The translations under genes were made by a program, and so were the position numbers. A stretch of 36,643 nucleotides of DNA from NCBI GenBank assembly GCA_002733135.1, contig NVUJ01000007.1:1-36643 (forward strand), read 5' to 3'. Shown in pieces: positions 1-36,643 of the stretch; position 1 is the stretch's first letter; every line of letters starts with the position of its first letter. The notes beneath the pieces are model-generated. The model made no database searches, was not told where the DNA came from, and saw only the letters and a program-made list of their open reading frames with translations. The DNA is from Cycloclasticus sp. GTDB lineage: Bacteria > Pseudomonadota > Gammaproteobacteria > Methylococcales > Cycloclasticaceae.

Positions 1-1
1 T

Positions 2-166
2 GAAGCCCCCGACGGGGCATCAATTGCCGAGATTGCCAAGGCCACGAAATGGTTGCCGCATACAATTCGCGGGGCCATTTCTGGCGCGTTGAAAAAACGC
101 CTTGGCCTGACCATCACCTCCGAGAAAATCGAAGGGCGTGGGCGAACCTACAAAATCGCGTCCTGA
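2..166 (+). CDS. DUF3489 domain protein, C-terminal fragment
   Basis: An open frame enters from the left edge and ends at a TGA, giving the last 54 residues of a protein. The residues read as a winged-helix-like tail: an IAEIAKATKW helix, a PHTIRGAISGALKK recognition-like segment, then a basic EGRGRTYKIAS end. This matches the C-terminal pattern of DUF3489 proteins, which are common in Alphaproteobacteria and their mobile DNA and have no established function. Base composition is clearly richer in GC than the rest of the window. The start lies outside the window. A strong hairpin follows directly downstream. Family call is from memory of the pattern, not from a search. Confidence 0.6.
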   Translation, partial: EAPDGASIAEIAKATKWLPHTIRGAISGALKKRLGLTITSEKIEGRGRTYKIAS

Positions 167-185
167 TCATTTCCACCGATTGTCG

Positions 186-208
186 CCGCCGTCCGGTTCG
201 GGCGGCGG
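186..208 (+). terminator. Hairpin terminator after the DUF3489 fragment
   Basis: CCGCCGTCCG, a GTT loop, then CGGGCGGCGG form a 10-bp stem with a single T-G wobble, 20 bp after the stop codon. The following bases are only moderately T-rich, so this could be a Rho-independent terminator or simply a strong transcript-end hairpin. Confidence 0.6.
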
Positions 209-265
209 TATTCGTTTGCCAACTTGGCGTTTGACCGACACAAGGCGCAAAATGGCGCGTTTGTT

Positions 266-478
266 TCATGGTGCCACCCCGTCATCCGTCGTTATCAAAC
301 CGAGCCGCAAGAATTCGGAACGCATGCGCTGCAACCAAGGGAACCACGCCGTTGCCACAAAGTCGAAGCCGGTCCACCCTGTGGGCCAGCCCATCAGCGC
401 CTCGACAAAGGCTGGGTTCAAGCTGCGGCGCTGATCGCAGATACTCTCGCCATCCCCCGAGATCGTCAGGGCTGTCAA
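266..478 (-). pseudogene. Phage-type DNA methylase, C-terminal fragment (truncated)
   Basis: The minus-strand frame encodes a tail with the signature LNPAFVEALMGWPTGWT followed by an aromatic/basic helix. This resembles the C-terminus of DNA-cytosine methyltransferase-like proteins found in alphaproteobacterial prophages. No catalytic motifs are present. Reading upstream, the frame runs without homology-like sequence through the ppa terminator to the ppa stop codon, so the gene is cut off at about 479-490 and the nominal TTG at 478 is not a real start. It converges on the DUF3489 fragment and shares its high GC. It is best read as a gene broken by the sequence join. Family assignment is moderately confident. 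Confidence 0.5.
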
Positions 479-484
479 CAGACA

Positions 485-523
485 GAAAAAAACCGCTGGG
501 TCGAAAAGAACACCAGCGGTTAC
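485..523 (-). terminator. Rho-independent terminator of ppa
   Basis: On the minus strand AACCGCTGG (521-513) pairs perfectly with CCAGCGGTT (499-491) around a 13-nt loop. It is followed by a run of T residues to about 485. It lies about 25 bp after the ppa stop and marks the last clearly native sequence before the foreign left end. Confidence 0.85.
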
Positions 524-544
524 TAACCTAAAACTTGTTATTAT

Positions 545-1093
545 TTAGAAACGAGGTTTGTCTTGAGCAGCGTTGTAACGAGCAACACTTTCCATAATTT
601 CTTTAGCAGCATCATCAAGGCCGCCCCACCCATTAATTTTTACCCATTTATTAGGTTCTAAATCTTTGTAATGTTCAAAGAAGTGAGAAATCCGATCTAA
701 CATGAGAGTGGAAATATCTTCATAAGATTTAACGTTATCATAGAGTGGCGTTAACTTAGAAACAGGCACAGCTAGAATTTTCGCATCTTCGCCAGCTTCG
801 TCAGTCATTTTCAGTACGCCTATTGGGCGGCATCGAATAACAGAACCATTCATTAATGGCACAGGTGTTTTCACTAACACGTCAACAGGGTCGCCATCGT
901 CAGATAAAGTATGTGGAATGTAACCGTAATTACAAGGGTAATGCATTGCAGTACCCATAAAGCGGTCTACAAATAATGAACCTGAGTCTTTATCCACTTC
1001 ATATTTTATAGGGTCAGAATGTGATGGTATTTCGATAATAACATTGATGTCATTTGGTAAATCTATGCCAGAAGGGACTAAATTTAGACTCAT
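545..1093 (-). CDS. ppa: Soluble inorganic pyrophosphatase (family I)
   Basis: Cytoplasmic Mg2+-dependent enzyme that hydrolyses pyrophosphate to two phosphates and so drives biosynthetic reactions forward. The 182 residues match the family I length (176 in E. coli). Metal- and substrate-binding motifs are intact: DGDPVD at 66-71, DEAGEDAK at 98-105, the YPCNYGYIP segment at 52-60, and [12 protein letters not shown] near the C-terminus. The ATG at 1093 is preceded by AAGGAA at good spacing. The gene is monocistronic, ends in a strong terminator, and is divergent from the membrane pyrophosphatase hppA, so two different PPi-consuming enzymes share one intergenic region. No defects seen. Confidence 0.97.
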
Positions 1094-1134
1094 GTTTTTT
1101 CCTTATCTTTGCGGTTAATTAAATGCTGTGGTGC

Positions 1135-1163
1135 ATTATACAGAAACGACGATAAATATTTAA
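1135..1163 (-). promoter_or_regulatory. Candidate sigma-70 promoter of ppa
   Basis: The minus strand has a perfect TATAAT at 1140-1135 with a weak TTAAAT about 17 bp upstream (1163-1158), about 45 bp before the ppa start. The -10 is convincing; the -35 is not. The rest of the 1094-1264 divergent region, which must also hold the hppA promoter, shows no other clear element. Confidence 0.4.
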
Positions 1164-1264
1164 GGTTTCTGCTTGCAACACTAGTGATTGGGGAGTAAAA
1201 AAGACAAGTTGTTTCGTTTAGGAAAAATCCTGAAGTAGTTAATCAAAAAAAATAGGGAGAAAGC

Positions 1265-3271
1265 ATGGAGTTAAGTCATTTATTACCACCCATCATTGGG
1301 GGGTTCGGTTTGTACGCGGCCAAGTACGTTTATGGCTTGGTGATGAAGTATCCCGAAGGGGAAGGCAAAGTCGCCAAGATTGCCGAACAAATTCATTCGG
1401 GTGCGATGGTCTTTATGAAACGCGAATACACCATGCTAGCTAAGTTTGCTGCTGTGTTGTTTGTTTTGACGTTTATCTTCCTCGGTTGGGCTACGGCGCT
1501 TTGTTTCTTCTTCGGAGCGATGGCATCTGGTTTGGCAGGCTACATAGGGATGAATACAGCGACTAAAGCAAATGTTCGAACGACCACTGCTGCGCACACA
1601 GAAGGTGCGGAAGCTGCACTATCAGTGGCTTTTTTTGGTGGCTCTATTATGGGTCTGGCCGTTGCATCACTGGGCTTAATGGGTCTTGGGTTGATGTACT
1701 TGTTTTTCGGTAGTGACCCAGAAACATCACACGCGATTCATGGCTTTGCCATGGGCGCGTCAGTCGTCGCCTTATTCTCCCGTGTTGGCGGCGGTATCTT
1801 TACAAAAAGTGCAGACGTCGGCGCTGATTTGGTGGGCAAGCTTGAAGCAGGTATCCCTGAAGATGATCCACGAAACCCGGGCGTTATTGCTGATAACGTG
1901 GGCGACAACGTAGGTGATGTCGCGGGTATGGGTTCGGATATTTTCGAGTCGTATTGTGGTTCGATGATTGCAACCATTGCCATTGCATCAACGATGTCGG
2001 CTGTTGTGTTGTCAGAACTGGGTGCGCAATCCAGCCTAATGTTCTTGCCATTGGCTTTAGCGTCTATTGGTTTAATCTGTTCTATTGGCGGTATTATTAT
2101 CGTTAAAAAGAACGCGGCAAAATCTCCAGAAAAGGCATTGCGCATGGGCACGATGGGTGCATCAGTGTTATTCATTATTGCGGCTTTGTTGCTTATTTTA
2201 ATGATGGATGTAAACACCTATGTTTGGATGGCCGTGCTTGCTGGTGCAGTTGGCGGCATTATCATTGGTCTTGTCACTGAATATTACACAGCCGGAGCAC
2301 CGGTTCAACATATCGCAAAATCGGGTGAAACAGGCGCAGCAACGGTGATGATTTCTGGCTTAGCGATTGGCATGCAATCAGTGGCAATCCCTGTGTTCAC
2401 GATTTGTGGTGTGATTGCAGTCTCTAGCCACTTTGCTGATTTATACGGCGTGGGTATAGCAGCGGTTGGCATGTTGGCCACCGTGGGTATCACCATGGCG
2501 ATTGATGCTTATGGTCCGGTTGCAGATAACGCAGGCGGTATTGCTGAAATGGGCGGTTTGGGTGAAGAAACGCGAAAAATCACCGATTCATTAGATGAGT
2601 TGGGTAATACAACGGCGGCGATTGGTAAAGGGTTTGCGATTGGTGCGGCTGCGTTAGCGGCCCTAGCGATTATTACCGCGTTTATAGAAACGGTTTCAGC
2701 GCAAATACCTAATTTTTCGTTGGAATTAAATGATCCGCAGGTGCTGATAGGCTTGTTTATTGGCGGGGTTATCCCGTTTGTTATCGCAGCACTTACCATG
2801 ACGGCAGTGGGTGACGCTGCCTTCGAAATGATCAAAGAAATTCGTCGTCAGTTTAGAGAAATTGACGGTTTATTAGAAGGTACAGCAGAACCCGATACCG
2901 AACGATGCATAGATATTGCGACGACTGCCGCGCTTAAGAAAATGATTTTGCCAGGTGTTATCGCAGTGAGTGCGCCACCGTTGGTTGGTTTTTTAATTGG
3001 CGCAGAAGCCTTGGGTGGCATGTTGTCGGGTGCGTTGTTATGTTGCGTATTGATGGCGCTAATGATGGCCAATGCCGGTGGTGCATGGGATAACGCCAAA
3101 AAGTACGTTGAAAAAGGCAATTTGGGCGGTAAAGGTTCTGATACGCATACAGCCGTTGTTGTCGGTGATACCGTGGGTGACCCGTTTAAAGATACATCAG
3201 GCCCGTCAATGAATATTCTTATTAACGTGATGGCGATTGTTAGTTTGGTGATTGCGCCTTTATTGGGTTAA
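1265..3271 (+). CDS. hppA: Membrane-bound ion-translocating pyrophosphatase
   Basis: Integral membrane pyrophosphatase that couples PPi hydrolysis to outward pumping of H+ (or Na+) across the inner membrane. The 668 residues form many hydrophobic segments, as expected for the 16-helix family. The active-site loop is intact: [18 protein letters not shown] at about 184-201, then [18 protein letters not shown] to 221, and the C-terminal [12 protein letters not shown] and [15 protein letters not shown] motifs. The [14 protein letters not shown] segment carries Ala where K+-independent enzymes have Lys, which predicts the K+-dependent subclass. Whether H+ or Na+ is pumped cannot be read with confidence. 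AGGGAGA sits before the ATG. A terminator follows 20 bp after the stop. Confidence 0.97.
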
Positions 3272-3291
3272 ATCCTAGAACGTAAACAAAT

Positions 3292-3323
3292 AAAAAGGCA
3301 ACTGTGTAAGCAGTTGCCTTTTT
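3292..3323 (+). terminator. Terminator of hppA
   Basis: AAAAAGGCAACTG and CAGTTGCCTTTTT form a perfect 13-bp stem around TGTAAG, with the 3' arm ending in a T-run. It lies about 20 bp after the hppA stop, between hppA and lgt. Confidence 0.92.
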
Positions 3324-3382
3324 GTCTGTCTCAAGATTATATTTTCCATATAATACATATTTTTAAAACGACTAATTATTCG

Positions 3383-4159
3383 ATGCTGACGTACCCCAAT
3401 ATTGACCCCGTTGCACTCGCCTTAGGCCCTGTGAAAATTCATTGGTATGGCGTTATGTACTTGATTGGTTTTGTCGGTGCTTGGTTATTGGGGCGCGTAA
3501 GAGCAAAAAAATTAGGTTGGGATGTTGAGCAAGTTGATGACCTGATTTTTTATGCGGCTATGGGCGTGGTGTTGGGTGGCCGCATTGGCTATGTGTTGTT
3601 TTATAACTTTCCTGCGTTTGCCGATAACCCGCTTATTTTATTCAAAATTTGGCAAGGCGGTATGTCGTTCCACGGTGGTTTAATTGGCGTGGGTTTGTCG
3701 ATGTTATTGTTTGGTCGAAAATACAAGCACCGCTTTTTTGAGGTGATTGATTTTGTTGTGCCGTTAGTGCCTATTGGGTTGGGCGCAGGTCGGGTAGGTA
3801 ATTTTATAAACGGTGAACTGTGGGGTAAGCCAACGGATTTCAGTTTAGGTATGCTGGTGCCAGGTTTAGGCAGTTTGCCTCGGCACCCTTCACAATTATA
3901 CGAGGCGGCGCTAGAAGGCGTTGTGTTGTTCCTGTTACTGTGGGTATATACCAGCAAGCCAAAGCCAATGATGGCGGCAACGGGGTTATTTTTAATGGGC
4001 TACGGGGCGTTTAGATTTCTGGTTGAATTTGTACGCTTGCCAGATGCGCACCTTGGCTATTTAGCATTTAATTGGCTAACGATGGGGCAGATATTATCCA
4101 CCCCAATGATTTTATTAGGAGGTTTTTTAATGACGAAGGCCTATCAAAAAGGATTGTAA
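3383..4159 (+). CDS. lgt: Prolipoprotein diacylglyceryl transferase
   Basis: Inner-membrane enzyme that transfers diacylglycerol from phosphatidylglycerol to the lipobox cysteine of prolipoproteins, the first step of lipoprotein maturation. The ATG at 3383 gives 258 residues beginning [13 protein letters not shown] longer in-frame ATG at 3314 would begin inside the hppA terminator and adds a non-conserved leader, so it was rejected. Family motifs are present: [12 protein letters not shown] at about 19-30, SFHGGL at 95-100 and [15 protein letters not shown] at about 135-148 with the essential arginine. Several membrane helices are visible. It is followed 3 bp later by thyA, and lgt-thyA-folA forms a conserved gammaproteobacterial cluster. 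No strong Shine-Dalgarno is seen. Confidence 0.96.
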
Positions 4160-4162
4160 GAA

Positions 4163-4957
4163 ATGAAACAGTATTTAGAATTGATGCAAGATATTCTCGA
4201 TAACGGTACGAACAAAGAAGACCGAACGGGCACGGGCACGCGTTCGGTATTTGGTCGCCAAATGCGATTTGATTTGTCAAAAGGCTTTCCATTAGTAACT
4301 ACTAAAAAATTACATTTACGTTCGATTATTCATGAGCTGCTGTGGTTTTTAAATGGCGATACCAATACCGCGTATTTAAACGAAAATGGCGTGAAAATTT
4401 GGGATGAATGGGCTGATGAAAACGGAGACTTAGGCCCCGTTTATGGGCATCAATGGCGCTCGTGGCCAACACCATCGGGCGGTAATATTGATCAAATTTC
4501 TGAAGTGTTAGAGCAGATTAAAAATACGCCGGATTCACGCCGATTAATTGTTAGCGCATGGAATGTCGGTCAAGTCCCAGATATGGCGTTACCACCGTGC
4601 CACTTGTTGTTTCAGTTTTACGTGGCGGATGGTCGCTTGTCTTGTCAGCTATATCAACGTTCAGCCGATTTCTTTTTAGGCGTACCCTTCAATATTGCCA
4701 GCTATGCATTGCTAACCCATATGGTTGCGCAACAAGCAGGCTTAGACGTGGGTGACTTTGTTTGGACAGGCGGCGATGTGCACTTATACAACAACCATTT
4801 CGAACAAGCTAATTTGCAATTGTCACGCGATACATTGGCGTTGCCACAGCTAAACATTGCTCGAAAACCTGCCAGTTTATTTGATTATAGCTATGACGAT
4901 TTCGAAATAGTTGGCTATGAATCGCATGCGGGTATAAAAGCACCTGTCGCTATCTAA
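4163..4957 (+). CDS. thyA: Thymidylate synthase
   Basis: Methylates dUMP to dTMP using 5,10-methylene-tetrahydrofolate, releasing dihydrofolate that the next gene (folA) reduces again. It is 264 residues, identical in length to the E. coli enzyme. The nucleophile Cys146 lies in [18 protein letters not shown] at 20-26 and [18 protein letters not shown] supply the phosphate-binding arginines and dUMP contacts. The C-terminus ends APVAI as in the family. The start lies 3 bp after lgt, with AAGGATT inside the lgt end as a possible ribosome site. The stop shares one base with the folA start (TAATG), implying coupled translation. Confidence 0.98.
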
Positions 4958-5448
4958 TGATTTCAATGATTGTTGCGATGGGTGAAAACAATGCCATCGG
5001 AAAAGATAATGAGCTGCTTTGGCACTTGCCAGAAGACTTTAAGCACTTTAAATCAGTCACGATGGGTAAGCCTATTTTAATGGGACGTAAAACTTACCAA
5101 TCGATTGGTATGCCGTTGCCGGGTAGGAAAAATATAGTGGTGACACGTGATAAAGGTTTTTTTGTTGAAGGCGTCACCATCGTCGATTCTATTGAAGAAG
5201 CGTTAGAGGTTAGTCGTCAGTATGATGAGGTGATGGTGATAGGCGGTGCAAGTTTTTATGATCAGATGCTTCCGTTGGCGGATAAGTTATATGTAACGCG
5301 TGTACATAAGAGCTTTGAGGCGGATGCTTTTTTTCCAGCTATAAATATGGAAGAGTGGCAGGTGTTAGAGCGAACCGAACACGCGGTCGATGACAAGCAT
5401 GCCTATAGTTTTTCTTTTGTGAATTATGAGCGAATTACAAAGACTTAA
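4957..5448 (+). CDS. folA: Dihydrofolate reductase (type I)
   Basis: NADPH-dependent reduction of dihydrofolate to tetrahydrofolate, completing the thymidylate cycle begun by thyA. The 163 residues match chromosomal FolA length. Visible features are the Met20-type loop (NNAIGKDNELLWHLPEDF) with the proton-relay Asp27, and the cofactor-binding segments MGRKTYQSIG and VIGGASFYDQ. The ATG overlaps the thyA stop by one base. The 3' end overlaps the convergent apaH by 14 bp, so there is no room for a terminator between them. Confidence 0.97.
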   Translation: MISMIVAMGENNAIGKDNELLWHLPEDFKHFKSVTMGKPILMGRKTYQSIGMPLPGRKNIVVTRDKGFFVEGVTIVDSIEEALEVSRQYDEVMVIGGASFYDQMLPLADKLYVTRVHKSFEADAFFPAINMEEWQVLERTEHAVDDKHAYSFSFVNYERITKT

Positions 5449-6262
5449 TTGACCGTTCGCAATCTATAGAAATAACTTGTTCTGACCCATCCAATTTCAT
5501 TGCGCTGAGCGAACCTCCCCATAAACAGCCTGTATCTAAACACGTCGCATTATTTTGCTGGTGAAGTCCCAGAGTGGACCAATGACCAAAGACGATTTTT
5601 TGCCCGCCATTTTTTCTATTAGGCGCATCAAACCATGGTATTAAACTGTCTGCTTGTGTGCCAATTGCGCCTTTTTCTATCAAGTTTATACGGCCATTTT
5701 TGTCACAAAACCTTAACCGTGTAAAACAGTTGATGATAAAGCGCAGACGATCATTACCGGTTAGGTTTATATCCCAATAATCAGGTTGATTGCCATACAT
5801 AGAGGCTAAAAATTCATTGATATTGTCGCTTTGTATATGGCTCTCAAGCTCTCTGGCGTACTGACGAGTATCTTCAATTGACCACTGTGGCGGGAGGCCT
5901 GCATGAAGCATGCTATAGCCTACATTACTGTCTTCATAAAAAAACGGCTGAGAGCGAAGCCATTGAATTAACACATCGGCATCACCGGCATCAAGAATGT
6001 CTGAAAAAGTATCGGTGTGGTGAGGGTCTTTATGTTCAAACGCGATTGCCAAAAAATGGCACTCATGGTTGCCTAGTACACTGCGGGCACTATCTCCTAG
6101 TGAGATGATAAAGCGCAACGTTTCTAATGAATGAGGGCCGCGATTTATTAGGTCGCCGGTAAACCAAAGTTGATCGTTGCTTGGGTCGAACCTGAGCTTG
6201 TCTAATAATCGGCGTAATGAATCATAACAACCTTGAACATCACCAATGGCATAGGTTGTCAT
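5435..6262 (-). CDS. apaH: Symmetrical bis(5'-nucleosyl)-tetraphosphatase
   Basis: Hydrolyses diadenosine tetraphosphate (Ap4A) symmetrically to two ADP; the family also decaps Np4-capped RNA. The metallophosphatase motifs appear in order near the N-terminus of the 275-residue protein: GDVQG at 7-11, GDLINRG at 36-42 and LGNHE at 63-67, with later conserved metal-binding His residues (for example FGHWS). The gene starts 12 bp after apaG, the usual apaG-apaH pairing. Its last 14 bp overlap the convergent folA. Confidence 0.96.
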   Translation of the reverse strand: MTTYAIGDVQGCYDSLRRLLDKLRFDPSNDQLWFTGDLINRGPHSLETLRFIISLGDSARSVLGNHECHFLAIAFEHKDPHHTDTFSDILDAGDADVLIQWLRSQPFFYEDSNVGYSMLHAGLPPQWSIEDTRQYARELESHIQSDNINEFLASMYGNQPDYWDINLTGNDRLRFIINCFTRLRFCDKNGRINLIEKGAIGTQADSLIPWFDAPNRKNGGQKIVFGHWSTLGLHQQNNATCLDTGCLWGGSLSAMKLDGSEQVISIDCERSIKSL

Positions 6263-6274
6263 ATGTAATACGCT

Positions 6275-6658
6275 TTAATGCAGCGTTCTGGGGATGGATA
6301 ATGAAAAAGTGGGGATTAGCGCGGTGAATTTTTCACCGTCAGCATCCATCATGTCATAACTGCCTTGCATGGCGCCCACGGATGTTTCTAATACAGCACC
6401 GCTCGTATATTCAAACGACTCGCCCGGTTGAATGTGTGGCTGTTCGCCCACCACGCCTTCGCCATGCACTTCTTGTACCTTACCGTTTGAATCAGTAATA
6501 ACCCAATGGCGGCTAACGAGTTGGGCTTCAACATTGCCGTTATTCTTAATGGTGATGGAATAGGCGAAAACGTACCTTGCAGCTTCAGGTTCTGAAGAGG
6601 ATGCAATATAAGCCGTATCAACGTTGACTTGAATGTTTTGTCGTTTTAAATCGCTCAT
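6275..6658 (-). CDS. apaG: ApaG domain protein
   Basis: Small single-domain protein of 127 residues, the normal ApaG length, with an immunoglobulin-like beta fold. The typical core is visible: YVFAYSITIKNNGN, a HWVITDSNGKVQEVHGEGVVGEQP segment, and QPGESFEYTSGA. The GEGVVG stretch is the family's conserved glycine loop. ApaG is linked by operon to ApaH and binds phosphate or pyrophosphate in some homologues, but its cellular role is not settled. It is the first gene of apaG-apaH and divergent from mpl across 150 bp. Confidence 0.94.
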   Translation of the reverse strand: MSDLKRQNIQVNVDTAYIASSSEPEAARYVFAYSITIKNNGNVEAQLVSRHWVITDSNGKVQEVHGEGVVGEQPHIQPGESFEYTSGAVLETSVGAMQGSYDMMDADGEKFTALIPTFSLSIPRTLH

Positions 6659-6736
6659 AACTGTATTTTACTATTAAAGAAGGTATAAAGCTGATTTGAG
6701 TGGAAAGGCTGTATTTTCCATTTAAACGAAACTTAT

Positions 6737-6752
6737 GCCCTTTGGGTATAAA
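6737..6752 (+). promoter_or_regulatory. Candidate mpl promoter with CCCTTTGGG element
   Basis: GCCCTTTGGGTATAAA carries a -10-like TATAAA (6747-6752) immediately behind a CCCTTTGGG inverted repeat, about 57 bp before the mpl start. The same 15-base string GCCCTTTGGGTATAA occurs in the dsbD upstream region on the minus strand. No good -35 is visible at 16-18 bp. Confidence 0.4.
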
Positions 6753-6794
6753 TGCTAATAACATCGCAGTAAGATGTTCCTAAGCGATATTATC

Positions 6795-6800
6795 AAGGAA
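6795..6800 (+). promoter_or_regulatory. Ribosome binding site fixing the TTG start of mpl
   Basis: AAGGAA lies 8 bp before TTG at 6809. The nearby ATG at 6802 is out of frame, so this site supports TTG as the genuine start codon. Confidence 0.7.
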
Positions 6801-6808
6801 AATGGGAT

Positions 6809-8164
6809 TTGAGAGTACATATTTTAGGTATTTGTGGCACTTTTATGGGTGGTTTGGCGGTGATGGCCAAGCAACTAGGTCACACCGTGACCGGTTCGGA
6901 TGCAGGTGTATACCCGCCAATGAGCACACAGCTGGAAGCAGAAGGCATTGAGCTAATGAAGGGTTACAGCGCTGATAACTTGGCCTCTAAGCCAGATATA
7001 GTAGTGATTGGCAATGCACTATCACGCGGTAATGAAGAAGTGGAAGCCGTACTTAATCTGGGTCTTGCATATACGTCTGGCGCACAATGGTTGGCAGAGC
7101 ACGTATTACAAAATCGTTGGGTGTTAGCAGTAGCTGGAACGCATGGTAAAACGACAAGCAGTTCAATGCTAGCGTGGATATTGGAATACGCGGGGTTAAA
7201 ACCAGGTTTTTTAATTGGTGGCGTACCCTTAAATTTTGGCATTTCCGCGCGCTTGGGTGAATCGGATTATTTCGTGATAGAAGCGGATGAATACGACACG
7301 GCCTTTTTCGATAAGCGTTCTAAGTTTGTTCATTACCGCCCGAAAACTTGTGTGTTGAATAACCTAGAGTTTGATCATGCTGATATTTTTGATGACCTTG
7401 ATGCCATCAAACGCCAATTTCACCACCTCATTCGAACAGTGCCTAATAATGGCTTACTAATTTCTCCCGCTGATGATGAGAATTTAGATGACGTGTTAAC
7501 ACAAGGTTGCTGGTCTCCTATTGAAAAGATAAATAGTGGCGGATCACAAGATGCACAATGGTCTGTCGATAATGAAGAGGTTGGCGAAGGGCGGTTCGAT
7601 GTTTTCCATAAAAATACCTTAATGGGTCGAATCGACTGGTCGCTAAGTGGCCGACATAATGTGTCTAATGCACTGGGTGCGATTGCCGCAGCTCATCATA
7701 TTGGGGTAGAGCCTGCACAAGCGATTGAAGCATTAACCACATTCAAGAACGTTAAGCGCCGAATGGAAATTAGAGCGGTCATTAACGATATTACCTTGTA
7801 CGATGATTTTGCGCACCATCCAACAGCTATTGCCAGCACGATGGCGGGCTTACGTGGGAAAGTAGGTCAGCAGCGTATTATTGCGGTGCTTGAACCGCGT
7901 TCGAACACCATGAAAATGGGCGTGCATAAAGAGACATTATTGCCATCATTGTCAGAGGCGGATAGGGCCTTTATTTATATGCCTAAAGATGTGGACTGGC
8001 CTATCAATTTAGATGAGTATCCAACTATCAACGTTTTCACCAGCATGGATAAACTTATTGAAGAAGTCGTCCATGAAACTCAGCCTAACGATCATGTGCT
8101 GTTTATGAGTAATGGTGGTTTCGGAGGGATTCACCAAAAAGTTGAGGACTTATTGAAGGGTTAA
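6809..8164 (+). CDS. mpl: UDP-MurNAc:L-Ala-gamma-D-Glu-meso-DAP ligase
   Basis: Peptidoglycan-recycling ligase that joins the recovered tripeptide L-Ala-gamma-D-Glu-meso-DAP to UDP-MurNAc in the cytoplasm. The 451 residues (E. coli Mpl is 457) show the Mur-ligase layout: an N-terminal Rossmann-type domain starting RVHILGICGTFMGGLAVMAK, the ATP loop GTHGKTT at 110-116, and a C-terminal ligase domain with YDDFAHHPTA. The MGGLA variant and length separate Mpl from MurC. Translation starts at TTG with AAGGAA 8 bp upstream. A LON-domain gene follows 5 bp after the stop. Confidence 0.96.
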   Translation: MRVHILGICGTFMGGLAVMAKQLGHTVTGSDAGVYPPMSTQLEAEGIELMKGYSADNLASKPDIVVIGNALSRGNEEVEAVLNLGLAYTSGAQWLAEHVLQNRWVLAVAGTHGKTTSSSMLAWILEYAGLKPGFLIGGVPLNFGISARLGESDYFVIEADEYDTAFFDKRSKFVHYRPKTCVLNNLEFDHADIFDDLDAIKRQFHHLIRTVPNNGLLISPADDENLDDVLTQGCWSPIEKINSGGSQDAQWSVDNEEVGEGRFDVFHKNTLMGRIDWSLSGRHNVSNALGAIAAAHHIGVEPAQAIEALTTFKNVKRRMEIRAVINDITLYDDFAHHPTAIASTMAGLRGKVGQQRIIAVLEPRSNTMKMGVHKETLLPSLSEADRAFIYMPKDVDWPINLDEYPTINVFTSMDKLIEEVVHETQPNDHVLFMSNGGFGGIHQKVEDLLKG

Positions 8165-8169
8165 TTTAA

Positions 8170-8754
8170 ATGCGAACAGCAACTGACAACGTGCCAATTT
8201 TTCCCTTATCAATGGTGCTTTTTCCTGAAGGCGTATTATCGCTTAGAGTTTTTGAAACGCGTTATTTAGATATGATCAGCCGTTGTTTGAAAGACGATGT
8301 TCCTTTCGGCATTTGCATGATTACCGAAGGCTCTGAAGTTGGGCTGGCGGCTAGCTGTTATCAGATGGGCACCTTGGCAAAAATTGTTAATTGGGACCAA
8401 GCGCCGGATGGAGTGCTCAATATTGAAGTGTTGGGTTGCCAGCGCTTTAATATTTTACAAAGAGATGTTGCAAGCAATGAATTGACAACAGCGGTCATTC
8501 AAATTTTAGATGAGACAACACTAACTCGAATACCTGAGGAGTTAAGCGATTTAACACATATGCTGAAAAGAGCAATTAGTAAACAACAACCTAATCTTTT
8601 GATAGATGATGAACAATTTAATGATGCTAATTGGGTGAGTTATCGCTTAACTGAGATTTTGCCAATAGAAAATATAATGAGACAACGCCTTTTAGAAATA
8701 GAAGACCCTATTGATAGGCTGCAGATGGTTTTAGGGTTGTTTACCAAGCGTTAA
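8170..8754 (+). CDS. LON N-terminal (substrate-binding) domain protein
   Basis: A 194-residue protein made of just the LON substrate-recognition domain. It has IFPLSMVLFPEGVLSLRVFETRYLDM at the start, PFGICMI and a GCQRF turn, followed by a helical C-terminal part. There is no AAA+ or protease domain, so it is not a Lon protease. This stand-alone family is widespread in Proteobacteria without a defined job; peptide binding is only inferred from Lon. It sits 5 bp downstream of mpl and is probably co-transcribed. Its last 4 bp overlap the convergent dedA gene. Confidence 0.9.
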   Translation: MRTATDNVPIFPLSMVLFPEGVLSLRVFETRYLDMISRCLKDDVPFGICMITEGSEVGLAASCYQMGTLAKIVNWDQAPDGVLNIEVLGCQRFNILQRDVASNELTTAVIQILDETTLTRIPEELSDLTHMLKRAISKQQPNLLIDDEQFNDANWVSYRLTEILPIENIMRQRLLEIEDPIDRLQMVLGLFTKR

Positions 8755-9362
8755 TTAACTGGCATTCGTAAGACTTTCATCAATAGTATGATAACGACAA
8801 CAATTGCTAGCCCCAGTGGCCAGTAGTCTAAAAAGTCAGCAGGAACAGTAGAAATTGCATTTCCAAACAATAAGCCAGGAAATAAATAGGCTGGTGCCCA
8901 TAAAATAGAAGCGATGATATTGATTGGGATGTATTGCTTTATTGGCATATCCAAAATACCTGCAATCAATGGAATAACAGCACGAATAGGACCTACAAAG
9001 CGGCCTATTAAAATACTAATAACGCCGTATTTCCCAAAGAAAGCGTGGCCTTTTTCCAGTACTTCAGGGTGCTTTTGAAACCAAGCAATCTGATAAATCT
9101 TTTCGTCATAATGCCTACCCAACGCATAGCTTAAACCATCACCAAGAGAGGCGCCGGCCGCTGCCCATAGCACCGTGCTTAATAGATCTAGTGAGCCGTT
9201 GCTAATAAGTACGCCAATGGCAAACATAATGGCGACACCAGGTACAACAACGCCAATAAGGGCTAAGGACTCCAACATAGCAACTAAAAAAACAATAGCG
9301 CCTGCCCAAGTGGGATATTGATTGATTAATTCAGTAATATAGTTAAGAAAATCAGCAAACAT
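8751..9362 (-). CDS. DedA/SNARE-associated family membrane protein
   Basis: Inner-membrane protein of 203 residues with about five hydrophobic segments. The DedA signature GRFVGPIRAVIPLIAGILDMP is visible in the middle, as is the re-entrant-type segment GASLGDGLSYALGRHYDEK. DedA proteins are implicated in recycling of lipid carriers such as undecaprenyl phosphate and in membrane homeostasis; the exact substrate here is unknown. It begins 10 bp after the truncated haemoglobin and is the third gene of hemL-trHb-dedA. It overlaps the convergent LON-domain gene by 4 bp. Confidence 0.93.
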   Translation of the reverse strand: MFADFLNYITELINQYPTWAGAIVFLVAMLESLALIGVVVPGVAIMFAIGVLISNGSLDLLSTVLWAAAGASLGDGLSYALGRHYDEKIYQIAWFQKHPEVLEKGHAFFGKYGVISILIGRFVGPIRAVIPLIAGILDMPIKQYIPINIIASILWAPAYLFPGLLFGNAISTVPADFLDYWPLGLAIVVVIILLMKVLRMPVN

Positions 9363-9372
9363 AATAATGAGT

Positions 9373-9786
9373 TTACTCAGTTTTATTACGCATAAAATCT
9401 GCGGTGTTGAAGAAAGCCTGCATCAATTCATCGCGCATGGGTTTTTCAATATCCATGTTGGATAATGCCACGTCCATACAGTGTAACCATTGGTCACGTT
9501 CTTTGGTGCCAACGATAAAAGGTAAGTGGCGGGCACGTAATCGTGGGTGGCCAAATTTTTCAATATACAGCGAGGGACCGCCAAGCCAGCCACTTAAGAA
9601 CATGAATAATTTATCTTCGGCTTCACTTAAATTAGGCGCGTGCATCTCGCGTATGGTTTTCACCTCGGCAATGGAGTTCATTGCCTGGTAAAAGTGCTTG
9701 GTTAATTGGCGCACACCTGCTTCGCCACCCAGCTTGTCGTATTGGGTTGATTTGTATACTTGCCCGGGCTTAACGACATCAATCAT
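9373..9786 (-). CDS. Group II truncated haemoglobin
   Basis: Small haem protein of 137 residues with the 2-over-2 globin pattern. Visible features are [13 protein letters not shown], the B-helix HFYQAM with Tyr33 (B10), the [12 protein letters not shown] segment with proximal His87 (F8), and Trp100 in QWLHCM (the G8 Trp that marks group II). Members bind O2 and NO and act in NO or peroxide handling in several bacteria. The ATG overlaps the hemL stop as ATGA, so the haem protein is translationally coupled to a tetrapyrrole-synthesis gene. A linked role is plausible but inferred. Confidence 0.93.
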
Positions 9787-11063
9787 ACGAGTTTGTCGAA
9801 AGCGGTTTTTGCAGCACGAAGTGTGTCGTTGATGTCTTGCTCTGTATGCGCGGCGGAAACAAACCCAGCTTCGAATGCTGAAGGAGCAAGATAAATACCT
9901 TGCTCTAACATGAGATGGAAAAATTGTTTAAACCGCTCTTGATCGCATTGCATCACTTGTTCAAAACGACTGATGTTTTGCTCTTCGGAAAAGAATAAAC
10001 CAAACATGCCGCCCACTTGATTGGTGGTAAAGGGGATATTGGCTTCATTCGCCAATTGTTGCAAGCCATCTAATAATTGCGTGGTTCTGGCGGTAAGCTT
10101 TTCGTAAAAACCTACTACACTGACAAGCTCTAAGGTTTTTAAACCAGCAGACATGGCGATAGGGTTGCCAGATAAAGTGCCCGCTTGGTACACAGACCCT
10201 TCCGGTGCCAGTTCAGCCATGATATCTTCGAGGCCACCAAAGGCACCAACAGGCATGCCGCCGCCAATCACTTTACCAAGTGTCGTTAAATCAGGTTTTA
10301 CGCCATATAGCGCTTGCGCGCCGCCTAGTGATACGCGAAAACCGCTCATCACCTCGTCAAATATTAAGACGATGCCGTGTTGATCGCAAAGCGTTCTAAG
10401 CGTCTGTAAAAAACCGGGTTCTGGTGGAATGCAATTCATGTTGCCGGCAACGGGCTCCACAATAATGCAGGCGATGCTGTCGCCGTTTTCTTTTAATGCG
10501 TCAGTGATGGCATCGCTGTCGTTATAAGCAAGCGTTAAAGTATGGTCAGCCAATGCAGCGGGTACGCCCGGCGAACTGGGCACACCAAAGGTAAGAGCGC
10601 CTGAACCGGCTTTAACCAGTAACGAATCTGAATGCCCGTGATAGCACCCTTCAAATTTAATGATATTGTCGCGACCGGTAAAACCACGCGCTAATCGAAT
10701 CGCGCTCATGGTGGCTTCGGTGCCGGAGCTGACCATGCGAACCTTTTCAATAGAAGGCATAAGTTGACAAACTTTTTCAGCCATTGCTGTTTCGATAACG
10801 GTGGGTGCGCCAAAGCTGAGACCTTTTTTGGCGGCATTTTGAACGACTTTTACAACGTCAGGGTGGGTATGTCCCAGCACCATAGGTCCCCAAGACCCTA
10901 CATAGTCGATGTATTGTTTGTTATTAGTATCAACAATGTATGCGCCTTTGGCATGGTCAATAAAGATTGGTTCTCCACCGACGCCTTTAAAGGCACGAAC
11001 GGGGGAATTAACACCGCCAGGAATAGACTGCTGCGCTTGGTCAAAAAGTGAAAAGTTGCTCAT
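9783..11063 (-). CDS. hemL: Glutamate-1-semialdehyde 2,1-aminomutase
   Basis: PLP enzyme converting glutamate-1-semialdehyde to 5-aminolevulinate in the C5 pathway that feeds haem synthesis. The 426 residues match HemL (426 in E. coli). The PLP-binding lysine is Lys264 in [27 protein letters not shown] (about 235-243) holds the cofactor aspartate, and [10 protein letters not shown] is the family's conserved loop. It is first in an operon with a truncated haemoglobin and dedA. No strong Shine-Dalgarno precedes the ATG. A perfect 15-bp palindrome overlaps its -10-like TATAAT about 30 bp upstream. Confidence 0.97.
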
Positions 11064-11089
11064 ATAAGAAATAACGGCTTAGAAGATTG

Positions 11090-11104
11090 CGCTTATTATA
11101 AGCG
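11090..11104 (-). promoter_or_regulatory. Perfect 7-1-7 palindrome over the hemL -10
   Basis: CGCTTATTATAAGCG is a perfect inverted repeat of 7 bp arms around one base. It contains TATAAT on the minus strand (11100-11095), about 32 bp before the hemL ATG. The position suggests an operator that would block or modulate the hemL-trHb-dedA promoter. The binding protein is unknown, and no good -35 was found. Confidence 0.45.
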
Positions 11105-11168
11105 GTAATGGCTGCTGGCTATTAAAATAGCTGATTAGATCTGTATTGGTGTCTTTAGGCCGAACTGT

Positions 11169-11963
11169 TTAGTGCGTAGGGATAACTATACCGCGATTAC
11201 TAAAGTCTTCAATAATGCTTAGCCCGCCCTGTATAACGACATCGGGGTTTGGGTGCTGCATCTCGTTGGCAAGGTTGGTGAGTATTTGCAGACAAGTTAA
11301 GTTTGACTTTTCAGAGAGCTTTTCCATCAACGCATGTGTCATAGAATTGATTTCTAAAAATCCTACTTTGTTATCCATATCTCTATAAACAACAAGGTAA
11401 GTAGGCTGCTTACCTGGCTTCTTTGGAATGAAATCGGGTGAAATCCTGTGTACTGGGTATTGGTAAGCGAGGGGCATAGCAGTACTAGCGACGGTCAAAA
11501 TTTCATTTAGTGGCTGCGTAATAGCAGGCTTTGTTATTTTTGAATCTTCGGCAACCGAAACAAATAATTCAGTCCATTCATAATGTGCAAGCTCTAGAAG
11601 AAAGGCAAAGTCATCTTGTGATTGTGCGTTTTCAATCCGCTCTGTTTGTAAATACTGAATAAATTCTTGTGATACTTCTGAAAAGTACGGACTATGGCAT
11701 GGGTGATGAATAAAAAAATCGCGACACATCTGTTCCCAGCGTTCATCAGTTGAGATTTTTTTTAAGACAGGGAATGCATCACCGATGATATTAGAGATGT
11801 TTGTAAATAGTAAATCGCGGTACATATTCATGCGCCGTTCATCAATATCAGTTGGCTTTGGAGAATTTTCCGGATCGCGAATATATTGCGTGAACTTGTG
11901 TTGCGTCTGGATAAAGGAGGGTGTGTTATCCTGTTGCACGTTTTTGTTCTTGCTTGGGGACAT
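11169..11963 (-). CDS. hvfC: HvfC/DUF2063 partner protein for RiPP maturation
   Basis: Partner of the MNIO enzyme HvfB. DUF2063 proteins bind the peptide precursor and hand it to the enzyme. The N-terminal half (about 17-115) is helical with the family pattern RRMNMYRDLLFTNISNIIGDAFPVLKKI. The C-terminal half is a second domain with PTYLVVYRDMDNKVGFLEINS. The chosen ATG (11963) gives 264 residues and overlaps hvfB by 38 bp. An ATG at 11999 would add 12 residues and a 74-bp overlap. Neither start has a clear ribosome site, so the exact N-terminus is open. It is the last gene of hvfABC; no DoxX gene follows. Confidence 0.88.
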   Translation of the reverse strand: MSPSKNKNVQQDNTPSFIQTQHKFTQYIRDPENSPKPTDIDERRMNMYRDLLFTNISNIIGDAFPVLKKISTDERWEQMCRDFFIHHPCHSPYFSEVSQEFIQYLQTERIENAQSQDDFAFLLELAHYEWTELFVSVAEDSKITKPAITQPLNEILTVASTAMPLAYQYPVHRISPDFIPKKPGKQPTYLVVYRDMDNKVGFLEINSMTHALMEKLSEKSNLTCLQILTNLANEMQHPNPDVVIQGGLSIIEDFSNRGIVIPTH

Positions 11964-12780
11964 GGTTTGATTGAGCTTGATGAATAATATCCACTTCATC
12001 TAGTAAATCTGCTAGTGGTGGAATGTTCAGGTCTCTTTCCAATAAGGTTGGAAAAACACCAAAATGCTCGTAGGCAGAATCGAGTAGTTGCCAGACTGGG
12101 TCAATGACGGTTGCGCCATGAGAATCGATAATAATATCTTCTGCTTCGTGGTAATGTCCGGCAATATGAGCATAGCTGATGCGTTCGCCGGGGAGTTGTT
12201 TCATAAATTCTTCAGCGTTGTATTTGTGATTAACGCTATTCACATAGATATTATTGATGTCGATTAGCAACTTGCAATCGGCCTGTTTAAGAACAGCATT
12301 AATGAAATCAATTTCGTCCATTTCTTTACCGGGTGCGGCGTAATAGGACGCGTTCTCAATGGCGATTTGTTCGCCTAATATATCCTGTACTTGCATAATT
12401 CTATCTGCCACGTAATCGACCGCTTCTTCTGTGAAGGGGATGGGCATAAGGTCATACATATGGCCACCGTCACTGCAATAAGTGAGGTGTTCAGTATAAA
12501 TTTTGATTTGGTGCTGTTTTAAAAAATCACGTATGTCACGAACAAAATCAACGTCAATTGGGTCTGGGCTACCTAAACTAAGTGATAAACCATGTGAAAC
12601 AAAAGGGAACTGTTCGGTTAATTCACGGAATTGTTTGCCGTATTGGCCGCCAAATCGTATCCAGTTTTCTGGGACGCATTCGTAAAAGTCTACGTTGGTT
12701 TCAGGGTTCTCAGATAGCGGGCCAAGAAAGGCCCGCCTTAATCCGAGACCTGCCCCAGTAACGGGAAAGGTGCTTTTCAT
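11926..12780 (-). CDS. hvfB: MNIO (DUF692) multinuclear iron oxidase HvfB
   Basis: Predicted multinuclear non-haem iron-dependent oxidative enzyme that modifies cysteines of the HvfA peptide. In the HvfABC family EGKC cysteines become oxazolone/thioamide copper ligands. The 284-residue protein has the DUF692 TIM-barrel layout with likely iron ligands in order: His63 (VSHGLSLSLGSP), His98 (YTEHLTYC), Glu142 (AIENASYY), Asp174 (LLIDINNIYV), His205/His209 (YAHIAGHYHE) and Glu248 (LLERD). It starts 15 bp after hvfA and overlaps hvfC at its end, indicating one operon. The ligand assignment is by family analogy. Confidence 0.92.
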   Translation of the reverse strand: MKSTFPVTGAGLGLRRAFLGPLSENPETNVDFYECVPENWIRFGGQYGKQFRELTEQFPFVSHGLSLSLGSPDPIDVDFVRDIRDFLKQHQIKIYTEHLTYCSDGGHMYDLMPIPFTEEAVDYVADRIMQVQDILGEQIAIENASYYAAPGKEMDEIDFINAVLKQADCKLLIDINNIYVNSVNHKYNAEEFMKQLPGERISYAHIAGHYHEAEDIIIDSHGATVIDPVWQLLDSAYEHFGVFPTLLERDLNIPPLADLLDEVDIIHQAQSNHVPKQEQKRATG

Positions 12781-12795
12781 ACTAATGTGGCGCGC

Positions 12796-13167
12796 TTACT
12801 TATTAGCTGCACATTTGCCTTCAGCGCATTTGCCTTCGGCGCATTTAGCTTCAACAGCTTTTTCAGATGCTTTAGCTGCAGCACATTTACCTTCAGCACA
12901 TTTACCTTCAGCACATTTAGCTTCTTTAGCTTTTGCAGCAGCTTTATCAGCACCACATTTGCCTTCACCACATTTTGCTTCGGCTTTCTTGTCGCCGCCG
13001 CACTTGCCTTCGCCACACTTGCCTTCTGCAAGTACCATGTAGCCTGTTTCTAGTTCAGTTGCGCCAAATGGGTTTGTGTCAGCGCTTACTGCAGGAGCAA
13101 ATGCCATAGATGTTACGAATGCTGCGCCAATGGCGGCTACTAATGGTTTTTTTGTAGAGTTTTTCAT
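12796..13167 (-). CDS. hvfA: HvfA-type RiPP metallophore precursor
   Basis: A 123-residue secreted precursor. Residues 1-29 form a Sec signal peptide ending AVSA. A leader with NPFGATELETGYMVLAE follows, the conserved pattern of HvfA peptides. The core holds ten cysteines (51, 56, 66, 71, 85, 90, 95, 109, 114, 119), all in EGKC or EAKC units separated by Ala/Lys linkers; the first four are followed by Gly, the last six by Ala. In this family the cysteines are converted by HvfB/HvfC into copper-binding groups. AAGGA precedes the ATG. hvfB follows after 15 bp. Antisense frames through the repeats are artefacts of the repeated codons. Confidence 0.92.
   Translation of the reverse strand: MKNSTKKPLVAAIGAAFVTSMAFAPAVSADTNPFGATELETGYMVLAEGKCGEGKCGGDKKAEAKCGEGKCGADKAAAKAKEAKCAEGKCAEGKCAAAKASEKAVEAKCAEGKCAEGKCAANK
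12808..12924 (-). repeat. Duplicated 45-bp block in hvfA core
   Basis: Bases 12880-12924 and 12808-12852 encode the same 15 residues (EAKCAEGKCAEGKCA) and differ at six positions, all third-codon changes that keep the residue. A 27-bp linker separates them. This is an internal tandem duplication of a three-cysteine module, with selection holding the peptide sequence. Confidence 0.9.
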
Positions 13168-13193
13168 AATATTGTCCTTTTATTTTTAAGAAA

Positions 13194-13222
13194 TTTAAAC
13201 TGTAAATCCAGTCATCTTGCAA
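13194..13222 (-). promoter_or_regulatory. Candidate promoter of hvfABC
   Basis: On the minus strand TTGCAA (13222-13217) and TTTAAA (13199-13194) are 17 bp apart, each matching four of six consensus bases, about 27 bp before the hvfA start. No clear Fur, CueR or other metal-regulator palindrome was found in 13168-13360. Confidence 0.35.
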
Positions 13223-13360
13223 TTTAGTACCGACAAGAGCTGACCGGTTAACTATATGCGATTTAATAGACCATGCAAAGTTAAAAAAACTTACAGACTT
13301 TTTTGCATGACGGTATTTACATTACATAGCTTAGGTCGCCACGCATTAACTGAGGCTGAA

Positions 13361-13996
13361 TTAGTCGACAGCCTTTTTATTGAACTCACACAAGTCTTCA
13401 ATAACACAAGAACCGCAGCGTGGTTTGCGGGCGATACAGGTATATCGCCCATGTAGAATTAACAGGTGGTGGGCATCAATTTTAAAGGCTGCTGGAACGT
13501 GCTTAACCAGCTTCTTTTCTACGTCTAAAACGTTTTTACCGGACGCTATTTTGGTTCGGTTGCTGACTCTAAAGATGTGAGTATCTACCGCCATGGTGGG
13601 TTGTCCAAAGGCAGTGTTGAGCACTACGTTGGCTGTTTTTCGACCAACACCCGGCAGGGTTTCGAGTTCCTCGCGTGTTTGGGGTACTTCGCTATTATGT
13701 AATTCCACCAGCATTTTGCAGGTTTTAATAATGTTGGCGCCTTTGGTATTAAACAGGCCGATGGTTTTAATGTATCGTTTTAAGCCTGCTTCGCCTAAGT
13801 TGTATATTGCGCTTGGGGTGTTGGCAACGGGGTATAGTTTGTCTGTCGCTTTGTTAACACCTTTATCTGTTGCTTGGGCAGATAAAATAACAGAAATCAG
13901 TAATTCAAAAGGGTTGCTGTAATTGAGTTCTGTTTCAGGGTTTGGAATAGCGGCAGCTAAGCGTTCAAAAATTTCTAAGCGTTTAGCTTTATTCAT
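13361..13996 (-). CDS. nth: Endonuclease III
   Basis: Base-excision repair DNA glycosylase/AP lyase for oxidised pyrimidines. At 211 residues it is exactly the E. coli length. The helix-hairpin-helix LPGVGRKTANVV carries catalytic Lys120, VDTHIFRV carries Asp138, and the [4Fe-4S] cluster cysteines are Cys187, 194, 197 and 203 (C-x6-C-x2-C-x5-C). All match E. coli numbering. It lies 12 bp downstream of an orphan lipoprotein gene on the same strand, so the two may share a transcript. The next gene downstream is hvfA's promoter region, with no terminator seen. Confidence 0.98.
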   Translation of the reverse strand: MNKAKRLEIFERLAAAIPNPETELNYSNPFELLISVILSAQATDKGVNKATDKLYPVANTPSAIYNLGEAGLKRYIKTIGLFNTKGANIIKTCKMLVELHNSEVPQTREELETLPGVGRKTANVVLNTAFGQPTMAVDTHIFRVSNRTKIASGKNVLDVEKKLVKHVPAAFKIDAHHLLILHGRYTCIARKPRCGSCVIEDLCEFNKKAVD

Positions 13997-14008
13997 ACAA
14001 TGAACAGC

Positions 14009-14557
14009 TTATTGCTCTATTGTCCATTCACCGTTCTTCAGGGTAGCAGAAGTCTGTTCTGTTTGCGGAATGTTAAGAGCAATAGCTTTTTTCAACTGAG
14101 CATTTGAGAAAGGCGTGTGTTGATCATAAATCCAAGTGTAATTAACGATGGCATGAGTGTTGTCAATCATTTCAATAGATACAACGTCACGAATGCGTTG
14201 AGAAACGGCAATGACGTTGGCATTGCGAAGAACTTTATCTCCCCAAGGCTTGGCAAGCAATAGCTTGCTTCCCTCTGGCGTGAACTTTAAATACACGCCA
14301 GAGCGACCAGATTTTTTACAGCTTACAACGCCTTCATCTATCCATGCTTGTTTATCTGCACAGTTCCATCCAGTAGGGTTTTGTCCACGTCCATTTGGGT
14401 TATTTGTAACGATACTAATTGAATATCCAGGCAATGACTGCGTTGCAATAAGTAGTTTTAGTGCAAGCTTATTATCAAGTACGGGTGGCTTATGACAAGC
14501 AAGGAGAATTAGACTGCTAGCGAAAATAAACAGTATTTTAGCGAGATGGTTTGGCAT
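14009..14557 (-). CDS. Putative lipoprotein of unknown function
   Basis: Not recognised. The 182-residue product from the ATG at 14557 has a basic start, a hydrophobic stretch and a lipobox LLAC, so lipidation and export are likely. The mature part has a small cysteine pair (GWNCADKQ and VVSCKKSG) and no recognisable domain. An upstream in-frame ATG (14575) would add six residues, but GGAA before the second ATG favours 14557. It sits just upstream of nth, divergent from the nucleotidase gene. The pairing with nth gives no functional clue. Confidence 0.75.
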   Translation of the reverse strand: MPNHLAKILFIFASSLILLACHKPPVLDNKLALKLLIATQSLPGYSISIVTNNPNGRGQNPTGWNCADKQAWIDEGVVSCKKSGRSGVYLKFTPEGSKLLLAKPWGDKVLRNANVIAVSQRIRDVVSIEMIDNTHAIVNYTWIYDQHTPFSNAQLKKAIALNIPQTEQTSATLKNGEWTIEQ

Positions 14558-14617
14558 AATAAGTTCCGTTAGCATTTAAGTCGGGTATGTATTGTAGTCG
14601 AGTCATTAGGGTAGTAG

Positions 14618-15271
14618 ATGATTAATTGGTCAAAAATAGAAACAGTATTATTAGACATGGACGGTACGTTATTGGACCTTAGGTTTGATAACTATTTTTG
14701 GCAAACCGTCGTACCAAAATTTTTTGCGTCTAAGAAAAACATAACGTTTGATGAAGCAGTTGATCATTTGGCGCCAATTTTTAAATCACAAGAAGGTTTG
14801 TTGAATTGGTATTGCTTAGATTATTGGAGCGAAGAATTAGAGATAGATATTGCTCAATTAAAAGTTGAAACCCAGGATCATATTAAAGAACTTCCGCATA
14901 CGAGGGCTTTCTTAAAAGCACTTCAGTTAACGGGTAAACGTTGTGTTCTTGTAACGAATGCTCATGCCGATAGCTTGAGTATTAAAATGCAAAAAACGGG
15001 GCTGGTAGAGTTTTTTGGTGCGATAGTGTCAGCGCATGATTTTGGTTACCCGAAAGAGCAGCAGAGTTTTTGGCGGGCATTTCATAAGCTCGAGCAATTT
15101 GATAAATCTACAACTGTTTTGGTGGACGATAGCTTGAGTGTTTTAAAAGCTGCCGACACTTTCGGCATTCAATATTTAATTGCTATTACTCAGCCAGATA
15201 GTACAAAGCCACTACGTATTGTGCATGATTATTTGGCGATAGAAAATCTGAGTAAAATACAGCCAATTTAG
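14618..15271 (+). CDS. yrfG: HAD-family GMP/IMP nucleotidase (YrfG-like)
   Basis: Cytoplasmic phosphatase of the haloacid-dehalogenase family, expected to dephosphorylate purine monophosphates. The 217 residues start with the same pattern as E. coli YrfG: LLDMDGTLLDLRFDNYFW, with nucleophile Asp13 and acid Asp15. VLVTNAHADSL is the motif II Thr segment, the KTGLVEFF region precedes the motif III lysine (YPKEQQSFW), and VLVDDSLSVL is motif IV. It is a single gene between a divergent lipoprotein and the convergent rhlB, with 20 bp to the rhlB stop and no obvious terminator. Confidence 0.9.
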   Translation: MINWSKIETVLLDMDGTLLDLRFDNYFWQTVVPKFFASKKNITFDEAVDHLAPIFKSQEGLLNWYCLDYWSEELEIDIAQLKVETQDHIKELPHTRAFLKALQLTGKRCVLVTNAHADSLSIKMQKTGLVEFFGAIVSAHDFGYPKEQQSFWRAFHKLEQFDKSTTVLVDDSLSVLKAADTFGIQYLIAITQPDSTKPLRIVHDYLAIENLSKIQPI

Positions 15272-15291
15272 GAACAACAGTGTATTGCTAG

Positions 15292-16551
15292 TTAATATCT
15301 ATGTGGGCGTGACTTGTTATTATTTGGTTTGGAAGAACGCTTGTTTGGAGCTGGCTTGTATTGTTTTTTCGTCGCGGGTTTTAACGTTGGTAATGAAGAG
15401 CCATCTATACTTTTGAATGGAATTTTATGGGAAATATAGGCCTCAATATCAGGCAATGAATAGGCAAATGTTTCACAAGCAAAACTAATGGCTATGCCAC
15501 TGGCGCCAGATCGAGCGGTTCTACCAATTCTATGCACATAATCTTCAGCATCTTGCGGTAAATCAAAATTAAACACATGACTAACAGCGGGGATATGTAA
15601 ACCACGGGCGGCCACATCAGTGGCAATTAATAGAGGAAGCTTTCCCTCTTGAAATTGTTTTAATATTTTTTGACGCTTGTTTTGTGGCACGTCACCCGAT
15701 AGTACGGCGTTCTCAAAATCATTACCTTCTAGGTAACGGTTTAAGCGATCTGCATTGCGCTTTGTATTGATAAAGATGATGCCTCTTTCTGGTTTTTCGT
15801 CATTTAAGATTTTAACTAGTAGCGGTATTTTTTCATCGTCAGCGGGGTAATAAACCGACTCTTCAACGCGCTTCGCGGTAATTTGCTCAGGCTCTATGCG
15901 CACCATTTCAGGCTCGTTCATATGTTCATACGCGAGCTCAGTTACCTTAAAAGAAAGAGTCGCTGAAAATAGCATGTTTAAACGTTTATCTGGCTCGGGT
16001 AAGCGACGTAACAAAAAACGAATGTCATTGATGAACCCAAGGTCAAACATTCTATCCGCTTCATCAAGAACAAGGACTTCAGCTGTTCTTAGGTTAAACA
16101 CTTTTTGTTTAAAGAAATCGATGGTACGACCGGGGGTACCAATCAAAATATCCACACCATCTTCTATTGTTTTGCGTTGCTTTTCGTAGTCGGTTCCGCC
16201 ATAAGCTAAGCCCACACGAATGTCGGTATGTTTGCCAATAATCATGGCGTCGTTATAAATCTGGATGGCTAGTTCGCGCGTTGGCGCAAGCATTATGGCT
16301 CTAACACCTTTTGGGTTATCAGCAGCTGGTTTGGTTAATAGGGTGTGATACGTTGCTAGTAAGAAGGCGATTGTTTTACCTGTCCCCGTTTGTGCCTGAC
16401 CAGCTACATCTGTACCCGATAGGCTGATGGGCAGCGTTTGTTCTTGGATGGGGGTGCAATTAATGAAACCAGCTTCATTTAGCCCATCTATAAGAAGTTC
16501 TGATAAGCCTAAAGAGGAAAATAGTGTATCTGTTAGGTGCGTTGAAGACAT
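15292..16551 (-). CDS. rhlB: DEAD-box RNA helicase RhlB
   Basis: ATP-dependent RNA helicase that works with RNase E in the degradosome in gammaproteobacteria. The 419 residues contain the Q motif (CTPIQEQTLP), AQTGTGKT at 53-60, PTREL at 90-94, DEAD at 163-166, SAT at 196-198 and HRIGRTARSG in the second RecA domain. A basic tail (SSKPNNNKSRPH) probably binds RNA. The gene is divergent from trxA, which precedes rho; rhlB-trxA-rho is a conserved order in Gammaproteobacteria and supports RhlB over other DEAD-box paralogues. Confidence 0.93.
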   Translation of the reverse strand: MSSTHLTDTLFSSLGLSELLIDGLNEAGFINCTPIQEQTLPISLSGTDVAGQAQTGTGKTIAFLLATYHTLLTKPAADNPKGVRAIMLAPTRELAIQIYNDAMIIGKHTDIRVGLAYGGTDYEKQRKTIEDGVDILIGTPGRTIDFFKQKVFNLRTAEVLVLDEADRMFDLGFINDIRFLLRRLPEPDKRLNMLFSATLSFKVTELAYEHMNEPEMVRIEPEQITAKRVEESVYYPADDEKIPLLVKILNDEKPERGIIFINTKRNADRLNRYLEGNDFENAVLSGDVPQNKRQKILKQFQEGKLPLLIATDVAARGLHIPAVSHVFNFDLPQDAEDYVHRIGRTARSGASGIAISFACETFAYSLPDIEAYISHKIPFKSIDGSSLPTLKPATKKQYKPAPNKRSSKPNNNKSRPHRY

Positions 16552-16678
16552 CGGGAATAATTTTTAGTTAAGTGTGTATTGATAAAACAAAATGGATTTT
16601 AGCTAGCATGTATTCATGTTAAGCTACGTTTAAGATATCGTACTCTATATTAGAGTGCGGAGGCATAGTTAATTGAAC

Positions 16679-16682
16679 GGAG
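16679..16682 (+). promoter_or_regulatory. Ribosome binding site selecting the GTG start of trxA
   Basis: GGAG lies 8 bp before GTG at 16691 and 3 bp inside the longer TTG-started frame. It therefore supports GTG as the trxA start. Confidence 0.7.
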
Positions 16683-16690
16683 AAAAGATA

Positions 16691-17017
16691 GTGAGTGAGA
16701 ATTTAGTGCATACCAGTGATGATAATTTTGAACAGGATGTATTGGCAGCAGATGGTCCAGTATTAGTTGATTTTTGGGCAGAGTGGTGTGGTCCTTGTAA
16801 GATGATAGCGCCAATTCTTGATGAGATTGCTGACGAGTATGCAGGTAAAGTTAAAGTGGTGAAATTGGATATTGATTCTAACCCAGCTATGCCAAGACGT
16901 TTTGGCGTAAGAGGGATTCCAACGCTAATGCTTTATAAAGCAGGCGAAGTAGAAGCCACTAAAGTGGGTGCGGTTTCAAAGTCTCAATTAGCAGCATTTA
17001 TCGATAGTAACGTTTAA
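16691..17017 (+). CDS. trxA: Thioredoxin 1
   Basis: Cytoplasmic disulfide reductase reduced by thioredoxin reductase. The GTG at 16691 gives 108 residues beginning [18 protein letters not shown], collinear with E. coli TrxA (109), and has GGAG 8 bp upstream. The longer TTG frame from 16673 adds six residues and lacks a site. The active site is WCGPC at 32-36, preceded by VDFWAE, and GIPTLMLYK holds the cis-proline. A hairpin terminator follows 6 bp after the stop, so trxA and rho are probably separate transcripts. Confidence 0.97.
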
Positions 17018-17023
17018 AACAAC

Positions 17024-17060
17024 TGCCTTCGTCTTCGTAAAGGTGGACGGAGGCAACTTT
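17024..17060 (+). terminator. Terminator of trxA
   Basis: TGCCTTCGTC (17024-17033) pairs with GACGGAGGCA (17046-17055), a 10-bp stem with one T-G pair and a 12-nt loop, followed by ACTTTTA. It lies 6 bp after the trxA stop. The remaining leader to rho (17061-17194) shows no other clear structure. Confidence 0.75.
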
Positions 17061-17194
17061 TAATGCTACATTTGCACCACTAGAAGTTTCCACGCACGCG
17101 ACATGCCGTTGCAAATAATCAAACAAACTTAAAAAACCACAACCTGTGCCATCCGTGCACGCCCTAATTTTCTATAATCCCAAACTAAATCTCT

Positions 17195-18451
17195 ATGAAT
17201 CTAACCGAACTGAAGCGTAAACCCGCAGCTGAAATTCTTCAAATTGCAAAAGACATGGGTGTTGATAACACCGGCCGATCTCAAAAGAAAACGACTGTTT
17301 TCCATATTCTCAAACAAGTGGCTAAAAAGGGCGACGATATCCACGGGGACGGTGTTCTTGAAGTGTTGTCTGATGGCTTTGGCTTCTTAAGGTCACCGGC
17401 TGAATCTTACTTAGCAGGCCCTGATGATATTTATGTGTCACCGAGCCAAATACGCCGTTTTGGTTTAAGAACAGGGGATACCATTTCAGGCAAAATTCGT
17501 CCACCTAAAGACGGTGAACGTTATTTTGCGTTACTCAAGGTTGACCAGCTTAATTACGAAAAACCTGAAGATGCGAGAAATAAAATCGCCTTTAAAGATT
17601 TAACGCCGTTATTTCCTAATGAGCGTTTGTTTCTTGAATTGGGTAATGGCACGACCGAGGATTTAACTTCTCGTGTTATAGATTTAGTATCGCCGATTGG
17701 TAAAGGGCAGCGTGGTTTGATTGTGTCGCCGCCTAAAGCGGGTAAAACCATGATTATGCAAAACTTGGCGCACTCTATTGCTGAAAATAACCCTGAAAGT
17801 TATTTGATGGTGTTGTTGATTGATGAGCGCCCAGAAGAGGTGACAGAAATGTCGCGTACGGTTAAAGGCGAAGTGATATCCAGTACTTTTGATGAGCCAG
17901 CTACTCGACACGTACAAGTAGCTGAGATGGTGATTGAGAAAGCTAAAAGAATGGTTGAGCACAAGCAAGACGTGATTATTTTGTTGGACTCCATTACGCG
18001 TTTAGGTCGTGCTTACAATACGGTCGCGCCATCATCCGGTAAAATCTTAACAGGTGGTGTGGACGCGAATGCTTTAGAACGCCCAAAACGTTTCTTCGGT
18101 GCAGCGAGAAATATTGAAGAAGGCGGTAGCTTAACGATTATTGCAACGGCCTTGGTTGAAACGGGCTCTCGTATGGACGATGTGATTTACGAAGAATTTA
18201 AAGGCACCGGTAATATGGAGCTTCACCTTGAGCGTAAAATAGCAGAGAAACGTATTTACCCTGCTATTAACGTTAACCGTTCTGGTACGCGGCGTGAAGA
18301 ATATATTGTTGATGCAGATATTCTTCAAAAGACTTGGATTTTACGTAAAATTCTTAACCCAATGGATGAGACGGGCGCGATTGAATTCTTATTAGAGCGC
18401 TTCAAGAAAACCAAAACAAATAGCGAGTTCTTTGACTCAATGAAACGATAG
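17195..18451 (+). CDS. rho: Transcription termination factor Rho
   Basis: Hexameric RNA-dependent ATPase that ends transcription. The 418 residues (E. coli 419) show the N-terminal helical bundle, the RNA-binding OSB fold with DGFGFLRSP (about 60-68), and the P-loop PPKAGKT at 179-185. The Walker B-like [10 protein letters not shown] follows, then the Q- and R-loop region [14 protein letters not shown] and [12 protein letters not shown]. It begins about 135 bp after the trxA terminator without a clear Shine-Dalgarno. In other species rho is self-regulated through its leader; nothing visible here proves that. A strong bidirectional terminator follows. Confidence 0.98.
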
Positions 18452-18470
18452 TTTCTATTTATTAAATATA

Positions 18471-18501
18471 AAAAAAGAGCTTCTATTTGAAGCTCTTTTT
18501 T
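18471..18501. terminator. Bidirectional terminator between rho and purD
   Basis: AAAAAAGAGCTTC and GAAGCTCTTTTTT form a perfect 13-bp stem around TATTT. A-run and T-run flanks let it stop transcription from both rho (plus) and purD (minus). Confidence 0.92.
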
Positions 18502-18524
18502 TGCGCGTAAATAATGTTGAGAGC

Positions 18525-19811
18525 CTAAGTATTCTGTTCTCGCGTAATTGCTCGATGTCCAATATCGGTACGATAATATACATTATCCCAATTAATTGAG
18601 CCAACGGTCTCGTAGGCCTTAAGTTGCGCGTCAAATACGCTGTCACCTAATGCGCAGGCACATAACACTCGGCCACCATTAGTGGTAACGTTCTCGCCAA
18701 TCATTTTTGTGCCAGCATGAAAGGTTTTTGCCTCATTGGTTTCAGCTGGAATGCCGCTAATAATATCACCTTTGTCGTAATCAAACGGATAACCGCCAGC
18801 TGCTAATACAACGCCTATGGCTGTACGAGAGTCCCATTGTGCGTCGATAGAGTGGAGCTTGTTATCCAGTGCAGCATTACATAGGGCGACTAAATCACTA
18901 TTTAAACGCATCATAATCGGTTGTGTTTCAGGGTCACCAAAGCGGCAATTGTATTCAAGGACTTTTGGTGTGCCAGCAGCATCAATCATAACGCCAGCGT
19001 ATAAAAATCCAGTATACGGAATACCGTCTTTTATCATACCTTCAAGCGTTGGTTGGATGATGGTATCCATAATGGTTTGATGCATGGCTTTTGTAACAAC
19101 CGGGGCTGGTGAATATGCGCCCATGCCGCCAGTATTAGGGCCAGTATCGCCATTATCGCGTGCTTTATGGTCTTGAGATGACGCCATCGGTAGCACTTGG
19201 TGACCGTTGGCAATAACGATAAAGCTGGCTTCTTCACCGACTAAAAACTCTTCTACAACGACTCGATGCCCGGCTTCGCCAAAGGCGTTGCCCGCCAACA
19301 TACCAGTAACGGCATCAATCGCTTGTTGTTCTGTTTGCGCGAGAATAACGCCTTTTCCAGCGGCTAAACCATCTGCTTTTACGACAATTGGTGCGCCTTT
19401 AGTGCGAATGTATTCAGCGGCGAGTTGAATGTCAGTAAAGCTTTGATAATCAGCGGTCGGAATGTTATGTCTGGCGAGAAAATCTTTGCAATACGCTTTA
19501 GATCCTTCCAGTTGAGCGGCGGCCTTAGATGGGCCAAAGCAACGTAAATTGTTTTCCGTAAATGTATCTACAATACCATCAACTAAAGGGGCTTCTGGAC
19601 CAACAATGGTTAAATCAACTTGTTCGGTTTTTGCAAATGCAAGTAGTGCCGGAATGTCTTCAGCTGCAATGTCGACATTTTGTAGGTTGGCTTCTTGCGC
19701 TGTGCCGGCGTTGCCGGGTGCTACTAAAACCTGCGTAACGTCTGTTGCTTGCGCGGCTTTCCATGCTAATGCATGTTCACGTCCACCACCGCCAACAATT
19801 AGAACTTTCAT
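18525..19811 (-). CDS. purD: Phosphoribosylamine-glycine ligase (GARS)
   Basis: Second step of de novo purine synthesis: joins glycine to phosphoribosylamine with ATP. The 428 residues equal the normal length. Visible are the N-terminal VLIVGGGGREHALAWK loop, the ATP-grasp segment VVKADGLAAGKGVILA, DHKARDNGDTGPNTGGMGAYSPAP, and LEYNCRFGDPETQ with metal ligands. AAGGAG precedes the ATG. It lies 22 bp downstream of purH, the conserved purH-purD operon, and ends at the bidirectional terminator shared with rho. Confidence 0.97.
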   Translation of the reverse strand: MKVLIVGGGGREHALAWKAAQATDVTQVLVAPGNAGTAQEANLQNVDIAAEDIPALLAFAKTEQVDLTIVGPEAPLVDGIVDTFTENNLRCFGPSKAAAQLEGSKAYCKDFLARHNIPTADYQSFTDIQLAAEYIRTKGAPIVVKADGLAAGKGVILAQTEQQAIDAVTGMLAGNAFGEAGHRVVVEEFLVGEEASFIVIANGHQVLPMASSQDHKARDNGDTGPNTGGMGAYSPAPVVTKAMHQTIMDTIIQPTLEGMIKDGIPYTGFLYAGVMIDAAGTPKVLEYNCRFGDPETQPIMMRLNSDLVALCNAALDNKLHSIDAQWDSRTAIGVVLAAGGYPFDYDKGDIISGIPAETNEAKTFHAGTKMIGENVTTNGGRVLCACALGDSVFDAQLKAYETVGSINWDNVYYRTDIGHRAITREQNT

Positions 19812-19833
19812 ACCTTTTCTCCTTAAACCTTAC

Positions 19834-21396
19834 TTAGTGCTTAAAGTGGCGCATGGCTGTAAATACCATCGCAATATCATGTTCGTCAGCAGCGGCGATA
19901 ACTTCCTCATCGCGCATGGATCCGCCTGGTTGAATAACAGCACGAATGCCAACGGAGGCAGCATTATCCAAGCCGTCACGAAAAGGGAAGAAGGCATCTG
20001 ACGCCATTACAGAACCGGTAACTTCTAAGCCTGCATGCTCAGCTTTAATAGCCGCAATACGAGCGGAGTTAACACGACTCATTTGTCCTGCGCCAACGCC
20101 AATTGTCATGTTGTTTTTGCCATAAATAATGGCGTTTGATTTTACAAATTTGGCGACATTCCATGTGAATAACAAATCTTGCATTTCTTGTTCGGTAGGT
20201 TGACGTTTGGTGACGACCGTTAACTCATTGTGTGAAGAAAGGTCTGCCGTTTGTACGAGCAAGCCACCATTAACGCGTTTGTAATCAAAGCGTGGCGTGT
20301 TGTTATTACTCCATATGCCACTATCAAGAAGTCGTAAATTTTTTTTACTAGCGATAATATCTTGGACACCTGTATTAATGCCGGGCGCGATAATTACTTC
20401 AACAAACTGACGATCGACGATAGCTTGAGCAGTCGCTTTGTCTAGTGGGCGATTGAACGCAATAATGCCACCAAAAGCAGACTCTGGGTCAGTTTGATAG
20501 GCACGATCATAGGCTTCAAGAAGGCTGTCAGCTACCGCAACACCACAAGGGTTGGCGTGCTTAACAATCACACAAGCGGGCGCATCGCCGAACTGTTTAA
20601 CGCATTCTAGTGCGGCATCGGTATCAGCGATATTGTTGTAAGACAGCTCTTTACCTTGTTGTTGAGTCGCGGTAGAAATAGTGCCCGCTTCTGCTTGTTC
20701 TTCGACAAAAAAGGCGGCCTTTTGATGCGGGTTCTCACCATAGCGCATGATTTGTTTTTGTTTGAACTGTAAATTAATCGTGCGTGAAAAATCAGCTTTA
20801 TCACCATTGTCTTGAATAGTACCGAGATAATTAGCAATCGCGCCGTCATATTGAGCGGTGTGTTCAAAGGTTTTGATTGCAAAGTTAAAGCGACTAGCAT
20901 CATCAACACCACCAGAGTTTTTAATTGATGCGATTGTTTGTTGATAATCAGCTGGGTCCACAATAATAGTTACATCTTTGTGGTTTTTTGCAGCAGCACG
21001 AATCATTGTCGGGCCACCAATGTCGATATTTTCTATCGCAGTAGCTAAATCACAATCTTGGTTAGCAACAGTTTGTTGGAAAGGGTATAAATTAACGACC
21101 ACTAAATCGATAGGTTTAATATCGTTGTCTTGCATAACATCTTGGTCAATATCGCGGCGACCTAAAATACCACCATGAACTTTAGGGTGTAACGTTTTAA
21201 CGCGGCCGTCCATCATTTCTGGAAAGCCGGTGTAGTCACTGATTTCAATAACAGGAATATTGTTTTCTTGTAGTAACTTCGCTGTGCCACCAGTTGAAAT
21301 AATTTCAACGTTTAGCTCGCTTAGTTGCTGGCAAAATTTAATGATGCCAGATTTGTCGGAAACGCTAACGAGTGCGCGCGAGATTGTATTACTCAT
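19834..21396 (-). CDS. purH: Bifunctional AICAR transformylase / IMP cyclohydrolase
   Basis: Catalyses the last two steps to IMP. The 520 residues contain an N-terminal MGS-like cyclohydrolase domain (about 1-195) with [21 protein letters not shown] and the [14 protein letters not shown] loop. The C-terminal formyltransferase domain follows, with the catalytic KHANPCGVA and a conserved [19 protein letters not shown] end. It is the first gene of purH-purD, about 105 bp after fis. The ATG has only a weak AGGG site. A TATAAA at about 75 bp upstream on the minus strand may be the promoter, but the -35 is unclear. Confidence 0.97.
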
Positions 21397-21502
21397 GAGA
21401 TGCCCTGTTTGTAGAGTTGCTTGTCGACCAAGGTCGTTTGGAAACAGAGTATTTTATAGAAACTGGTGTTTTTTTGCTGAGCTTTTTAGCAAGCACTGGT
21501 TG

Positions 21503-21751
21503 TTAATGGTTTAACTGATACGCGGCGATTTTTTTGCGTAGCGTGCCACGGCTTAGCCCAAGCATTTTGGCGGCTTTTGATTGATTCGATTTAGTGTGTT
21601 TTAGAACGGCTTCGAGGAGCGGTTTTTCAACTTCGCTAATGACCAATGCATGTAAATTATTTACTTCATGCCCATCCAACTGGGAGAAGTAATTATCTAA
21701 TGCCTGTGTTACTTGTTGGCATAGAGGTTGTTTTGATGGGTTAAATGTCAT
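21503..21751 (-). CDS. fis: DNA-binding protein Fis
   Basis: Small nucleoid protein and transcription factor that bends DNA and activates growth-related promoters. It has 82 residues, somewhat shorter than E. coli Fis (98) at the N-terminus, as in many non-enteric gammaproteobacteria. The C-terminal helix-turn-helix NQSKAAKMLGLSRGTLRKKI is intact. The ATG overlaps the dusB stop by 4 bp, giving the conserved dusB-fis operon. Expression is therefore likely tied to the promoter in front of dusB. Confidence 0.95.
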   Translation of the reverse strand: MTFNPSKQPLCQQVTQALDNYFSQLDGHEVNNLHALVISEVEKPLLEAVLKHTKSNQSKAAKMLGLSRGTLRKKIAAYQLNH

Positions 21752-22737
21752 GCTGCTTGGTGCGAATATTTTCTTAAAGCATAAAAAGTTTCGTCAATAA
21801 AATCTAGTTGTTGTTGAGGTTCTTGTATTAAAAAACATTCTTTAATATGCGTTAAAAACTGCCCGTTAAGTTGGTTGAAGTACCAACGTATATGCTTTCT
21901 AGCGATTTTAACACCCATGACATCACCGTAAAAATGGTGCAATTGAATAAGGTGTTTTTTAATAATTGAATGTATTTCGGGGGTAGTGGGTGCCGCTAAA
22001 TATTGGCCGGTTTTAAGAAAGCAATCAATTTCTCTGAATATCCATGGCTTACCTTGTGCTCCTCGACCAATGAGTAAACCATCTGCGCCTGTTTGCTGCA
22101 AAACATCGCGAGCTCTTTCAGGCGTGGTGATATCACCATTTGCAAAGACGGGAATCGTCACGGCTTTTTTGACCGCCTTAATGGTGTCAAATTCTGCATC
22201 ACCATTATACTTGCAGGCTCTTGTACGCCCATGTATGGCTAATGCCTGTATGCCAGCTTGCTCGGCGATGCGCGCAATAGTTTCCGCATTTTTTGATTCC
22301 CTATCCCAGCCTGTTCTTATTTTAAGAGTAACAGGGATATCTACTGCAGAAACAACAGTTTGTAATATTTCTTGTACTAAATTTTCGTCGCGTAATAAAG
22401 CAGATCCGGCGGCTACATTACACACTTTCTTAGCGGGGCAGCCCATATTAATATCAATAATTTGTGCGCCGTTGGCTTGGTTGTATTGGGCGGCTTCTGC
22501 CATTTGGCTGGGGTTTGTGCCTACAATTTGAACGGAGCGTGGTTCGTCTTCTCCGGCGTGGTCCATTTTTAATTGTGTGCGGTGGTTGTTTCTTAAGGCA
22601 GGGTTTGATGCGGTCATCTCAGACACCGCCAATCCTGCGCCGTGCTCACGACAAAGCTGTCTAAAAGGGCGGTCGGTGATACCTGCCATTGGAGATAAAA
22701 TTAAATTATTTTTTAAAATATAGGGACCGATTTGCAT
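21748..22737 (-). CDS. dusB: tRNA-dihydrouridine synthase B
   Basis: FMN enzyme that reduces uridine to dihydrouridine in the tRNA D-loop. The 329 residues start with the TIM-barrel FMN segment LSPMAGITDRPFRQLCR. The catalytic cysteine is Cys100 in DINMGCPAKKV. HGRTRACKYNGDA and IPVFANGDI follow, and the Dus-specific helical domain forms the C-terminus. It is first of dusB-fis and overlaps fis by 4 bp. The 72 bp upstream, to the zinc-ribbon gene, contain TTGAC strings but no convincing -10. Confidence 0.96.
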   Translation of the reverse strand: MQIGPYILKNNLILSPMAGITDRPFRQLCREHGAGLAVSEMTASNPALRNNHRTQLKMDHAGEDEPRSVQIVGTNPSQMAEAAQYNQANGAQIIDINMGCPAKKVCNVAAGSALLRDENLVQEILQTVVSAVDIPVTLKIRTGWDRESKNAETIARIAEQAGIQALAIHGRTRACKYNGDAEFDTIKAVKKAVTIPVFANGDITTPERARDVLQQTGADGLLIGRGAQGKPWIFREIDCFLKTGQYLAAPTTPEIHSIIKKHLIQLHHFYGDVMGVKIARKHIRWYFNQLNGQFLTHIKECFLIQEPQQQLDFIDETFYALRKYSHQAA

Positions 22738-22809
22738 AACAGCTCAACTGTTTTTAATGACCAGTGTCATGGTTACACGTCAAAGAGTCAATAAATGTTC
22801 GATCGTTTC

Positions 22810-23544
22810 TTATTCGCTAAAGGAGATTTCAAAGCCAGTGGCTTCTTTTTTTGGCTTGTTAAAAATCAAATTAACCAGTTTTAGTTCTTGTGGTTTAAAT
22901 AAATCATTCACCTCATTATCTATAAGATATGTTTCTTTATAGAAAGAGCCGTAAGCAACTTTTTCACCAGAGTTGGAGGTGAGGGCGACATTAATGGTTG
23001 GGAACGCTTGTTCAGCAAAGGCACTGTTTTTGATCGTTAGTTGCAGTAATAAAACTTGGCTTATTTGCGGATGAAGGCTCAGTTGTCGTTCAACTATATG
23101 AATTTCACTTAAATTTTTGTAAATAGGAATATTAAACCCAAAAGCACTATTCAGTCGCTTAAAGGTCGGTTGAAGCCCCGCATTCTGGGTAAATGCGTTC
23201 GACTGAGTTGTGATGAATTGTGTTAAAAATAAAATAATTAACAAAAAAGAACAAAGTAGATAAGGAGGTTTGTTCTTAATGGGTTCGTTAGCCACTTCCC
23301 ATATGGGCTGGGTAATAGAGGGTTCGTCATCAATAAGGCTTTGTTCACTTAATAGTTGAACCTGTTCAAATGCTTCTTGCTTAGATGTCTCATCCAGTGA
23401 GGTGATGGGAGCTGGCAGTGGGTTATCGTTAGCATCGAAAACAGTCTTGCAGTGACCGCATCGGATCATTCCATCTTTAAGGGCTAATTGCTCTGCAGTA
23501 ACTTGCAAGCTACTCAGGCAGGATGGGCATAGAGCGTATTTCAC
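22810..23544 (-). CDS. Zinc-ribbon DUF3426 membrane protein
   Basis: A 244-residue protein from the GTG at 23544. It has an N-terminal zinc ribbon of the MJ0042 type (CPSC at about 6-9 and CGHC about 20 residues on), an acidic linker, one membrane helix (PPYLLCSFLLIILFLTQF) and a periplasmic DUF3426 domain. Function is unknown, though the family is fixed between prmA and dusB in many gammaproteobacteria. The open frame extends upstream into prmA, but the GTG has AGGTGA just ahead and starts directly with the zinc ribbon, so it was chosen. Confidence 0.88.
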   Translation of the reverse strand: MKYALCPSCLSSLQVTAEQLALKDGMIRCGHCKTVFDANDNPLPAPITSLDETSKQEAFEQVQLLSEQSLIDDEPSITQPIWEVANEPIKNKPPYLLCSFLLIILFLTQFITTQSNAFTQNAGLQPTFKRLNSAFGFNIPIYKNLSEIHIVERQLSLHPQISQVLLLQLTIKNSAFAEQAFPTINVALTSNSGEKVAYGSFYKETYLIDNEVNDLFKPQELKLVNLIFNKPKKEATGFEISFSE

Positions 23545-23548
23545 TTCA

Positions 23549-23554
23549 TCACCT
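23549..23554 (-). promoter_or_regulatory. Ribosome binding site for the zinc-ribbon gene, inside the prmA stop
   Basis: AGGTGA on the minus strand overlaps the prmA TAG and lies 4 bp before GTG at 23544. This favours the GTG start and coupled translation with prmA. Confidence 0.6.
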
Positions 23555-24434
23555 ATACTCGTTTTGTCGCATGAAGGCAGGCCCATTCATCTCGAAATAC
23601 AGCTGGATTAAAGACAAAATTACTCTGGTAAGCTTGCGTGACAAATTCAACTTGTTCGCTAAGAAGGCCTGATAATAATAAATGACCGCTGGGTTTCACT
23701 AAGGTTGATATTTCATCGTATAAGGTCACTAAAGGTTCAGCCAAGATATTAGCGATGACAATATCCTTTGCTTCTGTTGGGTATTGTTGAGCGTCATATA
23801 CTTGAATGTTATCACGTACATTATTTTGTGCGGCGTTGTTGTTGGTTGCTATTAATGCTTGTGGGTCAATGTCGATACCAATGGCATGCTGCGCACCTAA
23901 TAATAAAGCAGCAATAGCGAGTATGCCCGAGCCGCAACCAAAATCAGCTATCTCGCAATTTTTAAGCGGGTGAGTGGCCAGCCATTCAAGACATAAAGCC
24001 GTTGTTGGATGTGTGCCAGTGCCAAAGGCTAGGCCTGGGTCGAGTCGTAATAACGTGGCATTTTCGTCAGCTATGTTATGTTCAGTCGAGCAAACCCAAA
24101 AATTATTTCCAAATTTAATGGGTTGAAAGTTATCAAGCCACACGCGCTCCCATATTTGGTCTTTTAAATGATCAAGAGTGAGGCTCCACGTTTTAGTAGA
24201 GTCAATGCGTTGTTGGAAAAATTGCCTAGCTTCGTTGAGGTCGGCGTCTTCGTCGAACAAACCTGTCACATGCACTTGTTTCCATAAGGGAGTGGTTTCT
24301 AGCGGCGGTTCGTAAATGGGTTGGTCTGCGCCATCCGTCAGGGTGACGGATAGCGAACCGAGTTCTTCAATTAGAGTCTCAAAAAGTGGTGCTAGTTCTT
24401 GGTCTGTCGCAATGGTCAGTTGTTGCCATGGCAT
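23553..24434 (-). CDS. prmA: Ribosomal protein L11 methyltransferase
   Basis: SAM-dependent enzyme that trimethylates several amino groups of ribosomal protein L11. The 293 residues (E. coli 293) have an N-terminal L11-binding domain and a Rossmann domain with ADFGCGSGILAIAALLLGA (motif I), GIDIDPQA and the catalytic-loop sequence IVIANILAEPL. GTGTHPTT is the family's conserved loop. It lies 5 bp after accC and is followed at once by the zinc-ribbon gene. The DNA is continuous with the aroQ-accB-accC operon. Confidence 0.96.
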   Translation of the reverse strand: MPWQQLTIATDQELAPLFETLIEELGSLSVTLTDGADQPIYEPPLETTPLWKQVHVTGLFDEDADLNEARQFFQQRIDSTKTWSLTLDHLKDQIWERVWLDNFQPIKFGNNFWVCSTEHNIADENATLLRLDPGLAFGTGTHPTTALCLEWLATHPLKNCEIADFGCGSGILAIAALLLGAQHAIGIDIDPQALIATNNNAAQNNVRDNIQVYDAQQYPTEAKDIVIANILAEPLVTLYDEISTLVKPSGHLLLSGLLSEQVEFVTQAYQSNFVFNPAVFRDEWACLHATKRV

Positions 24435-24439
24435 GCGTG

Positions 24440-25780
24440 TTACATTCCAAGTTTCTTTTCGAGGTAATGGATATTGTAAATACCTGACTCAAAATCCTTG
24501 TCAACGACAATATTTTTCAAAAGAGGAATATTGGTATGTATGCCGTCAATAACGGTCTCGTTGAGTGCGGTTTTTGTCCGTGCGAGTGCTGATTCGCGAG
24601 TATTACCAGACGCAATTAGTTTACCAATCATGGAGTCGTAGTATTGCGGGACGGTATAGCCATTATAAATATGTGTGTCGACACGAATGCCCGGGCCACC
24701 AGGAAAATGCAGTTGCTTGATTTTTCCCGGTGACGGCATAAAGGTTTCTGAATGCTCTGCATTTAAGCGACACTCGATGGCGTGACCTTGGATTTTAATA
24801 TCGTCTTGAGTGTATCCAAGCGGTTCACCAGCAGCAATCTTTAGTTGTGCTGCGACAATATCAACGCCGGTAATGATTTCAGTAATGGGGTGTTCGACTT
24901 GAACGCGGGTATTCATTTCAATGAAGTAAAACTCACCATTTTCATATAAAAATTCAAAAGTTCCTGCGCCGTAGTAGCCGATGTCTGAGCAAGCTTTTGC
25001 GCAACGTGTCCCAATTTCTTGGCGCACTTCTTCAGTGATACCAATGGCAGGTGCTTCTTCAATAACTTTTTGGTGTTTACGTTGAGTCGAACAATCTCGT
25101 TCACCAAGGTGAATTGCATTGCCGTGTTTGTCAGCGAGTACTTGAAATTCGATATGGCGAGGTGTTTCAAGGAATTTTTCCATGTACACCATGTCATTTC
25201 CAAAGAAATTATTTGCTTCAGTTTTGGTCAGTGAAATGGCATTCAATAAAGCTGCTTCGGTATGCACAACGCGCATGCCACGTCCACCACCGCCACCAGC
25301 GGCTTTAATGATGATGGGATAACCAATTTTCTTTGCCAGTTTAATGTTGCGTTCATTGTCGTCATTTAAAGGACCGTCTGATCCTGGCACGCAAGGTACG
25401 CCAGCCTTACCCATCGCTTCAATAGCAGACACTTTGTCACCCATCAGGCGAATAGTTTCTGAGCGCGGACCAATAAAGGTAAAGCCACTTTTTTCTACTT
25501 GTTCAGCGAAGTCAGCGTTTTCTGATAAAAAGCCATAACCTGGATGAATCGCCTCAGCATCGGTAATTTCAGCAGCGCTGATAATGGCAGGCATATTGAG
25601 GTAACTATCTGTAGATGAGGGGCCACCTATGCAAACAGATTCATCAGCAAGGCGGACGTGTTTTAAATCTCTGTCAGCAGAAGAATGGACGGCAACAGTT
25701 TGTATGCTTAGCTCGCGGCAAGCACGTAGAATTCGTAGTGCAATTTCACCACGGTTAGCAATAAGAATTTTATCGAACAT
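24440..25780 (-). CDS. accC: Biotin carboxylase subunit of acetyl-CoA carboxylase
   Basis: ATP-dependent carboxylation of the biotin on AccB, the first half-reaction of fatty-acid synthesis. The 446 residues (E. coli 449) contain the [11 protein letters not shown] start, the glycine-rich ATP lid [14 protein letters not shown] at about 160-173, [18 protein letters not shown], and the catalytic [16 protein letters not shown]. Purine-rich GAAGAGAGAGAT precedes the ATG. It lies 35 bp after accB and 5 bp before prmA. Confidence 0.98.
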
Positions 25781-25815
25781 ATCTCTCTCTTCGATGAGTG
25801 GAAATTAAAAGGTGC

Positions 25816-26259
25816 TTATTCGATAACGAATAAAGGTTGGTCAAATTCAACCGCCTGACCGTTGTCAGACAAGATTGACTTAATAACGCCGGAGGCATCA
25901 GATTCGATTTGATTTAAAATCTTCATCGCTTCGATAATACAAAGAGTGTCGCCTTTTTGAACGCTTTGACCAATTGCTACAAAGGAAGGTGAACCGGGGG
26001 CTGCAGAGGAGTAATACGTTCCAACCATCGGTGACTTTATTACGTGCCCAGATAGTTTTTCATCACTGTTTTGGTTTGCTTGTGGTTCAGCAACGCTAGC
26101 TGCGGCAGGCGCCGCAATAGGCGCTGGAGCATGGGCAACAGGTTGAGATGAGGAGTAACGGTTAATGCGAACGGACTCTTCGCCTTCATGAATTTCAATT
26201 TCTGCGATGTCTGATTTTTCAATCAGCTCGATGAGTTTTTTAACTTTTCTTATATCCAT
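25816..26259 (-). CDS. accB: Biotin carboxyl carrier protein of acetyl-CoA carboxylase
   Basis: Carries biotin between the AccC and AccAD half-reactions. The 147 residues have an N-terminal helical segment, a Pro/Ala-rich flexible linker (about 40-60) and the C-terminal biotinyl domain. Biotin attaches at Lys113 in EAMKILNQIE; Ile replaces the more usual Met after the lysine, a conservative change. The SPMVGTYYSSAAPGS thumb-type loop is present. It lies 2 bp after aroQ and before accC, the standard gammaproteobacterial order. Confidence 0.97.
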   Translation of the reverse strand: MDIRKVKKLIELIEKSDIAEIEIHEGEESVRINRYSSSQPVAHAPAPIAAPAAASVAEPQANQNSDEKLSGHVIKSPMVGTYYSSAAPGSPSFVAIGQSVQKGDTLCIIEAMKILNQIESDASGVIKSILSDNGQAVEFDQPLFVIE

Positions 26260-26261
26260 AA

Positions 26262-26714
26262 TTAATCTCTCGATGGTTGTTCTATTAGGGGTAGAGCTGC
26301 CAGTAATGCTAACTCATAACTTTTTGGCCCGAAGCCGCAGATAACGCCTTTGGCGATATCTGAAAAATAAGAATGCTGACGAAATGACTCACGCGCGTGA
26401 ACATTGGATAGGTGTAGTTCAATAAAGGGTGTGTCGCAGGCTAACAATGCATCGCGTAAAGCTACGCTTGTATGCGTAAAAGCAGCAGGATTTAATAAAA
26501 TAGCGGCGACATTTTCTTGTTTGCTTTGCTGAACTTTATTGACTAAATCGTGCTCGGCATTGCTTTGGTAAAAAATCACTTCATGCCCATGTTGTTGTGC
26601 GAGTTTAGTGATGTTTGTTTCAATTTCAGCTAACGTCTGTGCGCCATAAATACCAGGCTCTCGAGTACCTAGCATATTTAGATTTGGACCGTTGATAACT
26701 GAAATAATTGCCAT
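26262..26714 (-). CDS. aroQ: 3-dehydroquinate dehydratase, type II
   Basis: Third step of the shikimate pathway: dehydrates 3-dehydroquinate. The ATG at 26714 gives 150 residues beginning [20 protein letters not shown], the expected length. A longer frame from 26786 adds 24 non-conserved residues and is rejected. The catalytic Tyr lies in GIYGAQ, the conserved [10 protein letters not shown] contains the substrate-binding His, and [18 protein letters not shown] forms the second half of the site. It is the first gene of aroQ-accB-accC. No strong Shine-Dalgarno is visible. Confidence 0.96.
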
Positions 26715-26859
26715 AAAGTGTTCGCTCAATAAGGTAACAATAATTGCTGGGTTTAACTCCACTTTGCAATGACGTGATTTTGCCAAAGCTCACCATAAAA
26801 GTCTATAAAAATCGTCAGTTCGTGAAAGATGCAGACAAATATCAGCAAGTTAGAGGGAG

Positions 26860-27405
26860 TTAATCTAATGTTAAGCCTGTTTTGGCGAGAATTTTCGCCC
26901 CGCTGAGTAAACCGATTTGCCTGTCGATGATGTTGCCTTGCGGGTCAATAATAACGGAATAAGGTAACGCGCCAAGAAGATTGCCGTATTGCTTTGCTAA
27001 TTCGATACCATGAATGTCAGCGATAAGGTTGGGGTAATTCATGCCCATTTCCATAGCAAATTGGTCAACGGATACTTTATCGTCTATAGCAACGCCTATA
27101 AATTGCAAGTTTGATGAGCGATATTGGTTTTGTAGCTCAATAAATTCAGGGATTTCTTTACGGCAAGGTGTGCACCAAGTGGCCCAAAAGTTTAATACGA
27201 TATATTTCCCATCCCACTCTTTGATGTTGCGTTGTTGACCATGAAGGTCGGGTAACGAAAATTCAGGGCGCGGTGAAACAGCGCCTAAAGCTTGCTTGAT
27301 AGTTTGGGCGTGTGTAGATGTTGTTTGCTTTGTGTCAAAAAAACTCGCGCTGATGGCGGCAACGACTAAAACAAGGCCAATAAATAGATATGTATATTTA
27401 CTCAT
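26860..27405 (-). CDS. TlpA/ResA-family membrane-anchored thioredoxin
   Basis: Periplasmic thiol-disulfide protein of 181 residues. It has an uncleaved-looking N-terminal anchor (YLFIGLVLVVAAISA) and an AhpC/TSA-like thioredoxin fold with the active site WCTPC at 77-81 (LNFWATWCTPCRKEIPEF). PYSVIIDP supplies the cis-proline region. It probably receives electrons from the DsbD encoded just upstream, with which it overlaps by 4 bp. Clients could be cytochrome c haem ligation or copper-site assembly; this is not decided by sequence. Confidence 0.9.
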   Translation of the reverse strand: MSKYTYLFIGLVLVVAAISASFFDTKQTTSTHAQTIKQALGAVSPRPEFSLPDLHGQQRNIKEWDGKYIVLNFWATWCTPCRKEIPEFIELQNQYRSSNLQFIGVAIDDKVSVDQFAMEMGMNYPNLIADIHGIELAKQYGNLLGALPYSVIIDPQGNIIDRQIGLLSGAKILAKTGLTLD

Positions 27406-29270
27406 TGTTTGACGGCGTAAATTTGCTGCAAAAAAGCATCAGCGGGCATATAGCCAATTACTCTACGTTGTGAAACCTCACCTATATCGGGTTTAAAAAA
27501 CAAAATAGCAGGTGGGCCAATAAGTGAAAAAGATTTAAGCAGCGCTTTGTTTTCATCATCATTTTTCGTTACGTCTGCTTGTAATAACATGACGTTTTGT
27601 AAGGCAGATTGTACGTTAGGGTCAGAAAAGGTAAAGGCTTCCATTTCCTTGCAGGAAACGCACCAGTCAGCATAAAAATCGAGCATGACCAGCTGGTTAT
27701 TTTTTGTGGCGGTATTAAGTGACGCAGTTAATTCACTAAGCCCTTTTATGCGCTGAAAATTTAAGGCGTGTTGTTGAGTGCTGCTTTGTGGATTATTAAA
27801 GTTTGCTAACGGTTTAAAGGGGTTGGTTCCGCCAGATGCGGCGCCAACTATTAACATGATGCCGTAAATTAAGAAAATAAGCCCAAAGCCTTTAGATAAC
27901 TTTTGCCAACCTGTCGCGTTAGAGCCCAATTGATCAATAGCTTTTAGGTAAATTGCGCAGATGATGAGCAGGCCAGCCCAAAGAATAAGGGTTACTGCTG
28001 AAGGTAAAATGCGCTCCATTAACCAGATGGCAACGGCGAGTAACAAAACGCCGAAGAAGTATTTAATCGGTTCCATCCAATGCCCAGCTTTAGGCAATAT
28101 TTTGCCTGCCGAAGTGCCGATGATAACGAGAGGAATACCCGCGCCAATGCCGAGAGAAAACAGGGCAAAACCGCCTAAAACGGCATCGCCAGTCTGGCCG
28201 ATATAAATCAATACGCCAGCCAATGGTGCGGCAACGCATGGGCCAACGATTAAGGTAGATAAAACGCCCATAACGGCGCTACCCCATAAGGAGCCGTGTT
28301 TTTGGTGCTGCGATAATTTCGATAATTTACTTTGCAGGGTAGCGGGTAGCTGTAAGTCGTATAGTCCAAACATCGATAAGGCTAGCAATACGAAGATGCC
28401 GCTAAAGGCACTTAAAATCCAAGGGTTCTGAAAGGTTGCTTGTAAGTTGTCGCCAAACAACCCCGCTAAAATGCCAAACAAGGCGTAAGTAAAAGCCGAG
28501 GCAATCACATAACTCAGTGATAGATAAAATGCTTTTCGTGTTGATAGCTCTTTGCCGTGACCAATAATAATGCCAGATAAAATAGGTATCATTGGGAAAA
28601 CACAAGGCGTAAATGATAGCAGTAACCCGAAGCCTAGGAAGGTTAAACAGGTAATTAACAGGGTGCTGCTAATCAATGAATTCGCAATGTTATCTTGTTC
28701 GGAAATATCCGGTGTCATAGGGGTTTGTGAGACAGTAGTATTGTTCGAAGTAGTGGGTTTCAGAAATAGCGTGACGACTTTATTCATCGGTGGGTAACAA
28801 ACGCCAATATCAGCACAACCTTGAAAAGCAACATCAATTGTTATGTCGGTAGGTGCGCTAAGGGGTTTAGTTAGTGTTTGCATTAACGTGAGGTCGCCAT
28901 AATACACGAGGGTGTCGCCGAAGGTTTCATCGTTGTGAAGCTTCCCAGATGGAAAGTTGAGACGGGTTAGTTCAAGCGTTTTTGGCTTAATAAGTGTTGT
29001 TTTAACTTTGTCTTGATACAGGTAATAACCATCTGCAATACGCCAATGTAGAACGATTTGTTGTTCGTTGTTTACCTCAGCAAAAAAACTAAAGGCTTGC
29101 TCTGGCTCAAGTAATTGATTTGATGATGTAGGGTTGCCGCCAAATAAATCACTGAGTGCATCTATGGGGTTGGTGTTTATTAGGTTGTCATCCTGTGTTG
29201 CATAGCTCGCCTGAGATACAAAAAGTAGGCAGAGGCTGATAAGCAAAGTGTGAATTAGAGTTTTGTACAT
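27402..29270 (-). CDS. dsbD: Thiol:disulfide interchange protein DsbD
   Basis: Moves electrons from cytoplasmic thioredoxin across the inner membrane to periplasmic thiol proteins. The 622 residues have a signal peptide (about 1-24), an N-terminal alpha domain with Cys152 and Cys158 (GCADIGVCYPP), an eight-helix core with Cys223 (TPCVFPM) and Cys345 (GPCVAAPLAG), and a C-terminal thioredoxin domain with WCVSC at 536-540. All three cysteine pairs are intact. It overlaps the downstream TlpA-like gene by 4 bp, a likely donor-acceptor pair. Confidence 0.96.
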   Translation of the reverse strand: MYKTLIHTLLISLCLLFVSQASYATQDDNLINTNPIDALSDLFGGNPTSSNQLLEPEQAFSFFAEVNNEQQIVLHWRIADGYYLYQDKVKTTLIKPKTLELTRLNFPSGKLHNDETFGDTLVYYGDLTLMQTLTKPLSAPTDITIDVAFQGCADIGVCYPPMNKVVTLFLKPTTSNNTTVSQTPMTPDISEQDNIANSLISSTLLITCLTFLGFGLLLSFTPCVFPMIPILSGIIIGHGKELSTRKAFYLSLSYVIASAFTYALFGILAGLFGDNLQATFQNPWILSAFSGIFVLLALSMFGLYDLQLPATLQSKLSKLSQHQKHGSLWGSAVMGVLSTLIVGPCVAAPLAGVLIYIGQTGDAVLGGFALFSLGIGAGIPLVIIGTSAGKILPKAGHWMEPIKYFFGVLLLAVAIWLMERILPSAVTLILWAGLLIICAIYLKAIDQLGSNATGWQKLSKGFGLIFLIYGIMLIVGAASGGTNPFKPLANFNNPQSSTQQHALNFQRIKGLSELTASLNTATKNNQLVMLDFYADWCVSCKEMEAFTFSDPNVQSALQNVMLLQADVTKNDDENKALLKSFSLIGPPAILFFKPDIGEVSQRRVIGYMPADAFLQQIYAVKQ

Positions 29271-29320
29271 AGTTAAATTTTGAGTGATATTCGTTATCAG
29301 CTCGTTGCAGGTAATGGGAC

Positions 29321-29337
29321 ATTATACCCAAAGGGCC
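29321..29337 (-). promoter_or_regulatory. Candidate dsbD promoter with CCCTTTGGG element
   Basis: On the minus strand GGCCCTTTGGGTATAAT has a perfect -10 (29326-29321), about 50 bp before the dsbD start and directly behind the CCCTTTGGG inverted repeat. The 15-base core is identical to that in front of mpl. The -35 is weak (TTATTA). Confidence 0.5.
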
Positions 29338-29431
29338 GATGAATAATAAGACCCAGGATGGTGGTCTAATCTTTCTTTTTAATGGGTAAGCACTTTTTAC
29401 AATACTCATAATCCTGTGTAAGCTGTTTACT

Positions 29432-29923
29432 ATGAATCCATTTTCTTTTTTTCTGTTGCTGTTAATTGTTGTTCCAGTCGTTGAAATCTATTTTTTAATT
29501 CAAGTAGGTAGTGCTATCGGGGCTCTTCCAACGGTGATATTAATTGTATTTACAGCCTTGCTTGGGGCTTATTTATTTAGGCTTCAAGGGTTGTCAACTG
29601 TACAGCGAATTCAAGCGAGCTTGTCGCGCAGTGAAATACCTGCTGTGGAGATGATAGAGGGGGCGATGCTTTTGGTGAGTGGCGCATTATTACTGACACC
29701 GGGTTTCGTGACCGATATAGTTGGCTTTGCATGTTTAATACCACTATTAAGACGAAAATTTGCTTTATCAATTTTAGAAAGCCAGCTTATTAATACGTCT
29801 TCATTTCAAGGCGGCAGCCCTTTTCAGCAATCAAATACTGATAGTAGTAATGGTGATATTATTGAAGGTGAGTTTAAGCGTGACGATGAAGATATTAGCA
29901 GCTTAGAAGATAAAGAAAAATAA
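29432..29923 (+). CDS. fxsA: FxsA family membrane protein
   Basis: Inner-membrane protein of 163 residues. E. coli FxsA relieves phage T7 exclusion by the F plasmid, while its normal role is unknown. The first 110 residues show the family pattern: hydrophobic segments FFLLLLIVVPVVEIYFLIQ and TVILIVFTALLGAYLF, then MIEGAMLLVSGALLLTPGFVTDIVGF. The C-terminal tail is acidic and cytoplasmic. It is divergent from dsbD across 160 bp and ends 2 bp from the convergent monooxygenase gene. No clear ribosome site. Confidence 0.93.
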   Translation: MNPFSFFLLLLIVVPVVEIYFLIQVGSAIGALPTVILIVFTALLGAYLFRLQGLSTVQRIQASLSRSEIPAVEMIEGAMLLVSGALLLTPGFVTDIVGFACLIPLLRRKFALSILESQLINTSSFQGGSPFQQSNTDSSNGDIIEGEFKRDDEDISSLEDKEK

Positions 29924-29925
29924 TT

Positions 29926-30228
29926 CTAAAGAACCACCTCAAAGCCTTCAAAATTAGGGTGTCCTAAGTATAAACCTTTAGTTTGCCCTGCCTGCGCGTG
30001 GACTTGTTTGAAAGCATCCGAGTGCGTCCAATCGTCAAAAGCATCTTTATCTTCCCAAACAGTGTGCGAAGCAAATAAGGTGTGGTCATCTAGTGTTGGT
30101 CCGCGCAGTAAGTTGAATGTGTTAAAACCGGGTACATCGCTTAATCGAGACTCGCGTTTACGCCAAACGTTTTCAAAGTCGCTTTCTTTGCCTAGGGTTA
30201 CTTTAAAACGGTTCATGGCGATAAACAT
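29926..30228 (-). CDS. IsdG-type / ABM-domain haem-degrading monooxygenase
   Basis: Small dimeric alpha/beta ferredoxin-like protein of 100 residues. The residues that form the IsdG catalytic triad occur at the matching places: Asn6 (AMNRFKV), Trp67 (DDWTHS) and His77 (QVHAQ). PGFNTFNLLRG and HPNFEGFEVVL are typical of the HmoA/IsdG branch. This supports haem binding or degradation rather than antibiotic synthesis, though activity is inferred. AAGGAA lies before the ATG. It is the last gene after a nitroreductase and an MFS transporter on the same strand, 9 bp after the transporter. Confidence 0.82.
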   Translation of the reverse strand: MFIAMNRFKVTLGKESDFENVWRKRESRLSDVPGFNTFNLLRGPTLDDHTLFASHTVWEDKDAFDDWTHSDAFKQVHAQAGQTKGLYLGHPNFEGFEVVL

Positions 30229-30237
30229 ACAAATTCC

Positions 30238-31416
30238 TTATTTGAATAATGGGTTTTTGACCTTCAACGGATGCAGAGCATAAATTCCGTATAAAGGCCC
30301 AACGGTCATTAATGATACGGCAATAGCGAGGCTGAAGCTCGTCATTAAAAATTCGAATACGTGCAGGCTAACGATGGTTAGCGAAAAGCCGATGCATATA
30401 ACAAGTGTAACGGCTGATCCAACTATTTCGGGCGGTGCGGTTCTGGCATTTAGGGTGGAAAACTGGGGCGAGTCTCCGGCCACGGTAATGCCCCAAATAC
30501 AGAGATATAAAAGAAATAACTCGGTTGGTGTGGACAGCATCAAAGGGAAAATCAAGCAGCAGATACAGGAGGTGGCGAGTTGATAGAAAGCGACGGGCGC
30601 GCTTCCGCGTTTTAACGATAGTATACCACCGGCCGAACAACCGATACTGCCCGATGCAATGATGGCGAAGCTCCATAAAGCGACGTTTAGATCGGCGCCT
30701 GTTTGGCTGTTGTATGCGGATAGAATAATGGGTATAAATGCCCAGAATGTATACAGTTCCCACATGTGGCCGAAGTAACCTGAAGAGGAGGCTTTGAAAT
30801 CTTTCAATTTAAAAATATTAAGCAACCCGCGACCCTCATGGTGTGGTGTACGTTGTGCGCTGGACTTCTCTGGTATAACAAACCCAACCAACAGGCCACC
30901 AATAAGTGCTAGTACAGAAGAGCTAATAACGACGGTCTGCCAGTTTAACGCAAAGTCGAGGCCATTTAACAAGTGGGGAAATGCCGTGCCGATGACTAAG
31001 GCCGCCAAAATATGCCCCAATGCACTGCCCAAATCTTTTTTACACCATAACGCGGCAATTTTAACGGCAATGGGGTAAATGCCCGCTAAGAAAAAGCCCG
31101 TTAAACAACGAGAAATAATTAAGGTGCTGGTATCGAGCGGTGCGATAACAATAAGGCAGTTGAAAAAGCTGCCTAATAAGCTTGATAGCAGAAAAACACG
31201 CCCGGCAGGAAAACGGTCGGCAATATTGAATGCAGAAAAAAACAGCGTGCCAATAATAAAGCCCAATTGCACGGCGGAGGTAATATCAGACACGTCAAAG
31301 TCAGCGTCGGGCATTGCAATCAACAAGTCTTTTAATATGGCGTTTCCAGAAAACCACAGCGATGAACCACAAAAAGCCGAAAAAATAAGAATCGATAAAA
31401 CAGGCGTTTTACTCAT
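30238..31416 (-). CDS. MFS transporter
   Basis: Inner-membrane secondary transporter of 392 residues with about 12 hydrophobic segments, the normal MFS length. MFS-type loops are seen (FNIADRFPAGR between helices 2 and 3; SLKRGSAPVAF in the middle). The N-terminal FCGSSLWFSGNAIL and RCLTGFFLAGIYPIAVK resemble the nitrate/cyanate-like branch, but the substrate cannot be named. It lies between nitroreductase (8 bp upstream) and the IsdG-like gene (9 bp downstream), so it may move a compound those enzymes handle. The GC content is slightly above its surroundings. Confidence 0.85.
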   Translation of the reverse strand: MSKTPVLSILIFSAFCGSSLWFSGNAILKDLLIAMPDADFDVSDITSAVQLGFIIGTLFFSAFNIADRFPAGRVFLLSSLLGSFFNCLIVIAPLDTSTLIISRCLTGFFLAGIYPIAVKIAALWCKKDLGSALGHILAALVIGTAFPHLLNGLDFALNWQTVVISSSVLALIGGLLVGFVIPEKSSAQRTPHHEGRGLLNIFKLKDFKASSSGYFGHMWELYTFWAFIPIILSAYNSQTGADLNVALWSFAIIASGSIGCSAGGILSLKRGSAPVAFYQLATSCICCLIFPLMLSTPTELFLLYLCIWGITVAGDSPQFSTLNARTAPPEIVGSAVTLVICIGFSLTIVSLHVFEFLMTSFSLAIAVSLMTVGPLYGIYALHPLKVKNPLFK

Positions 31417-31424
31417 GAGGCGCT

Positions 31425-32009
31425 TTATCGAATACCTGCTTGCCAGATGTCATCTAACGCTTTACGTGCCGAAGGCTTTTCTTTTTCTTGCAACGCGCTA
31501 GGTAGTGATTCAACGGTGTCAGCTTCGCCCAATGCGAAACCACAAATAATGTCGTAGTCAGCAGGTGACATATTGAGTGTTGTATATATATTAGTGTAAT
31601 CAATGCCGCCAATGCCGTGCGTGTGCAGACCGTTCAAGTTGGCTTGTAAGGTGAGGCTCATCCAAGCAGCTCCACAATCAAACTTTGCTTTGTTATTGTC
31701 TGTGCCGTTATGGGCAAAGGTTTTTTTAGCAAAAATAAAACCGATTAAGCCAGCGTTCTTTGCCCAAACTTGGTTGGACTCATTGAGTAAGCTAAGGAAT
31801 ATATCGAAGTTTTTTTCATTGGAAGATGTAACAAACAGCCAAGGCTGTTCGTTAAAGCACGAAGGTGCCCAGCGTGCGGCATCAAAAATAGTGTTGATAG
31901 TTTGCGGTGAAATATTTGCCTTTTTAAAGGCGCAAGGAGACCAGCGTTGATGAAACAGTCCATTAACCTCAGGTAGTGGGTTACGGTTACTAAAATCGGT
32001 ATGGTTCAT
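31425..32009 (-). CDS. Nitroreductase family FMN protein
   Basis: FMN-dependent NAD(P)H oxidoreductase of 194 residues. FHQRWSPCAFKKANIS is the N-terminal FMN-phosphate segment, DAARWAPSCFNEQPWLFV is the family core, and GIGGIDYTNI and CGFALGEAD supply the C-terminal contacts. Substrate is unknown; such enzymes reduce quinones, nitro compounds or flavins. It heads a three-gene set with MFS and IsdG-like proteins, divergent from the phasin gene. Confidence 0.9.
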   Translation of the reverse strand: MNHTDFSNRNPLPEVNGLFHQRWSPCAFKKANISPQTINTIFDAARWAPSCFNEQPWLFVTSSNEKNFDIFLSLLNESNQVWAKNAGLIGFIFAKKTFAHNGTDNNKAKFDCGAAWMSLTLQANLNGLHTHGIGGIDYTNIYTTLNMSPADYDIICGFALGEADTVESLPSALQEKEKPSARKALDDIWQAGIR

Positions 32010-32089
32010 ATTGTTATCTCTAGTGGGGCGTATTTAATAGGTTATGTGTGCCCTATAAATATAGCAAGAAAGTTTTTTTAGAATAAATA

Positions 32090-32117
32090 TTGCGCCGCAA
32101 TAAAAACTGTGTATAAT
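32090..32117 (+). promoter_or_regulatory. Sigma-70 promoter of the phasin gene
   Basis: TTGCGC (32090-32095), a 16-bp spacer and a perfect TATAAT (32112-32117) lie about 40 bp before the phasin start. Confidence 0.65.
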
Positions 32118-32157
32118 GCGCTGCAACAAAACATTAAATTAACCAAAAGGAAATATC

Positions 32158-32508
32158 ATGTTAAAAAATCTAGACGTATTATTAGCTCCTGCTAAAAAAT
32201 TAGCTGAACTAAACAAAGTACAAATCGAAAAAGCAATTGCTACACAACAAGCTGCTGCTAAAGAATATGTTGCTTTAACAGAAGCACGTATCAAAGCTGC
32301 TACAGCTATTAAAGATATCGTGGGCTTAAACACTTTCGTTAAAGAGCAAGTTGAATTAGCTAAAAGCGGTTTTGAAAAAGTACAAGCTGATAGCAAAGCA
32401 TTAGTTGAAGACGCTAAAGCTTACAACGAAGAAGTGATTAAACTTGTTCAAGAAGGCAACAAAGTAGTGACTAAAGAAGTAAAAGCAACAGTTAAAAAAG
32501 CAGCTTAA
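32158..32508 (+). CDS. Phasin family protein
   Basis: Helical, Lys/Ala/Glu-rich protein of 116 residues with no signal peptide. It has the phasin pattern: a repeated amphipathic coil with LAELNKVQIEKAIATQQ, AAKEYVALTEARIKAA and FVKEQVELAKSGFEKV. Phasins coat polyhydroxyalkanoate granules, but no PHA synthase is in this window. Small phasin-like proteins may also act as general surface-active or stress proteins. It has AAGGAAA before the ATG, its own good promoter and a terminator, so it is monocistronic and probably well expressed; the codons are simple and AT-rich. Confidence 0.85.
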   Translation: MLKNLDVLLAPAKKLAELNKVQIEKAIATQQAAAKEYVALTEARIKAATAIKDIVGLNTFVKEQVELAKSGFEKVQADSKALVEDAKAYNEEVIKLVQEGNKVVTKEVKATVKKAA

Positions 32509-32575
32509 AGCCGAACCAAACGGGTTTACCGTGTGAGTGAGACTTATCCTCGTAGAGGGTGATTTGCACTGTTCT

Positions 32576-32608
32576 AAAAAGCCGCTACCTTTTGGCCGCG
32601 GCTTTTTT
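32576..32608. terminator. Bidirectional terminator between phasin and ABC operon
   Basis: AAAAAGCCGC (32576-32585) and GCGGCTTTTT (32598-32607) form a 10-bp stem with a 12-nt loop and a T-run. A-run and T-run flanks serve both the phasin gene (plus) and the ABC transporter operon (minus). Confidence 0.88.
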
Positions 32609-32629
32609 ATGTCTGATGTTTTTACTTAA

Positions 32630-33367
32630 TTAGATGAGAGGTGAAAGGTGTTGATGTGCGTTTTTTAATTGCTCCTTAAATGCACTGATCATTTCAGTGG
32701 TTCGTTCAGCTCTTGGCGTATCCACATGTATTTCATCAATCACCGAGCTGGGTGACTCGGATAAAAATAAAATCTTGTCAGCCATCTCAATAGCTTCGTT
32801 TAAGTCATGAGTAACGAAGATAACGCTTCTCGGTTCTGCTTGCCATAAGTCCAATAGAAGCGTTCGTGCTTTCCTTGCGGTAGGCTGGTCGAGCGATACG
32901 AAAGGTTCGTCCATCAATAAGATATCACTAGCCACTGAAAAAGCACGGGCCAGCGCAACACGACGCTGCATACCGAGTGATAAGTGATGCGGATAGGTGT
33001 TGAGGCTATTGCTTAAGCCGAGGTTATCTAGCAGTTTATCGATGGTTGCTAATGGGGTGTCGTTCTCATTAGCTAATTGAATGTTCTCCAATACGGTTCG
33101 CCAAGGCAATAATCGAGGGGATTGAAAAACATAAGACGCTTTTATTTCCTTCTTACTATCATCCATTTTGATACTGCCGTCGAAATCAGAATCAAGACCG
33201 GCAATCATGCTCAGTAAGGTTGTTTTGCCGCAGCCGGATGGGCCAACAATACAAACAAATTCATTGTTGCTTAGCTCGAACTGTAAACCTTTAATGGCCG
33301 TGAAGGTTTCTTCGCTATCTATGTTGGCAAATGTTTTTGTTTTTATATCAACGGTGAGTCGGTTCAT
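32630..33367 (-). CDS. ABC transporter ATPase (NitT/TauT/SsuB type)
   Basis: Cytoplasmic ATP-binding subunit of 245 residues. Motifs are intact: Walker A GPSGCGKT at 42-49, Q-loop VFQSPRLLPW, signature LSLGMQRRVALARAF, Walker B ILLMDEPFVSLD and switch FVTHDLNEA. The RLLPW form after the Q-loop is typical of nitrate/taurine/sulfonate-type importers. It follows the permease by 6 bp; with the binding protein it forms a complete importer. The substrate cannot be read from the ATPase. Confidence 0.93.
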   Translation of the reverse strand: MNRLTVDIKTKTFANIDSEETFTAIKGLQFELSNNEFVCIVGPSGCGKTTLLSMIAGLDSDFDGSIKMDDSKKEIKASYVFQSPRLLPWRTVLENIQLANENDTPLATIDKLLDNLGLSNSLNTYPHHLSLGMQRRVALARAFSVASDILLMDEPFVSLDQPTARKARTLLLDLWQAEPRSVIFVTHDLNEAIEMADKILFLSESPSSVIDEIHVDTPRAERTTEMISAFKEQLKNAHQHLSPLI

Positions 33368-33373
33368 TTGACG

Positions 33374-34117
33374 TTATTTCCAGCGTTGAGCTTGTCTGTC
33401 TAAGGGTTTTAATATCGTTGTTTCAATTAGCTGAATAACAATAATAAATGAAACGGTGTACGCCAAAATACTGGTGATATCAAATAACTGGAAGAAGAGG
33501 TGAATTTGGTATCCCATGCCGTCGCTTCTGCCGAGTAACTCAACTACAAGAACAATTTTCCAAATTAGTGCCAGCCCCGTTCTAGCAGAGGCCATAACGT
33601 ATGGGTACAGTTGCGGCATGATGACGTGCCATAGGGTTTTAAAGCGTCCAAACCGATATGCTTTTGCCATGTCTATTAACTCCTCATCGAGGTTTCTGGC
33701 GCCTTCGCGAATCGTAACGATGACGTTGGGAAGCTTGTTGATGACGACGGCAAAAATAGCCGCTGTTTCGATCAAGCCAAACCAGATGTAACACAAGATA
33801 ATGGTGACCAATGCGGGCACATTCAGCAAAATAATGAGCCAGCTATCGAAAAACACATTGGTTTTTTTATGGCGTCCAAGTATCAAGCCCATAGCTATGC
33901 CTAATAACATGGCCAGTACAAAGCTAATGGTCAGTCTATATAGGGTGATGCCTAGGTGGTGAGGCAGTTCGCCGCTACTGATGGCAGCCATTAAGGTGTT
34001 GAATACTAAGAGAGGTGTGGGCAGAACAATTGAATCAACTAATAAGGCGGCTAGGTGCCATATTATAAGTAACAGCCCAAGCGATAGAGTTGAATTGATA
34101 AAAGAAGAACGTGGCAT
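33374..34117 (-). CDS. ABC transporter permease (NitT/TauT type)
   Basis: Inner-membrane permease of 247 residues with about six hydrophobic segments. The EAA-type cytoplasmic loop reads EELIDMAKAYRFGRFKTLWH followed by VIMPQLYPYVMAS, the contact to the ATPase. LALIWKIVLVVELLG matches SsuC/TauC-like permeases. It lies 25 bp after the binding-protein gene and 6 bp before the ATPase. Substrate is unknown. Confidence 0.93.
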   Translation of the reverse strand: MPRSSFINSTLSLGLLLIIWHLAALLVDSIVLPTPLLVFNTLMAAISSGELPHHLGITLYRLTISFVLAMLLGIAMGLILGRHKKTNVFFDSWLIILLNVPALVTIILCYIWFGLIETAAIFAVVINKLPNVIVTIREGARNLDEELIDMAKAYRFGRFKTLWHVIMPQLYPYVMASARTGLALIWKIVLVVELLGRSDGMGYQIHLFFQLFDITSILAYTVSFIIVIQLIETTILKPLDRQAQRWK

Positions 34118-34142
34118 TTATAAGTAAGGTATCAAGGTCGCG

Positions 34143-35132
34143 TTAATCGCGGTTAATAGTCCAAAAAATATTGGGGTTAAGTTGTTTGACTGAGCCAACT
34201 AATTTGGCGCCGCCTGTTTTAGCAAGTATGGAGTATATGTCAGCGATGGCCTGTTTGTCTTGTTCTGTGAAGTTGATGATGCGACCTGCACAATAACTGC
34301 TGCGCAGTAATTGTTGGGTGGTTGGGTCGGTACTGCGAGTTAGTGGCAAAATGGCATTCCAATGCGCATCTGACGTACACAAAAGATTGGTTGCTTCGCG
34401 GCTAGCAGTAAAAAAACTATGCAAGCTATCTGCGTTGTCATTGCCCCATTGTTCCCGGAATACATAACCGAGTATTGGGATAGTTTTGTTAGTGCCTAAC
34501 TGAGAAATGATGTCGTGTGTATCGGTAATTTTTCGATAGCCTTTGGCCTCTAGTCGGGCACTGTAATGCCAAAAATTAATCAAGGCGTCTAATTCGCCGC
34601 GTTCTAGTAAATTATTTAGTAAGGGTGGTGCGCCAAAAACTTTCTCAACGTCGGTGTCAAAATTAATACCGTTTTCTATACCAAGCGCACGTAGGAGCAG
34701 CCAGTTTTTATCTAATGCGCCGCCAGCGATGCCCAGTTTTTTTCCAGTCAGGTCATATATGGTTCTAATAGCTGATGACTCTGGCACCATAATGGCACCT
34801 GCAGAACTAGAATATGGTGAGAATTGGTAATTTGAAGAAAGCCCGCGTTGCCTAGCAACCCAAGTCCAATCAGACACAATAATATCAACAGCATTTGCTT
34901 GCAGGGCAATTTTGCCAGCTTGAGTGCTTGCAAGGTGTTGAATTGTTAGGTCAAAACCATGCTTCTTATCAAGGTCATTTTTTTTAATGGTTTCTAGTGT
35001 CCAATTAACGGTGCCAAACTTCAAAACAGATAGTTTAATGGGCGTGTTACTTGCAGCGATACTAGCTGTGAGATACAACAAGCCAGTAGCTAAAAAAGTT
35101 AAAGTTAAGAAGGTTTTAATCAATGACGACAT
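34143..35132 (-). CDS. ABC transporter periplasmic binding protein (NitT/TauT type)
   Basis: Secreted binding protein of 329 residues with a Sec signal (FLTLTFLATGLLYLTASIAA). The fold follows the NMT1/SsuA-like pattern: KFGTVNWTLETIKKN, VDIIVSDWTWVARQR, LTGKKLGIAGGALDKNW and GELDALINFWHYSARLEAKG. This suggests small anionic or heteroaromatic substrates, but the ligand is not identifiable. It is first in a three-gene import operon divergent from moaA across 300 bp. A -10-like TATAGT is at 35159-35154. Confidence 0.9.
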   Translation of the reverse strand: MSSLIKTFLTLTFLATGLLYLTASIAASNTPIKLSVLKFGTVNWTLETIKKNDLDKKHGFDLTIQHLASTQAGKIALQANAVDIIVSDWTWVARQRGLSSNYQFSPYSSSAGAIMVPESSAIRTIYDLTGKKLGIAGGALDKNWLLLRALGIENGINFDTDVEKVFGAPPLLNNLLERGELDALINFWHYSARLEAKGYRKITDTHDIISQLGTNKTIPILGYVFREQWGNDNADSLHSFFTASREATNLLCTSDAHWNAILPLTRSTDPTTQQLLRSSYCAGRIINFTEQDKQAIADIYSILAKTGGAKLVGSVKQLNPNIFWTINRD

Positions 35133-35432
35133 AATAATTTAGATTTGATAGTGACTATATTGAATAGTGAGCTTATCTTAAATGAAATGAAGAGAAGATG
35201 AATAGAAAACGAACTGTTAATATGTAAACGCAGAAGAATAAATAAAGGTCGGTTTATTAACAAATGATTGACCTGTAAATTTACTTTGCGGTAAGGTATG
35301 TTAAAGAATAAAACAAAGCTGTAAGTTGTTAATAGTAATGAGAATTATTATTTTTTGATAATCATTCTTATAAACTGAATAAGCAATTGAAAACCCAGCT
35401 ATTTAATTTACTAGGAGCATTAATAAAGCTGT
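35133..35432. other. AT-rich divergent intergenic region with Fur-like sites
   Basis: This 300-bp gap separates the ABC operon from moaA. It contains a candidate TATAGT -10 for the transporter (35154-35159), two Fur-box-like repeats (35339-35370) and a TATAAA (35369-35374) that could be the moaA -10. No open frame or RNA gene was recognised. Confidence 0.6.
35339..35370 (+). promoter_or_regulatory. Two tandem Fur-box-like sites upstream of moaA
   Basis: TGAGAATTATTATTT (35339-35353) and TGATAATCATTCTTA (35356-35370) match 11 and 12 of the 14 defined bases of the 7-1-7 Fur repeat TGATAATnATTATCA. The second overlaps the TATAAA at 35369, the position for iron-dependent repression of moaA and the genes behind it. 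AT-richness raises the chance background. Confidence 0.55.
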
Positions 35433-36449
35433 ATGAGTGCTGTGCCATCAACCTTAAAAACAAACAAGCTGATTGATAAGTTCGGGCGACAAGTGACGTA
35501 TGTCAGAATTTCTGTCACCGATCGTTGCGATTTTCGTTGTGTATATTGCATGAGTGAAGAGATGGAATTCTTGCCGCGTGAGCAAGTTCTTACGTTGGAA
35601 GAAATTACTCGTTTATCACAGGCATTTGTAGAAATGGGTGTGACAAAAATTCGTATCACGGGTGGTGAGCCGTTGGTAAGAAAAGGCGTTGTAGGTTTGC
35701 TCGAAAATATTGCTAAATTGGATGGTTTAGAAGAGTTGGTCATTACAACGAATGGTTCTCAATTGGTGAAACTAGCTGAGCCATTAAAAAAGGCGGGCGT
35801 TAAACGTATTAACATCAGCTTGGATAGTTTAGACACCGATAAGTTTAAAAAAGTCACCAGAGTAGGTGATTTAGATGTTGTATTGCAAGGCATACAAGCA
35901 GCAAAAAAAGCAGGCTTCGAAAAAATTAAATTAAACGCTGTGATTCTTAAAAACAGAAATCATGACGAAGTAAAAGACTTAGTTGAATACGCAATGAACG
36001 AAGGCTTGGACATTAGTTTTATTGAAGAAATGCCATTAGGCGTGATTGATAGCCACTCTCGCGAAGAAGCTTATTATTCAAGCGACGAAATAAAGCAAGA
36101 TATTGAAACGCAGTTTGAATTGCTGCCTAGCACGAAAAACACTGGTGGCCCAGCGCGTTACTACAACGTAAATGGTTATGATAATTTGGTCGGCTTTATT
36201 TCGCCGCATAGTCATAATTTTTGCGACACGTGCAATAGAGTGCGCGTGACAGCATCTGGTTTATTATTGTTGTGCTTAGGCCAAGAGCACTCGATGGACT
36301 TAATGCGTGTATTAAGAGCCAACCCAACTGATTTGGATAAAGTGAAACAGGCTCTTATAGAGTCAATGGATATAAAGCCCAAAGGGCACGATTTTGATAT
36401 TACTGAACAACCTGTTATCTTTCGTCATATGAGCGTAACGGGTGGCTAA
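35433..36449 (+). CDS. moaA: GTP 3',8-cyclase MoaA
   Basis: Radical-SAM enzyme for the first step of molybdopterin synthesis, forming 3',8-cH2GTP from GTP. The 338 residues show the N-terminal cluster motif Cys32, Cys36, Cys39 (RCDFRCVYC), TGGEPLVRKG, and the C-terminal cluster Cys264, Cys267 and Cys281 (NFCDTCNR to LCLG). The C-terminal double glycine (SVTGG) needed for activity is present. AGGAG lies 15 bp before the ATG, farther than ideal. The gene is followed 51 bp later by an aldehyde-oxidoreductase-type ferredoxin, implying a dedicated cofactor supply (inference). Confidence 0.96.
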   Translation: MSAVPSTLKTNKLIDKFGRQVTYVRISVTDRCDFRCVYCMSEEMEFLPREQVLTLEEITRLSQAFVEMGVTKIRITGGEPLVRKGVVGLLENIAKLDGLEELVITTNGSQLVKLAEPLKKAGVKRINISLDSLDTDKFKKVTRVGDLDVVLQGIQAAKKAGFEKIKLNAVILKNRNHDEVKDLVEYAMNEGLDISFIEEMPLGVIDSHSREEAYYSSDEIKQDIETQFELLPSTKNTGGPARYYNVNGYDNLVGFISPHSHNFCDTCNRVRVTASGLLLLCLGQEHSMDLMRVLRANPTDLDKVKQALIESMDIKPKGHDFDITEQPVIFRHMSVTGG

Positions 36450-36500
36450 GTTTTTTTGTTAACGTTTTAAAATTAAAAATAGAACCCAGAGGAGGGTGTT

Positions 36501-36643
36501 ATGCAGATGTCATTAGTTATAGATGCAAATAAATGTACAGGTTGTTTACAATGTGAAATGGCTTGTTCTTATGAAGGTGAAGGCGTATTTAACCCGACTA
36601 AGTCAAGAATTAAAATTTTCCCATTTCATGATGAAGGTATTTT
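36501..36643 (+). CDS. 4Fe-4S ferredoxin subunit, aldehyde oxidoreductase type (5' part)
   Basis: The first 47 residues of an iron-sulfur protein run off the right edge. They contain VIDANKCTGCLQCEMACS, a C-x2-C-x2-C-x3-C [4Fe-4S] motif. The sequence resembles the small electron-transfer subunit encoded next to tungsten aldehyde:ferredoxin oxidoreductases (AorA-type) and related polyferredoxins. A strong GAGGAGG site lies 6 bp before the ATG. Together with moaA directly upstream this suggests a pterin-metal enzyme beyond the window. The enzyme itself is not visible, so the type is a moderate-confidence inference. Confidence 0.75.
   Translation, partial: MQMSLVIDANKCTGCLQCEMACSYEGEGVFNPTKSRIKIFPFHDEGI

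Follow-up and report, generated by a model that had tools for sequence, protein, structure and literature searches.

In Haemophilus influenzae, the oxazolin genes hvfABC encode in one operon a precursor with a signal sequence and EGKCG repeats (six cysteines in three AEGKCGEGKCG units), an MNIO enzyme and a PME1 partner, alongside a DoxX-like hvfX (PMC13419390). The fontiphorin genes FonABC of Fontimonas thermophila form a minimal three-gene cluster. FonA has seven sites, its natural sequence containing EAKCG as well as EGKCG, and FonBC, which is related to HvfBC, makes 5-thiooxazoles; it was described with a fragment carrying three sites and also takes Cys-Ala, accepting an EAKCAEGKCA variant in vitro (PMC13097082). 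In the marine Microbulbifer cluster mmrA-C the number of EGKCG units varies, with five to eight cysteines (PMC12538549), and published counts reach 58, in a Pseudoalteromonas. Comparable operons are under the control of ECF sigma factors in two organisms. Caulobacter sigma-F (SigF-NrsF) regulates YedY (MsrP), together with two DUF2282/DUF692/DUF2063 operons, through a GTAACC-N16-CGAA promoter, and its partner NrsF has six membrane segments (PMC3511200). The RpoE2-HrsE pair of H. influenzae joins an ECF sigma factor to a ZAS-type anti-sigma factor, the 67-aa cytoplasmic HrsE; its regulon includes the periplasmic methionine sulfoxide reductases MsrAB and MtsZ, and an operon of COG3767, COG3220, DUF2063 and DoxX genes, which resembles hvf, is RpoE2-dependent under HOCl (PMC7907618).

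The window analyzed here is the whole 36,643-nucleotide stretch of contig NVUJ01000007.1 (positions 1 to 36,643 of the forward strand). It comes from a Cycloclasticus sp., a genus of marine oil-degraders. The original prediction had placed an hvfABC operon at 11169–13167, and all three genes were found there:

12796 to 13167, minus strand: hvfA, precursor peptide of 123 aa with 10 cysteines, matching NF050137
13081 to 13167, minus strand: putative Sec-type signal sequence, HvfA residues 1–29, cleavage expected after AVSA (by eye)
13027 to 13080, minus strand: leader DTNPFGATELETGYMVLA, HvfA residues 30–47, with an NPF...GY pattern
12799 to 13026, minus strand: repeat core, HvfA residues 48–123, four Cys-Gly sites followed by six Cys-Ala sites arranged as two triple blocks of 15 residues each
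11926 to 12780, minus strand: hvfB, MNIO enzyme of 284 aa, with Leu251 where Phe is usual
11169 to 11999, minus strand: hvfC, DUF2063 plus RRE-like partner, PME type 1, whose start may be further in

The genes are packed as tightly as had been proposed, with 15 nt between hvfA and hvfB and an hvfB/hvfC overlap of 74 nt if hvfC begins at its first ATG; its start could be further in, since the HvfC family match begins only at residue 32. This is the minimal layout of the Fontimonas cluster. Unlike in the oxazolin operon of H. influenzae, no DoxX gene was seen in it, the two DoxX matches of the genome being on other contigs, and a second MNIO gene was not found in this genome, which is 83% complete and gave a single match. 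A family search recovered HvfA-type precursors in 16 of 18 Cycloclasticus genomes and in 31 of 61 genomes overall, the source genome included, a recurrence that places hvfABC well beyond chance. Within Cycloclasticus the locus is syntenic. Recent horizontal arrival was considered and rejected, as nth precedes the operon in 15/15 genomes and hemL follows it in 13/15, within the flank available.

HvfB matches NF003818 (433 bits, cut-off 360) and is related to structure 3BWW (9e-70), while HvfC matches NF050145 (290 bits, cut-off 142), PF09836 and PF22106 and is related to structure 3DEE (1.5e-8); 3BWW and 3DEE are named as MNIO and PME1 structures, respectively, in PMC13097082. The MNIO enzyme and DUF2063 partner of the original prediction are thus both present, and its statement that the ligand residues are intact agrees with the alignment: the candidate ligand/base residues H63, H98, E142, D174, N176, N177, H205, D219, H221, E248 and D250 are invariant across 107 aligned loci, a set that includes repeats of the same genomes. 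Against the BufB equivalog NF050167, HvfB scored 261 bits (cut-off 310), and against the MbnB equivalog TIGR04159 only 42 bits (cut-off 325), and it is therefore assigned neither to the bufferin nor to the methanobactin enzymes. No family match to a DUF2282 or BufA2 precursor (bufferin 1/2) was obtained for this operon.

The precursor, too, is as predicted, with ten cysteines (positions 51, 56, 66, 71, 85, 90, 95, 109, 114, and 119) in EGKC and EAKC units: four EGKCA, three EGKCG, two EAKCA and one EAKCG. It exceeds the cut-off of NF050137, the HvfA family of repeated E-G-K-C-G units, in three stretches (56.7 bits, cut-off 19.5), and falls below that of the HvfA equivalog NF050188 (58.3 bits, cut-off 95), making it a family member but not the named equivalog; no Pfam match was found up to E 0.1. 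Judged by eye, the N-terminus is positively charged and is followed by a hydrophobic stretch and AVSA, and the NPF...GY pattern or its SPF/GPF variants occur in most of the precursors compared. We regard a 115-aa antisense frame (12695–13042) as a by-product of the repeat, with which it overlaps. From the ten cysteines and mixed motifs, the original prediction had concluded that the mature product is probably distinct, which is not supported: among 75 distinct precursors from related loci, the median is ten cysteines (range 3–16, more than ten in 32), and 23 of the 75 mix motifs. We therefore rejected an unusual cysteine number. Ten sites do exceed the six of oxazolin and the seven of fontiphorin, and what remains unusual is narrower, namely that six of the ten are Cys-Ala.

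Upstream of hvfA, two overlapping promoter candidates were identified:

13267 to 13295, minus strand: predicted ECF-sigma promoter TGTAAG-N17-GGTCTA, 99 nt from the hvfA start codon
13251 to 13279, minus strand: overlapping sigma-70-like promoter TTTGCA-N17-TATAGT, a rival or second promoter, partly conserved in the alignment (by eye)

The pattern TGNAAG-N17-GGTCTA has 61 exact sites in the 18 genomes, vs. 10 for the reversed pattern. It stands in exact form before hvfA in all 15 Cycloclasticus genomes with a full HvfB locus and before an ECF sigma gene in each of the 17 genomes that yielded one (in two of them, G016 and G003, the gene has one TAA inside the match). At a fixed place before msrP it occurs within two bases in 13 of 14 genomes (seven exact, three one off, three two off), the exception being G016, where msrP is present and the motif absent, and before the bufA2 bufferin operons in 4/4 cases (two exact, one one off, one two off). 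The spacers at the ECF gene, msrP and BufA2 operons differ from that at hvfA. Exact sites within or antisense to genes, or with no following frame of at least 130 aa, were excluded from the regulon; in the source genome three of five exact sites (C13:82290, C16:30969, and C23:29397) are not followed by the beginning of such a frame, and no msrP match was found in its 83% complete assembly. Before hvfA in other genera, the exact motif was found at 0 of 50 loci and a looser form at 18.

The partner of the ECF gene matches DUF3379 (70.7 bits, cut-off 33.2) and has an H-X3-C-X2-C motif and a single hydrophobic stretch suited to a membrane span, differing in this from the six-segment NrsF and the cytoplasmic HrsE. 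None of 81 sequences searched, the window included, had a relative of the ECF, MsrP or MsrQ proteins of Cycloclasticus near hvf loci; at one locus (L043) a DUF3379-like frame lies nearby. Given a promoter motif common to the ECF sigma gene, msrPQ and the BufA2 operons, hvfABC is probably part of an envelope-stress regulon comparable to the Caulobacter and Haemophilus ones, with a promoter unlike that of sigma-F and with MsrPQ, in the relatives, where the RpoE2 regulon has MsrAB and MtsZ.

We consider hvfABC here to be the Cycloclasticus form of a gene set that is widespread and encodes a putative periplasmic copper-trapping peptide. By analogy with characterized relatives, HvfA would be an EGKCG-type captophorin, grouped with oxazolin, fontiphorin and gonophorin. 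HvfC may aid presentation of the precursor to HvfB, which, using a mixed-valent di-iron centre and O2, would make a 5-thiooxazole of each Lys-Cys, with a loss of 4 Da per site and of about 40 Da for reaction at all ten. The modified peptide would then leave through Sec and bind and buffer excess copper in the periplasm. The proposal of an operon whose modified peptide product probably binds copper is accordingly backed by curated family models and by literature on relatives. From the motif we infer that transcription probably depends on an ECF sigma factor whose gene lies at another place in the genome, restrained by the zinc-type (ZAS-like) DUF3379 protein and, in relatives, probably also driving msrPQ and the BufA2 bufferin operons. 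Taken as a whole, this reading of a captophorin operon, probably ECF-driven, that buffers periplasmic copper appears highly probable. If true, the ECF-sigma/DUF3379 switch explains how an EGKCG operon is controlled without an adjacent regulator gene, and provides one more sigma/anti-sigma pair tying such operons to methionine sulfoxide repair; ECF control as such is not new, since the Caulobacter and Haemophilus pairs already make that link.

The conserved upstream block could instead consist of the sigma-70 promoter and a dyad operator, AAGTT-N5-AACTT, for a repressor or activator. Conservation extends beyond GGTCTA in the alignment and the dyad of G012 is altered on both sides (AAGAT/ATCTT), and the sigma-70-like pair is present, though it means little by itself because the window has nine such pairs vs. 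5.4 expected. We regard this explanation as unlikely, as it does not account for both hexamers recurring with their 17-bp gap before the ECF gene, msrP and the BufA2 operons. That motif, through its presence before msrP in relatives, also argues against a methanobactin-like peptide for copper acquisition rather than for buffering or stress defence, as does the position of HvfB in the HvfB/BufB branch and not with MbnB. Copper binding by itself would fit either role, and Cycloclasticus symbionts reportedly use copper-dependent hydrocarbon monooxygenases; acquisition nevertheless seems very improbable. Also very improbable is a mature product distinct from those of known HvfA peptides: Cys-Ala at six of ten sites is seldom seen elsewhere in our samples, but FonBC is known to accept both the EAKCG and the Cys-Ala versions, and the ten-cysteine layout recurs in another genome (G007).

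The Cys-Ala sites covary with residue 251 of HvfB. Among the genomes and loci sampled, Cycloclasticus alone has tandem Cys-Ala repeats; they occur in six of seven genomes with Leu251 and in none of nine with Phe. The FonB counterpart, matched by the neighbouring Asp and not by a FonB sequence alignment, is Phe250 (PMC13097082), which contacts substrate Lys3 and Gly5 in the published model. The association is suggestive and may or may not be causal. Tentatively, enzyme pocket and peptide may have co-adapted in one Cycloclasticus branch, Phe251 changing to Leu as Cys-Gly gave way to tandem Cys-Ala, to yield a captophorin with Ala-flanked thiooxazoles, possibly of different copper affinity or aggregation, under the ECF/DUF3379 stress switch common to MsrPQ. 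The covariation is a natural experiment on MNIO substrate choice, which has been probed by mutation in PMC13097082. We find it rather more plausible that the two traits are functionally unlinked, neutral changes inherited together: the 16 scorable genomes belong to a single genus, G015 has Leu251 without Cys-Ala, wild-type FonB takes Cys-Ala with Phe at this position, and eight loci outside Cycloclasticus combine lone Cys-Ala sites with Phe enzymes. Simple co-inheritance fits less well with the HvfB tree, on which the residue-251 label switched at least two times, and with a pair of sister genomes that differ in both traits, G011 having Leu and Cys-Ala and G016 having Phe and Cys-Gly only.

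The three genes lie on the minus strand in the order hvfA, hvfB, hvfC, running from 13167 down to 11169:

12796-13167, minus strand: hvfA, precursor peptide, 123 aa
11926-12780, minus strand: hvfB, MNIO enzyme, 284 aa
11169-11999, minus strand: hvfC, DUF2063/RRE partner, 276 aa

All three products scored above the cut-offs of curated models (HvfA, NF050137, 56.7 bits, cut-off 19.5; HvfB, NF003818, 433 bits, cut-off 360; HvfC, NF050145, 290 bits, cut-off 142), which confirms the hvfABC set that the original prediction had placed at 11169-13167. HvfA missed the narrower HvfA equivalog NF050188 (58.3 vs. 95), and HvfB fell under the cut-offs of the BufB, MbnB, ApyH, and ChrH equivalogs. Pfam assigned HvfB to MbnB_TglH_ChrH and HvfC to DUF2063 plus NGO1945_C, and returned no match for HvfA. 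Sequence comparison relates HvfB to 3BWW (E 9e-70) and HvfC to 3DEE (E 1.5e-8), which the accessible part of PMC13097082 names as MNIO and PME1 structures. HvfA has a signal-like N-terminus up to AVSA, then a short leader with NPF...GY; its ten cysteines all fall within the repeat region, in four EGKCA, three EGKCG, two EAKCA, and one EAKCG units. In the window's own genome hvfB is the one MNIO gene found, and DoxX genes were seen only on contigs other than the window's.

The active-site residues of HvfB are intact, as had been proposed: 11 positions (H63, H98, E142, D174, N176, N177, H205, D219, H221, E248, and D250) are invariant across 107 aligned loci, a set that includes repeat entries of the same genomes. 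Ligands of the same type are described for VcMbnB (PMC8888699, in part). Mapped by hand via the 3BWW alignment, D219, H221, and one of N176 or N177 correspond to D242, H244, and N175 in HvfB from H. influenzae, three residues reported as essential there in the available text of PMC13419390. Matched by neighboring residues, D250 should be the counterpart of the FonB base D249, Leu251 that of FonB Phe250, and R15/R16 those of FonB R15/R16 (numbering from the accessible part of PMC13097082).

Ten cysteines and a mixed motif set, on which the expectation of a distinct mature product had rested, are not unusual for this class. From 112 sequences (loci L001-L111 plus the window), chosen as close relatives and several per genome, we obtained 75 distinct closed precursors, counting frames with at least three E/D/Q/A-x-K-C units, leaving out those with fewer, and scoring cysteines from the leader onward. 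The median was 10 cysteines (range 3 to 16), with at least ten in 43 precursors, more than ten in 32, and mixed motif types in 23. Published counts, as far as the sources were accessible, run from five to eight in Microbulbifer (PMC12538549) and up to 58 among about 2,000 family members (PMC12452194). EAKCG occurs naturally in FonA, FonBC accepted an EAKCAEGKCA variant in vitro, and Ala was the sole position-5 replacement tolerated in the FonBC double-variant panel; the same paper corrects the older oxazolone/thioamide assignment of the modification to a 5-thiooxazole (PMC13097082, in part). Thus the original description of the locus was good and its claim of a distinct product was not borne out: the window's hvfABC belongs to a large, known class and is ordinary within it. 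What interest it retains comes from the covariation of HvfB residue 251 with Cys-Ala sites and from a predicted regulon.

The unusual feature of the precursor is its Cys-Ala sites. Lys-Cys-Ala in any context occurs in 11 of the 75 precursors, and the tandem KCAE-x-KC in five, all from Cycloclasticus; the window's HvfA contains four of these tandems, with six Cys-Ala sites in total. An exact DNA pattern for E[GA]KCAE[GA]KC, blind to the repeat spelled otherwise, matched two of 369 genomes of the class, which are the only two Cycloclasticus in that sample, whereas the Cys-Gly version matched 89, both Cycloclasticus among them. In an overlapping phylum sample the Ala pattern matched one of 398 genomes, the window's own and sole Cycloclasticus there. 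Two triple blocks of HvfA (residues 82-96 and 106-120) differ at 6 of their 45 bases, each a third codon position, which suggests that they arose by duplication of a block present in one copy in Cycloclasticus genomes G010 and G011.

The nearest named loci belong to records of Cycloclasticus, uncultured Piscirickettsiaceae, and one Methylococcaceae MAG. An HvfB relative (77-100% identity) was found in 15 of 18 Cycloclasticus genomes, counting the window's own; G002 has only a fragment, located where a contig ends, and all the MNIO relatives of G001 and G006 are distant (33-37% identity). The precursor model matched in 16 of the 18, and in 31 of all 61 genomes searched. Upstream of the operon nth is present in 15 of 15 full loci, and downstream hemL in 13 of 15 within the flank available; given this constant neighborhood, the operon looks vertically inherited.

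The catalytic Asp is followed directly by residue 251, for which 93 of the 107 loci have Phe, 13 (from six genomes) Leu, and one Asn, the last being L020 from an order-level relative. In FonB, Phe250 was modeled near substrate Lys3 and Gly5 (PMC13097082, in part). We scored the residue in 16 Cycloclasticus genomes (15 full hvfB genes and the G002 fragment), of which 15 have a complete precursor, that of G002 being cut by a contig end. Cys-Ala occurs in six of seven Leu251 genomes (the exception is G015) and in none of nine Phe251 genomes; the plain Fisher value of 0.0009 is not a probability, because the genomes share kinship. An HvfB tree built with residue 251 masked, from 15 genomes plus three outgroups, has well-supported branches that require a minimum of two Leu/Phe changes; six of its 15 inner branches are without resolution. 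On it G011, with Leu and Cys-Ala, and G016, with Phe and Cys-Gly sites only, form a sister pair (100/98) that differs in both traits, and the pair is recovered on the HvfC tree (100/99). The nth tree, mostly without resolution, forces one change only and lacks the pair. The two traits may also be without causal link: outside Cycloclasticus, eight loci pair Phe251 enzymes with lone Cys-Ala sites, and wild-type FonB accepted Cys-Ala (PMC13097082, in part). On balance, we consider a functional link between Leu251 and the Cys-Ala repeats rather unlikely.

In the aligned DNA before hvfA of 15 genomes, one block, TGTAAGTTTTTTTAACTTTGCATGGTCTATTAAATCGCATATAGTTAA in its window form, is conserved far above its flanks. 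The derived motif, TGNAAG-N17-GGTCTA, a predicted ECF-sigma promoter, has 61 sites in 18 genomes vs. 10 for the reversed pattern: 15 before hvfA (G002 has a version with two mismatches), 18 before an ECF sigma gene, covering all 17 genomes where that gene was found, seven before msrP, two before bufferin operons, and 19 others. G001 has two tandem copies before its sigma gene (L289, G001:C7:22031-22100). Eight of the 19 were examined, five of them outside the window's own genome and three within it. In seven the site falls within a gene, is antisense to one, or has no frame of at least 130 aa downstream, and the eighth, seen in genome G009 only, lies about 90 nt before dsbD (L293, G009:C13:80861). 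A dsbD gene is also present in the window (27402-29270). Among 50 hvfA loci of other genera (20 more, without scorable precursor, being left out), the exact motif was absent, and a looser pattern, TG-N-AA[GC]-N16-18-[CG]GTC, was present in 18, 14 of them Pseudoalteromonas, vs. one locus on the opposite strand and none for the reversed pattern.

The sigma gene of the window's own genome (C13:107056) is followed by a gene for a 233-aa protein matching DUF3379 (70.7 bits, cut-off 33.2):

G000:C13:107027-107565 (L210), outside the window: ECF sigma gene region with DUF3379 partner

The partner contains H-X3-C-X2-C, stated to be the core of the ZAS motif in the available text of PMC7907618, and a hydrophobic stretch at residues 79-97, a candidate membrane span. 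The GGTCTA end abuts the first possible start codon of the sigma gene, so that the start lies further in or the message is leaderless. Upstream of msrP, scanned in all 14 genomes with the gene, the motif occupies one fixed place, exactly in seven, one base off in G007, G012, and G003, and two off in G015, G002, and G001; it is absent there in G016. Among 140 random stretches of msrP loci, some of which may include the true site, the best site had at most two mismatches in 10. The models NF003767 and NF003831 confirmed MsrP and MsrQ of G011. BufA2-type operons were examined in four genomes, and the motif precedes bufA2 in each: it is exact in G012 and G015, differs by one base in G008, and by two in G006. 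The BufA2 and BufB models were applied to G012 alone, the other operons being alike by eye.

ECF control of such operons is already known in kind. In Caulobacter, sigma-F has YedY (MsrP) under its control, together with two operons containing DUF2282, DUF692, and DUF2063 genes; its promoters (GTAACC-N16-CGAA) differ from the Cycloclasticus motif (PMC3511200, in part). In H. influenzae, MsrAB and MtsZ are under RpoE2 control, and an hvf-like operon (COG3767/COG3220/DUF2063/DoxX) depends strongly on RpoE2 under HOCl; the authors draw a comparison with the N. meningitidis SigE regulon (PMC7907618, in part). The accessible part of PMC12452194 places sigma genes in Buf1 and not Buf2 clusters, and describes a small number of EGKCG clusters that include oxidored_molybd or ferric-reductase genes. 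In a limited literature search we found no sigma factor with a DUF3379 partner in such a role.

By analogy with characterized relatives, HvfC-assisted conversion of each Lys-Cys would yield a 5-thiooxazole (-4 Da each), and the modified peptide would be exported by Sec and bind Cu(I) in the periplasm. The motif points to induction by envelope oxidative or metal stress, which the ECF/DUF3379 pair may mediate. We hold this regulation to be probable and rate it no higher because a sigma-70-like pair, TTTGCA-N17-TATAGT, overlaps the predicted promoter and, with a dyad (AAGTT-N5-AACTT, window 13251-13300), could represent a second promoter or extra regulator. Most of the 15 genomes retain the dyad; in G012 it is altered on both sides.

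Sigma-gene matches in G003 (L272) and G016 (L261) each have one internal stop codon; G016, which is sister to G011 and has Phe251 and Cys-Gly sites only, lacks the msrP motif as well. The BufA2 operons of G012 and G015 (L205, L212) have two tandem precursor genes. A DUF3379-like frame (L043:5607-6296) lies close to the hvf locus of a Chromatiaceae MAG; the stretch searched there (L043) gave no match to the Cycloclasticus ECF protein.
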